Below, one piece after another: positions 1-64,000 of a stretch of DNA of 64,000 nt. The notes below the pieces were generated by a model. It ran no database searches. It had not been told where the DNA came from and saw only the letters and a program-made list of their open reading frames with translations. Numbering within the stretch: the stretch's first letter is position 1; each line of letters starts with the position of its first letter. The stretch is from an uncultured Litoreibacter sp. Its GTDB lineage: Bacteria > Pseudomonadota > Alphaproteobacteria > Rhodobacterales > Rhodobacteraceae. A program made the position numbers and the translations under genes. Location: contig CANNGL010000001.1 of NCBI GenBank assembly GCA_947504205.1, positions 1 through 64,000 of the forward strand, read 5' to 3'.

Positions 1-77
1 AAGGCGGCCTGCGCTTCGCCATCCGCGAAGGCGGTCGCACCGTCGGAGCAGGCGTCGTCTCCAAAATTATCGACTAA
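1..77 (+). CDS. tuf: Elongation factor Tu, C-terminal end only (partial)
   Basis: The reading frame entering the window ends with residues GGLRFAIREGGRTVGAGVV and SKIID before TAA at 75-77. This is the very conserved C-terminus of domain III of EF-Tu, the GTPase that delivers aminoacyl-tRNA to the ribosome. Only about 24 codons are present; the start lies outside the window. A tuf copy followed within a few kb by tRNA-Trp and secE is the usual alphaproteobacterial arrangement, and that context is seen here, although other genes lie in between. Confidence 0.93.
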   Translation, partial: GGLRFAIREGGRTVGAGVVSKIID

Positions 78-95
78 GTGCCGAAGATAATTGGC

Positions 96-115
96 AGGAC
101 GGGGTGACCCGTCCT
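96..115 (+). repeat. Inverted repeat directly after tuf
   Basis: Perfect 8-bp arms AGGACGGG and CCCGTCCT surround the tetraloop GTGA, 18 bases after the tuf stop. There is no T-run, so on its own it is not a classical terminator. It precedes the stronger terminator at 131-161 and probably stabilises the 3' end of the tuf mRNA. Confidence 0.6.
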
Positions 116-130
116 GACCAGATCTTTTGA

Positions 131-161
131 AAAAGCCGCTTCTGTCAGGAGCGGCTTTTTT
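131..161 (+). terminator. Rho-independent terminator of tuf
   Basis: AAAAGCCGCT (131-140) pairs with AGCGGCTTTT (150-159) across a 9-base loop and runs into six T residues. The position is 54 bases after the tuf stop and the strand is that of tuf. Confidence 0.85.
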
Positions 162-250
162 GCGACAGATGCGCTCTGTCTTTAAATTGCCCAAATCTCT
201 TCGTTCTCGCGACACAAGTCTGACATTGCTTTTGCACGATCTAGAACTGG

Positions 251-1939
251 ATGAGGCGTGCAATCATGCTGGTGGGCTATTTTCGAGCTGCTTCAGAGAC
301 ACATATCCGACTTGCGGCGCTCTTTGCGGTGATTGCAACGGCGCTGCTGTTCATGGGCGACTACAAGCTTCCCTTGCCGCCCAGCGTGACCTTGCAGATT
401 GCCGATCTGGCGCCGGGTATTTTGCCCTATCTGCAAGCCTGGCCAAACGCCGATAACTGGTCGCGCCCCGATGTCTGGCAACTCGCCGTAACAATTCCGC
501 TCGCGCTTGGTGGGTTTTCCTTGCTGATTTCTTTGCTCAAGGGCCTGTTTCGTCGATCCAGAAAAACCGAAACAGCGCAGAGCGTCGAGCCGCAGATGAG
601 CGATGCAGGTGTGCCGATCTATGTGCCTCCTCCACGCGAGGACTGGGATATTGATATCCCGAAACCCGGCAAGGCGCTCAAAGCGAAGCAGGCCGCGGAA
701 GCGGCGGAGGTTGCAGCGGCTCAGCCACCCAAAGGACCTGGGCTTCTGTCGCGCGCAATCACTGCACTGGCGCGCTTCCTGAAACGGGCGTCGGTGGCGA
801 GTGGACGCGGCCTGTGGCGTGGTACGAAATATGTTGGGGCGATGTTGCTTCTGGGCCTTAAGGCCGGGATGGCGCGTTTGATGGCTCGGCTCAAGTCTTC
901 GGAGAGTGTTGAAGAGCCTGCGCTGAGCGACGCCACGCCGGAGAGTGATCTCGCAGTGGTTGCCGTGGAGGACAACTCAGACGAGTTGGCAGGTGATCAC
1001 GACGAGGCGCTGCGCGGTGCGGCAAAGCCCGTTGTATCAGGCGTACAAACTGAGGCGCCCGCGACCGAGACGACGTTTGTGGATGAGGCGCATCTGGTGC
1101 TGGTTGAAGACGAGGACGAAGACCTCGGGCATTTGGCCCTTGCCGATGACCCCGAGCCGAGCGTTGCCCTTTCGGTAGAGCCCTCGGGAGATGTGGCGGT
1201 GGATATTGAAGTGCCGTCTGAGCCTGACGCCGAGGACATGAATGTGGTCGAAAGGGAAGTGCCTGAGCCATCGATGGCCATTTCAGACCAAGACCCCGTT
1301 CCTGATACACCGGCACCCGCTGAAAAACTGGAAGTGACGGAACCTTTGGAGGTTCCTCGCCAATCCAAAGGGGCGAGCGCTTTCCCTGAAATCGAACCGA
1401 TTGGCATCATCGAAGATGATATCGAGATCGAAAAGCCGGAACGTGTCAGCCTTGCTGCGCGTGTTGCGCCAATCTTGACCGGCGCGGCTTCACGTTTGCC
1501 CAGCCTTTCCCGCAAGGCATCGAAACCAAACAACCCGGTGAAGGCGGAGGCGGCGAAGGACGCCCCCGAGACATCAAAGCTTGCGATGATCGCGGGCCGG
1601 TTGAAGCCTGATTTTTCGGCCGTGGGGTCAAAGCTCGCCATCAAACTGCCTAAGCGGGCAGAAAAAGCATCGCGGGATGACAAGATCATTGCGCAGGCGC
1701 GGGCGAAGGTTGACGATCCGGCACCGGTTGAGGTTGTGGCCTCAGCACCCAAAGAAGAGACGGCGAAGCCACGGCTTCCGCTTCCCAATTTCGACGCGTT
1801 GAAAGAGCTGCCGCCAATGGTGGCGCAAAGGGCGTTGAAGATGGTGGAAAAGTACCGAGAGGGCCGCGTGCCTGTGCTTCCGGATCGCGATCCATTTGAC
1901 CGGATCGAAAAAGAAGTCAAAAAGCCACTGCAGCAATAA
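251..1939 (+). CDS. Membrane-anchored acidic low-complexity protein of unknown function
   Basis: A 562-residue protein I do not recognise. Two hydrophobic segments, about residues 20-38 and 76-95, suggest a short N-terminal membrane hairpin followed by a basic stretch (LFRRSRK). The rest is a long soluble tail: a basic Ala/Lys-rich part (about 130-220), a very acidic low-complexity part rich in Glu, Asp, Val and Pro (about 220-400), then Lys/Pro/Ala-rich sequence ending in a short ordered-looking segment (LPNFDALKELPPMVAQRALK). Such composition suggests an intrinsically disordered cytoplasmic tail. The start at 251 is the longest; an in-frame ATG at 266 has GAGG upstream at better spacing. 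It is transcribed alone between the tuf terminator and a small secreted-peptide gene. Long open frames on the opposite strand inside it are codon-bias shadows. Confidence 0.75.
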   Translation: MRRAIMLVGYFRAASETHIRLAALFAVIATALLFMGDYKLPLPPSVTLQIADLAPGILPYLQAWPNADNWSRPDVWQLAVTIPLALGGFSLLISLLKGLFRRSRKTETAQSVEPQMSDAGVPIYVPPPREDWDIDIPKPGKALKAKQAAEAAEVAAAQPPKGPGLLSRAITALARFLKRASVASGRGLWRGTKYVGAMLLLGLKAGMARLMARLKSSESVEEPALSDATPESDLAVVAVEDNSDELAGDHDEALRGAAKPVVSGVQTEAPATETTFVDEAHLVLVEDEDEDLGHLALADDPEPSVALSVEPSGDVAVDIEVPSEPDAEDMNVVEREVPEPSMAISDQDPVPDTPAPAEKLEVTEPLEVPRQSKGASAFPEIEPIGIIEDDIEIEKPERVSLAARVAPILTGAASRLPSLSRKASKPNNPVKAEAAKDAPETSKLAMIAGRLKPDFSAVGSKLAIKLPKRAEKASRDDKIIAQARAKVDDPAPVEVVASAPKEETAKPRLPLPNFDALKELPPMVAQRALKMVEKYREGRVPVLPDRDPFDRIEKEVKKPLQQ

Positions 1940-2248
1940 CAGGATCAGACGCGGAGCGTTGGTAGAGGTCGCAAAAAGCAAAAATGCGCAGTGACTGTGC
2001 GGCGGATCTAAATCGTCATTTCTTTGGTGAGTGCTCCAGTTTGATCGTATTTAATGACTTAAAATCAATGTGTTAATGTGGATCACTAATGATCCGCACT
2101 GGTTCCCTGATCTGAATACAAAACAGCGTGAACGGCGGTGACCGGATCGTGTCTTCAATCCGCATGGGTTTGACCCATATGAGGGGGTGTCAGGCAATCA
2201 CGCTTGGCCCGATCTCGCAGGTTGTCGAGAGCCACGAAAGGACACGAC
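1940..2248. other. Intergenic region with two inverted repeats, no gene seen
   Basis: Around 300 bases without a convincing gene. It is more AT-rich than its neighbours at 2030-2090. An imperfect inverted repeat GTGGATCA/TGATCCGCAC lies at about 2078-2100, and ATGGGT-TTG-ACCCAT is a perfect short inverted repeat at 2164-2178. The region must hold the promoter of the small secreted-peptide gene at 2249; I cannot place its -35/-10 with confidence. Confidence 0.4.
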
Positions 2249-2407
2249 GTGAAAAACGCCCTTCTATCACTAGCAGTTGCGACAAGCCTGCTCGTTGGTC
2301 CTGCTCTTGCTCAGGATTCCGGTGACGCGATTTATGATGTCGGCACTTTGACCGAAGATCAGCGCGACGCCTTGATTTCGATACTGTCAGGCTTGCCTCG
2401 ACAGTAA
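2249..2407 (+). CDS. Small secreted peptide of unknown function
   Basis: A 52-residue product with a GTG start preceded by GAAAGGA (2236-2242) at good spacing. The N-terminus is a classic signal peptide: VKN, a hydrophobic core ALLSLAVATSLLVGP and cleavage motif ALA-QD at about residues 20-22. The mature part would be only about 30 residues (DSGDAIYDVGTLTEDQRDAL and a short C-terminal tail), acidic and helix-prone. It resembles no family I can name. A good terminator follows at once, so it is a monocistronic unit between the 562-residue protein and tRNA-Trp. Export signal, ribosome-binding site and terminator together support a real gene. Confidence 0.7.
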   Translation: MKNALLSLAVATSLLVGPALAQDSGDAIYDVGTLTEDQRDALISILSGLPRQ

Positions 2408-2414
2408 CTCCAGG

Positions 2415-2460
2415 CACCGGACGGTCCGGAACGTAACTCTTTCGCTCCGTCCGGTGTTTT
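2415..2460 (+). terminator. Terminator after the small secreted peptide
   Basis: CACCGGACGG (2415-2424) pairs perfectly with CCGTCCGGTG (2447-2456), followed by TTTT. The loop is long (22 bases). It starts 8 bases after the peptide stop codon. Confidence 0.75.
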
Positions 2461-2529
2461 ACCTCACATAAATACGCAGGTCTCTCTTGCAAACGAGACC
2501 TCGCTTTCGTAAAGCTCCCGCTGACATGC

Positions 2530-2605
2530 AGGGGCTTAGCTCAGTTGGTAGAGCATCGGTCTCCAAAACCGAGGGTCGTGGGTTCGAGTCCCTCAGCCCC
2601 TGCCA
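2530..2605 (+). tRNA. tRNA-Trp (anticodon CCA)
   Basis: A complete 76-nt cloverleaf: acceptor AGGGGCT/AGCCCCT, D-arm with TCAGTTGGTAGAG, anticodon arm CGGTCTCCAAAACCG with anticodon CCA at 2563-2565, T-arm with GGTTCGAGTCC, discriminator G and encoded CCA tail. tRNA-Trp between tuf and secE is the standard alphaproteobacterial arrangement. Confidence 0.97.
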
Positions 2606-2845
2606 GTCTTCTCCCAGACGCGACAACTTCTTTGCTTTGCCGTTTTTTCAACGGTTGAATGGTGCGCCGCGCTGCTGTGGGACTTTACCTTTCGTTATCA
2701 TCCGATGCTTAGAGATCAGTTGCACGAAATTGTATCTTTTCGCGCTGACCTGCCCTAAAGTCGCTTCGCGCTTGGGAAGATGGAGCAAGCCGTTGATAAA
2801 TATTGACGTTTCACAGTTTGGACTGACTTGGGGTATGGCGCGAAG

Positions 2846-3631
2846 ATGAAGTGCGTTGCCGATATCGTTTATGACCCTACGCATGATTTGGCGCTTGATC
2901 TTTACATGCCGGATGATCTGAGGGCCGAGGCTTGTATCATCTACGCCCATGGTGGTGGATTTCGCCGTGGCGCGCGGCATCATGTTGAAGCTGCACATTT
3001 CGCGAAACGACTAACAGCACAGAATTTCGCGGTGGCCTCTGTCAGCTATCGCTTGGCGACGCCGATAGAGGCTTTTGATCAAGATGATCAGGACTTGATC
3101 AAGGCCTACATGATCCGGTCGAAGAAGGTCGGCCTGTCGATGTCGGACAATCTGTACGGGTCTGCCTTCATTGCCGCGATGGAAGATGTCTCGAAAGCCA
3201 TGGAATATCTTTGGGTCGAGGGGTCGGGATTGGGTATCAGATCGCGCAAGGTGGGCATCCTTGGTGTTTCCGCCGGCGGTATCGCTGGCCTTTCGCTGGC
3301 CTATCCTCCGATGCATTGGGCAGATCGTGTGGTGCGCCCCGAGGCCGTCGTTTCAATATGCGGTGCGATGGTTCAGCCTTGGCGTCTTGAGCCTGATGGT
3401 CCGCCGTGCCTGATGCTGCATGGACCGCGGGACAGGATCATCCATCTGGGCAACGTCCAACTGGCGGCGGCACGTGCAGAGCAGGTCGAAGCCCCCGTTA
3501 CGCTGATCAACACCGGCGTGCCGGGGCATTCGACGCAGGTTGATGCGGCCTTGGATGGGAAAGACGAAGCTGGCAGACCTTACATTGATGTGATCCTGAA
3601 CCACTTCGCACAGTTGCAAGATACGGCCTGA
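2846..3631 (+). CDS. Alpha/beta hydrolase, esterase-like (BD-FAE/HSL type)
   Basis: A 261-residue cytosolic hydrolase counted from ATG 2846; a TTG at 2828 is also in frame but less likely. HGGGF at about residue 36 is the oxyanion-hole signature of hormone-sensitive-lipase or carboxylesterase-type enzymes. The nucleophile motif GVSAGG (Ser in GxSxG) lies at about residue 140, the acid in GPRDRI and the His in GVPGHST, so the catalytic triad looks complete. The substrate cannot be predicted beyond a small acyl ester or amide. It sits between tRNA-Trp and secE on the same strand, a place normally empty, and may be a secondary insertion. About 240 bases of non-coding DNA precede it. Confidence 0.85.
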   Translation: MKCVADIVYDPTHDLALDLYMPDDLRAEACIIYAHGGGFRRGARHHVEAAHFAKRLTAQNFAVASVSYRLATPIEAFDQDDQDLIKAYMIRSKKVGLSMSDNLYGSAFIAAMEDVSKAMEYLWVEGSGLGIRSRKVGILGVSAGGIAGLSLAYPPMHWADRVVRPEAVVSICGAMVQPWRLEPDGPPCLMLHGPRDRIIHLGNVQLAAARAEQVEAPVTLINTGVPGHSTQVDAALDGKDEAGRPYIDVILNHFAQLQDTA

Positions 3632-3697
3632 GGCCCCTTGCAAATCCCATGTAAGCTTCGTATCTGACAGGCTGTAAGTCACCCAAGGATCGTCAGC

Positions 3698-3892
3698 ATG
3701 GCCGTAACCAATCCAGCACAGTTCATCAGCCAAGTACGCGCTGAGGTGTCCAAGGTTGTTTGGCCGACACGTCGCGAAGTGCTGCTGACCACGGTTATGG
3801 TCTTTATCATGGCAACCCTGACCGCGATCTTTTTCAGCTTGGTTGATATTCTTATCCGCAATGGTCTGAGCGGCATCTTCGGTCTGTTCTAA
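3698..3892 (+). CDS. secE: Preprotein translocase subunit SecE
   Basis: A 64-residue single-span subunit of the SecYEG channel, of the size usual for alphaproteobacteria. The cytoplasmic amphipathic helix ends in the signature VVWPTRREV (about residues 20-28), followed by one transmembrane helix (LLTTVMVFIMATLTAIFF). SecE clamps SecY and is essential for Sec export. The usual partner nusG is not downstream: the next gene is a convergent SDR whose stop is only 13 bases away, so no room remains for a separate terminator. The start follows GATCGTCAGC with only a weak ribosome-binding site. Confidence 0.93.
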   Translation: MAVTNPAQFISQVRAEVSKVVWPTRREVLLTTVMVFIMATLTAIFFSLVDILIRNGLSGIFGLF

Positions 3893-3905
3893 GACCTGAG
3901 CGCGG

Positions 3906-4646
3906 CTAGATACAGCGACCGCCATCCACTTCCATACAGACGCCGGTGATCATGCTCGCTTCGGCTGAGCATAGGAAACATGCGGCATTGCCCATGTCCT
4001 CAGGGGTCGAAAAGCGCCCCAGAGGGATCGTCGACAGGAACTTGGCTCGGACTTCCGGCGTGTCTTCTCCCATGAAGCTTTTCAGGAGCGGCGTCTCGCC
4101 TGCCACCGGGTTCAGCGCGTTCACCCGAATGCCATCCGGCGCCAGTTCGACCGCCATCGTGCGCGTGGCAGTAATCATCCAGCCCTTGGAGGCGTTGTAC
4201 CAATTGAGCCTGGGGCGAGGGGAGACACCTGCGGTAGAGGCCACATTCAGGATCACGCCAGTGCCTTGTTTCTTGAAGTGAGGCACCAATGCCTGCGCGG
4301 TTAGAAAGACAGATTTCATATTCACGCGATAAACACGCTCAAAATCATCTTCAGTCACCTCTTCCATCGGTTGCGGAAGGTGGGTGACGCCCGCATTATT
4401 GACCAGAATATCGAGCGTGCCGAAGTCGTTCAAAGCAGCCTGTGCCATGGCATTGACAGACGCTCCATCCGCCACGTCGACCTCGCAGGGAATGCCTTGA
4501 ACCTCGTTGGCGATTTCTTGTGCTGCACCGACGTTGATATCGGCGACCATGACGCGGGCGCCTTCGGCCGCGAATTTGCGGGCGATACCTGCGCCAAAGC
4601 CAGAGCCTGCGCCGGTGACAATCGCTGTTTTGCCATCAAGGCGCAT
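3906..4646 (-). CDS. SDR-family NAD(P)-dependent oxidoreductase
   Basis: A 246-residue classical short-chain dehydrogenase/reductase. The Rossmann motif TGAGSGFGAGIA is at about residue 11, VADIN marks the end of beta-2 (Asp there favours NAD), NNAG is at about 87, and the catalytic Ser (NVAST) and YNASK (Tyr-x-x-x-Lys) follow. The C-terminal GVCMEVDGGRCI is typical of FabG-like enzymes. The substrate is unknown. It is the last gene of a minus-strand operon that begins with a peptide-type ABC importer, and it overlaps the upstream GNAT gene by 11 bases, which implies translational coupling. It probably oxidises or reduces a metabolite of the imported compound. Confidence 0.9.
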   Translation of the reverse strand: MRLDGKTAIVTGAGSGFGAGIARKFAAEGARVMVADINVGAAQEIANEVQGIPCEVDVADGASVNAMAQAALNDFGTLDILVNNAGVTHLPQPMEEVTEDDFERVYRVNMKSVFLTAQALVPHFKKQGTGVILNVASTAGVSPRPRLNWYNASKGWMITATRTMAVELAPDGIRVNALNPVAGETPLLKSFMGEDTPEVRAKFLSTIPLGRFSTPEDMGNAACFLCSAEASMITGVCMEVDGGRCI

Positions 4647-5157
4647 GACGTTCTCCCATTTCGATTTTCAGCACATGCCGTGGATGGTCGTCGCGATCCG
4701 GGTCGGCTGGTACGGTTCTTTCCAGCTTGAAGCCTTGTCGTTCCCAAAAGCGGCGACCGTTCTTATTGGCATCGAGCACAGCGATGCGCAGGCGTTTGCC
4801 ATTTTCCCGTTTGACGTGGTCAATGACCATTTTTGCGGCTTGTGCACCAAAACCCTGATTTCGGCTCTCGGGATCAAGGATCAACAACCCCATATACCAT
4901 TCGTCTGTCGTGTAGAAATTGCGGATATAGGCTGCTGTGCCGCGCAACTTGCCCGTGTCGTCCTCGAGGCCGATAACGAAGCGGTCGTCGGGCGCAATTG
5001 TCGGGGGGCCGTCGAAGGTTTCGCGCAAAAAATCGAGATCGGGGGGCTTGCCGGATTCAAGTTGCACGTAATCCGAGGCGCGCTCGAAAAGATCCATCAC
5101 GCGGGCGGCGTCTGGGCCGATGTGGCAGTCTGGGTCGAGGCTGGTGAAACGGATCAT
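4636..5157 (-). CDS. GNAT-family N-acetyltransferase
   Basis: A 173-residue GNAT protein. The acetyl-CoA-binding motif A appears as LLILDPESRNQGFGAQAAKM (Q/R-x-x-G-x-G/A form, about residues 94-113), followed by motif B sequence RIAVLDANKNGRRFWERQGF. These are the hallmarks of small-molecule or protein N-acetyltransferases. The gene overlaps the upstream hydrolase by 4 bases and the downstream SDR by 11. The acceptor cannot be deduced; an amine or amino-acid product of the pathway encoded by this operon is plausible. Confidence 0.88.
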   Translation of the reverse strand: MIRFTSLDPDCHIGPDAARVMDLFERASDYVQLESGKPPDLDFLRETFDGPPTIAPDDRFVIGLEDDTGKLRGTAAYIRNFYTTDEWYMGLLILDPESRNQGFGAQAAKMVIDHVKRENGKRLRIAVLDANKNGRRFWERQGFKLERTVPADPDRDDHPRHVLKIEMGERHAP

Positions 5158-6005
5158 GAAGATATCTCCAAGATGAAAGCGCGCAGGTGCGAGAAAAACA
5201 CCTCTGGCGCGTCGAGATCAAGCATATGGCTGGCACCTTCGATCAAATGATACCGCGCATTTGGCAGGGTCTTGGAAAGGGTTTCAGAAAATGTACTTGG
5301 CATGATCGGATCGCTGTCACCTGCCAGCACAAGCGTCGGGCACTCTATCTGGGACAATTTGGAGCGGAAATCGAACTGACCTTGCTCGTTGGCTGGGCCG
5401 TTATAGTGCATACCAACAGGGTTTTTGATGATCATGCGGGACATGGCGTCAGCGCTCAGACCGACCCTTGAATAGAGCGGAAGGCAGGTTTCGAAATACG
5501 CCTGACGGCGCTCTGGCGTGGGGTCGGACCAGTAACGCTTGGCGATCTCATGGGCTTTGGGGCCGCCGACGGTTCTGAACGCCTCGTAAATTATTTCGAA
5601 GTCTGTTTTGGCCGTCGTCGAGGCGAGGATAAGCGCGGCGGGGTGTTCGGGGTGTCGGGTGGCGTAACTTTGGGCCACGACGCCCCCGAATGAGGCGCCG
5701 TAGATAATGGGCTTTGTTATGCCTAACGCGTCGCTCAAGGCTTTGATATCATCGCCCCAGCGATCCAGCGTCCACTGATCAGGCGCGCCTTCATCGCTGC
5801 GCCCGTTTCCAAGGTGGTCATAATAGACGATCTGGCAGAGGTCGGAGAGTTGCGAAAAAGCGGGTTTGTACAAGGAGTGATCCGCACCGGGGCCGCCATG
5901 CAGCAGGATCAGCGTTGGTTTTTCACGCATATCCGGGCCGTCGGGGACCAGACTAGGGCCTTCTATGTCGACAAACAGTCGTGCGCTGTTGACCTTTATG
6001 AACAT
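5154..6005 (-). CDS. Alpha/beta hydrolase, proline iminopeptidase-like (S33)
   Basis: A 283-residue alpha/beta hydrolase. HGGPGADH (about residues 36-43) is the oxyanion-hole motif typical of proline iminopeptidases and related S33 amidases; YDHLGNGRSD follows; the nucleophile is Ser in GASFGG (about residue 104); the acid is in GDSDPIMP and the His in GASHMLD. It could cleave an N-terminal amino acid or a small amide or ester. It lies 3 bases downstream of the aldehyde dehydrogenase and overlaps the GNAT gene by 4 bases. Placement behind a peptide-type importer fits intracellular breakdown of an imported peptide, amide or opine. Confidence 0.87.
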   Translation of the reverse strand: MFIKVNSARLFVDIEGPSLVPDGPDMREKPTLILLHGGPGADHSLYKPAFSQLSDLCQIVYYDHLGNGRSDEGAPDQWTLDRWGDDIKALSDALGITKPIIYGASFGGVVAQSYATRHPEHPAALILASTTAKTDFEIIYEAFRTVGGPKAHEIAKRYWSDPTPERRQAYFETCLPLYSRVGLSADAMSRMIIKNPVGMHYNGPANEQGQFDFRSKLSQIECPTLVLAGDSDPIMPSTFSETLSKTLPNARYHLIEGASHMLDLDAPEVFFSHLRAFILEISS

Positions 6006-6008
6006 GGG

Positions 6009-7457
6009 TTATCCATGACGAGCCGCGACGGTTTTGAGGGTGGAAAAGCCGTAGAGCGCTTCGAACCCCTTTTCGCGGCCATGTCCTGACAAACCGATCC
6101 CGCCAAAGGGCAATTCGACACCACCGCCTGCGCCGTAATTGTTGATAAAGACCTGACCCGAGCGCAGCTTCTTGGCCAGACGCATCTGCCGTGCGCCATC
6201 GCGGGTCCAGACGGATGCCACGAGGCCGTAATCTGTCCCGTTGGCGATGCGCAGGGCATGATCCTCGTCCTCGAACGGCAAGATTACCTGCACAGGGCCA
6301 AAGATTTCCCGCTGGGCTAACACGTGAGTGGGGTCATCGCCCGAGAGCAGAACCGGGGCGACATAGGCCCCGGTGGCTGGTGCGGCATCGCTGATTTGAC
6401 CGGTGGCCAAGGTTTCCAACCCTTCTGATTTCGCCAAGTATCCGTCGACAATCTGCTTCTGGCGGGCGGAGATCAATGGTCCGACGTCCATGTCGTCCAA
6501 TGCCGGTCCGACGCGCAGCTGGTTGTATTTGCCCGCCATTGCTTCAGCCACCTCAGCAAGGCGCGATTTATGCACAAGGATGCGGGACGAGGCGGAGCAG
6601 GTTTGACCCGCGTTCTGGATGCCGGCGTTCACCAGAAAGGGCAGGGCGTCTTCGAGATTGGCATCCTCGAAGACCAATTGCGGTGATTTGCCGCCCAATT
6701 CCAGCGTAACGGGCACAATGTTTTCGGCCGCAGCGGTTTGGACCAGTTTTCCCACACCGACGGAGCCTGTGAATGACATGTGTCTAACGCCCGAGTGCGA
6801 CGCCAAGGCGGCGCCAGCCTCAGCTCCAAGACCCGGTACGGTGTTCAGTGCTCCGGCGGGCAAGCCCGCCTCATGCGCCAATTGCGTGAAGGCAAGCGCT
6901 GTCAGGCAGGCCTCCTCCGCTGGTTTGAGCACACAGGCATTGCCCATCGCCAAAGCCGCGCCGACGGAGCGGCCAATGATTTGCATCGGATAGTTCCAAG
7001 GCACGATGTGACCGGTAACCCCATGCGGTTCGCGCAGGCTGTAGACGGTGTAGCCCTCGAGATAGGGGATGGTTTGGCCATGCAGTTTGTCAGCGGCGCC
7101 TGCGTAGAACTCCATATAACGGGCGAGCGCAATCGCATCGTTGCGGGCCTGAGTCAGGGGTTTTCCGACATCGAGCGCTTCGAGTCTGGCCAGATCGTCG
7201 ACGCGCTCCAGAACCAGTTGGCCGATCCGGGCCAGGACACGGCCCCGCTCGGCGGCAGTCATCCGGCCCCATTCGCCGTCCCGTGCAGTTTCGGCAGCGT
7301 TGACCGCTTGGTCTATGTCATCGGCGGACCCTCTGGCGATCTGCGTCAGTGTGCTTCCGTCAGATGGATTGATCAGATCGAGCGCATCAGCGGCAGTCGT
7401 CCAAGCGCCGTTGATGAATGACTGGGCCGGGGCAAAGCCGAATGTATCAAGCGGCAT
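6009..7457 (-). CDS. NAD-dependent aldehyde dehydrogenase
   Basis: A 482-residue enzyme of the ALDH superfamily, full length. PWNYPM and KPAEEA (cofactor binding), FTGSVGVGK, the general base Glu in LELGGKSPQ (about residue 253) and the catalytic Cys in NAGQTCSAS (about residue 287) are all present; the C-terminal EIFGPVQVILPF and GGVELPFGGIGLSG are standard. It resembles betaine-, aminobutyraldehyde- or gamma-glutamyl-aldehyde dehydrogenases, but the substrate cannot be fixed by inspection. It overlaps the preceding ABC ATPase gene by 11 bases, so it is co-transcribed with the importer, which suggests that the imported compound yields an aldehyde. Confidence 0.92.
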   Translation of the reverse strand: MPLDTFGFAPAQSFINGAWTTAADALDLINPSDGSTLTQIARGSADDIDQAVNAAETARDGEWGRMTAAERGRVLARIGQLVLERVDDLARLEALDVGKPLTQARNDAIALARYMEFYAGAADKLHGQTIPYLEGYTVYSLREPHGVTGHIVPWNYPMQIIGRSVGAALAMGNACVLKPAEEACLTALAFTQLAHEAGLPAGALNTVPGLGAEAGAALASHSGVRHMSFTGSVGVGKLVQTAAAENIVPVTLELGGKSPQLVFEDANLEDALPFLVNAGIQNAGQTCSASSRILVHKSRLAEVAEAMAGKYNQLRVGPALDDMDVGPLISARQKQIVDGYLAKSEGLETLATGQISDAAPATGAYVAPVLLSGDDPTHVLAQREIFGPVQVILPFEDEDHALRIANGTDYGLVASVWTRDGARQMRLAKKLRSGQVFINNYGAGGGVELPFGGIGLSGHGREKGFEALYGFSTLKTVAARHG

Positions 7458-9048
7458 GGCGGGGTCCTTTCGGCAGTGTCGGTGCGGCGTCGATCAGCGC
7501 TTTTGTATAGCTGTGCTGCGGATTGGTGAAGACGGCTTCCGTCTCACCCTGTTCGACGATCTCGCCAGCCTTCATTACCAAGACGCGGTCGGTGATCGAG
7601 CGAACGACTGAGAGATCGTGGGAGATAAACAGATATGACAGGTTCAGCGTGTCAGAGAGCTCGGCCAGAAGATCAAGAATCTGCGCGCGGATGGAGACAT
7701 CCAATGCGGAGACGGCTTCGTCCAGCAGGATAAGGTCGGGCCTCAGGATCAGGGCGCGAGCAATGGCGATGCGCTGACGTTGGCCACCAGAAAATTCATG
7801 GATGTATTTGTTCGCATCATCAGGAGACAGCCCAACGGCGGTTAGGGCGTGGGCCACGGCATCTTCCCTCGCGCTGCCTGTGGGCGGGTTGTCGTGCAAG
7901 TGGAAGGGTTCGGCCACGAGGCGCGCGACCTTATGACGGGGGTTGAATGAGCTGTAAGGGTCTTGAAAAACGACCTGCATTCGACGGCGCACGGCACGAT
8001 TGGGTTTGTGATTGGTGAAGACGGGTTGGCCGTCCAGTTCAATCGTCCCACCTTGAGTTTCCTCCAACCCAAGAATTGCGTGGGTCAGGGTGGACTTTCC
8101 GCATCCGCTTTCCCCGACCAACCCCAGACTTTCGCCATGATGAAGATCGAAGCTGACGCCCTTGAGCGCGCGGAAATACTCTTGTGGAGCAAAGAGGGCT
8201 TTGCGTGGCAGCGCATAGTCGCGGATCACATTTCTGACACTAAGCAGCGGGGTGTCATGCGTCTGATCATCGCGCTCGGGCTGATGGGTTGAGGCCTTGA
8301 ACAGGGCTTGCGTATAAGGGTGCTTCAACTCCGCAAACAGTTGCGCGGTTGGCGCCGCCTCTACCACTTCGCCGCGGCGCATAATCGTGATGTGGTCGGC
8401 GACGTCCGAGACCACCGCGAGATCGTGAGTGATCAGCAGCATGCCCATCCCATCTTCACGCACGAGACGTTCAAGCAGCGTCAGGATTTGTGCCTGCGTG
8501 GTAACATCGAGGGCGGTGGTCGGCTCATCTGCGATCAGCAGTTTGGGCTGCAAGGCGATGGCCATGGCAATAACAACGCGTTGCTTTTGGCCGCCGGACA
8601 TCTCGAACGGATAGCGCGACAGGGGAAACCTGTCTTGCGGCAGTTCACAACGCGCCAAAGCTTGGGCCGCACGTGTTGTTGCCTCGGTGCGCGAGGTGTC
8701 CGGCTCGTGGATCAAAATGGTTTCGGCAACTTGCTGGCCGATGGTTTGCACCGGGTTCAGCGCTGTCATTGGTTCCTGAAAGACCATGCCGACATGATTG
8801 CCCCGCATCTGGCATAACTCGGATTCCGAGCTGTTCAGGACATCGCGTCCGTTCAGCGTGATTTCCCCGGAACAGACCGAGCCGTAGGGCAGGAGTTGCA
8901 TGGCGGCATAGGCTGTCATGGATTTGCCGGAGCCGCTTTCTCCGATCAGGCCGTGGATCTGACCCTCTTCGATGCTGAACGAAACGTCCTTCAGAATGGG
9001 TGTGCCATGGATCGACAGAGACAGATTGCGGATGTTGAGCAGGCTCAC
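7447..9048 (-). CDS. Peptide-type ABC importer, fused double ATPase
   Basis: A 533-residue protein with two complete ABC ATPase domains in tandem, a DppD-DppF-type fusion like GsiA or YejF. The first has Walker A GESGSGKS (about residue 36), signature MSGGQKQR and Walker [13 protein letters not shown]; the second has GESGCGKST, signature FSGGQRQR and [12 protein letters not shown]. It energises uptake of peptides, glutathione, opines or similar compounds through the two permeases encoded just upstream. It overlaps the second permease gene by 4 bases and the aldehyde dehydrogenase gene by 11. Confidence 0.95.
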
Positions 9049-9857
9049 GTGCGGACCTCGCGCAGCTTTGGGTCGAGCAGGTCGCGCAGACCATCTCCGG
9101 CAAGGTTCAGTCCGAGCACGGTTAGAACGATGGCAAAGCCGGGAAACAGTGCCAGATGTGGGGCGAGCGAAATCAGGGTTTGGCTTTCGGCCAACATTCG
9201 ACCCCAGCTTGGCAAGGGTGGCTGTGCACCCAGGCCGATGTAGCTGAGGGCCGCCTCGGCCAGAATACCAAGGGAGAACTGAATTGTGCCCTGCACGATC
9301 AACAGGTTTGTTATATTTGGCAGGATGTGCTCAACGGAGATCAAAACCGGGCCTTTGCCTGCGACGCGCGCTGACATGACGTAGTCGCGTTGCCAGAGCG
9401 ACAACGCGGCGGAGCGGGTGAGGCGGGCGAAGACGGGGATGTTGAAGATACCGATGGCGATAATGGCGTTCAGGGCTGAGGCGCCGAAAACAGCGGTCAT
9501 CATGATGGCGATCACCAGCGACGGGAAGGCGAACACCAGATCGTTTCCGCGCATGATCAACTCGTCTGCCCATGTGTTGCGCCGCGCGGCAGCGGCAAGA
9601 CCGAGCGGAACGCCAAGCGCCATGCCGATGCCGACGGCCACAACAGCAACGGCGATCGAGGTGCGGGCACCCACCATGATCATCGAGAAGATGTCGCGGC
9701 CGAATTGATCGGTGCCGAAGATATGCGCGCCGCCGGGCGCTTGCAGCTTGTTGGGGATGTCGAACTTGGTCACATCGAACGGTGTCCACAGGAAGCTGAT
9801 CAGCGCGGCGGCGACAAATACTGCGGTAAGGGAGAGACCGATGATGAGGTTTCTCAT
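9045..9857 (-). CDS. Peptide-type ABC permease, DppC-like
   Basis: A 270-residue inner-membrane permease of the DppC/OppC family. The N-terminal helix is followed by APGGAHIFGTDQFGRDIFS, the family hallmark (GTDxxGRDxxS), and the EAA loop is seen in ARVAGKGPVLISVEHILPN. Five to six transmembrane helices are predicted by eye. It forms a heterodimer with the DppB-like subunit. Four-base overlaps with both neighbours show translational coupling. Confidence 0.93.
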   Translation of the reverse strand: MRNLIIGLSLTAVFVAAALISFLWTPFDVTKFDIPNKLQAPGGAHIFGTDQFGRDIFSMIMVGARTSIAVAVVAVGIGMALGVPLGLAAAARRNTWADELIMRGNDLVFAFPSLVIAIMMTAVFGASALNAIIAIGIFNIPVFARLTRSAALSLWQRDYVMSARVAGKGPVLISVEHILPNITNLLIVQGTIQFSLGILAEAALSYIGLGAQPPLPSWGRMLAESQTLISLAPHLALFPGFAIVLTVLGLNLAGDGLRDLLDPKLREVRT

Positions 9858-10801
9858 CGGCCGCGCCTCAGTTGCGGATCGACAAACCCATAGGTGAGTT
9901 CAACGAGGAAATTCACGAGGATGACAGCAAAGACCAGCAGCATGACCACGCTTTCCACGACGATCAGATCGCGTTGGGAGATCGCTTGAAATACGAGGCG
10001 GCCCAATCCGGGGAGGAAAAAGACATTCTCGATGATGATGGCGCCTGCCAGAAGAAACGAAAACTGGAGGCCGATGATGGTCAGAACCGGGACCAGAGCG
10101 TTGCGCAGTGCATGACGGCGCAGGGCTTGGCCACGGGTCAATCCTTTGGCGCGCGCTGTGCGGATATAGTCCTCGGACAGAGTGTCGAGCAGGGAGGAGC
10201 GCATGATCCGTGTCAGGATCGACGCCTGCGGCAAGGCCAGTGCGATCGCGGGCAGGGTCAGGGCGCGCAGCGCGGGGTAAAGCCCCGCGTCCCAACCGGG
10301 AAATCCGCCTGAGGGGAACCAGCGCAAGGAGATCGCGAAGACCAGCACCGCAAGCATCGCGAACCAGAAATTTGGAACGGCGACCCCCAGTTGGGTCGCA
10401 CCCATAACCGTGAGATCGGTCAGGGAACCTCGTTTGGACGCGGCATAAATACCGGCGGGGAAGGCTATAAGAATGGTCAGTGTCAGGGCGTAGATGGCAA
10501 GAGGCAGCGACACCCACAGCCGCTCGATCAGGATTTCGGTGACGGGTGTGCGATAGGTGTAGGACGTGCCAAAATCGCCAGTCAGCATACCGCCCACCCA
10601 TGAGGTGTAGCGCTGCCAGACAGGCAGGTTCAGCCCAAGTTCCTCGCGGAGGGCGTTGATCGTGTCCTCCCGGGCGTTGATACCCAACATGAAAGAGGCG
10701 GGATCGCCCGGTACAAGTTCAATCATCGCAAAGATGACAAGACTCGCCACAAACAGAGCGAGGAGTAGCGATCTCAGTCGGAGGAGGGCAAAGCGCAGCA
10801 T
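9854..10801 (-). CDS. Peptide-type ABC permease, DppB-like
   Basis: A 315-residue permease of the DppB/OppB family. The first transmembrane helix (LLALFVASLVIFAMIELVPG) is followed by PGDPA; the EAA-loop region is RTARAKGLTRGQALRRHALRN, and the C-terminal FFLPGLGRLVFQAISQRDLI block is characteristic. About six transmembrane helices. Together with the DppC-like subunit it forms the channel of the importer. It starts 37 bases after the binding-protein gene, with a stem-loop in the gap. Confidence 0.93.
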   Translation of the reverse strand: MLRFALLRLRSLLLALFVASLVIFAMIELVPGDPASFMLGINAREDTINALREELGLNLPVWQRYTSWVGGMLTGDFGTSYTYRTPVTEILIERLWVSLPLAIYALTLTILIAFPAGIYAASKRGSLTDLTVMGATQLGVAVPNFWFAMLAVLVFAISLRWFPSGGFPGWDAGLYPALRALTLPAIALALPQASILTRIMRSSLLDTLSEDYIRTARAKGLTRGQALRRHALRNALVPVLTIIGLQFSFLLAGAIIIENVFFLPGLGRLVFQAISQRDLIVVESVVMLLVFAVILVNFLVELTYGFVDPQLRRGR

Positions 10802-10808
10802 GAAGCGA

Positions 10809-10831
10809 GGGCCGCCCTGTTCAAGCGGCCC
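10809..10831 (-). other. Stem-loop between binding-protein and permease genes
   Basis: GGGCCGC (10809-10815) and GCGGCCC (10825-10831) form a 7-bp GC stem with a 9-base loop in the short gap between the dppA-like stop and the dppB-like start. No T-run follows on the transcribed strand. It is likely to protect the 3' end of the binding-protein mRNA or to attenuate transcription into the permease genes. Confidence 0.55.
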
Positions 10832-10838
10832 CGTGGGT

Positions 10839-12317
10839 TCAGTCGGCCCACCCGACCGCAGTCATGTCGACCGCCTGTGTCGGCGCGTTGTTCCAGATGC
10901 CTTGCAGCTTGGCATTGGTGACCGAGGTCAACGCCAACTGGAACAGGTAGGCGTTTACATAGTCATCCGAGATCATCTTCTGAGCCTCTTTCGCCATGGA
11001 TGAGCGCATCTCCGGATCGTTCTCGACCGAGAGCTTTTCGATCAGCGCCTGGAAATCGGCATTGTCATATTGGAAGTAGTATTCTGGCCGCGCATAGATG
11101 CCGATGTCGAATGGCTCCGTATGTGAGACGATGGTCAGGCCGAAATCCTTGCCGCGAAAGACCTCCTCCAGCCATTGTGCCCATTCGAGATTGCTGATCT
11201 CGGTCTGAATTCCAATTTCGCGCAGCTGCGCCGCGATGATTTCGCCGCCGCGCCGTGCATAAGAGGGCGGCGGTAGTTTCAGGGTGGTTGTGAAGCCATC
11301 AGGATACCCTGCTTCGGCAAGAAGTGCTTTGGCGGCTTCAGGGTCGTGGGGCGAGTTGCCTAAAAGATCGACATAGTCCGGATTGTGGGGCGCAAAATGC
11401 GTGCCGATCGGTGTGCCATAACCGAACATTGCGCCATCAATGATGGCGTCACGGTTGATCGCCATTGAGACAGCCTTGCGAACCAGAGGGTTGGCGAAGT
11501 GCTCTTCCTTGTTATTCATTGCAAGGATTGTCTCGCCCTCGGTCGAGCCTTCCAGCACCTCGAAACGTGGATCGGCGTCAAATTGCACCAGATTTTCGGG
11601 GGCGGGATAGCTGTAAAAAGCGTCGATGTCCTGAGCCATCATGGCGGCGAAAGCTGCTGTTGGGTCAGAGATGAACTTGAAAGTCACCTCGTTTAGCTTG
11701 GCTGGCGTGCCCCAATAGTCGGCATTTTTTACCAGCGATATACTGTCCCCCTGTTTCCAGTTGTCGAACTTGAACGCGCCGGTTCCGATGGGCTTTGTCT
11801 GTATGTTCTCGATGCTCTCGGGGGCAACGATCACTGCATCGCCCCAAGCCATATTGAACAAAAACTGTCCTTGCGGTGCTTTCAGCGTGACTTTGACTGT
11901 CGTGTCATCGACAGCTTCGACGCTCTCAATTCCTTCGAAAAGGGCTTTTTGAGCGTTGGTTGAATCATCGGCACGTGCGCGATCCAGTGAGAAAACTACG
12001 TCTGAGGCGTCCAGTGCCGTGCCGTCATGGAAGGTCACGCCTGAGCGCAGTTTGAAGGTGTAAGTGGTTCCGTCGTCGGAAATCTCCCAGCTCTCCGCTA
12101 ATCCGGGGTTCACAGCACCATCGGGTCCGAAGCGTGTTAATCCTTCGAATACGTTTGAATATGTGACCTGATCAATCGCACCAGCGGCGGCACCGGTTGG
12201 ATCGAGATGAGGGGGTTCAAGCTGCATTCCCACAGTGGCCGACGATGATTGCGCAATGGCGATCCCGCCTGTGAGCAGGGCGGCGATGGCAGTGCCTGCA
12301 AAGATTGAACGGTTCAT
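10839..12317 (-). CDS. Peptide-type ABC substrate-binding protein (family 5)
   Basis: A 492-residue periplasmic binding protein. The signal peptide is MNRSIFAGTAIAALLTGG followed by IAIAQSS, cleaved after AIA. Family-5 features are YSNVFEGLTRFGPDG near the N-terminus, LAESWEISDDGTTYTFKLR, the FHDGTALDASDVVFSL block, and YWGTPAKLNEVTFKF. These proteins bind di- and oligopeptides, opines, glutathione or nickel complexes; the ligand cannot be deduced. It is the first gene of the operon (12317 to 3906) and reads away from panB, so its promoter lies in 12318-12486. Confidence 0.93.
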   Translation of the reverse strand: MNRSIFAGTAIAALLTGGIAIAQSSSATVGMQLEPPHLDPTGAAAGAIDQVTYSNVFEGLTRFGPDGAVNPGLAESWEISDDGTTYTFKLRSGVTFHDGTALDASDVVFSLDRARADDSTNAQKALFEGIESVEAVDDTTVKVTLKAPQGQFLFNMAWGDAVIVAPESIENIQTKPIGTGAFKFDNWKQGDSISLVKNADYWGTPAKLNEVTFKFISDPTAAFAAMMAQDIDAFYSYPAPENLVQFDADPRFEVLEGSTEGETILAMNNKEEHFANPLVRKAVSMAINRDAIIDGAMFGYGTPIGTHFAPHNPDYVDLLGNSPHDPEAAKALLAEAGYPDGFTTTLKLPPPSYARRGGEIIAAQLREIGIQTEISNLEWAQWLEEVFRGKDFGLTIVSHTEPFDIGIYARPEYYFQYDNADFQALIEKLSVENDPEMRSSMAKEAQKMISDDYVNAYLFQLALTSVTNAKLQGIWNNAPTQAVDMTAVGWAD

Positions 12318-12486
12318 GAATATCCTCCTCGCGATAGATCAGACTGGCAGAATGCGATCTGATTTGGGGGAAGTCTGTCGCGGAAACGGAACGTAATCAA
12401 GCAACGGACGCAGCTTGGGGTGGAAACTGAGGTGATGGCTTGCTAACCGCTGCGAGAAACAGATTGCTTGAAAAGGGTGCAACCAG

Positions 12487-13329
12487 ATGAGTGCCACTGC
12501 CCGGAAATCGGCCCCGATGCCGCAGGATATCCTTGCTCGCAAGGGTGGACAGCCTCTTGTCAGCCTGACGGCTTACACCACACCCATGGCAGAACTGATG
12601 GATGGCGTATGCGACTTTGTTCTGGTTGGCGACTCTGTTGGGATGGTGCTGCACGGATTGTCTTCCACGCTTGGTGTGACCATGGAGATGATGATCCTGC
12701 ATGGCAAAGCTGTGCGCCGGGGCCTGACGCGCACCATGATGGTGATCGATATGCCCTTCGGGTCGTATGAGCAAAGCCGCGAGCAAGCCTTTGAAAACGC
12801 AGCTCGGCTGATGTCTGAGACAGATGCAGGAGCGGTCAAGCTCGAAGGCGGGCGGGAGATGGCGGACACTATCGCGTTTCTGGTTGCGCGTGGTATTCCC
12901 GTGATGGCCCATATCGGTCTGACGCCGCAATCAATCAACACACTTGGCGGATACAAGGTTCAGGGGCGGGGCGATGCGGCTGCGCGGCTCATCGAGGATG
13001 CACATGCTGTTGCGGATGCTGGCGCTTTTGCTGTCGTGCTTGAGAAGGTTCCGGCTTCACTTGCAGATCGCGTGACGCAAGCTGTCGAGATTCCGACCAT
13101 TGGGATTGGGGCGTCTGCTCAATGTGATGGCCAAATTCTGGTTGTCGATGACATGCTTGGCCTGTTCACAGCGTTCAAGGCCAAGTTTGTCAAAAGATAT
13201 GCCGATCTTGGCGATCAGGCGAAGGCGGCAATACAGGCCTATGCTGACGAGGTGCATGCAAGAAATTTCCCGGCTGAGGAGCATGTATTTGCAGATGAAG
13301 CGCCATCGCCGAAAGGCAAGGGCAAATGA
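12487..13329 (+). CDS. panB: 3-methyl-2-oxobutanoate hydroxymethyltransferase
   Basis: A 280-residue cytosolic enzyme that transfers a one-carbon unit from methylenetetrahydrofolate to 2-oxoisovalerate, giving ketopantoate, the first committed step of pantothenate synthesis. [15 protein letters not shown], the metal-binding [39 protein letters not shown] and the catalytic-Glu region [10 protein letters not shown] all match the family and the length is usual. The start at 12487 follows AAAAGGG. It overlaps panC by 4 bases (ATGA), so the two are translationally coupled. Confidence 0.97.
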
Positions 13330-14171
13330 GCCCGGTGATCCTCCGGACGCTGGATGAGCTGAGAACGCTTGTCGCTGAATGGAAGGCGGCGGGGCAGTCG
13401 GTTGGCGTCGTGCCGACGATGGGCGCTTTGCATCAGGGCCACCTCAGCCTTGCCCGTGCGGCCAAGGAGGGATGCGATCGCGTCATCGTCACGATCTTCA
13501 TCAATCCCAAGCAGTTCAATTCGCCAGAGGATTATGAAAACTATCCGCGGACTGAAGAAGACGATGCGCGCAAACTGGCGCCGCTCGATGTGGATGTGGT
13601 GTATGTTCCGGGGCCCGAAGAAATCTATCCGGACGGTTTCTCCACCACTGTCTCTGTGGCTGGGTTGACGGAAACCTTGTGCGGCGCGCACAGACCCGGC
13701 CATTTCGACGGCGTGGCGACGGTTGTGACAAAGCTCTTCACGCAAAGTCAGGCGGACCGGGCCTATTTCGGCGAGAAGGACTTCCAGCAATTGCAAGTGG
13801 TGACGCGTCTCGCGCGTGATCTGGATCTTCCCATCGAGGTTGTGGGCTGCCCGACGATCCGCGAAGAAGACGGGTTGGCCATGTCTTCGCGCAACCTGCT
13901 TTTGTCCGATCGTGCAAGGGTTTGGGCACCTGAATTGCATGGTGCGATGGAAGAGGTCGCAGAAGGCCTGGGGCAGGGCGAGAGCTTTGAGGCGCTAAAA
14001 GCTAAAGCCATCGCCCGGATTGAGCGGGCTGGGTTCGCCGAGGTTGAGTATCTGGATCTGCGCGCTGCGGACACATTGGAAGAATTGGCGGCGCCGGACA
14101 GACCGGCACGATTGTTGGCGGCAGCCTGGCTGGCCGGGGTCCGTCTGATCGACAATATCGCAGTGGATTAG
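13326..14171 (+). CDS. panC: Pantothenate synthetase
   Basis: A 281-residue enzyme that joins pantoate and beta-alanine with ATP to form pantothenate. The nucleotidyltransferase signature [13 protein letters not shown] (HxGH, about residues 30-42) is complete; [36 protein letters not shown] and the KMSKS-like [12 protein letters not shown] (about residue 182) follow in order. It is the second gene of panBC. It ends 21 bases before the convergent ecm stop codon, and I see no clear terminator there. Confidence 0.97.
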
Positions 14172-14192
14172 TGCGTTGTCGCGGCGTTCGGT

Positions 14193-16160
14193 CTATTCAG
14201 CCGCCACAGCAGCCGGATCGACCAGTTCGACAAGGTCTAGCATGATGCGGTTTAACTCGAAATCCTTGGGCGTGTAGACTTTAGCCACACCCATTGCACG
14301 CAGCCTTTTGGCGTCTTCTTCGGGTATGATGCCGCCCGCAACGACAGGTATATGCGACAAACCTGCTTCCCTCAGTCTCATGATCAGGTCTTCCAGCAGC
14401 GGGATGTGAGAGCCAGACAGGATCGAGAGACCGATCACATGGGCGTCCTCGGCTTCGGCGGCGGCTACGATCTCTGCGGGGGTCAGACGGATGCCTTCAT
14501 AGGCAATATCCATACCGCAATCTCTGGCGCGCGCCGCGATCTGCTCTGCGCCGTTTGAGTGCCCGTCAAGGCCGGGCTTGCCAACCAGGAACTTCAATCT
14601 GCGCCCCAGCTTGTCCGAGACCACATCAACAGCATTGCGGATTTCATCCAGACCCTCTGTCCGGTTTGACGGGTTTTTCGAAACGCCAGTTGGCGCACGA
14701 TACTGACCGAAGACAGAACGGATGACATCACCCCATTCGCCGGTTGTCACGCCTGCTTTGGCTGCAGCAATGGTTGCGGGCATTATGTTCTGGCCAGACT
14801 GAGCAGCGGCGCGAATGTCTCCAAGTGCGGTTTTGACCGCCGCCTGATCGCGGGCCTCCCTCCACGCGATCAGGCGGTCGATCTGGTCGCGCTCTGCATC
14901 TGCATCCGCGACCATAATGGCGTTGTCCCCAGCCGTTAGTGGGCTGTCTTCCCCGCCAGTATATCTATTGACCCCGACAACAGTCGTGTCGCCGGTTTCG
15001 ATGCCGACAATACGGCTCGAATTGCTCTCGACAAGACGCGATTTCATATACTCGATCGCGTTCACCGCGCCGCCCATTGCGTCGATTTGAGCCAGCTCGG
15101 CTCTGGCGCCGTCTTTCAGCGTGCTGACCTTGCGTTCAACAGCCGGGTTGCCTTCAAACAGGTCTTCATATTCCAGAAGGTCGGTCTCGAACGCCATGAT
15201 CTGTTGCATTCTGAGCGACCATTGCTGATCCCAAGGGCGCGGCAGGCCCAGAGCTTCGTTCCACGCGGGCAGTTGCACGGCGCGTGCACGGGCGTTTTTC
15301 GACAGCGTGACGGCCAACATTTCGATGAGAATGCGGTAGACGTTATTCTCGGGCTGCTGTTCGGTCAGCCCCAGTGAATTGACCTGCACACCATAGCGGA
15401 ACCTGCGGAATTTCGGATCTTCAACGTCATACCGTTCGCGGCAAATCTCGTCCCAAAGTTCAACGAAGGCGCGCATCTTGCACATTTCGGTGACGAACCG
15501 GATGCCTGCATTGACGAAGAAGCTGATGCGTCCGACCATTGCGGGAAAATGCTCTTCCGGGACCTTGCCTTTCAGATCATCGAGGACCGCAACTGCCGTT
15601 GCCAAAGCGAACGCCAGCTCCTGCTCTGGCGTGGCACCTGCCTCTTGCAGGTGGTAGGAGCAGACGTTCATCGGGTTCCATTTGGGCAGATGCTCGCGCG
15701 TGAACGCAGCCACATCTGTGATCATCCGCAAAGAGGGTTGGGGTGGACAAACATAGGTCCCTCTCGACAGATATTCCTTGATAATGTCGTTTTGTACGGT
15801 GCCTTGCAGCTTGGAGATATCTGCGCCCTGTTCTTCGGCGACCGCGATGTACAAGGCCAACAGCCATGGGGCCGTGGCATTGATGGTCATCGAGGTGTTC
15901 ATCTCCTCAAGCGGAATGTCGTTGAACAAGGCCCGCATGTCGCCCAGATGGGCCACTGGTACGCCCACTTTTCCAACCTCACCCCGGGATAGCTCGTGAT
16001 CGCTGTCATATCCGGTCTGTGTGGGCAGATCGAAAGCCACTGATAGCCCGGTCTGGCCCTTCGCCAGGTTGCCCCGATAAAGCGCGTTGGAGGCCTTGGC
16101 CGTCGAATGTCCCGCGTAGGTACGGAACAGCCAGGGGCGGTCTTTCTGCGTCTCGGACAT
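14193..16160 (-). CDS. ecm: Ethylmalonyl-CoA mutase (MeaA type)
   Basis: A 655-residue B12-dependent mutase. It converts (2R)-ethylmalonyl-CoA to (2S)-methylsuccinyl-CoA in the ethylmalonyl-CoA pathway, used to grow on acetate and other C2 compounds without isocitrate lyase. The N-terminal TIM-barrel part contains WLFRTYAGHSTAKASNALYR and GLSVAFDLPTQTGYDSD; the C-terminal cobalamin domain carries the base-off motif DGHSNG (about residue 532) and SGSHIPL. Length and single-chain form match Ecm rather than two-subunit methylmalonyl-CoA mutase. It is divergent from a PlsB-like gene and 1.7 kb from ccr. A shared palindromic motif and a TTGACA box lie upstream. Confidence 0.95.
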   Translation of the reverse strand: MSETQKDRPWLFRTYAGHSTAKASNALYRGNLAKGQTGLSVAFDLPTQTGYDSDHELSRGEVGKVGVPVAHLGDMRALFNDIPLEEMNTSMTINATAPWLLALYIAVAEEQGADISKLQGTVQNDIIKEYLSRGTYVCPPQPSLRMITDVAAFTREHLPKWNPMNVCSYHLQEAGATPEQELAFALATAVAVLDDLKGKVPEEHFPAMVGRISFFVNAGIRFVTEMCKMRAFVELWDEICRERYDVEDPKFRRFRYGVQVNSLGLTEQQPENNVYRILIEMLAVTLSKNARARAVQLPAWNEALGLPRPWDQQWSLRMQQIMAFETDLLEYEDLFEGNPAVERKVSTLKDGARAELAQIDAMGGAVNAIEYMKSRLVESNSSRIVGIETGDTTVVGVNRYTGGEDSPLTAGDNAIMVADADAERDQIDRLIAWREARDQAAVKTALGDIRAAAQSGQNIMPATIAAAKAGVTTGEWGDVIRSVFGQYRAPTGVSKNPSNRTEGLDEIRNAVDVVSDKLGRRLKFLVGKPGLDGHSNGAEQIAARARDCGMDIAYEGIRLTPAEIVAAAEAEDAHVIGLSILSGSHIPLLEDLIMRLREAGLSHIPVVAGGIIPEEDAKRLRAMGVAKVYTPKDFELNRIMLDLVELVDPAAVAAE

Positions 16161-16222
16161 GGGGCGGCCTCGTGAATCATTCGAAGGTAATTATCTTGCG
16201 CGAAGCAATAGATACGGGGAAT

Positions 16223-16238
16223 ATTATACCAATGTCAA
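16223..16238 (-). promoter_or_regulatory. Promoter elements of ecm
   Basis: On the minus strand TTGACA (16238-16233) is followed by a consensus TATAAT (16228-16223). The two are too close to form one promoter: TTGACA pairs better with TATCTA about 18 bases downstream, while TATAAT lacks a good -35. Either way a sigma-70 type promoter for ecm lies here, about 60-80 bases before its start codon. Confidence 0.5.
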
Positions 16239-16244
16239 TTCGCT

Positions 16245-16271
16245 GCAACGCAGAAATGGGTTTTGGGCCGC
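16245..16271. promoter_or_regulatory. Palindromic motif upstream of ecm, shared with ccr
   Basis: GCAACGCAGAA, five bases (ATGGG), then TTTTGGGCCGC. The left arm matches the left arm of the ccr site (17826-17836) at 10 of 11 positions; the right arm is weaker (7 of 11 against TTCTGCGTTGC) but keeps the same 5-base spacing. It lies just upstream of the TTGACA box of ecm, a position usual for an activator, and also about 100 bases before the divergent PlsB-like gene. Confidence 0.5.
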
Positions 16272-16370
16272 GACGTCTTTTTGCTCAGCTCTGTGCCCAA
16301 CACAAAACAAGTCTGCGGCAATTCGAGGCCAAGGATTTACGCCTAAGCAAAAGCCTGCCACGCTGATTTG

Positions 16371-17762
16371 ATGTTCAATACGGTCGAACTGCCTATCTGG
16401 GCTTTGGTGCTGATTTGTCTGCTGGCTGCGGTGACGGCCGCGTCGCATCTGTTGTTTCCGTCGGTTCGCTGGTTCTTTCGTCGTCGGGCCGAGCGGGTGG
16501 TGGCGCGTCTCAATACGCGACTGACCCGACCGATCCAGCCGTTCAAGCTGGCTCAACGTCACGATATGATCCAATCCATTCTTTATGATCCCGATGTGAT
16601 CCGGGCTGTAAACGAATATGCGGACGAAAAGGGCGTACCAGATAACGTCGCCTTTGAAACAGCGGAGCGGTATGCCCGCGAAATTGTGCCAGCGTTCTCG
16701 GCTTCGGTTTATTACGGTATTGGCACCCGTTTGGCCCGATGGTTGGCCCGGGCGTTTTACCGGGTGCGGGTCGTCAATCAGGATCGCAACATCATTGGCG
16801 AGATCGATCCTGACGCCACCGTGGTGGCGATCATGAACCACCGCTCCAACATGGACTATGTTCTGGTCACCTATCTGGTCGCGGGAGATACGTCGCTGTC
16901 CTATGCGGTGGGCGAGTGGGCGTCGCGCTGGCCGCTTCGGCCCATCATCAAGGCGATGGGCGGGTACTTCATTCGGCGTAAATCGCTCAACCCGCTCTAT
17001 CGTAAGGTTTTGGCGCGATATGTTCAGCTCGCCACCAAAGAGGGGGTGACGCAGGCGGTTTTCCCCGAGGGTGGTCTTAGCCGGACCGGTGCTTTGCAAA
17101 AACCCAAACTGGGTATTCTGTCTTATATCATTGACGGGTTTGATTCAGATGGCCCGCGTGATGTGGTGTTTCTGCCGGTTGGGTTGAATTATGATCGTGT
17201 ACTCGAAGACCGGACGCTGATTGCAGCGGCCGATACCAGCAAACGGTTTCGCTTCCGCTGGATCACCGTATTTCGCTATATGCGCAGGCACCTTTGGCAG
17301 CGTGTGACGGGGCAGTTCCACCGGTTGGGATTTGCGGCGGTGTCGTTCGGGGAGCCAGTCTCTCTCAAAGCCTTTGTTTCGGAGAAAGGCACGAGCGATC
17401 CCGAACAATTGGCCGACTATCTTATGCATGAGGTGGGGTGCGCGGTGCCTATCCTTCCGGTCCCGCTGATTGCGCGTCACCTCGTTGCGCAGGGCGGCGA
17501 AGCCTCGCTTCAGGCCTTGAGAGCTGATTTCACCCATGAAGTGCAGTCTGCCGAGCACGATGCATCCGAGGTTCATTTACCTGTCGATGGACCGGCCAAA
17601 CCGATGCATGACGCGCTGCGCATGTTGGAAGTGCGCGGAGTCATCAAAATGGACAAGGACAAGGTGCACGTTACTGACGGTTTTCTGCCTCTGATGGAGT
17701 ATTACGCCGCGTCTATCTCTCATGTTCCCGCGCGGATTATCGATAAAGTCTCTGCGACATAA
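16371..17762 (+). CDS. PlsB-like glycerol-3-phosphate/lysophosphatidate acyltransferase
   Basis: A 463-residue membrane-associated acyltransferase. One N-terminal transmembrane helix (ALVLICLLAAVTAASHLL) is followed by a basic linker. The catalytic motif NHRSNMD (HxxxxD, about residue 149) and the acyl-acceptor motif FPEGGLSRTG (about residue 229) are those of the PlsB/PlsC superfamily, FPEGGxSRTG being nearer PlsB. It should acylate glycerol-3-phosphate or a related acceptor in phospholipid synthesis. It is much shorter than E. coli PlsB (about 800 residues). It lies between the divergent ecm and ccr; the 75-base gap plus 5' leader before ccr holds the promoter of ccr. The start is ATG 16371, with a TTG codon directly before it in frame. 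Confidence 0.87.
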   Translation: MFNTVELPIWALVLICLLAAVTAASHLLFPSVRWFFRRRAERVVARLNTRLTRPIQPFKLAQRHDMIQSILYDPDVIRAVNEYADEKGVPDNVAFETAERYAREIVPAFSASVYYGIGTRLARWLARAFYRVRVVNQDRNIIGEIDPDATVVAIMNHRSNMDYVLVTYLVAGDTSLSYAVGEWASRWPLRPIIKAMGGYFIRRKSLNPLYRKVLARYVQLATKEGVTQAVFPEGGLSRTGALQKPKLGILSYIIDGFDSDGPRDVVFLPVGLNYDRVLEDRTLIAAADTSKRFRFRWITVFRYMRRHLWQRVTGQFHRLGFAAVSFGEPVSLKAFVSEKGTSDPEQLADYLMHEVGCAVPILPVPLIARHLVAQGGEASLQALRADFTHEVQSAEHDASEVHLPVDGPAKPMHDALRMLEVRGVIKMDKDKVHVTDGFLPLMEYYAASISHVPARIIDKVSAT

Positions 17763-17787
17763 AATTTCAAAAATGTATCCAAAAGGG

Positions 17788-17816
17788 TTGTAATCTTACT
17801 TTGCCCTTAGTATCGG
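17788..17816 (+). promoter_or_regulatory. Possible ccr promoter
   Basis: TTGTAA (17788-17793), 17 bases, then TATCGG (17811-17816). The match is moderate. The predicted transcription start would fall just before the palindrome at 17826-17852, so a protein bound there would block rather than assist this promoter. Confidence 0.35.
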
Positions 17817-17825
17817 TGCGCTATT

Positions 17826-17852
17826 GCAGCGCAGAAAGTGATTCTGCGTTGC
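17826..17852. promoter_or_regulatory. Palindromic operator candidate upstream of ccr
   Basis: GCAGCGCAGAA, spacer AGTGA, TTCTGCGTTGC: 11-bp arms with one mismatch. Its centre is about 53 bases before the ccr start codon. The same arm occurs upstream of ecm at 16245. Two sites at two genes of one pathway argue for a pathway-specific regulator. Confidence 0.6.
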
Positions 17853-17891
17853 GGCGTAATGCGAAACCCTCAAGACTGCGGGGAAATGGGA

Positions 17892-19184
17892 ATGGCACTC
17901 GATACGAGAGATACTGTGATGGACTACAACGCCGAAGAGAAAGATTTGTACGAGGTTGGTGAAATCCCACCGCTCGGCCATGTGCCGAAACAAATGTACG
18001 CCTGGGCGATCCGTCGGGAGCGTCATGGCGAGCCAGAAGAGGCTTTCCGGACAGAGGTTGTGGATGTCAAACAACCCGACAGCCATGAAGTTGTCGTCTT
18101 GGTGATGGCTGCTGGCGTCAATTACAATGGCGTGTGGGCGGGCCTTGGTGTTCCGATCTCACCCTTTGATGTGCATGGTGAACCTTACCATATCGCGGGC
18201 TCCGATGCGTCTGGCATCGTCTGGGCCGTGGGGGAGAAAGTAACCCGCTGGAAAGTGGGTGATGAGGTCGTCATCCACTGCAATCAGGATGATGGTGATG
18301 ATGAGGAGTGCAACGGCGGCGATCCGATGTTCTCCAACAGCCAACGGATTTGGGGCTACGAGACGCCCGATGGATCCTTTGCGCAGTTTACCACAGTGCA
18401 AAGTCAGCAATTGATGCCCCGTCCGCAACACCTGACATGGGAAGAAAGTGCGTGTTACACCCTGACACTGGCAACGGCTTATCGGATGTTGTTCGGCCAT
18501 CATCCGCATGAACTGAAGCCTGGTCAGAACGTTCTGGTTTGGGGCGCATCTGGCGGCCTGGGCTCTTACGCGATCCAGTTGGCCAACACTGCTGGTGCAA
18601 ATGCGATTGGCGTGATCTCGGAAGAAGACAAGCGTGACTTCGTCATGGGGCTCGGTGCCAAAGGCGTGATCAACCGCAAAGATTTCAATTGCTGGGGTCA
18701 GCTGCCAAAGGTGAACACAGACGAGTACAAGGCTTGGTTCGGCGAAGTTCGCAAGTTCGGCAAAGCCATCTGGGACATCACCGGCAAAGGCAACAATGTT
18801 GACATGGTGTTTGAACATCCGGGCGAGGCGACATTCCCTGTCTCGACCTTCGTCTGCAAGAAAGGCGGGATGGTTGTGATCTGTGCTGGAACGACCGGCT
18901 ATAACCTGACCATGGATGCGCGCTATGTTTGGATGCACCAGAAGCGCGTACAGGGGTCTCACTTTGCACATCTCAAGCAGGCCGCGTCTGCAAACCAGTT
19001 GATGGTCGAGCGTCGTTTGGATCCGTGCATGTCGGAAGTTTTCCCGTGGAACGAGATCCCTCAGGCGCATACCAAAATGCTGCGTAACGAGCACAAACCG
19101 GGCAACATGGCGGTTCTTGTCACCGCTACGCAAACCGGGTTGTCCACCTTTGAGGACACGCTCGAAGCAAGCCGACAGGCTTGA
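17892..19184 (+). CDS. ccr: Crotonyl-CoA carboxylase/reductase
   Basis: A 430-residue enzyme counted from ATG 17892 (MALDTRD), the length known for Rhodobacter Ccr; in-frame ATG 17886 is an alternative. It reductively carboxylates crotonyl-CoA with NADPH and CO2 to ethylmalonyl-CoA, the key step of the ethylmalonyl-CoA pathway. It belongs to the MDR superfamily: PPLGHVPKQMYAWAIRRERH, AAGVNYNGVWAGLG, HCNQDDGDDEECNGGDPMFS, the NADPH-binding VWGASGGLGSYA (about residue 220) and VDMVFEHPGEATFPVSTFV are near-invariant Ccr blocks. The gene is monocistronic, with a strong terminator after it, and is followed by the quorum-sensing genes. Confidence 0.97.
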   Translation: MALDTRDTVMDYNAEEKDLYEVGEIPPLGHVPKQMYAWAIRRERHGEPEEAFRTEVVDVKQPDSHEVVVLVMAAGVNYNGVWAGLGVPISPFDVHGEPYHIAGSDASGIVWAVGEKVTRWKVGDEVVIHCNQDDGDDEECNGGDPMFSNSQRIWGYETPDGSFAQFTTVQSQQLMPRPQHLTWEESACYTLTLATAYRMLFGHHPHELKPGQNVLVWGASGGLGSYAIQLANTAGANAIGVISEEDKRDFVMGLGAKGVINRKDFNCWGQLPKVNTDEYKAWFGEVRKFGKAIWDITGKGNNVDMVFEHPGEATFPVSTFVCKKGGMVVICAGTTGYNLTMDARYVWMHQKRVQGSHFAHLKQAASANQLMVERRLDPCMSEVFPWNEIPQAHTKMLRNEHKPGNMAVLVTATQTGLSTFEDTLEASRQA

Positions 19185-19237
19185 GCGCGAAAGGTTATAA
19201 AAGACCTACCTGACGTGGCGACCAAAATTTACTAGCC

Positions 19238-19275
19238 AAAGACCCCGCGAATCACCGGTTCGCGGGGTCTTTTTT
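19238..19275 (+). terminator. Terminator of ccr
   Basis: AAAGACCCCGCGAA (19238-19251) pairs perfectly with TTCGCGGGGTCTTT (19259-19272) over a 7-base loop and continues into T residues. It is one of the strongest hairpins in the window and separates ccr from the luxR-luxI unit. Confidence 0.92.
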
Positions 19276-19391
19276 GTTAACCAAAACCGCCGATCAAGTG
19301 ATTTCAGGGGGTTAAAAATGCCGCCCTCACCATTTTGGGGGAGGGAATATCCGTGAATACTTTTTAAACCACCCATGGGTTAATCTGTTTG

Positions 19392-19407
19392 TTAACGGTT
19401 GATTAAC
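19392..19407 (+). promoter_or_regulatory. CtrA-type box TTAA-N7-TTAAC before the luxR-luxI unit
   Basis: TTAA (19392-19395), seven bases CGGTTGA, TTAAC (19403-19407): an exact match to the alphaproteobacterial CtrA consensus. It ends 21 bases before the start codon of the small ORF at 19429. Another TTAA lies at 19380, and the flanking GTTAATC/GATTAAC form a 7-bp inverted repeat (19379-19385 and 19401-19407). Confidence 0.6.
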
Positions 19408-19428
19408 TAATTGGGAAGGACATTGGAC

Positions 19429-19641
19429 ATGACGAATGATTGGATTATCGACGTCTTGTTGGATCTGAAGAAGTTCTCGGCAAAGAACAGTATGGACGAC
19501 CTTGCCGAGCACCTCAACGATACGATCACTGTGGCGACAGCTGAGCTGATGCCGCAGGGTTCAACGGGACCGCGAATGGCAGGTGAAGTTGAACAAGCTC
19601 GTAGATATGCAAGAGATGCTATCTCAGGCAACAACGCTTGA
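19429..19641 (+). CDS. Small conserved-looking protein ahead of luxR, unknown function
   Basis: A 70-residue protein starting with MTNDWIIDVLLDLKKFSAKN, with AAGGA 8 bases before the ATG. It is probably helical: a hydrophobic heptad-like N-terminal half and a polar C-terminal half rich in Arg, Ala and Glu (MAGEVEQARRYARDAISGN). There is no signal peptide or membrane span. Its 3' end overlaps the luxR reading frame by up to 59 bases, so the two must be co-transcribed and are perhaps coupled. I do not recognise the family; a modulator of the LuxR protein or of quorum sensing is only a guess from position. Confidence 0.7.
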   Translation: MTNDWIIDVLLDLKKFSAKNSMDDLAEHLNDTITVATAELMPQGSTGPRMAGEVEQARRYARDAISGNNA

Positions 19642-20299
19642 AGCGCTACAGGGTTTTGTCGAAAGCTTGCGAGATGTCTATGACATCGAACATCTGGTCT
19701 ATCACTCAGTTAACCCAAAAGGGGGCCAATACGCGGCACTGACCTACGATCCGAGTTGGGTGGAGCGTTATATCGAGGAAGATTATGCGCGGATCGATCC
19801 AGTTGTGCAGTCTGCCTATCGCCGGTTTCATCCGGTGGATTGGAAAGCTCTTGATTGGTCTGCCAAGACCACGCGGCAGTTTCTGGGGGAAGCGATTGAC
19901 GCAGGTATTGGCAATCAAGGCTTCTCTATCCCGATCCGCGGGCCTAGCGGGCAATTCGCACTGTTTTCGGCGAACCAGAAAGGCAACGATGATGCTTGGG
20001 CCGCCTACACAAATGAACGGGTGAGTGATCTCATTCTGATTGCTCATTATCTGAACGAGAAGGCGTTGGAGATTGAAGGGTCCGAAGAACGCGGACCTGT
20101 GCGGCCACTCAGCCCACGTGAGAAGGATACACTCACCCTTCTGGCCTTGGGCAACAACCGGGCCAATGTCGCAGAAACGCTCAATATCTCGGAAAATACT
20201 TTGCGGGTGTATATTGAGAGCGCGCGTTTCAAACTTGGTGCCACGAACACCACGCATGCGGTCGCGATGGCGCTGCTTCATGGTCTGATTGTTGTGTGA
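19583..20299 (+). CDS. LuxR-family quorum-sensing transcriptional regulator
   Basis: A 238-residue regulator if GTG 19583 is used; ATG 19607 or 19616 would shorten it by 8 or 11 residues, and no ribosome-binding site is decisive. Residues about 20-160 form the autoinducer-binding domain (WVERYIEEDYARIDPVV carries the Trp, Tyr, Asp and Pro positions that line the acyl-homoserine-lactone pocket). The C-terminal HTH starts at LSPREKDTLTLLALGNN and continues through AETLNISENTLRVYIESARFK. It should bind acyl-HSL made by the LuxI-type enzyme encoded 100 bases downstream and regulate DNA targets. The 5' end overlaps the small ORF in another frame, which is unusual. Confidence 0.93.
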   Translation: MKLNKLVDMQEMLSQATTLEALQGFVESLRDVYDIEHLVYHSVNPKGGQYAALTYDPSWVERYIEEDYARIDPVVQSAYRRFHPVDWKALDWSAKTTRQFLGEAIDAGIGNQGFSIPIRGPSGQFALFSANQKGNDDAWAAYTNERVSDLILIAHYLNEKALEIEGSEERGPVRPLSPREKDTLTLLALGNNRANVAETLNISENTLRVYIESARFKLGATNTTHAVAMALLHGLIVV

Positions 20300-20368
20300 G
20301 CCGTTGCGGGCCTGCGGGTCGGCACGGTCGCATCATTTCACCTTCCTTAAGTAACGCCTGACAAGAGG

Positions 20369-20391
20369 CCTCCCACCGAAACGGTTGGAGG
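20369..20391 (+). promoter_or_regulatory. Hairpin covering the ribosome-binding site of luxI
   Basis: CCTCCCACCG (20369-20378), loop AAA, CGGTTGGAGG (20382-20391): nine of ten positions pair. The descending arm contains the Shine-Dalgarno GGAGGG (20387-20392), which stands 6 bases before the GTG start at 20399. No T-run follows, so it is not a terminator. In the folded mRNA the luxI ribosome-binding site would be closed. Confidence 0.6.
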
Positions 20392-20398
20392 GCCCCCG

Positions 20399-21043
20399 GT
20401 GATCAGATATCTCTACGCAGACCAGCTTGATGCGTTGCCAAAGCTACGTGACAGCATGCTTCGCGACCGCGCCACACAATTTCATGACCGACTGAAATGG
20501 GAGGTCAGAGTTGATGAAGACGGCTTTGAGAGGGATCAATATGACACGTTGAACCCGCTTTACGTCATCTGGGAAACTCAGGCTGGCACACATGGTGGCT
20601 CGATGCGGTTTCTGCCGACCACAGGTGATACCATGGTCAATGACTTCTTCTCTCACATTATTGGAGGAGGTGAGATATGCGCGCCAACTATCTGGGAAAC
20701 AACGCGGTTTTGCATCTCTCCCGACAGCGAGAGTGGGAGTCAGACCGCAGCAGCCCTGATGCTGGCCGGTGCCGAGCTGGGCGTGGGATTTGGCCTGAGC
20801 CATTCGATCGGTGTGTTTGATGCGCGCATGGTGCGTATCTATCGGAAGTTGGGATGGTCGCCAGAGATTTTGGGTACGGACGGGCAGGGTCGTGACCGCG
20901 TAAGCGCCGGTTTGTGGGAGTTTTCGGAGAGCGCCAGGCTAAAGATGGCCGCCAAAGCCGGGATAAGCCCTGAGCTATCAACGCACTGGTTCCGGCGTGC
21001 CTTTGGTCTGATTGAAAAACCGACCGAAAAAATCGCGGCCTGA
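20399..21043 (+). CDS. Acyl-homoserine-lactone synthase (LuxI family)
   Basis: A 214-residue autoinducer synthase, which makes acyl-HSL from S-adenosylmethionine and acyl-ACP. The invariant residues fall at their canonical places: Arg24, Phe28 and Trp34 (RATQF, LKWEV), the acidic set Glu44, Asp46 and Asp49 (FERDQYD), Arg70 in GSMRFLPTT, and Glu100/Arg103 in WETTRF. The start is GTG with a strong GGAGGG 6 bases upstream, but that site lies in a hairpin. It is the last gene of the luxR-luxI unit. I found no clear lux box in 20300-20398. Confidence 0.95.
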   Translation: MIRYLYADQLDALPKLRDSMLRDRATQFHDRLKWEVRVDEDGFERDQYDTLNPLYVIWETQAGTHGGSMRFLPTTGDTMVNDFFSHIIGGGEICAPTIWETTRFCISPDSESGSQTAAALMLAGAELGVGFGLSHSIGVFDARMVRIYRKLGWSPEILGTDGQGRDRVSAGLWEFSESARLKMAAKAGISPELSTHWFRRAFGLIEKPTEKIAA

Positions 21044-21090
21044 GCTAGGCTTGACTGGTCCCCATCAGTGCTGCGGGATAGGGTGCAGCC

Positions 21091-22614
21091 ATGCAGGCCG
21101 TGACCTTCTCAGACGATCAGGCAGAAGCCTATGATGCTCTAACCGACTTGCTGGAGCGGGCGGGCGTCGACCTTATGAACTCCACCTTGTTGCCGCTGCA
21201 GGAAGAGCGCTCTCAGGTGATGGCCATTGTTGGCAAAGCGGGCTCTGGTAAAACGCTGCTGCTGGCCCAGATGGTACAGGCGCTGGAGGAGGCCGGGCTT
21301 GATCTGGTTTCGGGCGATTATGAGGGCAAAGCGCGCAAGGATCGGCGCACGCTGGCTGTTTTGGCGCCGACCAACAAGGCGGCAAGCGTGTTGCGGAACC
21401 GTGGTGTGCCTGCGACGACGATCCACCGTATTCTCTATACGCCGATGTATGATCCGGATTATGAAAAGATCGCTGATTGGTTGGTGGGCAATGGGGATCG
21501 GCCCGAGGTCGAAGGCCTCACAGATACGGCACTGGATCGTGCCAAACGCTTTTATGATGATCACAAATCCATTCCGGGGGCTTTGGCGGCGGCCGGTCTC
21601 AAAGGCAGCGATTTCATTCAAGGATGGAAGCGGCGCGAAGATCCTTTGGATATCGGTTTTGTAGATGAAAGCTCGATGCTTGATGACAAGCAGTATGAAG
21701 ATCTACGCGAGATTTTCCCGACGCTGGTTCTGTTTGGTGATCCAGCCCAGTTGGCGCCGGTTGGGCAGTCGGGCGAGATGGTGTTCGACAAGCTGAAGGA
21801 TGGGCGTAAGCTCGTGCTGTCGCGGGTTCACAGGCAGCAGCAGGATAATCCAATTCTGGATTTGGCTCATGCTTTGTCTGATCCCGATCTGCGGTTCGAG
21901 GATTTCGAGCGTCTGATAGAGGATAAAAGTCGCGATGATGATCGGGTGGTTTACGCAGGCCGCGTGGAAGCTGATCTGATGGCGCGCTCTCCCGTACTGG
22001 TGTGGCGCAATGCGACGCGTATCAGATTGATCCAGGCGTGGCGCGCTGCCTATGGCGCAACGGTGGACACGCTTCTTGAGGGTGAGCCGCTGATTTGTGA
22101 CGGGATCGAGTTGCCGCTCAAGCATCGGAAGAAGCGTATTGATCTCGAAGCCCGGGGTCTGATCAAGGGCGCGCAGGTGATTTATCTGGGGCCTGGAAAA
22201 CGAACGGGCTTTTCGCGCCTTCATGTGTTGGGTGCGGAGGACCCGCAGGTGTCGGCGGCCTCTATCATCAAGATTGAAGCGCCGGATGAGGAAGAGCCGT
22301 TCATTCCCTTTGCAGCGCATATGGGCGCCACATTTCTGCATGGCGCTGCGGTGACCATCCACAAGGCACAGGGGTCTCAGTGGGATACCGTTCAGGTGTT
22401 TGCCCCCGATCTTTTTGCTGCCGCAAGATCCGGGCGCGACGAGGCGGGGCAGCCGTTGTGGAAGCGTTTGGCCTATGTGGCGATCACGCGGGCTGAGAAC
22501 CGCTTGCTGTGGGTCACGCGAAACCGATTGGCCAGACCCGAGGGACAATTGGTCGTCGATGATCTTCGAACAGCACCCGCCCCTCTGACGCTGGAAGCGC
22601 AGGGCGAAGACTAG
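21091..22614 (+). CDS. SF1 ATP-dependent DNA helicase, RecD/Dda-like
   Basis: A 507-residue helicase. Walker A GKAGSGKT is at about residue 48, motif Ia APTNKAASVL at about 92, Walker B GFVDESSML at about 189, motif III LFGDPAQLAPVGQ at about 212, HRQQQDNPILDLA, and the C-terminal UvrD_C2-type motifs TIHKAQGSQWDTV (about 426) and AYVAITRAENRLLWV (about 467). Length and order fit RecD2/Dda-type 5'-3' helicases rather than RecBCD RecD. Its role is probably recombination or replication restart. The convergent next gene shares its stop: the CTAG at 22611-22614 provides TAG on both strands. Confidence 0.93.
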   Translation: MQAVTFSDDQAEAYDALTDLLERAGVDLMNSTLLPLQEERSQVMAIVGKAGSGKTLLLAQMVQALEEAGLDLVSGDYEGKARKDRRTLAVLAPTNKAASVLRNRGVPATTIHRILYTPMYDPDYEKIADWLVGNGDRPEVEGLTDTALDRAKRFYDDHKSIPGALAAAGLKGSDFIQGWKRREDPLDIGFVDESSMLDDKQYEDLREIFPTLVLFGDPAQLAPVGQSGEMVFDKLKDGRKLVLSRVHRQQQDNPILDLAHALSDPDLRFEDFERLIEDKSRDDDRVVYAGRVEADLMARSPVLVWRNATRIRLIQAWRAAYGATVDTLLEGEPLICDGIELPLKHRKKRIDLEARGLIKGAQVIYLGPGKRTGFSRLHVLGAEDPQVSAASIIKIEAPDEEEPFIPFAAHMGATFLHGAAVTIHKAQGSQWDTVQVFAPDLFAAARSGRDEAGQPLWKRLAYVAITRAENRLLWVTRNRLARPEGQLVVDDLRTAPAPLTLEAQGED

Positions 22615-23372
22615 ATGCGGATCACCCGGAATATGGCCGATGCTCCCCAACCCGCAGCGATGGCGATGGTCAGGGACAAAATCCCGTAGATCAGTGGCTG
22701 ATTGTGCGCCAGATCGTAAATCCAGCGTTCGAGACCGACTTTGTTGACATCGATGACCGTATCAAAGCGATCGACAACAGTGCCGCCGCGGGTCAGAAAA
22801 ATTGATGTCCGGTAGGGTCCTTCAACCAGATTGGCCGGCAGATCGATTTGAGTTGAAAACAGCGTGTCGTCGCGCAGATCAATAGCGGCGTTGAGATATT
22901 GATAGAGGTTGGCGTTGGTGCGAATACGGATCAAGGCGTTGGTGAAATCCCGAGGGTGTTGAACCATGTCGGTTACGCCAACGGCGCGAATGGCCTTTGG
23001 GATCGACACATGGTGGCGCAAGTCTTCGGTGAAGCTGAGGATTTCTTGCAAGGGCGCAGTTGTTGCAACTGCGTAGAAACTGGGAGCCAGATCGACCTCG
23101 GCCGCTTCGGTGTTCACCCAGATGCCATAGCGTTTGTCTTTCTTGCGCACTGTTACCGGTTCGCTGGGGCCAGCAACTGTGATTATCACGTGCAAGGGCT
23201 CGCTCTGATCAGGCTCGCGATCCCGTTTGACTGCTCCGTAGATCAAGATGTCGGAGCCATCAAAATTCGCGGTGATCGCGACTTCATCCCGTGACAGACC
23301 GGCGACGACCTGTTCGGCGGCTGCAGGAAGGGCGATGACTACCGCAAGGCATAGCAGGATAATGCGCATCAA
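22611..23372 (-). CDS. TIGR02186-type putative membrane protein
   Basis: A 253-residue protein with a signal peptide (MMRIILLCLAVVIALPAAAE), a beta-rich periplasmic domain (VVAGLSRDEVAITANFDGSD and later GIWVNTEAAEVDLAPSFYAV) and one C-terminal transmembrane helix (LIYGILSLTIAIAAGWGASA). I recognise it as the alphaproteobacterial conserved family called TIGR02186 (Alph_Pro_TM), which regularly accompanies a TauE/SafE exporter. It overlaps the TauE-like gene by 4 bases. It is probably a periplasmic partner of the exporter; the biochemistry is unknown. Confidence 0.85.
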   Translation of the reverse strand: MMRIILLCLAVVIALPAAAEQVVAGLSRDEVAITANFDGSDILIYGAVKRDREPDQSEPLHVIITVAGPSEPVTVRKKDKRYGIWVNTEAAEVDLAPSFYAVATTAPLQEILSFTEDLRHHVSIPKAIRAVGVTDMVQHPRDFTNALIRIRTNANLYQYLNAAIDLRDDTLFSTQIDLPANLVEGPYRTSIFLTRGGTVVDRFDTVIDVNKVGLERWIYDLAHNQPLIYGILSLTIAIAAGWGASAIFRVIRI

Positions 23373-24286
23373 TGTCCTGCTCCCTGACCGATGGAATAAA
23401 GCTCTCCGGGCATGACAAGAAGATCGAGGGCAAGTTTGAAGCAGACTGCGAGCACCATAATCGACAGCAGAATGCGCAACTGCTCTGCCTTCAACCTGGT
23501 GCCGATCCGCGTGCCCACCTGCGCGCCGACAACCCCGCCGATCAGAAGCAGCACGGCCAAGGCCATATCGACGGTGTAGTTGGTGGTCGCATGCATCAAC
23601 GTGGTGAAACCGGTGACGAAGATGATCTGGAAGAGGGAGGTGCCAACGACGACCTTGGTCGGCATGCCCAGCAGATAGATCATGGCCGGCACCATGATAA
23701 AGCCGCCTCCGACCCCCATGATCGCGGCCAATATGCCGACAAATACACCGACCAGAACTGGCGGAATGACCGAGATATATAAGCCCGATGTGCGGAACTT
23801 CATCTTAAAGGGCAGAGCATGAACCAGCCCGTGTTTTTTGCGTGTTCTTACTGGTGTTGGTGATTTTGACCGCCGGATCGCGCGGTAGCTTTCGAGAAAC
23901 ATCAGCCCGCCGATGATGCCGAGAAAGACGACGTAACAAAGCCGCACCAACAGGTCGACCTGACCCATCTCTCTCAGGATCGCGAAAATCTGCACGCCTA
24001 ACGCGGCTCCTGCAAGGCCGCCGATCAACAGGACCGTGCCCATTTTCAGATCGACGGTTTTGCGTCGGAGATGCGCCAAGACGCCTGAGAAGGACGAGGC
24101 CACGATCTGATTGGCTTCGGTTGCTACTGCTACGGCTGGTGGTATTCCGATGAAGAACAGAAGCGGTGTCATCAAAAATCCACCGCCGACGCCAAACATT
24201 CCTGACAGCACACCCACAAGGCCGCCCAATCCCAGAAGCAGGAAAGCGTTTACAGAGACCTCAGCGATGGGCAGGTAGATTTGCAT
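23369..24286 (-). CDS. TauE/SafE-family sulfite/organosulfonate exporter
   Basis: A 305-residue polytopic membrane protein with about eight helices in two homologous halves. The duplicated motif GVLSGMFGVGGGFLMTPLL (about residues 24-42) and GILAAIMGVGGGFIMVPAM (about residues 174-192) is the signature of the TauE/SafE family, thought to export sulfite, sulfoacetate or related anions. It is co-transcribed with the TIGR02186-type protein. Palindromic sequence directly upstream (24299-24344) may be its operator. Substrate assignment is by family only. Confidence 0.9.
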   Translation of the reverse strand: MQIYLPIAEVSVNAFLLLGLGGLVGVLSGMFGVGGGFLMTPLLFFIGIPPAVAVATEANQIVASSFSGVLAHLRRKTVDLKMGTVLLIGGLAGAALGVQIFAILREMGQVDLLVRLCYVVFLGIIGGLMFLESYRAIRRSKSPTPVRTRKKHGLVHALPFKMKFRTSGLYISVIPPVLVGVFVGILAAIMGVGGGFIMVPAMIYLLGMPTKVVVGTSLFQIIFVTGFTTLMHATTNYTVDMALAVLLLIGGVVGAQVGTRIGTRLKAEQLRILLSIMVLAVCFKLALDLLVMPGELYSIGQGAGH

Positions 24287-24298
24287 GTCAGCCCGTTA

Positions 24299-24344
24299 CG
24301 CCTGCATATGCAGGCGCGCAACAGCCAATTGCTGCGCCTGCATA
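24299..24344. promoter_or_regulatory. Palindrome cluster upstream of the TauE-like gene
   Basis: CGCCTGCATATGCAGGCG (24299-24316) is a perfect 18-bp palindrome. Next to it GCGCAACA/TGCTGCGC is an imperfect inverted repeat (7 of 8), and CGCCTGCATA occurs again at about 24335. The block starts 13 bases before the start codon of the exporter gene and looks like a repressor operator. Confidence 0.5.
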
Positions 24345-24416
24345 AGGCCAGATGCGACAAATCGGAGCGATCGGCCCTGCGCGGTTGTGGCCTTGCGGAA
24401 ACCGCATGGCGCTGGC

Positions 24417-24450
24417 GGGGGGCGCTGCCCCCCGAGCCCCCCGGGATATT
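24417..24450. repeat. REP-like GC-rich hairpin element
   Basis: GGGGGGC (24417-24423), loop GCT, GCCCCCC (24427-24433) and the tail GAGCCCCCCGGGATATTTT. This wording (GGGGGCGCTGCCCCC followed by a C-run, GGGATATTT) is a dispersed intergenic element I know from many Rhodobacteraceae genomes. It lies just downstream of the minus-strand BMP-type ABC operon and may serve as its terminator or mRNA stabiliser. Confidence 0.6.
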
Positions 24451-24470
24451 TTGAACATGGGAAGGGGGGA

Positions 24471-25436
24471 TCAGCGTTCTTTGACGTAGGGCGCGCCACC
24501 CGCGCGGGGCGGAATGGCTTTGCCAACGAAACCTGCAAGGATGACCACGGTCAGGATGTAGGGCAGGCTTTCGGTGAAAGCGACGGGAACGCGGAACGTA
24601 CCGATATTGATCGTCTGGAAACGCGTAGCAACCGCTGCGAGAAACCCAAAGAGCAAGGTCGCGTAGAGCGCTGGCACGGGACGCCATTTGGCGAAGATCA
24701 GGGCGGCCAGCGCTATGAAACCGCGCCCGGCGCTCATGTCTTTTGTGAAACCAGCTTGCAGTGCCGTGGCCAGATAAGCGCCTGCAAGACCACAAAGCAC
24801 ACCGCAGATCAGAATGGCGGAATAGCGTAGCCAGATAACCGAGATGCCAGCGGTGTCGACCGCAGCCGGGTTCTCGCCGACAGCTCTCAGGCGCAGCCCG
24901 AAGCGTGTGCGAAACAAGATCCACCACGTCAGGGGAACGAAAAGGAACGCGACATAGGCAATGATTGTGTGGCCGGAAATGACCTCCGCGTAGAGGGGCC
25001 CCAGAACAGGAATACCCGACAAGGCGTCGGCGAAGGGCAGCGTGATTTCAGAAAAGCGTGCGGGGCCTTCCAATGTTGGTGTTCTACCGCCTTGTTTGAA
25101 CCAGTTCTGGGCGACCACTACGGTCAGCCCCGCAGCCAGAAAATTGATTGCCACGCCTGAGATTAGCTGGTTGCCTCGAAAGGTGATGGAGGCCAGCCCG
25201 TGAACGATCGACAGCGCCATCGAGGCGGCGATACCCGCCAGAAGGCCGATCCAAACCGAGCCCGAGACATAGGCGATGGCTGCAGAGGCAAAGGCTGCCG
25301 CGAGCATTTTCCCCTCCAGCCCGATGTCAAAGATACCGGCGCGCTCGGAATAGAGACCTGCCAGACAGGCAAGCAAGAGGGGCACTGCGAGGCGCACCGA
25401 GCTGTCGAGGATTTGCAGGATGGTCAGAAAATCCAT
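24471..25436 (-). CDS. BMP-type ABC permease, second subunit (NupQ-like)
   Basis: A 321-residue permease of the branched-chain-type superfamily (BPD_transp_2) found in nucleoside importers. It is strongly hydrophobic with about nine helices; SERAGIFDIGLEGKMLAAAF near the N-terminus and FGLRLRAVGENPAAVDTAGI in the middle are family blocks. It is the last gene of the importer operon, 5 bases after the first permease. Nucleosides or purine-like compounds are the usual cargo of this family; that is inference here. Confidence 0.92.
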   Translation of the reverse strand: MDFLTILQILDSSVRLAVPLLLACLAGLYSERAGIFDIGLEGKMLAAAFASAAIAYVSGSVWIGLLAGIAASMALSIVHGLASITFRGNQLISGVAINFLAAGLTVVVAQNWFKQGGRTPTLEGPARFSEITLPFADALSGIPVLGPLYAEVISGHTIIAYVAFLFVPLTWWILFRTRFGLRLRAVGENPAAVDTAGISVIWLRYSAILICGVLCGLAGAYLATALQAGFTKDMSAGRGFIALAALIFAKWRPVPALYATLLFGFLAAVATRFQTINIGTFRVPVAFTESLPYILTVVILAGFVGKAIPPRAGGAPYVKER

Positions 25437-25441
25437 GTCGC

Positions 25442-26557
25442 TTACTCCGCCGGTGTTGATGCAGCGCGCGCGCGGATGGCGCGGGCGAGGAAGAACCGCT
25501 CGAGCGGCATTCGGATCATGTTATCGAGTGCCCCTGTGAACAGAATGACCAGCGCCTGAATGACGGTGACCATTTCGCGCGGGATCGAGGTCCAGAGGCC
25601 AAGCTCGGCGCCACCTTGGTAGAGAAACCCGAAGAGAAGAGCGGCGATCAGGACACCAAGCGGATGCGAGCGGCCCATAAGGGCCACAGCGATGCCGATG
25701 AAGCCTGCGCCTTCGACCGAGTTCAGCACCAGCCGTTCTGCTTCGCCCATCACGTTATTGATCGCCATCAGACCCGCCAGAGCGCCGGAGATGATCATTG
25801 AGATCATGATCATCCGGGTTGGGGAAATGCCCGCATATTTCGCGGCGGGCTCGGAGTGTCCGAAGGCACGGATCTGATAGCCAAGCTTCATCTTCCAGAT
25901 CAGCGCCCAAAGACCGACACACGCGGCCAGTGCCACGAAGAGCGAGACGTTGACCGGGCTGCGCTTGAATAAATCCAAACCGAAGATTAGGAAAACGTCA
26001 TTCAGGCTGGGAAGATGTGTGGCCTCGGGAAATTTCGCGGTGGCTGGTTCCATAGCGCCTACGGGTTTGAGCACATCCACCAGCATGTAGTTCAGCAGGC
26101 CCGCCGCGATGAAGTTGAACATGATCGTGGTGATAACAATGTGGCTGCCGCGCTTGGCTTGCAGCCATGCCGGGATGGCGGCCCAGACTGCTCCGAACAG
26201 GCCGCCCATGATCATCGCTCCGATCAGGGCGAGGGTCCAATGGGGCCAAGGGATAAAGAGACAGGCTATCGCGACGCCCAAACCGCCGACCATGGCCTGG
26301 CCTTCGCCGCCGATGTTGAACATCGCGGCGTGAAAGGCGATGGCGACAGCCAATCCGGTAAAAATGAAATTCGTGGCGTAGTAGAGAGTGTAGCCCCAAC
26401 CGTAGCTGGATCCGACTGCCCCCTCGACCATGATCTTGATCGCTTCCCACGGGTCCTGACCCGAGGCGAGAACCATGAGGCCCGATAGCAGAAAGGCGAG
26501 GATCAGGCCGATTAAAGGGATCAGGACAATATCTGCCCATTTTGGCATGGTATCCAT
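25442..26557 (-). CDS. BMP-type ABC permease, first subunit (NupP-like)
   Basis: A 371-residue permease of the same family as its neighbour. AFHAAMFNIGGEGQAMVGGL and YQIRAFGHSEPAAKYAGIS are the corresponding blocks. About ten hydrophobic helices. The start codon overlaps the stop of the ATPase gene by one base (TAATG arrangement), so the two are translationally coupled. Confidence 0.92.
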   Translation of the reverse strand: MDTMPKWADIVLIPLIGLILAFLLSGLMVLASGQDPWEAIKIMVEGAVGSSYGWGYTLYYATNFIFTGLAVAIAFHAAMFNIGGEGQAMVGGLGVAIACLFIPWPHWTLALIGAMIMGGLFGAVWAAIPAWLQAKRGSHIVITTIMFNFIAAGLLNYMLVDVLKPVGAMEPATAKFPEATHLPSLNDVFLIFGLDLFKRSPVNVSLFVALAACVGLWALIWKMKLGYQIRAFGHSEPAAKYAGISPTRMIMISMIISGALAGLMAINNVMGEAERLVLNSVEGAGFIGIAVALMGRSHPLGVLIAALLFGFLYQGGAELGLWTSIPREMVTVIQALVILFTGALDNMIRMPLERFFLARAIRARAASTPAE

Positions 26558-28146
26558 TAATGCACCTCCCCATGGGCTTCGGCGAGATTGGCCTCGATTT
26601 CTTCTATGGAATGATCCTGGGCGGTGTCGGTGATCCCGGCCATCATCAGTCCAAGTTCCTTCTCATCTGTTTCGGACGGAAGGCGTTCGCCCATGATCTG
26701 GCCGTCAAATATCACAGCGATCCGGTCCGACAGCGACAGGATTTCATCGAGCTCGACCGATACCAGCAGGATCGCTTTGCCTGCGTCACGCAATTCGACA
26801 ATGCGTTGGTGGATAAATTCGATAGCTCCGATATCGACGCCGCGGGTGGGCTGGCCGACAAGTAGCAATTCGGGATTTCGTTCGATCTCGCGTGCCAATA
26901 CGATTTTTTGCTGATTGCCGCCGGAAAAGCTCTTTGCTTCCAGCATGCCGTTGGCAGGTCTTACATCGAAGCGTTCGATTTTGCCTTCCGTGTCGCGTTT
27001 GATCGCAGCGTTGTCCATCAGCAAGCCAGACTGGTAGTTGTCTTCATGGTGATAACCGAAGGCCACATTCTCCCAGGCTTTGAAATCCATGATCAGCCCT
27101 TCGCGCTGACGATCTTCGGGCACATGGGCGATCCCGCGTTCGCGGCGTGAGCGTCCGTCGGAATGTGCGCCCGTCAGATCAATCTCCTGACCTTTGATGC
27201 GCACCGATCCGGTCGCGGAGCGGATCCCGCCCAGAACCTCCAATATCTCTGATTGGCCGTTTCCGGCGACACCCGCGATTCCCAATATTTCACCGGCGCG
27301 AACGTTCAGAGAAATGCCTTTCACGCGCTCGACACCCTTTTCGTCGACCACTTGCAGGTTGTCGATCTCGACCACCGGGTCGCCGGGAGTGGCGGGTTTC
27401 TTGTCTACCCTTAGCAGCACCTTGCGACCGACCATCAACTCGGCCAGTTCTTCGGGCGAAGTTTCGGATGTTTTGACAGTCGCGGTCATCTCGCCGCGCC
27501 GCATCACCGATACCGTATCGGTCACTTCCATGATTTCGCGCAGTTTGTGGGTGATCAGGATAATGGTTTTGCCCTGCGCCTTGAGCCCTTCAAGAATGCG
27601 GAACAAGTGATCTGCTTCGGCGGGTGTCAGAACGCCCGTGGGCTCATCCAGGATCAGGATGTCGGCCTGCCGATAAAGGGCTTTCAGGATTTCCACCCGT
27701 TGCTGCATGCCAACGCCGATTTCTTCGATCAGCGCGTCCGGGTCGACGTTCAGTTCGTATTCTGCGGCCAGTTGGGTGAGCTCTTTGCGAGCCTTGCGTA
27801 GCGACGGGCCGAGCAGTGCGCCGTCTTCTGCACCGAGCACCACGTTTTCGAGCACAGAGAAGTTTTCGACCAGTTTGAAATGTTGAAACACCATGCCGAT
27901 GCCCGCAGCGATGGCGGCTTGGCTGTCTGGGATTTCTGTCTTGTTGCCACGGATGAAAACATCGCCCTTGTCGGCTTTGTAAAACCCGTAAAGGATTGAC
28001 ATCAATGTGGATTTTCCAGCGCCATTCTCACCGATGATCCCGTGGATCGTCCCGGGCATCACGCGAATGGATATATCTTTGTTGGCCTGAACGGGGCCAA
28101 ATGACTTGGAAATACCCTTGAGTTCAATTGCTGGCGCGTCGGTCAT
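26557..28146 (-). CDS. BMP-type ABC importer, double ATPase (NupO-like)
   Basis: A 529-residue ATPase with two ABC domains, as in sugar and nucleoside importers of the RbsA/NupO kind. Domain 1 has GENGAGKSTLMS (about residue 38), the LSGG-like segment replaced by IGVGMQQR, and LILDEPTGVLTP; domain 2 has GVAGNGQSE, FSGGNQQK and LLVGQPTRGVD, a degenerate second Walker pair normal for this family. It powers the two permeases downstream. The hairpin at 28170-28197 separates it from the binding-protein gene. Confidence 0.94.
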   Translation of the reverse strand: MTDAPAIELKGISKSFGPVQANKDISIRVMPGTIHGIIGENGAGKSTLMSILYGFYKADKGDVFIRGNKTEIPDSQAAIAAGIGMVFQHFKLVENFSVLENVVLGAEDGALLGPSLRKARKELTQLAAEYELNVDPDALIEEIGVGMQQRVEILKALYRQADILILDEPTGVLTPAEADHLFRILEGLKAQGKTIILITHKLREIMEVTDTVSVMRRGEMTATVKTSETSPEELAELMVGRKVLLRVDKKPATPGDPVVEIDNLQVVDEKGVERVKGISLNVRAGEILGIAGVAGNGQSEILEVLGGIRSATGSVRIKGQEIDLTGAHSDGRSRRERGIAHVPEDRQREGLIMDFKAWENVAFGYHHEDNYQSGLLMDNAAIKRDTEGKIERFDVRPANGMLEAKSFSGGNQQKIVLAREIERNPELLLVGQPTRGVDIGAIEFIHQRIVELRDAGKAILLVSVELDEILSLSDRIAVIFDGQIMGERLPSETDEKELGLMMAGITDTAQDHSIEEIEANLAEAHGEVH

Positions 28147-28169
28147 CCCACCCTCCGGTTAGCCAAAGA

Positions 28170-28197
28170 GGGCCGTGCCGATTGCTCAGCACGGCCC
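28170..28197 (-). other. Stem-loop between BMP binding-protein and ATPase genes
   Basis: GGGCCGTGC (28170-28178) and GCACGGCCC (28189-28197) form a perfect 9-bp stem with a 10-base loop. On the transcribed strand it is followed by TCTTTGG, not a T-run. As in the other two ABC operons of this window, the hairpin directly follows the binding-protein gene and probably lets that gene be expressed above the membrane components. Confidence 0.65.
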
Positions 28198-28217
28198 CGC
28201 TATTGCCAAAGCTGACT

Positions 28218-29213
28218 TTAGAAGCTCAGAGCCGGGCAGCTTTCGTCGGAGGTGTAGTCATGCACCGAGATTTCTCCGCCAACGATCTTTGCCTTGATGG
28301 CTTCGACCGTTGCTTCCATCTCGCCGGAAACCAGTGATGCATTGTTGTCGTCCATCGCGTAGCCGACGCCATCATTGGCCAGCCCCATGACGTTGAAGCC
28401 CGTTTCCAGACCAGGACCGTCTTTGAAGGCGTTATAGACAGCATTATCCACGCGCTTTGTCATGGACGTCAGGACCTTACCGGGATGCAGGTAGTTCTGG
28501 TTGCTATCAACACCGATAGACAGAATGCCTTCGTCTGCGGCTGTTTGCAGGACGCCCACGCCCGTGCCGCCGGCGGCAGCGTAAACAACATCAGCGCCTT
28601 GGCTGATCTGCGCACGTGTCAGCTCGCCACCTTTCACCGGGTCGTTCCACGCCGCAGGTGTCGTACCGGTCATGTTGGCGATGACTTTGGTATCCGGATT
28701 CGCCGCCTTTGCGCCTTGGGCATAGCCACAGGCAAACTTGCGGATCAGCGGGATATCCATGCCGCCGATGAAGCCGACAGTGTTGTTTTTGGAGGCTTGT
28801 GCCGCCATGTAGCCCACGAGGTAAGAGCCCTCGTGCTCGTTGAAGACAACCGAGCGGACATTCGGCGCATCAACGACCATATCGATGATGACAAAGGATG
28901 TGTCGGGGTAGTCGCCAGCAACTTCGCCCAGAGCGGTTGCGAAAGCGAAACCTGCCATCACGATCGGGTTGGATCCTGCTTCGGCGAAGCGGCGAAGCGC
29001 TTGTTCACGCTGCGCGTCAGATTGCAGCTCAATCTCGCGAAAGCTCTCGCCGGTTTCTTCGGCCCAACGTGTTGCGCCGTTAAAGGCAGCTTCGTTGAAT
29101 GATTTGTCGAACTTGCCGCCAAGATCAAAGATGATTGCAGGCTCGGCCAATGCTGCACCAGCGCTAAGCGCGATACCGGCAGCGGCGCCGAGGAATTTCT
29201 GCATAAGTGTCAT
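28218..29213 (-). CDS. BMP-family ABC substrate-binding protein
   Basis: A 331-residue binding lipoprotein-like protein from ATG 29213, preceded by GGGAGAG at proper spacing. Signal peptide MTLMQKFLGAAAGIALSAG then AALAEP, with no lipobox Cys, so a soluble periplasmic protein. Family blocks are GGKFDKSFNEAAFNGA, IVMAGFAFATALGEVA, FNEHEGSYLVGYMAA, GFIGGMDIPLIRKFACGY and ADVVYAAAGGTGVGVLQTA. BMP/Med-type proteins bind nucleosides or purine-related compounds. It is the first gene of the importer operon. Confidence 0.93.
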   Translation of the reverse strand: MTLMQKFLGAAAGIALSAGAALAEPAIIFDLGGKFDKSFNEAAFNGATRWAEETGESFREIELQSDAQREQALRRFAEAGSNPIVMAGFAFATALGEVAGDYPDTSFVIIDMVVDAPNVRSVVFNEHEGSYLVGYMAAQASKNNTVGFIGGMDIPLIRKFACGYAQGAKAANPDTKVIANMTGTTPAAWNDPVKGGELTRAQISQGADVVYAAAGGTGVGVLQTAADEGILSIGVDSNQNYLHPGKVLTSMTKRVDNAVYNAFKDGPGLETGFNVMGLANDGVGYAMDDNNASLVSGEMEATVEAIKAKIVGGEISVHDYTSDESCPALSF

Positions 29214-29298
29214 GGATGTCTCTCCCAGATGTTTTTGTTTATACGGGGGACCGTCCCCCCCGTTTGAGCAGAGATCTCTCTCAGTGAAGATCATCGCC

Positions 29299-29329
29299 TA
29301 TTAAGGGCGGCTTGGGGGCAGGGGGTCAA
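29299..29329 (-). promoter_or_regulatory. Possible promoter of the BMP-type importer operon
   Basis: On the minus strand TTGACC (29329-29324) is followed after 18-19 bases by CTTAATA (29305-29299). In the 5' leader ACGGGGG/CCCCCGT (29243-29249 and 29257-29263) forms a short stem-loop. I see no purine-riboswitch core. The match is moderate. Confidence 0.35.
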
Positions 29330-29390
29330 CCGATTCTTGCTATTTTTCCGTGGGATGGGTCGTCCAAACGGGGGCTGACGCAGCGGAATG

Positions 29391-29813
29391 CTAGGTTTCC
29401 GGTCCAAGTGTGCGGCTTAGGGTCAGCGCGTCAACGGCACCGCCTTCCGGGGTTCGGTAATAGTCTTTGCGGCGTCCGGTTTCGACAAAACCCATTTGCT
29501 CATAGAGCGCGCGCGCAGGTTTGTTGCGTTGCCCTACCTCGAGAAAGGCGGTTGCAGCACCGCGTTTCACAGCTTCGTCGAGGAATTGTTTCACCAGGGC
29601 GATGCCGATCCCGGATCTTTGTCGGTTTGGGTGCACCGCGACGGTTAGAAGCTCCGCCTCATCCGCGATCACCCTACCGATCAGAAAACCAAACTCATGG
29701 GGCAGAAGGAAGACGCCCGGACCGGCCAGAATGGAGTCAAACTCTGCTTCAGACCATGCGCGTGGTGTCGTGAAGCACAACTCATGAATTGCAGCCAGTA
29801 AAACAGGGGTCAT
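29391..29813 (-). CDS. rimI: Ribosomal-protein-alanine N-acetyltransferase RimI-like
   Basis: A 140-residue GNAT enzyme. The acetyl-CoA motif VHPNRQRSGIGIALVKQFLD (about residues 77-96) and the following LEVGQRNKPARALYEQMGF (with the RimI-typical N-x-x-A-x-x-L-Y pattern) identify RimI, which acetylates the N-terminus of ribosomal protein bS18 and probably others. It overlaps tsaB by 4 bases, a pairing conserved in many bacteria. The gap of 177 bases after it holds the BMP operon promoter. Confidence 0.9.
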   Translation of the reverse strand: MTPVLLAAIHELCFTTPRAWSEAEFDSILAGPGVFLLPHEFGFLIGRVIADEAELLTVAVHPNRQRSGIGIALVKQFLDEAVKRGAATAFLEVGQRNKPARALYEQMGFVETGRRKDYYRTPEGGAVDALTLSRTLGPET

Positions 29814-30511
29814 GACAGGATCTTCGGGCCGGGATCTTTGGAGGGGGCCGCGTCTGCAGGTCGCACATAAAGCGGTGCAGGTCTGGCGAAATTGGCCTCG
29901 TTCGCATCACGGTAGCGAATATCGGCGATCCGGGCCAAGTGTGCTGCGATCCTCGACGGTTCTGCATCTTCGGATGTGGCACCAAATGGGCGGGCGATAT
30001 CCTCTGCGCGGAAACCGCGGACCTTCATGTTGGCTGGCAATTCCAACCGCGCAGGTGGGGCGAGGGGATCGATCATCAGTGGCGGGCTCTGAGGTTCCCC
30101 ATAGCGGTAGTGTTGAACGTAGGCCTGACCACGTGGCGCCGGGAGACTCAGGATTTGTGCGGGCTGTGCCAGCGGTCCATCCCAGTCCAACAAAGCATTG
30201 AACATGGATACGCCAATTGCCGGGATGCCGAGTGCCAAGGCCAGGCCGCGTGCGGTTGAGACGGAAATGCGAATGCCTGTGAAGTTTCCAGGCCCGATCC
30301 CCACGGCGATCAAGTCGAGATCTTCCCAAGTGCCGCCTGCTTCGGACAGTCTTGCTTCGAGAAATGGCACCAGAGCCTCTGCCTGTCCGCGCGCCAGATC
30401 AACTTCGTGCTCAGACAGAACCACATCTGACATGACGGCTGCCGACAGGTGCGGTCCGCTGGTGTCAAACGCAAGAATATTTGGGTCGAAGCCGCCCTTG
30501 GATTGCATCAT
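29810..30511 (-). CDS. tsaB: tRNA threonylcarbamoyladenosine biosynthesis protein TsaB
   Basis: A 233-residue protein from ATG 30511 (a second ATG follows directly). It is the YeaZ/TsaB subunit that works with TsaD and TsaE to make t6A37 on ANN-decoding tRNAs. ILAFDTSGPHLSAAV at the N-terminus, LVPFLEARLSEAGG and VGIGPGNFTGIRISVSTARG are the ASKHA-fold hallmarks. An open frame continues 35 codons further upstream, but those residues (basic, low complexity) do not belong to the family. It is coupled to rimI by a 4-base overlap. Confidence 0.93.
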   Translation of the reverse strand: MMQSKGGFDPNILAFDTSGPHLSAAVMSDVVLSEHEVDLARGQAEALVPFLEARLSEAGGTWEDLDLIAVGIGPGNFTGIRISVSTARGLALALGIPAIGVSMFNALLDWDGPLAQPAQILSLPAPRGQAYVQHYRYGEPQSPPLMIDPLAPPARLELPANMKVRGFRAEDIARPFGATSEDAEPSRIAAHLARIADIRYRDANEANFARPAPLYVRPADAAPSKDPGPKILS

Positions 30512-30566
30512 GCCGCTCGCTTTAGGGGAGAGGAACGGCAAGCTCAACCAAACAGATGCTGTTCTG

Positions 30567-30989
30567 TCAGCCGTGGCTGGATTTCTCTTGCAGGGCCGCG
30601 CGCGAGCTTGCGTCAATTTTTGTCAGATCGTCGTCGAGATGTAGCCAAGGCAGACGAGATCCGGTGTGGGCATGCAGCTTGGGACCAAGCTCTGCCGCCT
30701 GATCGAGCAACCCGATCGGGATATAGATCTGATCTGGCAGGTAGTCATATTGCGCCGCGAGAGGAGAGCCGCAATCCTTGCAAAACCAGCGCTCCGCACC
30801 CTCAGCGTGAGACACCGGACGGCCTTGATCGGGGGTCATATGCACCTCGTCCCGGGCGAATACTGCAAAGGCAGAAACAGGCGCGCCGGAGACACGCCTG
30901 CAATCATTACAGTGACAATATGCAACCGTTTGTGGTGTTGCCTTGGCGCGGATTTGGACCGCGCGGCAATAGCAACTGCCCGTAATCAC
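30567..30989 (-). CDS. GFA-type zinc protein (Gfa/CENP-V family)
   Basis: A 140-residue protein with the zinc-binding pattern of the glutathione-dependent formaldehyde-activating family: GSCYCRAVQ (about residues 4-12), YCHCNDCRR (24-32) and WFCKDCGSP (68-76). Some members help formaldehyde react with glutathione, but most are uncharacterised, so the function is open. It lies 55 bases downstream of a NifU-like gene and before tsaB on the same strand. Confidence 0.88.
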   Translation of the reverse strand: MITGSCYCRAVQIRAKATPQTVAYCHCNDCRRVSGAPVSAFAVFARDEVHMTPDQGRPVSHAEGAERWFCKDCGSPLAAQYDYLPDQIYIPIGLLDQAAELGPKLHAHTGSRLPWLHLDDDLTKIDASSRAALQEKSSHG

Positions 30990-30992
30990 TTT

Positions 30993-31553
30993 CTAGGCCG
31001 CGACAGGGCGCACTTCGACCACTTCGGGAATGTAGTGGCGCAGGAGGTTTTCGATGCCCATCTTTAACGTCAGTGTGGATGACGGGCACCCTGCGCACGC
31101 GCCTTGCATGTGCAGATAGACAACGCCGCGGTCAAACCCGTGGAAGGTGATGTCGCCGCCATCCTGAGCAACCGCCGGGCGCACGCGTGTATCCAGAAGC
31201 TCTTTGATTTGCCCAACGATTTCAGCGTCTTCTCCGGTATGCTCCGCGTGACCAGAGGCGGCTTGCTCACCCTCGATCACGGGTTGGCCGGATTGATAAT
31301 GCTCCATCACCGCGCCGAGGATTGCCGGTTTGATGTGATCCCATTCTGTCGCATCGGCCTTGGTCACCGTTACGAAGTCATTGCCGAAGAAGACGGCTTC
31401 AACGCCATCGACCGCAAAAATACGCTTCGCGAGGGGCGACTTTTCCGCCGTATCGGAAGACGGGAAGTCTGCTGTACCCATTTCTAGAACCGTTTGGCCG
31501 GGGAGAAACTTCAAGGTCGCCGGATTCGGAGTGGATTCTGTTTGGATGAACAT
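30993..31553 (-). CDS. NifU-like Fe-S cluster scaffold (Nfu type)
   Basis: A 186-residue protein with an N-terminal Nfu_N domain (MFIQTESTPNPATLKFLPG) and a C-terminal NifU domain whose CxxC is GACAGCPSS at about residue 151. Such proteins carry and deliver Fe-S clusters to target enzymes. The domain order is that of alphaproteobacterial and mitochondrial NFU1. It ends 3 bases from the GFA-type gene, so they are probably one unit, with a universal stress protein upstream. Confidence 0.94.
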   Translation of the reverse strand: MFIQTESTPNPATLKFLPGQTVLEMGTADFPSSDTAEKSPLAKRIFAVDGVEAVFFGNDFVTVTKADATEWDHIKPAILGAVMEHYQSGQPVIEGEQAASGHAEHTGEDAEIVGQIKELLDTRVRPAVAQDGGDITFHGFDRGVVYLHMQGACAGCPSSTLTLKMGIENLLRHYIPEVVEVRPVAA

Positions 31554-31638
31554 AAGTCGACCTTTCTGATCAGGATTGCCTTAATATGGCAATGTGCGGC
31601 CGGAACGTCAATGATTTAGAATAATTCTAAAGCAGAAA

Positions 31639-32112
31639 TCAGTCGTCACCCCGCCCGATGCTGACGGCCTCTAGCTGTTCCTTGGTCATATCACCCGGAA
31701 CAATGGTGATCGGCATCGGCAGGGAGCCTGCGTTGCGGGTCAATTGCGTCACAAGGGGGCCGGGGCCGCCTGTTCCGGTGCCAGCGCCCAGGACCAGTAC
31801 GCCAACCTCCGGATCGTCACGGACCTGTTCCAGAATTTCTGGAACCGGCTCGCCCTCGCGGATTACCAATTCGGGGTCAATGTTCTGTTTGTCACGCATC
31901 CATTTGGCGAAGACTTCGAAATGCGCCTCGATCCGTTCGCGGGCCTCCTGACGCATGATGTCGCCGACACCGATCCAGTGGTTAAATTCTTCTGGCGGGA
32001 TGACGGCCAAGACTTCAACACCGCCACCGGTATTGGACGCGCGCATTGCGGCAAATCTCATCGCGTTGAGGCATTCCTTGCTATCATCTAGCACAACCAT
32101 GAATTTGCGCAT
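31639..32112 (-). CDS. Universal stress protein (UspA family)
   Basis: A 157-residue USP from ATG 32112, preceded by GGGAGA. It has MRKFMVVLDDSKECLNAMRFA, and the ATP-binding pattern GxxG-x9-G-[ST] appears as VLGAGTGTGGPGPLV in altered form. Such small proteins bind ATP and act in stress survival. An in-frame extension upstream (34 codons) is less likely than the ATG with a good ribosome-binding site. It neighbours the NifU-like gene. Confidence 0.9.
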   Translation of the reverse strand: MRKFMVVLDDSKECLNAMRFAAMRASNTGGGVEVLAVIPPEEFNHWIGVGDIMRQEARERIEAHFEVFAKWMRDKQNIDPELVIREGEPVPEILEQVRDDPEVGVLVLGAGTGTGGPGPLVTQLTRNAGSLPMPITIVPGDMTKEQLEAVSIGRGDD

Positions 32113-32226
32113 CGCTTGTCTCCCGCGTGTCAGGTCTGTCGCGTGAACAGTCTTTCGCGGCCACTCTTGCCGAAAAATGCGGGTGGTGCCAGAGACAATG
32201 CGCTTGAGCGTCAAAACGTGCTGGTG

Positions 32227-33357
32227 TCAGGTCCCGGTATCATCCGCACGTGACCTCAGAGGGATGCGCCCGAATAGTCGATCAAACCAGAGGGGTTTCG
32301 CACGGGGTCGGACCGAGGAATGCAGTCGCTCGCTTGGGTCCTGACCGATGATGCGCTTGCGGCGCAGGCGAAACAGCTTTCCCCAGCCACGGTTCATTCC
32401 CACCGATGGAGCATCGGCATCACATGGAAAATGCGCCTTCCAATTCATTGGCAAAGGCAGACCGCAGCGTTCTGCTTGCTCCAGCATCCAGACCAAGGAC
32501 AAATTGGCAAGGGGGCGGGCCGCCTCGAAGCCTAGCAAGTGGCCGCCCACATCGCCATGACTGCCGCGGAACCAGACTTGCTCAAGCGTTCCGGAATACC
32601 CGTCTTTGCTCTGCCAGAGAACCGGCTCAAACGCGCGGCGCGTCTCGTCATGGGCCAAGGCGTGATACCCATGGCGTACGGTGCAACCCAGCGAGTGGTC
32701 GTGAAATTGGTGCTCGATCGGTGAGAAACGCCAAAGCCCGGGGGCGCGAAAGCCAAGTGCGCGTACCGTATCCCAAGCGCCGATCATCTCGATATCGATG
32801 GTTTCATGGCAATGAGCTTGGCGAAATGTCTCTGCCACAGGGCTATCGGGGTCGCGGCGATAATGGCGGTAGGCTTCGCGAACATAGCGCTCGCTTGCGC
32901 TGCTGGCTTTCAGAAGGCCGACGCGATCAATGACGCCCGCCAGAGAACGGACCGCATAGGCACCGCGCGAATATCCAAAGAGAAAGATCTTGTCCCCGGG
33001 GCGATACCTCGAGGCAATCACCCCATAGGCCCTGCGGATCTGCCGGTTGATCCCGACACCCGCCATAACGTCAATCGCCCTGCGAAACCCTTGCCACTGA
33101 ATCCCGGCTTCATAGTGGAGTGAAATCGGGTGTTTGCGGGCTTCCTGCTGCATCAGCCGGAAGGTTTTCCCGGCGTGTGTTTCCAACCCTTCTTCCAGAG
33201 ACGACATTGTCCCGTCGAGGATGACGACGTGGGTGACCGGACCGCGCACACGGCGCGAGGGCAGGGAGCTTGGCGCAGGGCCAAATCCGGCAAGTTGGCG
33301 CAGTCGGGAACTCATCGAGCCGACATATCCCGCGAGGCTTGCGAGGCGGTTACTCAT
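32227..33357 (-). CDS. DUF2235 alpha/beta hydrolase-like protein
   Basis: A 376-residue protein from ATG 33357 (a GTG at 33384 is also in frame). VTHVVILDGTMSSLEEG marks the start of the DUF2235 domain, the nucleophile lies in LFGYSRGAYAVRSLAGVI (GxSxG-like), and HGDVGGHLL completes the usual pattern. Relatives include Tle-type phospholipase effectors of type VI secretion, but no VgrG, immunity or T6SS gene is near, and there is no signal peptide. A housekeeping lipase or esterase role is therefore as likely. It is transcribed apart from the USP gene by about 110 bases. Confidence 0.87.
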   Translation of the reverse strand: MSNRLASLAGYVGSMSSRLRQLAGFGPAPSSLPSRRVRGPVTHVVILDGTMSSLEEGLETHAGKTFRLMQQEARKHPISLHYEAGIQWQGFRRAIDVMAGVGINRQIRRAYGVIASRYRPGDKIFLFGYSRGAYAVRSLAGVIDRVGLLKASSASERYVREAYRHYRRDPDSPVAETFRQAHCHETIDIEMIGAWDTVRALGFRAPGLWRFSPIEHQFHDHSLGCTVRHGYHALAHDETRRAFEPVLWQSKDGYSGTLEQVWFRGSHGDVGGHLLGFEAARPLANLSLVWMLEQAERCGLPLPMNWKAHFPCDADAPSVGMNRGWGKLFRLRRKRIIGQDPSERLHSSVRPRAKPLWFDRLFGRIPLRSRADDTGT

Positions 33358-33390
33358 GCGCACGTTGCCCTTTCGTTCGTCCACGCCCCC

Positions 33391-33419
33391 AAGCTCAGAC
33401 TATTCAAGCTCAGACTATT
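33391..33419. repeat. 15-bp tandem repeat upstream of the DUF2235 gene
   Basis: AAGCTCAGACTATT occurs twice (33391-33404 and 33406-33419), separated by one base. The block lies 34 bases before the DUF2235 start codon, where a promoter or operator is expected, and is followed by GCAGTATAGTC. It may be a recent duplication or a paired binding site. Confidence 0.6.
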
Positions 33420-33529
33420 GCAGTATAGTCGAAAACCAACTCACTGTTCCATCAAACCCGTGTCACCGCGTTGAAACAAATCTGAGTTTGCCGGTTCTGC
33501 CACTGGGTTGGGGCATCTTTTGTCAGGCT

Positions 33530-34003
33530 CTAAAGCTTGGATGAGATGACGCCAGTGTTGAAACCACCCATGCGAAGCTCTCCGAACAAGCGCTGGTACT
33601 CAATCTTTGGGCAGCGGTTCTGTATAACCGTCAGACCTGCGGCTTCGGCTTTTGCTGTGGCTTCGGCATGCTCGACACCGATTTGCATCCAGATCGTTTT
33701 CAGACGGGGTAGCGCCGTCAGCGCTTCGTCCACAATCGGCGGAACTGCGTCGGAGCGGCGGAAGATATCCACCATGTCCACCTTCGCATCTGTAGGAATG
33801 TCTGAAAGTGATGCACGGATTTCCTGACCGAACAGCGTCTTACCGGCGTGCCCGGGATTTACGCCGATAACCGTGAAACCCTTCAGGGATAAGTATCGCG
33901 CCACATAATAGCTCGGGCGCACAGGATTCATCGACACACCAACGCAGGCCACAACCTTGGTGCGACGCAGTATTTCTTTGAGGTGGGCGTCCGAATAACT
34001 CAT
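33530..34003 (-). CDS. CoA-binding domain protein (YccU-like)
   Basis: A 157-residue Rossmann-fold protein of the CoA_binding_2 family. VVACVGVSMNPVRPSYYVARY and GFTVIGVNPGHAGKTLFGQ are its nucleotide-binding blocks; NRCPKIEY near the C-terminus is also typical. The physiological role of this family is not established. The start is ATG 34003 directly after GGGAGGG; the spacing is short. A terminator of the upstream gene precedes it. Confidence 0.88.
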   Translation of the reverse strand: MSYSDAHLKEILRRTKVVACVGVSMNPVRPSYYVARYLSLKGFTVIGVNPGHAGKTLFGQEIRASLSDIPTDAKVDMVDIFRRSDAVPPIVDEALTALPRLKTIWMQIGVEHAEATAKAEAAGLTVIQNRCPKIEYQRLFGELRMGGFNTGVISSKL

Positions 34004-34040
34004 TTCCCTCCCATAGCGCTCCTGCTTGCTCTTGCGCCAC

Positions 34041-34069
34041 AAAAAAGCGCCCGTGATCAACACGGGCGC
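34041..34069 (-). terminator. Terminator of the rlmB-zinc ribbon unit
   Basis: GCGCCCGTG (34047-34055), loop ATCAA, CACGGGCGC (34061-34069): a perfect 9-bp stem followed on the minus strand by six T residues (34046-34041). It lies about 120 bases downstream of the zinc-ribbon gene. Confidence 0.85.
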
Positions 34070-34187
34070 CAGTTACGGAACGAGGGACAGTGAATTGGAG
34101 GAGCAGTTCCGTTGCTGCCTCCGTGCCTTAAGATGTAGGGGCTGGCGCGGCGCGTTCCAGTGTTCCCACAAAGACGTGAAGCGGAAG

Positions 34188-34487
34188 TCAATCGAAGATG
34201 TCTTCGATTTCATCCCAGACATCTTCGATCGCCCGGCGCAGGAAACTCTTGCGCGGCTTCCGTTTCTTCTTCTTCGGTTTCGATTTGGCTCGAAAGGCGG
34301 CCTGCGAAAACATGTTTTCACGCTTGGGGGGTGTTTGCGGCGTCGGATCCAGCTTGAGCGGCTTCATCTCATGCAATGGCGCGCCGCAAGATCCACATGC
34401 CAACTCATGCCCAGAGCGGGCGGTCAGACGCAAAGCGGTTCGCAACCCGCAATAGCAGCAGGTCGCAATCTTGGTCTGATGGGGCAT
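34188..34487 (-). CDS. Small zinc-ribbon protein of unknown function
   Basis: A 99-residue basic protein. Two CxxC knuckles, CCYCG (about residues 10-14) and CGSCG (about 31-35), form a zinc ribbon; a very basic stretch (KSKPKKKKRKPRKSFLRR, about 68-85) and an acidic C-terminal tail (EDVWDEIEDIFD) follow. The charge layout suggests nucleic-acid or ribosome contact, but no function is known to me. It starts 3 bases after rlmB, so it is co-transcribed with it. Confidence 0.75.
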   Translation of the reverse strand: MPHQTKIATCCYCGLRTALRLTARSGHELACGSCGAPLHEMKPLKLDPTPQTPPKRENMFSQAAFRAKSKPKKKKRKPRKSFLRRAIEDVWDEIEDIFD

Positions 34488-34490
34488 GGG

Positions 34491-35273
34491 TTACTCCGAC
34501 TTAAGGCGCTTCACTGCATATAGGGAGACTGCAGCCGCATTCGAGACGTTGAGCGAGCCAAATTCACCTTCAGGATCAATGCGCACCAAATCGTTACATG
34601 TCTCCTTGGTTTTTTCGCGCAGGCCCGGACCTTCCGCGCCAAGAACAAGGCCAATAGCGGGTGCTACATCTGACAAGCTGTCATCCAGAGTTGTGGGCGC
34701 CTCTCCATCGAGGCCCAGCAGGTGGTAGCCCATCGATTTCAGCTCTTCCATCGTGGCGGCCAAGTTCTTGACCCGCAAATAGGGTTGGCGCTCCAAGGCG
34801 CCGGATGCTGTCTTGGCCAATGCGCCAGTCTCTGGAGCGGAATGTCGATGCGGGGCAATAACAGCACGGGCGCCGAAGACTTCGGCGGATCGCAGAATTG
34901 CGCCAACATTGTGGGGGTCGGTCACGCGGTCGAGCAAAATGACTCGGGCGGCTTGGCCACGCGGGTCACAAATGTCCTTAAGCTTCCCCCAATCGAGCGG
35001 TTTGACTTCAAGCGCTGCACCTTGATGCACAGATTGCGGGTCCAGTGGAGCCGCGAACTTCCGAGGGTCGGAGATCTCCGGGGTCATGCCTGACGCAGCG
35101 ATCGCATCTGCCAACCGATCAGCGGCATTCTTGGTGACTACAAGCCGCAGCTTCTCGCGCATCGGATTGCCTAGCGCATCGCGCACTGCATGAAGGCCGA
35201 AGAGCCATACCGTTTCGGCTGCGGCGGCACGTTTGTCGCGTTCTTTCTGGACGACCCATTTCGGTTTTTTCAT
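34491..35273 (-). CDS. rlmB: 23S rRNA 2'-O-methyltransferase, RlmB/TrmH-like
   Basis: A 260-residue SPOUT methyltransferase from ATG 35273. The N-terminal substrate-binding part contains VWLFGLHAVRDALGN; the three SPOUT motifs are DPHNVGAILRSAEVFGA, LVLGAEGPGLREKT and GSLNVSNAAAVSLYA, which form the deep trefoil knot that binds AdoMet. RlmB methylates G2251 of 23S rRNA. The family also contains tRNA TrmH enzymes, but the N-terminal domain favours RlmB. An upstream in-frame Met at 35303 is less likely. Confidence 0.92.
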   Translation of the reverse strand: MKKPKWVVQKERDKRAAAAETVWLFGLHAVRDALGNPMREKLRLVVTKNAADRLADAIAASGMTPEISDPRKFAAPLDPQSVHQGAALEVKPLDWGKLKDICDPRGQAARVILLDRVTDPHNVGAILRSAEVFGARAVIAPHRHSAPETGALAKTASGALERQPYLRVKNLAATMEELKSMGYHLLGLDGEAPTTLDDSLSDVAPAIGLVLGAEGPGLREKTKETCNDLVRIDPEGEFGSLNVSNAAAVSLYAVKRLKSE

Positions 35274-35338
35274 GAGAGATGGCTCCGGGTAAGCTTGCGC
35301 CACACCCCTAGAAGACCCAGTCTACTTTGCCAAGCCGA

Positions 35339-36166
35339 TCAACTGCCGGTCGTATGCCAGACAACTAGTAGGATGGAGGCTGCCGCCAAAATCGTGGTCA
35401 AAAGTACCGCTGTGCTGCCGCCGATCCAGATCGCACGTTTGACCTCACCTGACGGCTCTCCGTCCGGCCCCATTCCTTCGACCCATCGGGTCAGCGTGGA
35501 TGGGTTTTCGGTTCCTTCGATTTGTGCTTTGAGGGAGCTCATCGCGTCCTTCGCCGGATTAAGAAACAAAAACGCAAGAAAGCTTGCCAGTGTAATGCGC
35601 GATAGGCTTTCGATATATGTCACTTTGACGCCATCCGGCTCTTGGCTGAGCAGGATTTCGGTCATCAGATGATCTTTGCCAAAGGACGGCATTTCATCTG
35701 CATTCAATGTCTGAAACGCAATGTATTCGCCCGGCACTTCGTCAATCATTTTTATATGTACGTGATTGGGTGTTTCTTCATCTTGCAGCCTGTCGTCAAA
35801 CAGCATGATGAATTCGTCGTCTGATCCCGGTATGCGGCGGATGCGTTTGGTTGCCGATGTGAAATAGTCATCACGCTCCCGAATACGCACGCGATCCCAG
35901 ACTTCGCTCGCTGGGGCGTCGATCACCTCTGAGCCATGACATTCGTATTCGCGGTTCAGGACCAGCAAGTGCTTGGGGAACATATAAAGTATAGCGAGCA
36001 ACAAGATCGTGCCACCCCAGCCACCCACGGCTGTTTCAAGATCCACTCCGAAGATACTCATCGCCAGTATGAACAGGCCGCTAAGGGCCAGATTCGCCAA
36101 GAGATAGAGGCCAATCAGCAAGAGCGTTGCGATTATCGCGAACAAAATAATCTTAGCGGGGCGCAT
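35339..36166 (-). CDS. SRPBCC-like membrane protein, unknown function
   Basis: A 275-residue protein. Two or three N-terminal transmembrane helices (about residues 5-27, 29-40 and 47-63) precede a soluble domain that resembles the START/polyketide-cyclase fold (YECHGSEVIDAPASEVWDRV, DEVPGEYIAFQTLNAD, GVKVTYIESLSRITL), followed by one C-terminal helix (AVLLTTILAAASILLVVW). It may bind a lipid or other hydrophobic ligand at the membrane. I do not recognise a named gene. Confidence 0.75.
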   Translation of the reverse strand: MRPAKIILFAIIATLLLIGLYLLANLALSGLFILAMSIFGVDLETAVGGWGGTILLLAILYMFPKHLLVLNREYECHGSEVIDAPASEVWDRVRIRERDDYFTSATKRIRRIPGSDDEFIMLFDDRLQDEETPNHVHIKMIDEVPGEYIAFQTLNADEMPSFGKDHLMTEILLSQEPDGVKVTYIESLSRITLASFLAFLFLNPAKDAMSSLKAQIEGTENPSTLTRWVEGMGPDGEPSGEVKRAIWIGGSTAVLLTTILAAASILLVVWHTTGS

Positions 36167-36313
36167 GAATAGCCTCTGTCAAATCGATGATATGGGTCTC
36201 TAGCCCAGCATTTGATCGTCCTGATGGCGAAAACAGGGCGAGAATAGGACCCGTAGAAAGCACAATTTTGCAGTTGACGCTTTGGCAGAGCGCTTATATC
36301 TCAGCCCCCTAGT

Positions 36314-36397
36314 GGGCGACAGGCCGCAAGGTGTGGCAGGGGACTGTAACTCCCTCGCGGAGACGCACGCCTGGTTCGATTCCAGGGTCGCCCACCA
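36314..36397 (+). tRNA. tRNA-Tyr (anticodon GTA)
   Basis: An 84-nt class II tRNA: acceptor GGGCGAC/GTCGCCC, short D-arm, anticodon stem GGGGA/TCCCT with loop CTGTAAC (anticodon GTA, 36346-36348), variable arm GCG-GAGA-CGC, T-arm CCTGGTTCGATTCCAGG, discriminator A and CCA. The long variable arm is normal for bacterial tRNA-Tyr. It reads opposite to the genes on both sides. Confidence 0.93.
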
Positions 36398-36534
36398 CTT
36401 AATCAAAGCCAATAAACTATAGTTGCCTTTCGTGGGGGAGATGCCCAAACGAGGCATACGGCTTGTATGGCGCGTAACTTGCTCAGTTGAACTCGCAAGG
36501 GTTGATGCAGTCGCGAAATTCAATTGCGCGTGCT

Positions 36535-38319
36535 TCAAAGAACCATTGGTTCATGCACATAAGTGCCGGGGGCTGGACAAATTTGCGGGAACTCTTTGCA
36601 ACCCGGTGCCTCGGGCGCGGGTCTTGCACCGTCGGAATACTGTGCAAGCCAGGTCGACCAGTCTTCCCACCAGGTGCCAGCCCGTCGATCAGCCTCTTTG
36701 AGCCATTGATCAGGGTTTTGAGCATGAGCTTCATTCACAAAATACTCGCAATTGGCGAGGTTGGGTGGACGCAGGATGCTTTGCACATGCCCACTGGTCG
36801 AGAGAACAAACCGGTTATTGCCGCCGAACGCGTCAACCGCACGGTAAATTCCGCGCCAAGGCATCAAATAGTCTTCCAACCCTCCAACAAAGTAAGTCGG
36901 GACATCTACCTTGTCGTAATCAATGGGCTTGCCGAAGAGCGATTGGCGACCCGGGTGGCGAAAAACATCGTTCAGGAAGATATTGATGAAGTCTGAATGC
37001 AGCTTTGCAGGCACGCGGGTGGGATCATTGTCCCAATAGAGCACATCGAGCGGCGGCGGCTGACGTCCGAGAATGTTGTTATTGACCCAAAAATTCCAGA
37101 CCAGATCATCGGATCTGAGCCATACGAAAAGATGCGCAAGGTCGAGCCCATCCATCGTGCCTTCTTCCCTCGATATCCGGCGGGCCAGTTCAAGGTTTTC
37201 GTCCGTTGTAAACGCCTCCAGAATAGAGCCATTGCCGGGATAGAGCGCTGTGACAAGCAGCGAATGGCTGGCAATCAGCGGAGAGCGTTGCTGGCTTAGA
37301 TGCCCAAGCAACGACATCGCAGTCAGCCCACCGGCGCAGGCGGATATGAGGCTGACCTTATCGGTCTGGGTTGTCACGCGTATGGCCTCGACCGCTTCGA
37401 GGATCGCCGCGACGTATGTCTCGACACCCCAGTCTGCTGCATCAGGTCCAGGGTTTCTCCAACTGAGTGTGAAGACCTGATACCCTCGCTTGACCAGATA
37501 TCCGAGCACGCTGTTTTGAGGCTTCAGATCGAAGGCATAGTATTTGTTGATTTGCGGAGGGATCAGCAGGATCGGGCGCTTATGAACCCTATCGGTCTGA
37601 GCTGCATATTGGATCAGTTCCAGTTGCGTGTTACGAAAGATTACAGCGCCGGGCGTGATTGCGAGAGTCTCACCCAGGCGGTAAGCGCCGGGTTTGATTT
37701 GACGGGGCATCCCGCGATTGTATTGCAGATCCAGCGCAAAATTCTTCAGACCCTGAACCGCCGACCGCCCTCCGCTGGAATCGGCGCGTTTGATGGCAGA
37801 GGGATGTAACGGCAGGTTGGTTGGTGAAAAAGCGGCCTTCATCTGGTGGACCAGAAATTCGATCCGCTTGCGATCGTCGTCATCGATATCCTGCGCGTCG
37901 AGCCAGTCCTGCACATGCATGTTCCAAGCAAGATAGAGCTGCATCAGTCCGCGCAAAACGGGGCTTTCGCGCCAGAGCGGGTCGCGGAACCGTCGGTCTT
38001 TCGGACTGGGCTGGAGATCAACCGCCTCGGATTGCCGAAGAATATCAATTGCCTGCGCGGCGAAAGCCGAGAAGTGTTCCGACAAGAGGTCGGGCTTTTC
38101 CAGAGCCAACGAGATCAGATGCGCGAAGGTTTCGGTAAATCCTTTTCCGGTCGCTGCACTTGAGTGTGACGCCTTGAGTTTCGGGTCTGAAAGGACATCG
38201 GATGCGATCCGCATCAACCGCTCCGCCTTGCCGAGCGGATCGCGGCCACCGCTTAGCAGCGCCTCTATGATGTCGGAGAGGTCGCGGTCCTGCGGTTCGC
38301 GCTTGGGGTTTCCGTCCAT
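36535..38319 (-). CDS. Polyhydroxyalkanoate synthase (PhaC-like, divergent)
   Basis: A 594-residue PHA synthase-like enzyme, which would polymerise hydroxyacyl-CoA. RFRDPLWRESPVLRGLMQLYL at about residue 110 is the conserved N-terminal block. The catalytic Cys lies in SACAGG at about residue 328 (class I enzymes usually have GYCxGG, class II GACAGG), the Asp in GGLEDYLMPW at about 483 and the His in TSGHVQSILRPP at about 511, so the triad is complete. The N-terminus is short and Asp/Arg-rich. It is the last gene of a minus-strand operon with four unrecognised beta-rich proteins, not with the usual phaR, phasin or depolymerase genes. Confidence 0.9.
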   Translation of the reverse strand: MDGNPKREPQDRDLSDIIEALLSGGRDPLGKAERLMRIASDVLSDPKLKASHSSAATGKGFTETFAHLISLALEKPDLLSEHFSAFAAQAIDILRQSEAVDLQPSPKDRRFRDPLWRESPVLRGLMQLYLAWNMHVQDWLDAQDIDDDDRKRIEFLVHQMKAAFSPTNLPLHPSAIKRADSSGGRSAVQGLKNFALDLQYNRGMPRQIKPGAYRLGETLAITPGAVIFRNTQLELIQYAAQTDRVHKRPILLIPPQINKYYAFDLKPQNSVLGYLVKRGYQVFTLSWRNPGPDAADWGVETYVAAILEAVEAIRVTTQTDKVSLISACAGGLTAMSLLGHLSQQRSPLIASHSLLVTALYPGNGSILEAFTTDENLELARRISREEGTMDGLDLAHLFVWLRSDDLVWNFWVNNNILGRQPPPLDVLYWDNDPTRVPAKLHSDFINIFLNDVFRHPGRQSLFGKPIDYDKVDVPTYFVGGLEDYLMPWRGIYRAVDAFGGNNRFVLSTSGHVQSILRPPNLANCEYFVNEAHAQNPDQWLKEADRRAGTWWEDWSTWLAQYSDGARPAPEAPGCKEFPQICPAPGTYVHEPMVL

Positions 38320-38339
38320 AGCGGGCGCAGTGCCGCCGG

Positions 38340-38801
38340 CTACTTGCTGGGGAGCTTGCGAACGACGAAATCGGTGACGCGGAAGTCCATCTCGGGGAAC
38401 ATCACCGTTCCGGAATAATCCTGACCCGCCACCGCTTTACGTCCGATCTGGGCCAGAATACGGACAACCACCTCATCCGTTCCATCATCAAAGGACAGAC
38501 GTTCCGGCTCGACAGTCACTTTTGTGTCCGAGAAATCACCTGCAACAGCCAGTGTCACTGTGCCTTTCATCGTGCCGGGGTTGGTAATTGCGAAAGCCGC
38601 GTTTGCGGTTTCTCCTGCCTTTCCTGCGAGCAGAAGCGGAGGGCGTCGCACTTCCTCGGGTTCCGGATCTGTCCGTCCATCGGTCAATGCTGACGAAAAC
38701 GCCCGGACATATTCGCGCCCGAGGTTCAGCAGTTCGGCCGAGTACTTCAGATTGACCGCTGAGGTGTTGCGGATTGTATCGCTCATTTTCTTGTCGGCCA
38801 T
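38340..38801 (-). CDS. Helix plus Ig-like protein next to PhaC, unknown function
   Basis: A 153-residue protein from ATG 38801 (AGAGGGTGAC upstream). An N-terminal amphipathic helix (LKYSAELLNLGREYVRAFSS, about residues 18-37) is followed by a proline-rich hinge and a beta-sandwich-like domain with alternating strands (AGETANAAFAITNPGTMKGT, then VTVEPERLSFDDGTDEVVVR). The strand pattern resembles CARDB/NEW-type Ig-like domains. No signal peptide. The N-terminal helix closely parallels that of the adjacent 220-residue protein. It lies 20 bases before phaC-like and 1 base after its neighbour. A granule-surface protein is a guess from context. Confidence 0.8.
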   Translation of the reverse strand: MADKKMSDTIRNTSAVNLKYSAELLNLGREYVRAFSSALTDGRTDPEPEEVRRPPLLLAGKAGETANAAFAITNPGTMKGTVTLAVAGDFSDTKVTVEPERLSFDDGTDEVVVRILAQIGRKAVAGQDYSGTVMFPEMDFRVTDFVVRKLPSK

Positions 38802-38802
38802 G

Positions 38803-39465
38803 TCACCCTCTTCCGCTGCTTGCAATCTCAGTCGGGCAGGGGCGCATGACGTGGAAATGGTCATACCAGTGCAACTCGTAGTCCGGCGCATCTTCCACAC
38901 AGACACAGTGACAGCAGGGCTTTTTGGCTTTTTCGTCCCGGCAGATGATCCAGCGGAGATAGTGCTCGGCGCAGCCACGCACCCAGATCAGGAGATCTAG
39001 ATCATCACATTCGCAGCAGCTTTCGCGCCGGTCGGGGTCGCGTTCCTGTTTGGGCACGGTCACCCTTACCGACACTGTGCGGCGTTCCTTCGGGCCAAGA
39101 TTGAAGGACCGGTCTTTCTGGTCGATCTGCACGGCGCCGGCATCTGGACCGGCAGGCTTGATCTCATAGCTGTGGGGCCGGAAGTCCTCATTGATCACAT
39201 CTATGCAGACTTCGCCTTCGGCACCGGGCGCGAGATTGCATTTAACCTCGCCCAGAGAGCGGGGCATCCAGCATGGGTCGGGAATATCGCAGCAACTTGA
39301 GCCTTGTGGCAGGCTCATGCCCCTTGCCCCATCGGCCAAAATATTGCCGCCTGCGACAAAGGCCTTAAGAAGTTCTTTGCCGAGGCCCAACTGGGCCGCG
39401 ATCAGATCGCCTAGCGCGGAATCTACGCCGCTCATATCCATTTCAGGTTTACATTTTGAGGTCAT
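38803..39465 (-). CDS. Cysteine-rich helix plus Ig-like protein, unknown function
   Basis: A 220-residue protein with 16 cysteines, unusually many for a protein without a signal peptide. Residues about 14-37 form an amphipathic helix (GDLIAAQLGLGKELLKAFVA) like that of the downstream 153-residue protein. An Ig-like domain follows (GAEGEVCIDVINEDFRPHSY, LGPKERRTVSVRVTVP). The Cys cluster SCCECDD, then GC, IIC and PCCHCVC suggest metal binding or disulfides. The C-terminus (YELHWYDHFHVMRPC) is rich in His and Tyr. Its start overlaps the upstream gene by 4 bases (ATGA). I do not recognise the family. Confidence 0.8.
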   Translation of the reverse strand: MTSKCKPEMDMSGVDSALGDLIAAQLGLGKELLKAFVAGGNILADGARGMSLPQGSSCCDIPDPCWMPRSLGEVKCNLAPGAEGEVCIDVINEDFRPHSYEIKPAGPDAGAVQIDQKDRSFNLGPKERRTVSVRVTVPKQERDPDRRESCCECDDLDLLIWVRGCAEHYLRWIICRDEKAKKPCCHCVCVEDAPDYELHWYDHFHVMRPCPTEIASSGRG

Positions 39466-40178
39466 CGGACAGCTCCGTTAATGACGGACACGGTAATAGG
39501 AAATTCAGCAAAATCGGTGCTGGCCACGCCGTGATAGCGGTGGCCGGTCTTGAGGGGTTGGGTCAGGTTTAAGGTGAACTCTGCCGAGAATGATGTCCTG
39601 GGTGCGTGGATCCCATATCCACGAGAGACCGCCAGCTTGATAATGCCACTATGCGAGGCGCGGAGCCTGTCATGGAACGTCGCAAAGAAATCATCGACGG
39701 TCTTGCGCGGCTTCGCGTAGCTGGCAGCAAATGCCGATTCAAGGCCGTCATCGTCAAACAAAGCGATTGGAAATGCGCGGGGCAGGCGGAGTTCAGTGTT
39801 CCCGGTATTTGCAATCGCAAGCGTTGCCTTGGCGCGCGTTCCAAGCTTACCCACAAAATCCAGGCCGCCAACCAGTACCGAGGCTCCGGTCTCGGGCAAA
39901 ACCCGTGCCAACACTTGATAGGCAGATTTCCCGGCTACCAGTTTGCCCTTGTAGTCGCCTGCCGGTGTTTCAGGGGCGAGGCGCAGTGACAGAGCGGCCG
40001 CGCGGCGCCCGCCATTCCGTACGCGTAGGGCCTGCCGTCCGGGCGGCAGCAGTTTCGTTAACGGACCACTGAGTTCGGGCACATCCTCAATCAGTGGAAT
40101 ATCACCTACGGCAACCAAGCGTCTTGGAGGGCCGACGAACTCGATCGTTTTGACGGGTGTTGTGGCGCGTGCAGCCAT
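39462..40178 (-). CDS. Beta-rich protein in the PhaC operon, unknown function
   Basis: A 238-residue protein with no signal peptide. It appears to hold two Ig-like domains in tandem: the first around RQALRVRNGGRRAAALSLRL and PAGDYKGKLVAGKSAYQVLA, the second around RAKATLAIANTGNTELRLP, then a C-terminal strand-rich segment (HRYHGVASTDFAEFPITVSV). The pattern resembles the NEW/COG1470 class of Ig-like repeats. It is coupled to the 220-residue gene by a 4-base overlap and follows the first gene by 9 bases. Confidence 0.78.
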   Translation of the reverse strand: MAARATTPVKTIEFVGPPRRLVAVGDIPLIEDVPELSGPLTKLLPPGRQALRVRNGGRRAAALSLRLAPETPAGDYKGKLVAGKSAYQVLARVLPETGASVLVGGLDFVGKLGTRAKATLAIANTGNTELRLPRAFPIALFDDDGLESAFAASYAKPRKTVDDFFATFHDRLRASHSGIIKLAVSRGYGIHAPRTSFSAEFTLNLTQPLKTGHRYHGVASTDFAEFPITVSVINGAVR

Positions 40179-40187
40179 GATCCCGCC

Positions 40188-40568
40188 CTACCCAACCGGG
40201 ACCGGCTCTAGCGGCTGAGGCCTCGGCGGTCGTTGCGGCTTGGGCTCGCACGGATAGGCGACATAGGGCTCAGTGATGAACTGACCTTGCCCGCAGAGCG
40301 AAACGCAGGCCAGTTCCCGACCCAGCAGATTGAAGCCCACTTTATAGTTCAGCGGAAGATGTCCGCGAATTGAGGGGATTTCCTTGATCCGAATTGAGAG
40401 GTCAATCGGTTTGATCTCAATTGGTTTCAATTCGATCGGTGCAAGCTCTTTCACCCTGACCGTAAAATCGCTTGGAATGGTGATGTTGTAGCTGGTCGGA
40501 ATGTCGATATCGAGACCACCGTCAACATCGACGCCAAAGGTAAACTTGGAGGGAATTTTAACGCTCAT
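40188..40568 (-). CDS. First gene of the PhaC operon, beta-repeat protein
   Basis: A 126-residue protein from ATG 40568, chosen because a promoter -10 lies at 40611-40616 and AGGGA precedes the ATG; a longer frame to 40619 would start inside the promoter. It has no signal peptide. A regular pattern of short strands (FTVRVKELAPIELKPIEIKP, then IDLSIRIKEIPSI) gives an open beta-sheet or beta-helix impression. GFNLLGRELACVSLCGQGQF carries two Cys, and the C-terminus is Pro/Arg-rich (PQRPPRPQPLEP). I have seen similar small proteins next to PHA synthase-like genes but know no function. Confidence 0.75.
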   Translation of the reverse strand: MSVKIPSKFTFGVDVDGGLDIDIPTSYNITIPSDFTVRVKELAPIELKPIEIKPIDLSIRIKEIPSIRGHLPLNYKVGFNLLGRELACVSLCGQGQFITEPYVAYPCEPKPQRPPRPQPLEPVPVG

Positions 40569-40610
40569 AGCCCAATCCCTGAAAACAAATGAATGTAAAT
40601 AATGGTCTAT

Positions 40611-40639
40611 ATCATACATTAATACCGCCGTTTTTTGAA
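40611..40639 (-). promoter_or_regulatory. Likely promoter of the PhaC-like operon
   Basis: On the minus strand TTCAAA (40639-40634), 17 bases, then TATGAT (40616-40611). The region is AT-rich and lies 43-71 bases before the start codon at 40568. The rest of 40640-40848 holds no gene that I can support. Confidence 0.5.
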
Positions 40640-40848
40640 GGTCTTTGCGGGGCTGTGGCAGCTTTCCGCTGAACGTAGGGGGTCAATGGCAGTTGATTTG
40701 ACATGTCTGGGGTGAGGAAAAAGTGGCCAAAGGAAAGTGCGTTAGAGGTTGTCGTTGTGGTGATTTCGCACCCCTGAAACTCTGCCCGGGCAGGTGTTCT
40801 GAGGCGTATGGCGAACAGCTCGGTTTCGGCGAGCGTTTGTCGTCGTTG

Positions 40849-41718
40849 TCACATCTTCTGTGCTTCGGAACGCGAGTTAAGCGTCACCCAGAGTGAGGCG
40901 GCCACCACCAATGCGGCCCCGGGTGCGAAGCTGGCGCCGGGCACCTCGCCGAAGACTGCGTAGCCAACAGTTACTGATAGAACGAGGCTCATGTAGCTTA
41001 GCACGGAGAGATACCCCGCTGTCCCATGGAAATGAGCCCTCAGAAAGCAAAACTGTGCGGCTTGAGCAAAGCACCCGATCAGGAAGAGGGCAACGAAATG
41101 CTCCGGCGGCACCGGCTCCCAATACAAGGCAGCAATGGGCGCGCTCAGGATTGTCAGTCCGACCGTATAGAAGGTCATCATGACAATGGGCGGCGCGGCT
41201 CGCAGTGCGCGCGTTGCCACGACCACGGCTGATGCTGAAACCACCACAAGGACCATTGCGGCAAGTCCCCAACTCCAAGGAACCGCGCTGGGATTGACCG
41301 CTATGATGGTCCCAGTCAAAGCGATGGCTGCCGCAAGCCATCCGCGTAGGCTGATTTTCTCCCGCAAGATGACCGCAACCATCAACATGGTGATGATTGG
41401 TCGTGTGAAGCTGATGGCTGTGAAGATCGCCAAGGGCAGGCGGGCAATGGCGAAGAAGCTTGCGACCAGCGTCACTGCTGAAAGCGTGACACGCATTATT
41501 TGCAGCGAAAGTTGAGGAACGCGTCGAAAGTCTTCGGCATTTTTAAGGATCAGGGGTGAAATCACCAGAAATCCGATCAGGGCGCGAAAGAAAACCACCT
41601 GTGCTGCCGGATAATCCGCCCCCAGCCATTTGACCAATGAAAGCGACCAGATGTTCAGCGACAAATCTGCCAAAAGCCACGCGCCACCTTTCAGATTATC
41701 GCGCGGGGCGTTTGTCAT
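40849..41718 (-). CDS. EamA/DMT-family membrane transporter
   Basis: A 289-residue protein with about ten transmembrane helices in two EamA repeats (SLNIWSLSLVKWLGADYPAA, AVVFFRALIGFLVISPLIL, and in the second half APPIVMMTFYTVGLTILSA). Members export small metabolites or amino acids. Its start codon overlaps the PIG-L gene by 4 bases, so it is the last gene of a unit with the deacetylase and the ROK regulator. The substrate is unknown; a sugar or amino-sugar product is possible. Confidence 0.9.
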   Translation of the reverse strand: MTNAPRDNLKGGAWLLADLSLNIWSLSLVKWLGADYPAAQVVFFRALIGFLVISPLILKNAEDFRRVPQLSLQIMRVTLSAVTLVASFFAIARLPLAIFTAISFTRPIITMLMVAVILREKISLRGWLAAAIALTGTIIAVNPSAVPWSWGLAAMVLVVVSASAVVVATRALRAAPPIVMMTFYTVGLTILSAPIAALYWEPVPPEHFVALFLIGCFAQAAQFCFLRAHFHGTAGYLSVLSYMSLVLSVTVGYAVFGEVPGASFAPGAALVVAASLWVTLNSRSEAQKM

Positions 41719-44081
41719 ACCCGTTTGGCAATGAAATTTGCCATCAGGCGGAAAGCCCCCGGCACAAGGTTTTCCATCTGGTGATGCAAGATCAGCGAGG
41801 TGTGAATGTGACGCCCCTTGCCGACATCGGCCACGAGGAGCGAGCCCTGATGCGCATCTTCGCCTGAATCAGCCATTTCGATCAGCGGCGTGTAGGCCGG
41901 GTCCCAGCTTTTGGCAAAGTATAGACCTCGCTCCTTGACCCAGTCGGCCCAATCATCTGGGCCAATACGGTTCGGCGTCATCAGAATGGGGTGATCAGTC
42001 AGGTGGCGGACTTCGGCGTTTTCGTTTGTCACGCGCCAACGCAGCGACGGTTGGCCGATTTCAAGCCGGTAGGGCGGGGTCGTGTCCGGCTTCCAGTTAT
42101 CCCAAGGGCGGTGATAGAGTGTCAGTAGAGTGCCGCCAGCCTTGGTCCAAGCGTGAAGGCGCGGCATCAGCCCAGCAAGCCCGTCGCGGAAACGCATCGC
42201 AAGGATGCCGATGATGATCGTGTCAACCTGTGCCAAGGCCTCGTCGCTGGCCAAATCAGCGTCGGAGAGGTCTGTCACGTCGGCGCCCAGAGAGGCGAGC
42301 CAAAGGTTCACCCGATCATTGCCAGCGCCGACATAGCCAACCTTTACGTCTGGAATATCGGCCTCAAGCGCAAGAACGCGAAGGACGGCGGGTTGCGACA
42401 GAGCTGTAGGGGCGATGTGGTCATAGGAAATGCGTTGAACGCTCATTGCCGGCTTGCCGTTTAGTTTCACCGGTATGTCGTAGCGTCCGGCGGTCACATC
42501 CTTTGGAGCTTTGAGCGAGACGACGTCAGCAGCAACCTTGGATTGCCAGCCCTCAGGCAAGTCCAAGCAAGGTGCCGCATCTACTGGATACAGGTTGCCA
42601 ATTCGGCTTTCGCAGCTCCGTGTTTCGGTGGCCAGGTTGATCAGAGCTGCGTCGGGCGCAATCTGCGCCCGGACAGAGGGAAGCACGACGGGTGGAGTTT
42701 CGAACGGCAGGCGTATCGATACCCGCTCGCCCGCATGGGTGATCTCCACAATGCAGGCCGGTGCCTGAGCATCGGCAGGATCGTAGATGTCTCGGTATGG
42801 GTCTGTAGGCGTGGCATTTTCATTCAGGACGAGCTGCGCGTCACGCGCTGACCATCCATTGGGCAAATCAAAACTAACATCCAGTTCGTTTGCCGTGCCT
42901 TTCGTGGCCTCAAGCGTCAGCGTCGTCGATTGACCGGGTGCGAGGAAGGTTTCAGCCGTCCGACAGCACACATCTATGCCCAAGGCGAGGCGTATCACAT
43001 GGCCCAGTTGAACCTCTTTTGCGTCCAAGCGGTGGGCCACATCCTGTTTTAGTGCATCCGGGCAACCGGCGCGTGCAGAGCGTATGGCGGTCAGCGCGTG
43101 GATTGCGGAGCTGGCAACACGATCAAAGTCAGGGAAGGCGGCGATTGTTGCGTCAATGGCGCGCTGCGCTTCGTCAAGTGCGTCGGACATACCGTCGGCG
43201 CCGGGCAGAATTGCGAGATCGCCGACATTCGCTGGCAGCCCAGCGGTCAACGTACTGTCCGGGCCGGGAAGGTGGCTCTCGGCCAAATGCAAAGGCCAGT
43301 CTCGCGTCTGGTCAGAGGCAATCCAACGGCCCATGCCCTGTGTCCGGTGGTATGCCCGCGACTGCTGGCCGATGCGCTCCCATGACCAGCCGCTGATTGG
43401 ATCGCCACCCTGTCCGTTGATGGTCAGCGTGGGCGGCGGTGGCGGAAGGTCATCATCATAGGCCTGACCTGCGCCAGACCACGCTGGCAGATACATTTTC
43501 TTCACCTGCCAGGGCGGCAGGTTTGACGGAAATGCCGGATCGGCTGCTGCTTTCATTACGTCATGGGTTGATTGTGTGATTGCCCGATGGTGCCCGTGCT
43601 GTCCCGGCACGTCGAGAAATGTGGGACAGATGAGGTCGGGTTTTTCGGTGCGAACAATTTCGACGAAGCGTGCCAACGTGCGGTCCTCACCCCATCGACC
43701 GAGTGTCTCGTCTCCGCTTTTTGAGAACCCGAAATCGGTGACCGGATCATCTGGCGTTTCGGAATGCCAATACATCCGCATCCGCAGGATATCGCAGGCC
43801 TTTTCCATTTCGCGCGTGCGCAATGCGCCCAATGCGGCGCCTGCTTCGGTGCCGATGTCGTTTTGCCCGCCTTCGCCGCGCGTTGAACAGGCGTAAGATA
43901 GATTGATGCCATCGCGGAACGCCAGTGCAGCCAGCATGCCGGAGATTTCATCGTCAGGATGGGCACCGGTTTGCATAAAGCGCATGACGGACTTGAGCGA
44001 CCGAAGAGCCCACCATAACTCTGTGATGCGCGGTCGGGCGCGGTCGGCTTCGATACGTCTCTGTTGGGTCGTAGACATCAA
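41715..44081 (-). CDS. PIG-L family deacetylase with large C-terminal extension
   Basis: A 788-residue protein. The N-terminal domain is a PIG-L/LmbE deacetylase: the zinc motif GAHPDDEISGML (about residue 38), STRGEGGQNDIG, and the third ligand in GQHGHHRAI (about residue 160). These enzymes remove acetyl from N-acetyl-glucosamine-type groups. The remaining about 550 residues are an Ig-like or beta-rich part (SLAPGQSTTLTLEA type strands) and a C-terminal flavodoxin/GATase-like domain (TIIIGILAMRFRDG, TKAGGTLLTLYHRP). No signal peptide is seen. It lies in an operon with a ROK regulator, divergent from a sugar ABC operon, so the substrate is likely an acetylated amino sugar or glycoconjugate. 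Confidence 0.9.
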   Translation of the reverse strand: MMSTTQQRRIEADRARPRITELWWALRSLKSVMRFMQTGAHPDDEISGMLAALAFRDGINLSYACSTRGEGGQNDIGTEAGAALGALRTREMEKACDILRMRMYWHSETPDDPVTDFGFSKSGDETLGRWGEDRTLARFVEIVRTEKPDLICPTFLDVPGQHGHHRAITQSTHDVMKAAADPAFPSNLPPWQVKKMYLPAWSGAGQAYDDDLPPPPPTLTINGQGGDPISGWSWERIGQQSRAYHRTQGMGRWIASDQTRDWPLHLAESHLPGPDSTLTAGLPANVGDLAILPGADGMSDALDEAQRAIDATIAAFPDFDRVASSAIHALTAIRSARAGCPDALKQDVAHRLDAKEVQLGHVIRLALGIDVCCRTAETFLAPGQSTTLTLEATKGTANELDVSFDLPNGWSARDAQLVLNENATPTDPYRDIYDPADAQAPACIVEITHAGERVSIRLPFETPPVVLPSVRAQIAPDAALINLATETRSCESRIGNLYPVDAAPCLDLPEGWQSKVAADVVSLKAPKDVTAGRYDIPVKLNGKPAMSVQRISYDHIAPTALSQPAVLRVLALEADIPDVKVGYVGAGNDRVNLWLASLGADVTDLSDADLASDEALAQVDTIIIGILAMRFRDGLAGLMPRLHAWTKAGGTLLTLYHRPWDNWKPDTTPPYRLEIGQPSLRWRVTNENAEVRHLTDHPILMTPNRIGPDDWADWVKERGLYFAKSWDPAYTPLIEMADSGEDAHQGSLLVADVGKGRHIHTSLILHHQMENLVPGAFRLMANFIAKRV

Positions 44082-45262
44082 AGTTCCTGCGGTTGGGGGG
44101 CGATTTTAGGGGTAAAGGCATGGTTCACCACCAGCGCTGCGGCGCCCAGCGTTGCCGTCATCCGTCCCGACGCACCGCGCATCAAACGCGGCAAGGCACG
44201 CGTGGTGCGGTTCGAAACGGATCGCTCGGTAAGGCGAACGGCACTGGCCAGATGATCCAGGATGTTGTCCGGCATGGCCCCGCCGAGGATGATGGTCTGC
44301 GGGTCGAACAGATTTTCCACGATGGAAATTGCCGCAGAAAGGGGCTCCGCAGCCCGCGTGAGCCAGTCTTTCATAGTAGCGTCGCCTGATTGATAGAGCC
44401 GCGCCAGATCGTCAACGTTTTGGGGAGCCAGGCCTGCACGTTTCAGCGCTTCGGTCAGCGAACGCCTGCTGACCACATCCTCAAGCATGACGTGCCGGCC
44501 TTCTGAGGACACCTGTAATGTGCCGATTTCACCCGCATTGCCAAAGGCGCCTGTCATCAAGCGGCCATCATGGACTACCCCCAGGCCAAGACCACTGCCG
44601 AAGTAGAGAAACGCGTAGCTGTTCAGCCCTTGCGCCACGCCGGACACGCGCTCCGCGATCGCTGCAGCATTGGCGTCGTTTTCAACGAGCACCGGCTGCC
44701 CCAACATGTCCGACAGCCAGACATCAGGCGGTGTATTGTCCCAGATCGGCAGTTCGGAGGCGCCCCCTTCGATACCAGTACGGCCGAAGGGGCCGGGCAT
44801 TACGACCCCGAGGCCAAGCAAGCGGTCGCTTGTGCAGTCTGTATCCTTCAAAATGGCTGCTTGCATCTGGTGTATTGCGGCGACGACACCGTCCCGATCT
44901 TTGGTGCGTACCTGTTTGCGTCGTTCGATGACGGGTTCGCCACAAAGGTTAAGGAGTGTGCCAAACACCACATCGGGACGGATCTCGATCCCGGCTGCAA
45001 AGCCGCCGACCGGGTTCAGCGAATATTGCACAACTGGCACGCCGCGTGAGACTGCACGGTGACCTTGTTGAACGATCAGACCGTCTTCCATGAGGTCGGC
45101 AATGATATTGGAAACCGCTTGCGTGGACAGGCCGGATGCCTTGGCTATATCCGCCCGGCCGATCCGCGTAGCACTGCGAATCCGGCCTAAAACGACCTGC
45201 CGATTGTGGCCGCGCGACCTTCCGGCATTGGCGCCAACAACTCTATCGGTGAGGGCAATCAT
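44078..45262 (-). CDS. ROK-family transcriptional regulator (NagC/XylR type)
   Basis: A 394-residue protein: an N-terminal winged HTH (IRSATRIGRADIAKASGLST, QAVSNIIADLMEDGLI) and a ROK kinase-like domain with LLGLGVVMPGPF, LVENDANAAAIAE and GNAGEIGTLQ. The usual zinc cysteines of the ROK signature (CxCGxxGC) are missing; the corresponding stretch reads VSSEGRHVMLEDVVS. The protein probably represses the divergent sugar operon in response to a sugar or phosphosugar. It overlaps the PIG-L gene by 4 bases. A palindrome at 45290-45310 is the likely operator. Confidence 0.93.
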   Translation of the reverse strand: MIALTDRVVGANAGRSRGHNRQVVLGRIRSATRIGRADIAKASGLSTQAVSNIIADLMEDGLIVQQGHRAVSRGVPVVQYSLNPVGGFAAGIEIRPDVVFGTLLNLCGEPVIERRKQVRTKDRDGVVAAIHQMQAAILKDTDCTSDRLLGLGVVMPGPFGRTGIEGGASELPIWDNTPPDVWLSDMLGQPVLVENDANAAAIAERVSGVAQGLNSYAFLYFGSGLGLGVVHDGRLMTGAFGNAGEIGTLQVSSEGRHVMLEDVVSRRSLTEALKRAGLAPQNVDDLARLYQSGDATMKDWLTRAAEPLSAAISIVENLFDPQTIILGGAMPDNILDHLASAVRLTERSVSNRTTRALPRLMRGASGRMTATLGAAALVVNHAFTPKIAPQPQEL

Positions 45263-45289
45263 ATTCCTCGACTAGCCCAAACAACTTGA

Positions 45290-45310
45290 TAGCTCAAGAG
45301 AGTTGAGCTA
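45290..45310. promoter_or_regulatory. Palindromic operator between ROK gene and sugar ABC operon
   Basis: TAGCTCAA (45290-45297), spacer GAGAG, TTGAGCTA (45303-45310): perfect 8-bp arms. It lies midway between the divergent starts at 45262 and 45388 and is the natural site for the ROK regulator. Confidence 0.65.
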
Positions 45311-45387
45311 ACCCTTGAGGCACATGCGATCCCAACCCGGGCGCCGTCTGCGCGCCGAGGATGGATAGAACAGCAGGGAGACATTCA

Positions 45388-46647
45388 ATGAAAACCGTTA
45401 CGTTCAAAGCACTTGCGCTCGGTGTTGCCACAAGTGCCGTCACGCTTCTGAGTACGGCAGCCAATGCCGTGGAAATAGAATATTGGCAGTATTTCTTTGA
45501 TGCGCGGGTCACAGCGATGGAGCAGCTGATCGAGAATTTTCGGGCCGCCAATCCGGACATCACCGTTACAATGACGCATTTCCCCTATGCCGATTACCGC
45601 ACGAAGGTCGCCGCAGCGATCCCGGCAGGCGAGGGGCCGGATGTAGTGCAATTGTTCTATGGTTGGCTCAATGATTATGCCGAAGCGGAGCTGATCCAAC
45701 CTTTGCCCGCCGACACCTTCCCCGCAGCGACGATTGACGAAGAATTCTTCCCGATGGTGCAGGCAATGAAGGAGGGGGACCAGTATTGGGCGCTGCCAAC
45801 CGCTGTTCGCTCATTGGCATTATTTTATAATGAGCGGCTCATGGAAGAAGCTGGGGTTGAGCCGCCGACAACGATTGAAGAAATGTTCGCTGCGGCCAAG
45901 GCAATGACCAAGCGTGATGGTGCCGGGAATCTGACACAGGTTGGTATCACTGCTGGCATGACCGCGCAGGACCACCATTGGTGGCGTGAAGGCTTGATCC
46001 GTCAGCAGGGTGGCGAGCCCTACCTAAATGATTACACAACAGTTAACTACAACACCGAAGCTGGTCTGGCCGCTTTGGAGCTTTATACCAGCATGTTCAC
46101 TGGCGAGGACGCCGTGACGGCAATCGGGTTTATGGATGAACCACAGGCCGCTTTCAAAGCTGGCCGCGCTGGTATGCATATCGACGGGTCTTTCCGCATC
46201 GGTTCGCTCAACAAGACGCGTGGGCTGAAATGGGGCGTGACAGAGCTGCCTGCGACAGCCGACGGGACACGGTCGAACTATTCTTCCTATTGGGTGAATG
46301 CGATCACAACGAAAGCTGAAGGTGAGAAATACGATGCTGCTGTGAAGTTCATGCAATACATCACCTCGGATGAGGCGATGCAGATCTGGCTCGACACAGT
46401 TGGCGAGTTGCCCGCCAAGCCATCTGTCGGTCTCACCGATGCAAACTCAAACGATGCGACCTACGGCCCGTTTATCCGCGGTCTGGCTTACGCGAATACC
46501 ACGAAATTTGCAGACGAGTCCGCGCAGCGTCAGTTGATGGTGGAAATGGTTGAGCGCATCACACTCGAAGATATGTCTCCCGCCGACAGCCTTGCGATCG
46601 CAGCAGAGGCCGAGCAGAAGATCCTCGACGAGTATTATGCCGACTAA
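45388..46647 (+). CDS. Sugar ABC substrate-binding protein (family 1)
   Basis: A 419-residue periplasmic protein from ATG 45388, preceded by GGGAG. The signal peptide is MKTVTFKALALGVATSAVT then LLSTAANAVE. Family-1 features are IEYWQYFFDARVTAMEQLIE, GEGPDVVQLFYGWLNDYAE, YWALPTAVRSLALFYN and the C-terminal AVKFMQYITSDEAMQIWLD. It binds a sugar or sugar derivative for import by the two permeases downstream. The terminator-like hairpin after it favours excess production of this protein. Confidence 0.94.
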   Translation: MKTVTFKALALGVATSAVTLLSTAANAVEIEYWQYFFDARVTAMEQLIENFRAANPDITVTMTHFPYADYRTKVAAAIPAGEGPDVVQLFYGWLNDYAEAELIQPLPADTFPAATIDEEFFPMVQAMKEGDQYWALPTAVRSLALFYNERLMEEAGVEPPTTIEEMFAAAKAMTKRDGAGNLTQVGITAGMTAQDHHWWREGLIRQQGGEPYLNDYTTVNYNTEAGLAALELYTSMFTGEDAVTAIGFMDEPQAAFKAGRAGMHIDGSFRIGSLNKTRGLKWGVTELPATADGTRSNYSSYWVNAITTKAEGEKYDAAVKFMQYITSDEAMQIWLDTVGELPAKPSVGLTDANSNDATYGPFIRGLAYANTTKFADESAQRQLMVEMVERITLEDMSPADSLAIAAEAEQKILDEYYAD

Positions 46648-46655
46648 AGTGATTG

Positions 46656-46682
46656 GCCCCGGCGATTGCGCCGGGGCTTTTT
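46656..46682 (+). terminator. Intrinsic terminator/attenuator after the sugar-binding protein gene
   Basis: GCCCCGGCG (46656-46664), loop ATTG, CGCCGGGGC (46669-46677), then TTTTT. It begins 8 bases after the stop codon and 40 bases before the permease start codon. Partial termination here would give more binding protein than permease. Confidence 0.85.
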
Positions 46683-46696
46683 CGTCAGAGGCGGAC

Positions 46697-47590
46697 ATGA
46701 AGCTATATCGCAATCTAACGATCAAGCAGAAGCAGATCGTCTGGGCCTGGGGCTTTCTAGCAATCCCGGTCCTGTTTTATACGGTCATTCGCTTTTACCC
46801 CACGGGCAACGCGATACTCATCAGCTTTCAGGATTGGAACCTGTTGGGCGAGCGGACATGGACCGGGCTTGAAAATTACCAAAAGCTGTTTGCTGATCCA
46901 ACTTTTTGGAAAGTGTTCAAGAACACTTTCGTCTATTTGCTGATCGGAACGCCAGTCAGTCTCGTGATTTCGTTTTTCGTGGCATACCACCTCGACAAGA
47001 CGCGTTTCATGCATGGGTTTCTCAGGATGCTTTACTTCTTGCCATTCATGACCAGCGCGGTTGCTATGGCTTGGGTCTGGCGATGGTTCTATCAACCGGT
47101 GCCTATCGGGCTATTCAACAATTTTCTGTCGACCTTTGGCATTCCGCAAATCAACTTTCTGAACTCCACCACCAATGCGCTTCCGTCGGTTTTGGCACCG
47201 GCCATCTGGGCAGGCCTTGGGTTTCAGATCATCATCTTCATGGCGGGTCTACGCGCTATCCCGCAAAGCTATTATGAGGCCGCACGGATTGACGGTGTTT
47301 CGCCCTGGACCGTGCTTTGGGAGATAACGATCCCATTGTTGAAGCCGACCATCGTTTTCATTGTAGTCTTCTCCTCCATCGGGTTCTTGCGAATTTTCGA
47401 TCACGTTTTCAATATGACGACGGGCAATCCCGGAGGGCCTTTGAACTCGACAAAACCTCTGGTGCTCATGATCTATGAGACTGCCTTCAGTTCGTTCGAT
47501 ATGGGCTATGCTGCTGCGCAGACCGTTGTGCTGTTCCTCGTCCTGCTTGTTGTCAGCCTGATGCAACTGCTCATTCTGAGGGATCGCTGA
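46697..47590 (+). CDS. Sugar ABC permease, MalF-like
   Basis: A 297-residue permease from ATG 46697 (AGAGGCGG upstream). Six transmembrane helices are expected; family blocks are IRFYPTGNAILISFQDWNLL, MTSAVAMAWVWRWFYQP and the EAA loop YYEAARIDGVSPWTVLWEIT. It forms the channel with the MalG-like subunit. Its stop overlaps the start of the next permease by one base. Confidence 0.94.
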   Translation: MKLYRNLTIKQKQIVWAWGFLAIPVLFYTVIRFYPTGNAILISFQDWNLLGERTWTGLENYQKLFADPTFWKVFKNTFVYLLIGTPVSLVISFFVAYHLDKTRFMHGFLRMLYFLPFMTSAVAMAWVWRWFYQPVPIGLFNNFLSTFGIPQINFLNSTTNALPSVLAPAIWAGLGFQIIIFMAGLRAIPQSYYEAARIDGVSPWTVLWEITIPLLKPTIVFIVVFSSIGFLRIFDHVFNMTTGNPGGPLNSTKPLVLMIYETAFSSFDMGYAAAQTVVLFLVLLVVSLMQLLILRDR

Positions 47591-48468
47591 TGGCCGCGAC
47601 TGAGGAAATCCGCTTAAGCTCAGATGCGCTGCTGAAGGCAAACAAGCCCAAACGACCTGCGAATATGGGGCAGTTTTTGCGCTGGGGTCTGTTGTTTCTG
47701 GGCGGCATCGTGATGATCATGCCGATTGTCTACATGATTTCCACTTCGCTCAAGTGGCCGCACGAAGTTTACAATTTGAAACTGATCCCGGACGAGCCGC
47801 ATCTGGAGAACTACACTTTCGTGTTAGAGGATGGGAGGTTCTATTGGTGGTTCGTCAATTCAATCATCATCGCGCTGATCACGACGCTTTGTAACGTCAT
47901 CTTTGATAGTCTCGTGGGTTACACGCTGTGCAAGTTCCGCTTTCCGGGGCGCTACATCGTTTTCATCGCGATCCTGTCGACCTTGATGATCCCGACCGAG
48001 ATGCTGGTGATCCCGTGGTATCTGATGAGCCAACAGTTCGGCTGGCTGGATACGTATTGGGGCATCATGTTTCCGGGGCTGATGACAGCCTTCGGCACGT
48101 TTCTGATGAAGCAGTTCTTTGAAACTGTGCCTGATGACTTCATCGAGGCAGCGCGGATCGATGGGCTGAACGAGCTGCAGATCTGGTGGACCGTGGCGAT
48201 GCCACTCGTGAAGCCTGCGCTGGCCGCGCTGGCGATCTTTGTGTTTCTTGGAAACTGGACGGCGTTTATCTGGCCGTTGATCGTCACGAACTCGGTCGAA
48301 ATGTATACGCTGCCGGTCGGTCTTTCGTCGTTTGGCGACGAAGCGGATGTGGCGTGGGAACTCATTATGACTGGTGCTGCGATCTCGACGATCCCGACGC
48401 TGATCGTCTTCCTGATCTTCCAACGGTTCATCATTCGAGGTGTTGTCATGGCGGGGCTGAAGGGATGA
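47590..48468 (+). CDS. Sugar ABC permease, MalG-like
   Basis: A 292-residue permease. MIMPIVYMISTSLKWPHEVY, LMIPTEMLVIPWYLMSQQFG, and the EAA loop FIEAARIDGLNELQIWWTVA identify the second sugar permease subunit. The start ATG 47590 overlaps the upstream stop by one base (TGATGG), and the stop overlaps the next gene in ATGA, so the operon is fully coupled here. Confidence 0.94.
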   Translation: MAATEEIRLSSDALLKANKPKRPANMGQFLRWGLLFLGGIVMIMPIVYMISTSLKWPHEVYNLKLIPDEPHLENYTFVLEDGRFYWWFVNSIIIALITTLCNVIFDSLVGYTLCKFRFPGRYIVFIAILSTLMIPTEMLVIPWYLMSQQFGWLDTYWGIMFPGLMTAFGTFLMKQFFETVPDDFIEAARIDGLNELQIWWTVAMPLVKPALAALAIFVFLGNWTAFIWPLIVTNSVEMYTLPVGLSSFGDEADVAWELIMTGAAISTIPTLIVFLIFQRFIIRGVVMAGLKG

Positions 48469-49949
48469 CGGATACATCTACCTTCCCCGATCCGACCTAT
48501 CGCGACACGGTTCTCGCGCCTCTCTTCGAGGGGGTTAAGACCCATTTCGCTGCTGGAATGGATCAGATCAACCGGGCGCATCTCGTGATGCTGCGAGAAA
48601 CCGAGATTTTGAATGCGGAGGACGCCGCGAAGATCGCGCGCGCGTTGGCGGAGATTTCCGAGAAGACCGATCTGGATACGTTGTCCTACACCGGCGAGCA
48701 CGAGGACTATTTTTTCTGGGTCGAAGCGCAGCTGCGCGACAGGCTGGGTGATCTGGGCGGTGCGCTGCATACCGCACGGTCGCGTAACGATATGGATCAT
48801 ACGCTATTCAAAATGGCGTTGCGTGCGCGGACAGACCTGCTGATGGGGCAGGTTTTGATGCTCGCGACAAACCTGATCGACAAGGCCGAACAAGAGGCCG
48901 AAACGCTGATTGTTGCCTACACCCATGGCCAGCCCGCCCAGCCGTCCACCTTTGGGCATTATCTTGCGGCCGCTGTGGAAACTCTGCTGCGCGATGCCGC
49001 CCGGCTGGAGGCCGCTGCACAGAACCTTGATCACTGCCCAATGGGGGCTGCTGCGATCACCACATCGGGCTTTCCGATCGATCGCGCGCGTGTCGCTGCG
49101 TTGCTCGGTTTCGAGGCGCCGCTGCTGAACTCATACGGATGTATCGCCTCGGTTGATTACATCACTGGGCTCTACTCTGCGATGAAACTGGTGTTCCTGC
49201 ATCTTGGCCGGTTGGTACAGGACATGGCGTTCTGGTCGGCTTTCGAAGTTGGGCAACTCTATGTGCCGAACGCGCTTGTGCAGGTGTCGTCGATCATGCC
49301 GCAAAAGCGCAACCCGGTGCCGATAGAACATCTGCGTCATTTGTCCTCTGTCACGTTGGGCCGCTGCGACATGGTGGTGAATACCATGCACAACACGCCG
49401 TTCACCGACATGAACGACAGTGAGGGAGAGGTTCAACAAGCTGGCTATGCCGCGTTTGAAAGCGGGGGGCGTGTGCTCGAATTGCTTGCCGCCATGATAC
49501 CGGCATGTTCGATTAATCCGGACCGCGTGCGCAAAACGACCGACGCTGCCTGCATTACCATCACGGAGCTTGCCGATACGCTTGTCCGAGACGAAGGTTT
49601 GAGCTTCCGCGCTGCGCATGACATTGCATCGCGCACGTCAAAAGCGGTCATCTCGGAATGTCAGCCACTAACTTTGGGGTTTGAAGCCTTCGCGAACGCG
49701 TTTGCAGCAGAAACTGGCCGGCCTACCGCGCTTACAGCGGATGCCTTCGCCCAAGCGACGTCGCCAGAGGTTTTCGTTTTGCGCAGAGATCGCATTGGAG
49801 GGCCTGCGCCCGCCGCATTGGCTGATGCGCTGGCGACCTATCGCGGCGAATGTGACCATCTCACCGCTCAACGCGCCGCCCGCAATTCACGTATCGCAAC
49901 TGCCGACACTGCAAGGGATGCAGCGTTCCGAAAGCTTATGGAGACCTGA
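48465..49949 (+). CDS. Argininosuccinate lyase-like enzyme in a sugar ABC operon
   Basis: A 494-residue member of the fumarase/aspartase superfamily, closest in pattern to argininosuccinate lyase: LHTARSRNDMDHTLFKMALR (about residues 106-125), YTHGQPAQPSTFGHYLAA, and the catalytic-Ser loop QVSSIMPQKRNPVPIEHLR (about residues 279-297). ArgH itself has SRNDQ; here it is SRNDM. Its place inside a sugar transporter operon, coupled by ATGA to the permease gene and 3 bases before the ATPase gene, argues against a housekeeping arginine role. It may cleave an amino-acid-sugar or succinyl/fumaryl conjugate; that is inference. Confidence 0.85.
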   Translation: MTDTSTFPDPTYRDTVLAPLFEGVKTHFAAGMDQINRAHLVMLRETEILNAEDAAKIARALAEISEKTDLDTLSYTGEHEDYFFWVEAQLRDRLGDLGGALHTARSRNDMDHTLFKMALRARTDLLMGQVLMLATNLIDKAEQEAETLIVAYTHGQPAQPSTFGHYLAAAVETLLRDAARLEAAAQNLDHCPMGAAAITTSGFPIDRARVAALLGFEAPLLNSYGCIASVDYITGLYSAMKLVFLHLGRLVQDMAFWSAFEVGQLYVPNALVQVSSIMPQKRNPVPIEHLRHLSSVTLGRCDMVVNTMHNTPFTDMNDSEGEVQQAGYAAFESGGRVLELLAAMIPACSINPDRVRKTTDAACITITELADTLVRDEGLSFRAAHDIASRTSKAVISECQPLTLGFEAFANAFAAETGRPTALTADAFAQATSPEVFVLRRDRIGGPAPAALADALATYRGECDHLTAQRAARNSRIATADTARDAAFRKLMET

Positions 49950-49952
49950 TAG

Positions 49953-51011
49953 ATGGCCAACCTCGCGATCCGCGACCTGGTGAAAACCTATGACAAGGTA
50001 GAAGTGCTCCACGGTATCAATCTGGAGGTGCAGGACGGGGAGTTTGTGGTCTTCGTCGGGCCTTCGGGCTGCGGTAAGTCTACGACGCTTCGTCTGATTG
50101 CCGGGCTTGAAGAGGTCACATCCGGCGATATCGAAATCGGTGGGCGCGTCGTCAATAATCTGGAACCCAAGCACCGCAACATCGCGATGGTGTTTCAGAA
50201 TTACGCGATCTACCCGCATATGACAGTGCGCAAGAATATCGGTTTTGGATTGCGGAGTTCTTCCGCACCGAAGGCGGAGAAAGACGCCCGGATAGATCAG
50301 GTTGCGGATCTGCTCGGTATGACTGATCTATTGAGCCGCAAACCCGACCAGCTTTCGGGCGGTCAGCGCCAGCGGGTTGCGATCGGACGGGCTATGGTCC
50401 GCGACCCGGCAGTGTTTTTGTTCGACGAGCCGTTGTCGAACCTCGATGCACAGTTGCGTACTCAGATGCGATTGGAAATCAAGAAACTGCACCAACGTGT
50501 TGGCTCCACAATTATTTTCGTAACCCACGATCAGGTCGAGGCGATGACTATGGCGGACCGCATTGTCATCATGAAAGACGGCTACATTCAGCAAGTCGGA
50601 ACGCCAGCAGAGGTTTACCATAATCCGGCAAATACCTTCGTGGCCCAATTCATCGGGGCGCCTGCGATGAATATGATCGAGGGCGAAGTGAAGGAAAACG
50701 GATCGATTCAACTGAGTTCCGGCGGGCAGATCGATGCGGACTTACCCGCCAAGCCGGGTCAGAGGATCACTCTGGGCGTGCGCCCTGAAGACCTTACGGC
50801 GGATACTTCGGCGCCCTTCCTTGAAGGCAGTGTCGCCGTGCGCGAACCTTTGGGGCATGAGACACTGATTTACGTCAAAACCAACGCTGGTGAGTTTATT
50901 GCGAAAGCCGATGGACGTCATCCGCCAGATGTGGGCGCTACCGTTCGGCTTGGAGCTTTGCAGGAGAACCTGCATATTTTTGATGCTGAAACTGGTGGTG
51001 CGCTGGTGTGA
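49953..51011 (+). CDS. Sugar ABC ATPase (UgpC/MsmK type)
   Basis: A 352-residue ATPase with Walker A GPSGCGKSTTLRLIAG (about residue 36), signature LSGGQRQRVAIGRAMVRDP, Walker B FLFDEPLSNLDAQLR, and the C-terminal MalK-like TOBE/regulatory domain (GVRPEDLTAD). It powers the permeases upstream in the operon. Its stop overlaps the start of the PfkB gene by 3 bases (GTGA). Confidence 0.95.
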   Translation: MANLAIRDLVKTYDKVEVLHGINLEVQDGEFVVFVGPSGCGKSTTLRLIAGLEEVTSGDIEIGGRVVNNLEPKHRNIAMVFQNYAIYPHMTVRKNIGFGLRSSSAPKAEKDARIDQVADLLGMTDLLSRKPDQLSGGQRQRVAIGRAMVRDPAVFLFDEPLSNLDAQLRTQMRLEIKKLHQRVGSTIIFVTHDQVEAMTMADRIVIMKDGYIQQVGTPAEVYHNPANTFVAQFIGAPAMNMIEGEVKENGSIQLSSGGQIDADLPAKPGQRITLGVRPEDLTADTSAPFLEGSVAVREPLGHETLIYVKTNAGEFIAKADGRHPPDVGATVRLGALQENLHIFDAETGGALV

Positions 51012-51877
51012 GCGCATTGCCTGACATGCCAAATATTCTCTGCGTTGGACGCGTCTATTGCGACGTGATCTTTACCGATCTGCCTCGGATGCCTACGGCC
51101 GGGACGGAGGTCTATTCCGGCGGTGTCGGGCTGCATGCCGGCGGAGGAGCGGCCATTACGGCCGGGCATCTTTCCGCGATGGGGCATTGCACAGCGTTGG
51201 CCGCGCAACTGCCGAGCGGAGCTCTCGGTGATGTGGTCACAACGGAATTAGAGGCCGCTGGTGTCGATCTTCGCCTCTGCGGCACGCAAGATGCGAGATG
51301 TGACCCCCAACTGACTGTGGCGCTGGTCCATAATGAGGAACGTGCCTTTGTGACCCATCGACAGGGCAGGGTATTTCCGAGCTTCAATACCGAAGATATC
51401 GATCAAATGCAGATCGGTCATATTCACATAGGTGAGGCGACCACTCTGATCGAAAACCCCGAACTCGTGCGTATTGCCAAAGACACCGAGGCCACCGTGT
51501 CACTGGATTGCAGTTGGGATGATCACATCCGGTCTGAGGAGATCGCCAGTTTACTGCCAGAGATTGACGTGTTTCTCCCAAACGCTGCCGAGATAGAATT
51601 GCTACGAAAACTTGGGGTGCCAGAGCCATTCTCGAAACTAACGGTGATCAAGCAGGGCCGGAGGGGCGCGACGGCAGTGATTGAAGGCAGAGAAATTCAT
51701 GCGCCCGCGTTTCCGGCCGATGTTATTGACACCACTGGTGCGGGCGATGCGTTTAACGCTGCTTTTCTAAGCGCTTGGCTGGCGAATGAACCAATCGGCG
51801 ATTGCCTGGAATCCGGAAATGCCAAAGGTGCGTCCGCAGTCGCTTCTCGCGGCGGGTTGGGCGGATTGCCGGTATGA
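51008..51877 (+). CDS. PfkB-family carbohydrate kinase (ribokinase-like)
   Basis: A 289-residue kinase with a GTG start overlapping the previous stop. The N-terminal GGVGLHAGGGAAITAGHLSA (substrate-binding) and the C-terminal DTTGAGDAFNAAFLSAWL with the catalytic Asp of GAGD (about residue 245) are the two PfkB signatures. It should phosphorylate the imported sugar or a derivative. It is the last clear gene of the operon; the substrate cannot be fixed from sequence. Confidence 0.92.
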   Translation: MSALPDMPNILCVGRVYCDVIFTDLPRMPTAGTEVYSGGVGLHAGGGAAITAGHLSAMGHCTALAAQLPSGALGDVVTTELEAAGVDLRLCGTQDARCDPQLTVALVHNEERAFVTHRQGRVFPSFNTEDIDQMQIGHIHIGEATTLIENPELVRIAKDTEATVSLDCSWDDHIRSEEIASLLPEIDVFLPNAAEIELLRKLGVPEPFSKLTVIKQGRRGATAVIEGREIHAPAFPADVIDTTGAGDAFNAAFLSAWLANEPIGDCLESGNAKGASAVASRGGLGGLPV

Positions 51878-52113
51878 CTCTTGCGGCGATGACACTGCGT
51901 TGTCCGTCGCCTGAGACTCTGCGGGTCATCCGAAGTCCCGATCGCAAGGTGACGACACCAGCCAAGCCGGCGGTTTGGGTGTCCGGACTACATGTGTCCG
52001 TTCAGGGCGGCTGGTTTGGAGAGACGTGGTTGTCGTTGAAATTCCTGCTCCTCTCGTTCCTGACGCGCTGCGCAATAGTTCAGCCGGCCTCCGTTAAAAT
52101 TATGGAAGTCTAA
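51874..52113 (+). CDS. Doubtful small ORF after the PfkB kinase
   Basis: A 79-residue frame whose ATG overlaps the PfkB stop (ATGA, 51874-51877). The overlap would fit operon membership, but the product is basic, low in recognisable structure (LSLKFLLLSFLTRCAI is the only hydrophobic piece) and resembles nothing. It could be a degraded remnant of a further sugar-pathway gene or mere chance. Confidence 0.2.
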   Translation: MTLAAMTLRCPSPETLRVIRSPDRKVTTPAKPAVWVSGLHVSVQGGWFGETWLSLKFLLLSFLTRCAIVQPASVKIMEV

Positions 52114-52352
52114 TGCGAAAATTGTCTGGATGCTCCCTCGTTGGTTTCAAAATCAGAAACACTCAGTTTCATCATTAATGGTTAAAAATGGCCATTTTGC
52201 CCGGTGCACGTCTCCTTTTTGCCCAGATTGAGGGGGATAGCTGCAGTCATACCGAGGCGGCGAGGTGATCGGAACAGAGGCTGATCACTGAGTAGACAAC
52301 GCCAAGGTGGACTTGGAAACTGAAACTGACTGCATCCTTGGAGGGATACAAA
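52114..52352. promoter_or_regulatory. Leader region of the pilin gene with a 14-bp palindrome
   Basis: No gene seen. AAAATGGCCATTTT (52185-52198) is a perfect palindrome about 155 bases before the pilin start; GATC-GGAACAGAGGCT-GATC lies at about 52268. An AT-rich tract at 52150-52190 probably contains the promoter. I cannot place -35/-10 with confidence. Confidence 0.45.
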
Positions 52353-52538
52353 ATGGAAATGTTCAAAAACTTCATCAAAGCCGAAGACGGCGCTGTAACT
52401 GTTGACTGGGTTGTTCTGACCGCTGCTATCGTTGGTCTGGGCATCGCCGTTATGGCTTCTGTCTCCAACGGTCTGGAAGACCTGTCTGGCGACATCGAAA
52501 ACCAGCTGACTTCGCAAGGTATCTCGACCACTTTCTAA
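52353..52538 (+). CDS. Flp-type class IVb pilin
   Basis: A 61-residue Flp/Fap pilin with GGAGGG upstream. MEMFKNFIKAEDGAVTVDWV is the prepilin leader followed by the conserved Glu/Val mature N-terminus (cleavage expected after KAEDGA-type leader), then one hydrophobic helix (VVLTAAIVGLGIAVMASVS) and a polar tail. Such pilins assemble through the Tad system for surface attachment. No tad, cpa or rcp gene is nearby, so the pilin must use assembly proteins encoded elsewhere. A terminator follows. Confidence 0.88.
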   Translation: MEMFKNFIKAEDGAVTVDWVVLTAAIVGLGIAVMASVSNGLEDLSGDIENQLTSQGISTTF

Positions 52539-52574
52539 GGTCGATCGCCGCCTAGACGCGGTATTGTGAGATAC

Positions 52575-52604
52575 AAGGCCGCACCCTTTGGGTGCGGTCT
52601 TTTC
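52575..52604 (+). terminator. Terminator of the pilin gene
   Basis: CCGCACCC (52579-52586), loop TTT, GGGTGCGG (52590-52597), with A-T pairs outside and a T-rich run (TCTTTTCG). It lies 37 bases after the pilin stop codon. Confidence 0.88.
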
Positions 52605-52807
52605 GTTTGAGCGCCCTTGGATGCCAAAGTCTCGTTTTAGAGAGAGCAATGGCTCAGTGTATGGCTGAATGTCGTCTGATCAGGGAATAGCCGTCTGGCA
52701 TTCGAGGCATAGCTCTTAAAGTAAATAGCTATCGCGCCAGATTGGTTGCTCGGAGCACATCGCTGTCGCTGAGCGAGACACGTAGTATATATATTTTGGA
52801 CATGGGC

Positions 52808-53314
52808 ATGGAGCAAAAGCTTAGCAAATGTGTCGGTTGTGGATCGATGTTGGAACCAATAACTGGCCCCACACACAGATATATGCTCTCATCGCCTGCT
52901 TGCTTTGCGTTGTATAGCGAGGTTTTGGCGCACGAATATAGCGACCCGGCGCTTATGCAAATCCATCGCCTCACCGTCGATGCTTTTGCCGTACAGCATC
53001 CAGGCGACGGTTCTACGCGCCAAGCGATTCAGTCGGTTGGCCTTCACCTCGCCCGGCTTGGGATGCAACTGGAGCAACTCCGACGGCCAGAAGAGGCCAA
53101 TGACATCATGCTCGTTCTCGGCAAGCACAAGTCCGAGCTGGTATCCCTCAAGCCTCCCAAGAGATACACGATGACCGTATCGGATGTCGCCAAATTCGCA
53201 GGCAAGCCTGAACATGCTCGATTGGTAAAGGAATGGGCACAATCGGCTTGGGATGATTGGTCAGATCATCATGCGTATATTATTCAATGGGCCGAAAGCC
53301 ATATGACCGCATAG
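52808..53314 (+). CDS. DUF5946 family protein
   Basis: A 168-residue protein. CVGCGSM (CxxC, about residues 8-14), the conserved GPTHRYMLSSPACFALYSEV (about residues 22-41), LTVDAFAVQHPG and AIQSVGLHLARLGMQLE are the hallmarks of the family that I know as DUF5946, of unknown function. The start ATG 52808 has GGA 7 bases upstream; ATG 52802 is in frame but too close to it. The gene stands alone between the pilin terminator and an ECF sigma operon. Confidence 0.85.
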   Translation: MEQKLSKCVGCGSMLEPITGPTHRYMLSSPACFALYSEVLAHEYSDPALMQIHRLTVDAFAVQHPGDGSTRQAIQSVGLHLARLGMQLEQLRRPEEANDIMLVLGKHKSELVSLKPPKRYTMTVSDVAKFAGKPEHARLVKEWAQSAWDDWSDHHAYIIQWAESHMTA

Positions 53315-53407
53315 CCACAACAACATGTCTTATAGCTAATGAGCTGATTACGCACAGAGAGCTGCTCTTCACTGTATTTCTGCCTGAAAAATCCCTGCCC
53401 AAAATTC

Positions 53408-53446
53408 GAAAATAGACACCATCGCAGGCAAGGGGCGTCTATTCTC
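53408..53446. repeat. Inverted repeat upstream of the ECF sigma operon
   Basis: GAAAATAGACACC (53408-53420) and GGCGTCTATTCTC (53434-53446) pair at 11 of 13 positions around a 13-base spacer. It could be a hairpin at the end of the DUF5946 transcript or a protein-binding site; no T-run follows. Confidence 0.45.
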
Positions 53447-53475
53447 GGGCAGCGTTTTCGCGAAATTTCGGCTGT

Positions 53476-53502
53476 TGTCGGATTTGCAATGCGTCGCGCG
53501 TC
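53476..53502 (+). promoter_or_regulatory. ECF42-type promoter of the YciI-sigma operon
   Basis: TGTCGG (53476-53481), 17 bases, CGTC (53499-53502). ECF42-group sigma factors are reported to use a TGTCGA-type -35 and a CGTC/CGAC-type -10, so this site is one base off and lies 33 bases before the yciI start. It implies autoregulation by the sigma factor encoded next. Confidence 0.6.
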
Positions 53503-53534
53503 CTTGCAACATCAGGCGATATAGGAGGTGCGCG

Positions 53535-53906
53535 ATGATTTACGCTATCACGATCTACGGGGAGCCGGGGGTCTTCGAGAGCCTGCCCCAAGAACGTCAG
53601 GACGAAGTGATGTCGGGGCATGGAGCACTGCAGGAAAAGCTCAAGGCGCGCGGTGAGTTTGTCTCGATCAAGCTAATGCCGCCAACCTCTGCGGTTACGA
53701 TCAATCCGGCATCTGCAGTGGACAAATCGCCCCTGATCACAGACGGACCCTTTGCCGAGACCAAGGAGAGTTTTCTGGGTTTCTACGCCGCAGAGTTCGA
53801 CAATCTGGACGAAGCTATGGAGCACGCAAAAATGATATCCTCCCCGATCGCGCGATTGGAGGTCAGGCCGGTGGCTTGGGCAGGGGGCGCCATCTCGTCA
53901 GGGTAA
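53535..53906 (+). CDS. YciI/DGPF-domain protein of an ECF42 unit
   Basis: A 123-residue YciI-like protein from ATG 53535 (TAGGAGGTGCG upstream). MIYAITIYGEPGVFESLPQE and ITDGPFAETKESFLGFY contain the DGPF motif that names the family. Such proteins always accompany ECF42 sigma factors and may be enzymes or sensors; the mechanism is unknown. It is followed after 4 bases by the sigma gene. Confidence 0.9.
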   Translation: MIYAITIYGEPGVFESLPQERQDEVMSGHGALQEKLKARGEFVSIKLMPPTSAVTINPASAVDKSPLITDGPFAETKESFLGFYAAEFDNLDEAMEHAKMISSPIARLEVRPVAWAGGAISSG

Positions 53907-53910
53907 AGCG

Positions 53911-55146
53911 GTGTCGGAGTGGCTAGAAGCGACTTTTGCTCAGCAGCGGCCCCGCGCCATTGCAGCGTTGACGCGGTATTTTCGGGATGTCGACATGGCC
54001 GAAGACGCGTTTTCGGACGCTTGCGTGAAAGCGTTGGTCAGATGGTCGGAACAAGGGGTGCCGCGCGACCCGCTGGCGTGGTTGTTGACTGTTGCCAGAA
54101 ACACCGGGCTCGACAAGCTCCGCCAGACGAAGCGCCGCCGAGGCATCCTTGAACAACACGAAGCGGATTTCACGACTGTGGAGGCGGTGGTGCCCGATCC
54201 AGACGAATTGCGTGACGATGTTCTGCGATTGCTTTTCATCTGCTGCCATCCCGCGCTGGACAGGCAAGACCAGATCGCGATTGCCCTGAAAATTGTGGCC
54301 GGCTTGACTGTGGAGGAGATCGCAAGGGGGTTTCTGGTGAAACCCAAGGCGATGGAGCAACGCATTACGCGGGCCAAGAAGAAGATCGCCAACAACCCCG
54401 TCGCCTTTGAAACACCGACCCCGCGGGAACGCGGCCAGCGCCTGGGGGATGTTTCGTTGATGATATACCTGATGTTCAATGAGGGTTGGTCGACATCGGG
54501 GGGAAGTCAACAGATGCGCCTAACCCTGTGTGAGGAGGCGATCCGTCTGGCACGACTTGTGGTGGCACTGTTCCCTGGCATGGGGGAGCAGGTGGCCTTG
54601 TTGTCACTTTTGCTTTTGCAGCACGCGCGCCGCGGAGCCCGCTCAGACGCCGATGGCAATCTTGTCGCGTTGGAAGAGCAGGATCGCGAACTTTGGGATT
54701 CCGCAAACATCGCGGAGGGCCTGAGCCTTTTGCAAAAGGCACAGAGGACCAATCACCACGGTGCCTATCTTATTCAAGCCGCTATCGCCGGGATACATGC
54801 GCGGGCACCCTCGGCTGAGGCCACGGATTGGGTGGGGATAGAGGCCCATTATGCGTCGCTCTATGTTCTTCAGCCCACGCCAGTTGTCCGATTGAACCAT
54901 ATTGCAGCCCAAGCCAAGACACGAGGTCCTGAGTTCGCATTGCAAGAGCTGCAGGAACTTGCCGAGGACCTGGACCGATACCGCTGGTATCACGCGATGC
55001 GCGGCGGCCTTCTGCAACAAACAGCTGAGCACGACCAAGCGCTCGCGGCGTTTGAGATGGCCCTTGCCCTGGGTCCAACAGAACCTGAGCGGGCCGTACT
55101 TAATGAAAAAATCACTCTGTGCAGAAAAAAACTGACTGGCTTGTAG
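53911..55146 (+). CDS. ECF42-type RNA polymerase sigma factor with C-terminal extension
   Basis: A 411-residue sigma factor, GTG start. Region 2 lies around IAALTRYFRDVDMAEDAFSD and region 4 around LKIVAGLTVEEIARGFLVKP; the about 200-residue C-terminal part is rich in helices of TPR type (HYASLYVLQPTPVVRLNHIA, HDQALAAFEMALALGPTEPE), as in the ECF42 group (DUF6596). No anti-sigma factor gene is present; in this group the C-terminal extension is thought to take its place. It should activate the promoter at 53476 and the small genes downstream. Confidence 0.93.
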   Translation: MSEWLEATFAQQRPRAIAALTRYFRDVDMAEDAFSDACVKALVRWSEQGVPRDPLAWLLTVARNTGLDKLRQTKRRRGILEQHEADFTTVEAVVPDPDELRDDVLRLLFICCHPALDRQDQIAIALKIVAGLTVEEIARGFLVKPKAMEQRITRAKKKIANNPVAFETPTPRERGQRLGDVSLMIYLMFNEGWSTSGGSQQMRLTLCEEAIRLARLVVALFPGMGEQVALLSLLLLQHARRGARSDADGNLVALEEQDRELWDSANIAEGLSLLQKAQRTNHHGAYLIQAAIAGIHARAPSAEATDWVGIEAHYASLYVLQPTPVVRLNHIAAQAKTRGPEFALQELQELAEDLDRYRWYHAMRGGLLQQTAEHDQALAAFEMALALGPTEPERAVLNEKITLCRKKLTGL

Positions 55147-55215
55147 GGACAGAACAGGTCTGTCCGTCCTTGGTTCAGATCCGTAATTCGCGGACAAACA
55201 CCAAGGGAGATAAAG

Positions 55216-55602
55216 ATGAGTATTCTGGAAATGACCACTGTTGGAAACTCCGGCTGGATTGGCCATGCCGGGCCTGACGCTGCAAAGGCGCAGACGTTTT
55301 ATAAAGATGTTCTGGGTTGGTCGATCAACACGGTGCCGATGCAGGATGGCTCAAGCTACGCCACTGCTGTGATTGATGAGGTCGCGATCGGAGGCTTTTC
55401 TCCGATGCCCGAGGAAAACGGCAGCTGGACGATCTTTTTTACCGTCGCTGATGTCGATGCAAGTGTCGCCAAGGCCGAGGCAGGTGGAGCGGGCGTGATT
55501 GTGCCGCCAATGGACATGCCCGGCGTTGGTCGGATGGCGACTTTAACCGATCCACAAGGGGCCAAGTTCGCGCTCATCACATATGAAAGCATGGCCTCCT
55601 AG
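55216..55602 (+). CDS. VOC-family protein (glyoxalase/bleomycin-resistance fold)
   Basis: A 128-residue single-domain vicinal-oxygen-chelate protein, GGGAGATAAAG upstream. SGWIGHAGPDAAKAQTFYKD and DPQGAKFALITYE at the ends fit the fold. Metal ligands may be His and Glu, but only His in GWIGHAG is plain. ECF42 regulons frequently include VOC proteins, so it probably shares regulation with the preceding sigma operon; the 69-base gap does not contain a clear promoter. Confidence 0.87.
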   Translation: MSILEMTTVGNSGWIGHAGPDAAKAQTFYKDVLGWSINTVPMQDGSSYATAVIDEVAIGGFSPMPEENGSWTIFFTVADVDASVAKAEAGGAGVIVPPMDMPGVGRMATLTDPQGAKFALITYESMAS

Positions 55603-55627
55603 GATCGCTTCAGCAGGAGACGCGCAG

Positions 55628-56026
55628 ATGCAAACCATCCCGCAGATTACCCTATGGGTTACAGCCTTTTTCGTTTTGATGAGCATTCCTATCTCGATTT
55701 CCGTGGGTTTGCGTCGTGCCAAAACCGGCATCATGCTCTTGCACGGAGAGGACGACGTGTTGTTGCGCCGTATGCGGGCGCACGGGAACTTCGTCGAGTA
55801 TGTTCCATTGGCACTTCTGGCGCTCGCTGGCGCTGAGATGCTGGGCGCCGCTCCTTGGCTTGTGATGGGCAGTGGTGCTGTATTGATAGTGGCGCGTCTG
55901 GTCCATTATTTCGGCTTGCGGGCAGCGGCTGATAGCAAGGGGCGGTTTGTTGGTGCAGCCTTAACTTCCGCGACGATGCTGGTTCTTGCGACCACAATCC
56001 TGTGGCAACTGACGCGAGCCGTGTAA
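55628..56026 (+). CDS. MAPEG-family membrane protein
   Basis: A 132-residue protein with four hydrophobic helices (LWVTAFFVLMSIPISISVG, FVEYVPLALLALAGAEMLG, WLVMGSGAVLIVARLVHYFG and LTSATMLVLATTILWQL) and RMRAHGNFVEYVPL, the MAPEG glutathione/eicosanoid-type motif (R-x-x-x-N-x-x-E). Bacterial members are glutathione transferases or peroxidases of the membrane, usually uncharacterised. CAGGAGA precedes ATG 55628. Its stop overlaps the next start by one base. Confidence 0.88.
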   Translation: MQTIPQITLWVTAFFVLMSIPISISVGLRRAKTGIMLLHGEDDVLLRRMRAHGNFVEYVPLALLALAGAEMLGAAPWLVMGSGAVLIVARLVHYFGLRAAADSKGRFVGAALTSATMLVLATTILWQLTRAV

Positions 56027-56373
56027 TGCCGCATGACGAAGAATTAAGCCAACGCATGCGCGATGCCCTCATGGCGCATGCTGGCATTTCCGAGAAACGC
56101 ATGATGGGCGGCCTATGTTTCTTTCTGAACGGACATATGTTGAGCGGCGCGCGGCGGGACAAGGACGGCGTAAGGCGTTTCATGTTCCGGGTCGGCAAGC
56201 AGAATGAGCAAGCCGCTCTGTCCGATCCAAACACCAGCCCGGTCATCCACGGAACGCGCAAACTGGGTGGTTTCATCCATGTGACTGACACAGATTGCAA
56301 TGATGTCGATCTGCAAAGATGGCTGAGCATGTGTCTGGCTCACGCCGCTGCGCTGCCACCGAAAGCAGGCTAG
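56026..56373 (+). CDS. TfoX N-terminal-domain protein
   Basis: A 115-residue protein with a TfoX_N-type domain: ISEKRMMGGLCFFLNGHMLS, RFMFRVGKQNEQAAL and GTRKLGGFIHVT. TfoX proteins regulate competence in gammaproteobacteria; short stand-alone members such as this one often accompany ECF sigma units and have no known role. ATG 56026 overlaps the MAPEG stop codon, so it is in the same transcript. Confidence 0.85.
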   Translation: MPHDEELSQRMRDALMAHAGISEKRMMGGLCFFLNGHMLSGARRDKDGVRRFMFRVGKQNEQAALSDPNTSPVIHGTRKLGGFIHVTDTDCNDVDLQRWLSMCLAHAAALPPKAG

Positions 56374-56379
56374 GGTTTC

Positions 56380-57039
56380 ATGTCAGACTTCGATCATTTT
56401 TCGCCTGAAGCGCTGGTCTTCTTGTCCGATCTGAAAGCGAACAACACCCGGGATTGGTTTGCGGCGAACAAGAAGACCTATGAGGCCGAGATCAAGACAC
56501 CAGCTCATGAGTTTGGAGAAGCGATGTGCGAGGCATTGAGTGATCTCACTGATATTTCGCACAGTACGAAGGTATTTCGTATCCATCGCGACATACGCTT
56601 CTCGAAAGACAAGACGCCTTATAATGCTCACTTGCACATGTCGTTCATCCCGGAGGCGGGCGTGGAAAATCCGCCGATGTGGTTCTTTGGCCTGTCGCCA
56701 GAAAGACTGTCGCTGGGATGCGGAGTGTTTCAGTATGACAAAACCGAATTGGTGGCTTTCCGGGGTGCAATGGCGGGTGAAAGGGGAGCTGAGCTAATCC
56801 GCCTGACGCAGGAGCTGAGATCGGCAAGCGTTCGGATTGACGAGCCCGAACTTAAACGGGTGCCGCCGGGCTTTGACAAAGATCATCCTCACTCCGAAGC
56901 GTTGTGCCGAAAAGGGTTTTCGGGATGGCTGGACATCGATGATCCGGCCTTCGTTACTCAGGTGAGTTTGGTTGATAAGACTGTGAGCCAGATGCGTCGC
57001 CTATTACCGATCTTTCGATTTCTGTCGCCCATCGAATAA
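56380..57039 (+). CDS. DUF2461 (TIGR02453) family protein
   Basis: A 219-residue protein with SPEALVFLSDLKANNTRDWF at the N-terminus and VFRIHRDIRFSKDKTPYNAH in the middle, the family's two signature blocks. Function unknown; no signal peptide. It follows the TfoX-like gene by 6 bases and is the last gene of the unit; the convergent XRE regulator stops 6 bases further on. Confidence 0.9.
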   Translation: MSDFDHFSPEALVFLSDLKANNTRDWFAANKKTYEAEIKTPAHEFGEAMCEALSDLTDISHSTKVFRIHRDIRFSKDKTPYNAHLHMSFIPEAGVENPPMWFFGLSPERLSLGCGVFQYDKTELVAFRGAMAGERGAELIRLTQELRSASVRIDEPELKRVPPGFDKDHPHSEALCRKGFSGWLDIDDPAFVTQVSLVDKTVSQMRRLLPIFRFLSPIE

Positions 57040-57045
57040 CCACAT

Positions 57046-57663
57046 TTACCAGCTGATACGCACCGGAGACATGGCCCAGACCATTGTGGCTTCCTGATCG
57101 GTGCGATTGCGGAACCGGTGGGCGATCATAGAGGGATAGGAGAAGCTATCGCCTGCGTTCAAAACAATTACTTCGCCTTCAAGCCGCAATTCTACTTCGC
57201 CTGTTAATACGATGGCATGTTGCTCGCCTTCGAACCGATAGCCTTCAAGCCCGTCCGGCGGCGACCCGGATCCCGGAGGGAAACGGGATAGGATCAGATA
57301 GCATTGGCCAGACAAGGTGCTGGACAAAAGCTCGTCGGCAAAGCCTAATTCTTCCTCAGTTCGCGTGTACATGCCCGACAAAGCCCTACGATGTTCGGCG
57401 CGCACGACGTGGCGACGCTCCAAAGGCCCGTCTCCCACTTGGGTGGGGAAAAACCAGGACGGGTTGACTGCAAGCGCATCGCTGATCTGATTGAGCAGGC
57501 TCACTGAGACCCGGGCGGTGCCACGTTCGATGCGGCTGAGATATGCGGTCGAGCAATCCACGACGTCCGACAAGGCATTCAAGGTCAAACCTCGGGCCTT
57601 GCGGACTTCCCGGATTTCATTGCCGAGGCGTCTGGAATCCATGTCATGGTCTCGTTTCTGCAT
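57046..57663 (-). CDS. XRE-family regulator with cupin sensor domain
   Basis: A 205-residue repressor-type protein: N-terminal HTH (LGNEIREVRKARGLTLNALS and DCSTAYLSRIERG, about residues 14-53) and a C-terminal cupin (GEQHAIVLTGEVELRLEGE, NAGDSFSYPSMIAHRFRN). Such proteins respond to a small ligand bound in the cupin barrel. The start at 57663 may instead be Met at 57642. It is divergent from a monooxygenase operon, and the 28-bp tandem operator between them (57685-57740) is its likely target. It probably controls that operon. Confidence 0.92.
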   Translation of the reverse strand: MQKRDHDMDSRRLGNEIREVRKARGLTLNALSDVVDCSTAYLSRIERGTARVSVSLLNQISDALAVNPSWFFPTQVGDGPLERRHVVRAEHRRALSGMYTRTEEELGFADELLSSTLSGQCYLILSRFPPGSGSPPDGLEGYRFEGEQHAIVLTGEVELRLEGEVIVLNAGDSFSYPSMIAHRFRNRTDQEATMVWAMSPVRISW

Positions 57664-57684
57664 ACACTTGCCATACGAAATTTC

Positions 57685-57739
57685 AGTTGATTTTTTAAGA
57701 GAAATTCAACTTAGTTGAAAATAGGAGAAAAATTCAACT
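57685..57739. promoter_or_regulatory. Tandem 28-bp operator between XRE-cupin gene and monooxygenase operon
   Basis: The unit AGTTGAW-N13-TTCAACT occurs twice, at 57685-57711 and 57713-57739, exactly 28 bases apart. The junction between the units forms the perfect palindrome TTCAACT-T-AGTTGAA (57705-57719). The last unit ends 25 bases before the start codon of the monooxygenase gene, so a bound repressor would cover both promoters. Confidence 0.7.
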
Positions 57740-57764
57740 CGTAAATAATGGACGGAATGGCGAG

Positions 57765-58955
57765 ATGCGCTTTGATTTAATTGCAAATTTTAGCCCGGGC
57801 GAAACGATTCCCTGGACTCGCACGTTGGAGATGATCCTGGAGCAATGCTCTTTGGCAGAGCAGGCAGGCTTCACCACAGCTTGGTTCACCGAACATCATT
57901 TTGCCCATAACGGCTACATGAACGCGCCGCCTAATCCGATACAGATGTGCACCCACGTCGCCGCGCATTGCAAGAAATTGCGCGTCGGCACTGCCCCGAT
58001 CGTTCTGCCGGACTGGCATCCGTTGCGGGTCGCTGAAGATGTGGCGATGCTCGACAATATGACGCTGGGGCGCGTGGATTTCGGTGTTGCGAAGGGCATC
58101 AATGAGCGCGCGACGATCCAGTTTAACCCCAATGCGGACCGGCGCGACAATGCAAAGGTCATGCGGCTTTATCAGGAAAGCCTCGAAGTCATTTTGAAAG
58201 CTTGGACGAACGAAACCTTTACCCATACGGGGGAGTTCTATGAATTTCCCGTTCCTGGTTGGAAAGAAACCAATCGCTTCTTTGAGCCACTTGATCCCCG
58301 TTACCATTCTGACGACGGCGAATACAAAGCCATGTATGTCCACCCGCGCCCGTATCAGGCGGGCCATCCGCCTGTTTGGTTGATGTCCAACGCGCCACCG
58401 ACCTTTAAGCTGGCGGGCGAGAAGGGGTGGGGGGTCATCTCGATGTCATCAGCGCAAAAGCGGACGTTGGCCTGTTGGGAGCCTTACCGGGAAGCCTTGT
58501 CGAAGCGCGAGGGACGCGATGTCAAATTGGGCGAAGGTGTCGGGGTCTGCACGGCGTTCTATGTTGGTGAGACAATGGAAGAAGCCGTAGAAACCATTCG
58601 TCCAAGCATTAACGCCTACTATGAATTTCTGGGTGGATCACGACCGGCCGGTGAATGGACCAAGCATGGCTACCTCGATGTAGGGGAAGACATGACGCCA
58701 GAGGATGATGCGATGGACTGGTTCGATTTTCTCAACAAGCGTGGGATTATTGTCGTTGGTGATGCAGAGTTTGTGGCAGAAAGGTTTGCTGAGAAGCAGG
58801 AGACCATTGGTCTCGATCATCTGATGTTGATGCAGCAATATACGGGTGTTCCCTACGAAAAAATTCTCGCCAGTTGGCACAGATTGTTCGAGCATGTGGT
58901 GCCGAGATTTGGAACCACATCCATCGCTCAGAAACGGGAGTTGGTCGATGCTTGA
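57765..58955 (+). CDS. Luciferase-like flavin-dependent monooxygenase
   Basis: A 396-residue LLM-class TIM-barrel enzyme, GGCGAG upstream. CSLAEQAGFTTAWFTEHHFA, VGTAPIVLPDWHPLRVAED and LDNMTLGRVDFGVAKGINER are family blocks; FTHTGEFYEFPVPGW is also typical. These enzymes use reduced FMN and oxygen to oxidise small compounds such as aldehydes, nitrilotriacetate-like amines, sulfonates or cyclic amides. The flavin reductase gene two positions later would supply the reduced flavin. First gene of the operon; the substrate is unknown. Confidence 0.92.
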   Translation: MRFDLIANFSPGETIPWTRTLEMILEQCSLAEQAGFTTAWFTEHHFAHNGYMNAPPNPIQMCTHVAAHCKKLRVGTAPIVLPDWHPLRVAEDVAMLDNMTLGRVDFGVAKGINERATIQFNPNADRRDNAKVMRLYQESLEVILKAWTNETFTHTGEFYEFPVPGWKETNRFFEPLDPRYHSDDGEYKAMYVHPRPYQAGHPPVWLMSNAPPTFKLAGEKGWGVISMSSAQKRTLACWEPYREALSKREGRDVKLGEGVGVCTAFYVGETMEEAVETIRPSINAYYEFLGGSRPAGEWTKHGYLDVGEDMTPEDDAMDWFDFLNKRGIIVVGDAEFVAERFAEKQETIGLDHLMLMQQYTGVPYEKILASWHRLFEHVVPRFGTTSIAQKRELVDA

Positions 58956-59625
58956 GATTTGGGGGCGTCCGTATTCGTCGAATGTGATCCCAGTGATCTG
59001 GACGGCAAATGAGTTGGGACTTGATTACACGTTGCAACTTGCAGGTGGCAGCTTTGGCAAGCTCGACACAGAAGACTTTGCAAAGATCAACCCCAACCGG
59101 ATGATCCCGGCGATCAGGGATGGTGATTTCGCTCTCTGGGAAAGCCACGCGATCGTGCGATACCTGTGTGACCGCTACAGCACGGGTGGTTTGTGCCCTG
59201 GAGATGCAAAACACCGCGCGCTGGCCGATCAATGGATGGAATGGTCGGGGTCGCGGGCGTTCATGCCGGTGATTCACTTGTTTTTTGCAACTGTCCGAAC
59301 CGCCCCGGAAAGCCGTGACCCTAGTAAAATATCTGCACTGCGCGATGAGGCGAGCGAGGTCTTAGCGCTGCTAGACGCGCATTTGGCCGACAACGAGTAT
59401 GTCGCTGGGAATACGTTTACCATGGGCGACATTCCATTGGGCTGCGTGGCTTACCGATACTTCGACGTAGACGTGGAGCGGCCGAGCCTGCCTCATCTGG
59501 AAGCATGGTATGCAAAGCTTTCCAAACGTCCGGCCTATCGGAAACATGTCATGCGTTTCTTCGGGACAAATCCCGACGAATGGCAGGCCTTGGAGCGAGC
59601 TTGCGCCAAAGAGGGCGTTCTTTAG
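58948..59625 (+). CDS. Glutathione S-transferase family protein
   Basis: A 225-residue GST. MLEIWGRPYSSNVIPVIWTA is the thioredoxin-like N-terminus with Ser in the PYSSN loop as probable catalytic residue; NPNRMIPAIRDGDFALWESH contains the cis-Pro and the ES glutathione-binding motif. The C-terminal helical domain has GDIPLGCVAYRYF. The start ATG overlaps the monooxygenase stop by 8 bases. It may conjugate or isomerise an oxygenation product. Confidence 0.92.
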   Translation: MLEIWGRPYSSNVIPVIWTANELGLDYTLQLAGGSFGKLDTEDFAKINPNRMIPAIRDGDFALWESHAIVRYLCDRYSTGGLCPGDAKHRALADQWMEWSGSRAFMPVIHLFFATVRTAPESRDPSKISALRDEASEVLALLDAHLADNEYVAGNTFTMGDIPLGCVAYRYFDVDVERPSLPHLEAWYAKLSKRPAYRKHVMRFFGTNPDEWQALERACAKEGVL

Positions 59626-59626
59626 C

Positions 59627-60112
59627 ATGGATGTTGCAGATTACCGACGAGCGCTGGGCTCGTTTCCCACAGGGGTTACGATTGTGACGGCTTTCGACAA
59701 GGCCGGGCAGCCTTGGGGACTGACGGCCAATTCGTTCACTTCGGTTTCGCTGGCTCCGCCCGTAATATCGGTGTGCATCGCGAAGTCTGGGCGCGTCTTT
59801 CCTACTCTGGCGGCCTCGGGGCGTTTCGCAGTGAACATCCTCTCTGAATCCCAACAAGATCTCGCGATGCACTTTTCCAGCGATGTCGAGAACCGCTTTG
59901 ATGGTACCCAATGGCACGCATCGGAGGGCGGTGCGCCCCTGTTGCCCGGTGCTTCGGCCCGCATGGATTGTTTTGTCCATTCGAGGGTGGATGCTGGAGA
60001 TCACGAAATCCTTCTGGGCGAGGTCAGCAGATATGATCATGCTCCGACCCCACCGCTTGTTTACTGTCGGGGTGCGTTTTTTGCAGCCCCGCAATCGGAG
60101 GCGCTTCAATGA
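59627..60112 (+). CDS. NAD(P)H:flavin reductase (monooxygenase partner)
   Basis: A 161-residue flavin reductase of the HpaC/NtaB-like family. DYRRALGSFPTGVTIVTAFD, GLTANSFTSVSLAPPVISVC and GRFAVNILSESQQDLAMHFS are the family blocks; the length is usual. It would deliver FMNH2 to the luciferase-like monooxygenase. It starts 2 bases after the GST stop and overlaps the next gene by 4 bases. Confidence 0.93.
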   Translation: MDVADYRRALGSFPTGVTIVTAFDKAGQPWGLTANSFTSVSLAPPVISVCIAKSGRVFPTLAASGRFAVNILSESQQDLAMHFSSDVENRFDGTQWHASEGGAPLLPGASARMDCFVHSRVDAGDHEILLGEVSRYDHAPTPPLVYCRGAFFAAPQSEALQ

Positions 60113-60990
60113 GCGATGCCCTAACATATCACTCTCGTTTCTCCGCCGAGGAGTTTGATGCGCAATATAACTTGCGGGCGGGGCGCCCCGATTACGAGGA
60201 AACGGTCATTCCAGGCTGGTCGCAGGCGAGCGAACGGGCGCGTGCCACGATCGATTGTAGCTTGGACATTCGCTACGGCACAGGCGAGAAACAGAAGCTT
60301 GATGTGTTTCGTTGCGGTGATGCTTCGGCACCAACACTGATCTATGTGCATGGCGGCTATTGGCAACGGGGCGATAAATCCATCTATAGTTTTCTTGCGA
60401 CACCGTTTGCTGCCGCTGGTGTGAATGTAATTGTTGTTGGCTACGATCTCTGTCCTGCAGTCACTATCACCCGTATTTCGGAAGAAATACGCGAGGCCAT
60501 AAGCCACATTTGGCAGGACGCCACAAAGCTTGGGATCAATCGGGATCGCATCACTGTCATGGGGCATTCTGCGGGTGGTCATATCACCCAGATGATGATG
60601 GCAACCGATTGGCCCTCGCGCGACCCAGACATGCCGGCAGACCTGATCAAATCTGGTATTCCGGTCTCTCCGCTCAGCTATCTCGAACCGGTGCGTCTGA
60701 CCGAAGCTTTGAACGCGGGCATTCGCATGGATGCCGCAGAAGCGCAGGCCGAAAGCCCGATGACAAATCATCCTCCAATAACCGACGCGCCGCAAATGGT
60801 TGTGGTCGGGGGAGGAGAGACCGATGAATTTCATCGCCAGGCCCGGATGTATGTCGAAAAGTTCGAAAGTGCGGCCCGCCAGATCGAACTTTTTAACGTG
60901 CCGGAGGTCGACCACTTCGATGAGCTAAACGTGCTGGCCGACCGCAATAGCCCGTTCTTCGCCAAAACTTGCAAGATGCTCGGTCTTTAG
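60109..60990 (+). CDS. Alpha/beta hydrolase, kynurenine formamidase-like
   Basis: A 293-residue hydrolase with oxyanion motif VHGGYWQRGDK (about residue 80), nucleophile in VMGHSAGGHIT (about residue 146), Asp in GGGETDEFHRQ and His in PEVDHFDEL. HGGYW and GHSAGGH are typical of bacterial arylformamidases (KynB-like alpha/beta hydrolases), which cleave formamide or amide bonds. It could hydrolyse an amide or ester made by the monooxygenase. It overlaps the flavin reductase gene by 4 bases. Confidence 0.9.
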   Translation: MSDALTYHSRFSAEEFDAQYNLRAGRPDYEETVIPGWSQASERARATIDCSLDIRYGTGEKQKLDVFRCGDASAPTLIYVHGGYWQRGDKSIYSFLATPFAAAGVNVIVVGYDLCPAVTITRISEEIREAISHIWQDATKLGINRDRITVMGHSAGGHITQMMMATDWPSRDPDMPADLIKSGIPVSPLSYLEPVRLTEALNAGIRMDAAEAQAESPMTNHPPITDAPQMVVVGGGETDEFHRQARMYVEKFESAARQIELFNVPEVDHFDELNVLADRNSPFFAKTCKMLGL

Positions 60991-61000
60991 GAGATCTCAG

Positions 61001-61375
61001 ATGACTGACTTAACCCGTACACTGGTTGACGCCGTAGGGGACGCCTTTAACGCAAATGACATTGATGCCGTAATGAAATATTTCGCGCCCGATGCAATCT
61101 TTGACCATGCCGTTGGGCCAGAACCGCATGGTGTCCGGTTCGAAGGATCAGACGCGATCCGTGCCGTGTTTTCCGGGCTTTTTGAGAAGGTAGAAACCGT
61201 GCATTGGGAAACGCTTGATTGCCGAATAGCAGGAGATAAGGCGTTTTGCGAGTATCGTCGAACAGCAACGCACAAAGACGGCTCTGCAGAAGAGTATCTG
61301 AGCGTTGACATTCTGACCTTCAGACAGGGCCTGATCATTCATAAGGACACCTATTACAAGCAGCGTACAGCCTAA
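61001..61375 (+). CDS. SnoaL-like (NTF2-fold) protein
   Basis: A 124-residue protein of the NTF2-like fold: VGDAFNANDIDAVMKYFAPD, then DHAVGPEPHGVRFEGSDAIR and the last strand region TFRQGLIIHKDTYYKQ. SnoaL-like proteins act as isomerases, cyclases or binding proteins in oxygenation pathways. It is the last gene of the monooxygenase operon, 10 bases after the hydrolase, and overlaps the 3' end of the convergent histidine kinase gene by 4 bases. Confidence 0.88.
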   Translation: MTDLTRTLVDAVGDAFNANDIDAVMKYFAPDAIFDHAVGPEPHGVRFEGSDAIRAVFSGLFEKVETVHWETLDCRIAGDKAFCEYRRTATHKDGSAEEYLSVDILTFRQGLIIHKDTYYKQRTA

Positions 61376-62757
61376 ACGGCGGTCTGGCTGGCGTCTGTCA
61401 TCAGTGGCAGCTCGCCCTTCAAGCGCGCGCCGGTTTTGCAGGCTTCTATGCTCATCTGTCCGCCATGGTTTTCGATGACCTTGAACGCTATCGGCAACCC
61501 CAAACCGCTGCCGCGTCCAGAATTGGCTTGGCTGAACCTTCCCTTGGCCAATGTGTGCATTTCAGACTCGATTCCGATGCCGTTGTCTTCGACCGTGAGA
61601 ATGGCGTTCTTGGCGTCCTGTTCAATCGTGACGTCTATCTTCGACATCTGAGAACCACCGTGGACGACAGCGTTCGTCAGCAGGTTCAGGAACGCCTCCT
61701 GCAGCATGACCTCATCACCTATGATCAGAACCGGCCGCGGTGGATGGGACAGCGTGATTTTGGCTGAATGATCTTCGGTGGTTGCCTCGAAGCGCTCAAT
61801 CACCTTGCGCAACAAATCAACCAGGTCCAACTGCACGCTGTTCTGGCTCAGGTCTGATCCCTTGGCTCGTTCAAAGGAAAGCAATTGGTTCGTCAGATGC
61901 GTGGCATCCCGGGCGGCGGCTACCAGTTCTGTGCTGCGCAATTTTGCGGCTTCTGGTGACGGCGCACTTTCTACCGCCTCGGCCAAGGCCAATACGCCAG
62001 CGATAGGGTTACGCAGTTGGTGCGCTGCGTTTGAGATAAACTCGTCCTTTGAACTGATCCGGCGAGACACACGATCGAGAAGCTCGTTGAGGGTCGAGAC
62101 GATGCCCTGAGTTTCGATGGGTACGTTCCGGCGGATCGGTTCCAGATCGCTGGGGGTGCGACGGGCGATTGCGGTTTGCAGGTCCAGCAGAGGGCGAAGG
62201 CCCAAGCCGACACCAAACCAGACAATCAAAGCAACCGAGAGCAGCAGTAGTGAAATAACACCAATCGCCAAGATCAGAACATCTTGGACAAACGACGTCC
62301 GGACGCTCAGATCCTGCCAAACCGAAATGGTGAACAGGCCAGTGACGCCGTCAATCGTCGTGGCATATTGAAACCTCAGCACGCGAACGTCACGCCCCTT
62401 GTAAAGCGCGTTGTAATACAGAGGATCGGTCAGTTCTGGCGGCGTCGGAAACGGTGCTGGCGGCGGCGTGGCGTAGCCGGTCACGAAGACGCCGTCCGGT
62501 GCGTAGACATGGTAGAATACCTCTCCACCAGAAGTGTCACTGACCAACCGACGGGTAGAGGGGCTGAGCGCGTCTCCATCCGAGATCGCCACGTCGCGCG
62601 AAATCGCCAAAGCGGCCGACAATAACCCGCGGTCAAAAATGTCCGCCGCCCGAGTGGTGGTGTTTCGAAACTGCCAGATTGCTGCAACGATGGAGATCGC
62701 AAGAAGCGGGGTCAGAATAATGACGATCAGGCGCGCGCGCAGGGATTGGGACGTCAC
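61372..62757 (-). CDS. Sensor histidine kinase, TctE-like
   Basis: A 461-residue membrane kinase. Transmembrane helices at about residues 9-30 and 160-185 enclose a periplasmic sensor domain; a HAMP-like segment, HisKA (FISNAAHQLRNPIAGVLALA with the phospho-accepting His), and HATPase (LLTNAVVHGGSQ, VEDNGIGIE, GRGSGLGLP) follow. It is the TctE-type partner of the response regulator downstream in the same transcript order (regulator first, kinase second, ATGA overlap). It probably senses a carboxylate taken up by the TctC-type system. Confidence 0.93.
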   Translation of the reverse strand: MTSQSLRARLIVIILTPLLAISIVAAIWQFRNTTTRAADIFDRGLLSAALAISRDVAISDGDALSPSTRRLVSDTSGGEVFYHVYAPDGVFVTGYATPPPAPFPTPPELTDPLYYNALYKGRDVRVLRFQYATTIDGVTGLFTISVWQDLSVRTSFVQDVLILAIGVISLLLLSVALIVWFGVGLGLRPLLDLQTAIARRTPSDLEPIRRNVPIETQGIVSTLNELLDRVSRRISSKDEFISNAAHQLRNPIAGVLALAEAVESAPSPEAAKLRSTELVAAARDATHLTNQLLSFERAKGSDLSQNSVQLDLVDLLRKVIERFEATTEDHSAKITLSHPPRPVLIIGDEVMLQEAFLNLLTNAVVHGGSQMSKIDVTIEQDAKNAILTVEDNGIGIESEMHTLAKGRFSQANSGRGSGLGLPIAFKVIENHGGQMSIEACKTGARLKGELPLMTDASQTAV

Positions 62758-63434
62758 GCTTCTGTCTCCGGCTCGACAAGCAACTGATAGCCCAATCCGC
62801 GCTTGGCCGTGATTGTCACACCAAAAGGTTTCAGGCGTGATCGGATGCGGGACACATAAACCTCAATGACTTTTTCCTCGACATCGGCACCCACACCGTA
62901 GGCGTAGTCCAGCAGCGCAGTCTTGGAGACTAGGCGACCGTGAGCTGACAGCAGGCATTCGAAAATCGAGAGCTCCCGCCTTGGCAGCTCGATAGGTTCG
63001 TCTCCTGCGGAAAGCTGACGTGCCGCCGGGTCAAATTGCAGCGGTCCCAGCTCAACCAACTTGCGTTGTGGCACTCTGCGCCTGCGGGACAGGGCCCGGA
63101 CGCGGGCCTCCAGTTCTGTCATTTCAAAGGGCTTGATCAGATAGTCGTCGGCGCCGGCATCCAAGCCAAGAACACGGTCCTCGGTCTCTGCGCGCGCTGT
63201 GAGCAGTATGACCGGACGATGGTCGTCGCGCGCTCGCAACTCCTTCAATAGTGTCAGGCCATCGGTTCCCGGCAGATTGATGTCGAGAATGATGAGGTCT
63301 GACACATCGCCTCGCAAAAACGCGGCGGCCTCGTTTCCATCATGCAGCAAATCAACCGCGTGACCCTCGTCCTGAAGACGATAGGCGATGCCTTTGGCAA
63401 GGCCGATATTGTCTTCCACCACAGTGATCCGCAT
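62754..63434 (-). CDS. Response regulator, TctD-like (OmpR family)
   Basis: A 226-residue regulator: receiver domain MRITVVEDNIGLAKGIAYRL with phospho-Asp in LIILDINLPGTDG (about residue 51) and Lys in YLIKPFE (about residue 101), then a winged helix (RRELSIFECLLSAHGRLVSK, VYVSRIRSRLKPFG). With the TctE-like kinase it should activate tricarboxylate-type transport genes such as the divergent tctC-like gene. Confidence 0.94.
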   Translation of the reverse strand: MRITVVEDNIGLAKGIAYRLQDEGHAVDLLHDGNEAAAFLRGDVSDLIILDINLPGTDGLTLLKELRARDDHRPVILLTARAETEDRVLGLDAGADDYLIKPFEMTELEARVRALSRRRRVPQRKLVELGPLQFDPAARQLSAGDEPIELPRRELSIFECLLSAHGRLVSKTALLDYAYGVGADVEEKVIEVYVSRIRSRLKPFGVTITAKRGLGYQLLVEPETEA

Positions 63435-63564
63435 CTTTTTCAGAGCCCGAAAGTTTCATGCAAGGTTCGCAGGTCAGGTTTGAAACATCAACTGGGCGAG
63501 GACAGTCCGGTGATTCTGTTTTGGCCATTCCGGGGAGGTCTGGCCGTATCCTAGGGAGGAACAT

Positions 63565-64000
63565 ATGTCCTTTATGAAAACCACACGTCGTGTGGCCTAC
63601 AGCCTTGTCGCTGCGGCCGCTGCGACATTCTCGTTTCAAGCGCAGGCTGGCGGCCATGGCATCGATCTCACTGGTAAAACTGTGGAATGGATTATCCCGT
63701 TCTCGGAAACCGGTGGATCGGCCAAGTGGGCCAATTTTTATGCACCACTTCTATCCGAAGCGTTGCCGGGCAACCCGACCGTTGTCGTCAAGTTCATGCC
63801 GGGTGCCGGGTCCACGAAGGGCGCGAACTTCTTTCAAGAACAAAGTTATGACGATGGCACCTTGATCTTTGGATCATCCGGCTCAACGCAGTTTCCGTTT
63901 CTGCTGGGCGATCCACGCGTGAAGTACAATTATGATGATTGGAACGTGGTTCTGGCCTCTGGCACAGGTGGCGTAGCCTACCTGCCGCCCGAAACTGCCG
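63565..64000 (+). CDS. TctC-like substrate-binding protein (cut by window end)
   Basis: 145 codons are present and the frame runs out of the window. Start ATG 63565 with AGGGAGGA upstream. The signal peptide is about residues 1-30 (RVAYSLVAAAAATFSFQAQA), followed by mature GGHGIDLTGKTVEWIIPFSE. VEWIIPF-x-x-GG-x-x-x-x-W and FMPGAGSTKGANFF are the blocks of the Bug/TctC family that binds citrate, other tricarboxylates or aromatic acids for the TctA-TctB transporter. It is divergent from the TctD/TctE pair and probably under its control. Confidence 0.9.
   Translation, partial: MSFMKTTRRVAYSLVAAAAATFSFQAQAGGHGIDLTGKTVEWIIPFSETGGSAKWANFYAPLLSEALPGNPTVVVKFMPGAGSTKGANFFQEQSYDDGTLIFGSSGSTQFPFLLGDPRVKYNYDDWNVVLASGTGGVAYLPPETA

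Follow-up and report, generated by a model that had tools for sequence, protein, structure and literature searches.

A conserved block of four beta-rich proteins beside a divergent PHA synthase in Litoreibacter: a candidate coat or scaffold for inclusions with an exchangeable enzyme

What do four proteins without a known name do in an operon that ends in a PHA synthase gene, and do they belong to the synthase? We analysed this operon in an uncultured Litoreibacter sp.; the window refers below to the whole stretch of 64,000 nucleotides that was analysed. A preliminary description of the locus had proposed that the four proteins form a granule-surface or shell module working with the synthase.

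The operon and its synthase

The locus had been described as a five-gene operon on the minus strand, and this was confirmed; the gaps between the genes, in order, are 9, -4, 1 and 20 bases, exactly as claimed. The features are the following.

40611..40639, minus strand: putative promoter-like site, TTCAAA-17-TATGAT
40188..40568, minus strand: ORF1, 126 aa
39462..40178, minus strand: ORF2, 238 aa, new family
38803..39465, minus strand: ORF3, 220 aa, predicted N-terminal helix and MSP/PapD-like Ig domain
38340..38801, minus strand: ORF4, 153 aa, N-terminal helix region and possible Ig-like domain
36535..38319, minus strand: PhaC, 594 aa, divergent PHA synthase, last gene

All five genes are under purifying selection (dN/dS 0.06–0.13 between the window and L006, a related locus). 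The operon has a GC content of 56.5% against 56.7% for the whole window, which rules out a foreign base composition. An AT-rich promoter had been claimed. The region 40569–40719 is indeed AT-rich (45% GC against the same 56.7%), but a scan of both strands gave two promoter-like sites against 2.0 expected, and the operon promoter is therefore only putative. The most likely start of ORF1 is the ATG at 40568 (126 aa, MSVKIPS...) rather than that at 40619 (143 aa), because the start motif M[ST]VKIPS is common to the related loci L006, L007 and L027, and the sole minus-strand promoter-like site (40639–40611) would overlap the longer start.

Judged by its sequence, the last gene encodes a true but divergent PHA synthase. 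It matched PF07167 with 177.9 bits (cut-off 23.7), Abhydrolase_1 with 38.7 bits (cut-off 25.8) and five PhaC sequences from the PDB at E 7.4e-100 or better. The complete triad reported earlier was located at Cys328-Asp483-His511, and it is intact in all five operon PhaCs. The best-scoring subfamily model was that of the Class II PHA synthases (TIGR01839; 532.3 bits, below its cut-off of 855.4), followed by Class I (TIGR01838; 443.5 bits, below its cut-off of 622.65). The likeness to Class II enzymes extends over nearly the full length and includes the triad, but the protein differs from them in its sub-cut-off score and at the active site, where Ser replaces Gly at -2 of the triad Cys in 5/5 operon PhaCs, and Tyr (four) or Asn (one) replaces the His after the triad Asp. 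In the tree, the five operon PhaCs formed a clade of their own against 11 others, with 100/100 support.

The absence of phasin, PhaR and depolymerase genes noted earlier holds within the window, where none of the 361 ORFs of at least 60 aa was homologous at E 1e-3 to the PhaP, PhaR or PhaZ that the genome itself encodes. It probably does not hold elsewhere in the genome: contig C4 carries a second locus, its PhaC identified by Pfam, which reads as a standard phaZ-phaC-phaP-phaR arrangement.

Make-up of the four upstream proteins

The four proteins had been said to have neither a known name nor a signal peptide, and both statements stood. ORF1, ORF2 and ORF4 remained below every Pfam and NCBIfam cut-off and ORF3 was barely above one; the highest 19-residue hydropathy values were 0.84–1.14, with no hydrophobic segment of the signal-peptide kind and no membrane span by this measure in any of the four.

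From its residue pattern, ORF1 is a strongly amphipathic beta protein, in which beta repeats that alternate between hydrophobic and polar residues precede a conserved core, KEIPSIRGHLPLNY...CGQGQFITEPY. The alternation was 0.62 compared to 0.25±0.06 in shuffles, in agreement with the short repeated beta-strands noticed earlier, and it lay above all 1000 own shuffles in 13/13 members. ORF1 had no match in Pfam or NCBIfam at E 1 or in PHROGs or PADLOC at E 0.1, and its AF2 model (pLDDT 36) was too poor to use for the fold. For ORF2, in which two Ig-like domains had been suggested, the window's protein also had no Pfam or NCBIfam match at E 1; a relative matched NPCBM_assoc at E 0.019, below the cut-off.

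ORF3 is modelled as a helix followed by an MSP/PapD-like Ig domain. It matched the Ig-like Pfam family FixG_C with 26.3 bits (cut-off 25.6). In the AF2 model, pLDDT was 85–94 in most blocks of residues 71–190 and about 40 in the N-terminal helix, and the five models disagreed in confidence (mean pLDDT 64.7, 63.9, 52.8, 39.8 and 34.5). Using Foldseek, the model matched HYDIN, VAP-A MSP, PapD and Caf1M at E 3.5e-5 to 1e-3, with target-side TM values of at most 0.59 among the best 50 matches. ORF3 therefore resembles MSP/ASH/PapD-like domains in its predicted fold, but the identity is only 7–18% in the matches listed, and the function of these domains is not transferable to it. In the alignment, the Cys/His motifs SCCDIPDPCWMP and HWYDHF...C lie at the two ends of the Ig domain.

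A helix followed by an Ig domain had been claimed for two of the proteins. The Ig part of the claim was supported for ORF3 (FixG_C, AF2 and Foldseek), but for ORF4 the Ig-type Pfam matches were all below the cut-off. The amphipathicity of the N-termini of ORF3 and ORF4 was modest, the hydrophobic moment being reached by 0.7–19% of shuffles (eight sequences). In four of the 11 ORF4 members Lys and Arg make up 30–45% of the last 20 residues, a feature that was noticed after the fact; the ORF4 of the window itself lacks such a tail.

Conservation of the block and exchange of its enzyme

The five genes recur in unchanged order and with the same tight spacing at L006, L007 and L027. At L008 the order is the same as far as the contig reaches, this being a 5-kb MAG contig that is possibly misbinned; by their record names, L006 and L007 are alphaproteobacterial and L008 is Nevskia. 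The genome G285 is probably gammaproteobacterial. Profiles made from the window and L006–L008 alone, and searched within the window's own phylum, detected ORF1–4 in L027, L028, L029, L048 and L049 (ORF4 at 2e-52 to 2e-7). Beside more distant PhaCs, ORF1–4 were present in 0/6 neighbourhoods (H1, H2, H3, H9, H10 and H11), which were hand-picked among 20 listed of 143 plasmid records and are not a random sample.

As L006–L008 had been found through PhaC, they were excluded from the frequency of PhaC adjacency, for which 10 other genomes found through ORF3 were used; genome samples overlap between the searches, and the counts were not summed. Among these 10, the block was followed by PhaC in one, by a polyprenyl synthetase (the partner at L028, L048 and L049) in three and by a redox/hydrolase set in five, and in G877 it had no clear enzyme. 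All five redox loci have an identical run, alpha/beta hydrolase-GMC-149aa-460aa-DyP, named by Pfam from one representative of each protein, and as many as seven additional genes line up next to the block. In the DyP partner, DyP_N scored over its cut-off and the C-terminal DyP model below. The redox cases represent few independent events, because all of them come from one bacterial family. The NCBIfam model for family 2 encapsulin cargo was the best one for the polyprenyl synthetase of L028 (79.5 bits against a cut-off of 450) and the second best for that of L049 (152 bits against the same cut-off).

Nine of the 14 loci studied have ORF1–3 without an adjacent PhaC, six of them with ORF4 as well, and the block carriers G879 and G877 gave no PhaC match at E 0.001; these two results rule out that the block is always beside PhaC. 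We concluded that PhaC is no fixed companion of the block, and that the ordered block stays while the enzyme changes. This exchange of the enzyme beside a fixed ORF1–4 block is new here. The preliminary description had counted scattered occurrence without PhaC neighbours against its own reading: the absence of adjacent PhaC is borne out at the nine loci, but the scattering is not.

When profiles of the PhaC-type and redox-type clades were compared by hhalign, ORF1 (E 2.5e-12), ORF2 (E 3.4e-16) and ORF3 (E 2.6e-16) matched their counterparts and are homologous between the two clades; the 12 crossed pairings gave E 0.0035 or worse. The likeness of redox-clade to PhaC-type ORF4 was weak (E 6.5e-4, probability 28%); ORF4 is absent from three of the five redox loci, and the redox profile was made from the two loci that it detects. 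The ORF3 tree sorts the loci by enzyme partner with the minimum of two changes, a count that leaves out one locus without a partner and that 0/200 shuffles equalled.

The five PhaC loci grouped together in the ORF3 tree (support 94/95) and formed one side of a branch in the ORF1–3 tree (96/95), as their PhaCs did in the PhaC tree, and in all three relatives found through PhaC (L006–L008) ORF3 and ORF4 lie directly upstream of it. The groupings in the PhaC and ORF1–3 trees also count for the coat reading given below. All these observations are in favour of ORF1–4 being obligate subunits or activators that assemble the synthase, as PhaE and PhaR do for class III/IV, and not a coat. We consider this unlikely, given the nine loci without adjacent PhaC, the two carriers without a PhaC match, and the lack of any match of ORF1–4 to the class III/IV subunit models of Pfam and NCBIfam.

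Several other candidates were discarded. G212 as an ORF2 relative (E 5.2e-4) has one TGA and three TAG inside, and G900 as an ORF3 relative (E 8.4e-4) lies in a 544-aa protein with no other ORF1–4 match in 9 kb. A phage or plasmid origin was rejected: 41 stretches of viral contigs fitted the ORF3 pattern scan and none was confirmed, phages had no relative of the L027 ORF3, and plasmids had none of the window's ORF3 or of the L021 ORF2. A defence role was rejected as no PADLOC or PHROGs match was obtained at E 0.1.

A candidate coat or scaffold for inclusions

The preservation of the ordered block, the purifying selection, and the variety of enzymes with mostly hydrophobic substrates or products led us to propose that ORF1–4 may coat or scaffold hydrophobic inclusions whose enzyme can be exchanged, PhaC filling the inclusion in this case; reading from sequences, we give this proposal an even chance. 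The helix-Ig make-up of ORF3, the amphipathic beta structure of ORF1 and the Lys-rich ORF4 tails of some relatives suit a granule surface. Of the granule-surface module suggested earlier, the conserved order with a synthase and the suitable protein make-up are thus retained, but not its specificity for the synthase.

ORF1–4 would provide the structure of a cytoplasmic inclusion, and PhaC would fill it with a polyester made by the usual Cys-Asp-His chemistry. The N-terminal helices of ORF3 and ORF4 may sit on the nascent granule, with their Ig domains facing outward and packing with each other and with ORF2, and ORF1 could lie on the oily surface via one face of its alternating strands. PhaF holds the PHA inclusion to the nucleoid, and the Lys-rich ORF4 tails of the relatives may act in a PhaF-like manner. 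Other lineages would keep the coat and swap the enzyme for a polyprenyl synthetase or the GMC/DyP/hydrolase set, on the assumption that these also act on an inclusion.

A fixed structural block with an exchanged enzyme is also typical of compartments, and the DyP-type peroxidase and polyprenyl synthetase partners recall the cargo of encapsulins, whose cargo types include DyP-type peroxidases and polyprenyl transferases. ORF1–4 could then build a closed protein compartment around the enzyme, encapsulin-like in function, instead of coating a polymer surface. This appears improbable to us, as no capsid or microcompartment model of Pfam or NCBIfam matches ORF1–4 by sequence, ORF3 models as MSP/PapD-like, and a fixed shell should not suit a growing granule.

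In VAP proteins, MSP domains serve as adaptors. This fact, together with the long gene rows beside the block at the redox loci, would fit a membrane- or enzyme-bound scaffold that passes hydrophobic intermediates between enzymes without an inclusion body. The PhaC loci, however, hold one enzyme only, with an insoluble polymer as the expected product, and none of the four window proteins has a membrane segment by hydropathy, which makes such a scaffold doubtful. Rhodobacteraceae can have second PHA synthases, as with the two class I copies of Yangia (PMC5259889), but an ordinary second PHB synthase beside unrelated genes is very improbable in view of the order and tight spacing conserved at L006, L007 and L027, the separate PhaC clade, and the six hand-picked PhaC neighbourhoods without ORF1–4.

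The coat or scaffold proposal may be extended, tentatively and with some doubt on our side, to ORF1–4 being the first members of a new, product-independent inclusion kit: an Ig/beta coat with no kinship to phasins, encapsulins or microcompartments. The whole block would pass from one bacterial class to another and take up a PHA synthase, a polyprenyl synthetase or lipid-oxidising enzymes as its load. If so, the polyprenyl and redox versions would be undescribed inclusions of polyisoprenoid or oxidised lipid. A beta/Ig block with a changing enzyme would show coat and content evolving apart, the ORF1 core and the ORF3 Cys/His motifs would be a genome marker for unknown inclusions, and the block would supply new parts for polymer beads. 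The module had no description in the literature searched (open PubMed Central text, a narrow search, which does not imply its absence from print).

Bacterial PHA granule coats are known mainly as helical phasins. The block resembles the PHA granule surface layer (PhaP/PhaF/PhaI and PhaM) in its PHA synthase neighbourhood, the lack of signal peptides, the predicted helical N-termini and the Lys-rich tails in some relatives, the latter two being features of PhaF. It differs from this layer in its predicted Ig/MSP and amphipathic beta make-up and in that two of the genomes carrying it gave no PhaC match; phasin models matched neither the window's ORF1–4 (Pfam and NCBIfam) nor seven ORF3/ORF4 relatives and a 134-aa protein of L028 (Pfam). 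The class III/IV partners PhaE and PhaR are likewise extra proteins encoded beside a synthase, whereas ORF1–4 do not match their family models and are not restricted to PhaC. Encapsulins are made of one capsid-fold protein, as against four proteins here that by sequence match no capsid model, and are like the block in that one structural part goes with several enzyme partners, including a DyP-type peroxidase and a polyprenyl transferase.

The operon and its synthase

The gene calls on the window agreed with the positions and intergenic spacing of the five genes given in the preliminary description. Four unnamed genes (ORF1-ORF4, in this order; the block) precede phaC on the minus strand. The features referred to below are as follows.

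36314-36397, plus strand: tRNA-Tyr gene, convergent with the operon, its end 137 bases from the phaC 3' end
36535-38319, minus strand: PhaC, last gene of the operon
38803-39465, minus strand: ORF3
40568, minus strand: ATG, proposed start of ORF1
41715-44081: PIG-L family protein, 788 aa, far exceeding the 129-position domain; NPCBM-associated match below the cut-off

ORF1 should start at the ATG at 40568, shorter than originally called, because the start M[ST]VKIPS is common to its relatives and because the longer start coincides in part with a promoter-like site on the minus strand. The scan that gave this candidate promoter did not exceed chance level, with 2 sites against an expectation of 2.0. 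In comparison with L006, the nearest relative of the window, dN/dS was 0.06 to 0.13 for each of the five operon genes, values that are rough because synonymous sites are near saturation; all five genes look to be under selection.

In Pfam, the window PhaC was a good match to PhaC_N and the hydrolase fold. Its nearest NCBIfam class was class II, yet at 532 of 855 bits it fell far under the class II cut-off, and at 444 of 623 bits far under that of class I. The complete catalytic triad described earlier was confirmed, as Cys328, Asp483 and His511 align with those of solved synthases in two alignments, and it is retained in all five operon PhaCs (window, L006, L007, L008 and L027). Two near-triad positions distinguish this group. 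The residue at −2 of the Cys is Ser in 5/5 operon PhaCs and Gly in 10 of the 11 comparison PhaCs; the residue following the Asp is Tyr (four) or Asn (one) in the former and His in all 11 of the latter. The five formed a single clade in a tree with the 11 other PhaCs (support 100/100). A second, ordinary PhaC lies on contig C4 of the window's genome, where the gene order can be read as phaZ-phaC-phaP-phaR.

Distribution of the block and its partner enzymes

A PhaC scan of named genomes yielded three relatives.

Loci found by the PhaC scan (identity of PhaC to that of the window)
L006, alphaproteobacterial MAG: 77%; ORF1-2-3-4-PhaC, order as in the window
L007, Acetobacteraceae MAG: 51%; ORF1-2-3-4-PhaC, order as in the window
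L008, Nevskia MAG: 51%; contig begins within ORF2, remaining genes present

ORF1-4 were absent within ∼6 kb of six plasmid-borne PhaCs (37–44% identity), hand-chosen from 20 listed of 143 records. Four of these neighbourhoods were annotated, with an alpha/beta hydrolase beside PhaC in one and a MaoC dehydratase plus phaZ in three.

ORF3 was rare across the genomes scanned. As a single-sequence query it was found only in its own genome among 61 genomes, a set that included 20 from the same genus.

Genomes with ORF3 in each sample (samples overlap and contain the centre genomes)
Phylum sample: 2/398
Class sample: 1/385
Order sample: 3/273
Family of G285: 5/61
Class of G285: 5/274, one spurious
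Orders of G967, G879 and G877: 1/54, 1/2 and 1/4, respectively

The ORF3 searches led to ten further genomes carrying the block. The downstream partner is PhaC in one of them (G967), polyprenyl synthetase in three, a redox/hydrolase run in five, and no clear enzyme in one (G877). Across all 14 loci, ORF1-2-3 are ordered in 13, the remaining one being the truncated L008, and ORF4 is present in 11. G967, from another class of the same phylum, has all five genes, and the operon copy is the sole PhaC found in its genome.

Polyprenyl synthetase was assigned by Pfam on L028 (G879) and L049. It lies 0.67 kb past ORF4 in G879, with a 134-aa gene in between, and follows a methyltransferase gene in G1351 and G1365 (L048 and L049). 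No PhaC match was obtained at E 0.001 in G879 (97% complete) or G877 (100% complete). The genes around these blocks are listed here.

L028, 5422-8486, behind ORF1-4: Lys-rich 134-aa protein, PhaF-like by eye and without a match to any phasin model; polyprenyl synthetase, scoring highest in NCBIfam, though under the cut-off, with the model for family 2 encapsulin cargo; protein of the geranylgeranyl reductase family, passing the cut-off
L048, 10192-14772, and L049, 10393-14466, past ORF4: methyltransferase; polyprenyl synthetase; 192–195-aa protein, with weak likeness to ORF3 in L048 (E 3.7e-4); 187-aa and 332-aa proteins and, in L048 only, a 175-aa protein, all without Pfam match; a prenyl cluster without a name, in the window's own family
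L029 (G877), 11604-15710, divergent from ORF1-4: 836-aa protein (Lys-rich N-terminus, DUF362); epimerase-family protein; 176-aa protein without Pfam match

The redox-type loci (L011, L018-L021) belong to one family (G285, G837, G818, G819 and G783). All five have the same run of an alpha/beta hydrolase, a GMC oxidoreductase, 149-aa and ∼460-aa unassigned proteins and a DyP-like peroxidase, as judged by Pfam on one representative per gene type. The run continues with a catalase-like gene in four and a lipase-like gene in three; the stretches taken from the remaining loci end too early to judge. The run possibly serves lipid oxidation. An ordinary PhaC (32–37%) is found elsewhere in G285, G837, G819 and G783; in G818 the search gave just one short, weak match. 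Relatives of part of the 460-aa protein occur in 50 plasmid records, e.g. of Rhizobium and Sulfitobacter, some of them within genes that carry a cytochrome P450 or DyP-type peroxidase annotation.

Homology and features of the four proteins

The redox-type profiles were built from the redox loci and necessarily match them, so the evidence for these loci is the profile–profile comparison. Profiles of the PhaC and redox types matched for ORF1 (E 2.5e-12), ORF2 (3.4e-16) and ORF3 (2.6e-16), and weakly for ORF4 (6.5e-4), with crossed pairings at 0.0035 or worse. The ORF4s of L028 and L029 were found by both ORF4 profiles, bridging the two types. The ORF4 profile also picked up ORF3 of L029 (2e-6), so ORF3 and ORF4 probably have a domain in common.

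The ORF3 tree sorted the loci by partner with the minimum possible changes (0/200 shuffles as low). Support was 94/95 for the PhaC group and 100/100 for the redox group; the prenyl group was not one resolved clade. When ORF1-3 were concatenated, a 96/95 branch set the five PhaC loci apart on one side, and the same-family prenyl pair was joined at 100/100, L028 being unresolved (53.3/63). Both trees are unrooted, and the direction of enzyme exchange is not readable from them. Acetobacteraceae and Nevskia pair in the PhaC tree (99/97), and G967 groups with the window and L006 in the ORF3 tree (94/95), where L007 and L008 have unresolved positions. Both groupings are contrary to taxonomy; therefore, the PhaC cassette appears to move between classes, a caveat being that the L008 locus is a MAG contig of just 5 kb.

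The ORF3 model predicts a beta-sandwich, with pLDDT 85–94 in most blocks of residues 71–190, and a low-confidence helix at residues 14–41; two of the five models were near the best. Foldseek with this model gave HYDIN, VAP-A MSP, PapD and Caf1M domains among the top 50 rows (E 3.5e-5 and weaker, target TM up to 0.59, identity 7–18%), and HYDIN was also first in the solved-structure profile search (5.3e-5). SCCDIPDPCWMP precedes the Ig domain of ORF3 and HWYDHF...C follows it. These Cys/His motifs are largely conserved in 12 aligned members, and we would guess at a metal site. ORF4 has a similar layout. Its tail is rich in Lys/Arg in L027, L028, L048 and L049 (30–45% of the last 20 residues; window 20%), the other six members being judged by eye. 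ORF1 shows hydrophobic/polar alternation far above shuffles in 13/13 members and an invariant C-terminal core. Helix amphipathicity tests gave a modest result.

A possible coat for a hydrophobic phase

The block is conserved and under selection, and its enzyme is exchanged. By family, PhaC and polyprenyl synthetase have a hydrophobic product or substrate in common, and our guess is that the redox/hydrolase set does too. On the simplest reading, the block coats or scaffolds a hydrophobic phase and accommodates different enzymes. Its proteins would bind the surface of this phase, where the Ig domains may form a lattice and ORF1 may have a role; the inclusion might be tethered to the nucleoid. 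ORF1-4 could possibly also be synthase subunits, a closed compartment or an enzyme scaffold.

In Pfam and NCBIfam, ORF1 and ORF2 had no matches at E 1, ORF4 had Ig matches only below threshold, and ORF3 narrowly exceeded the cut-off of a single generic Ig model. None of the four matched PHROGs or PADLOC at E 0.1. Searches of open PubMed Central text, PMC5259889 included, turned up no account of the module. We place it by function among granule coats, a known kind, with a new composition; should the polymer-independent kit be confirmed, the module would count as a separate kind.
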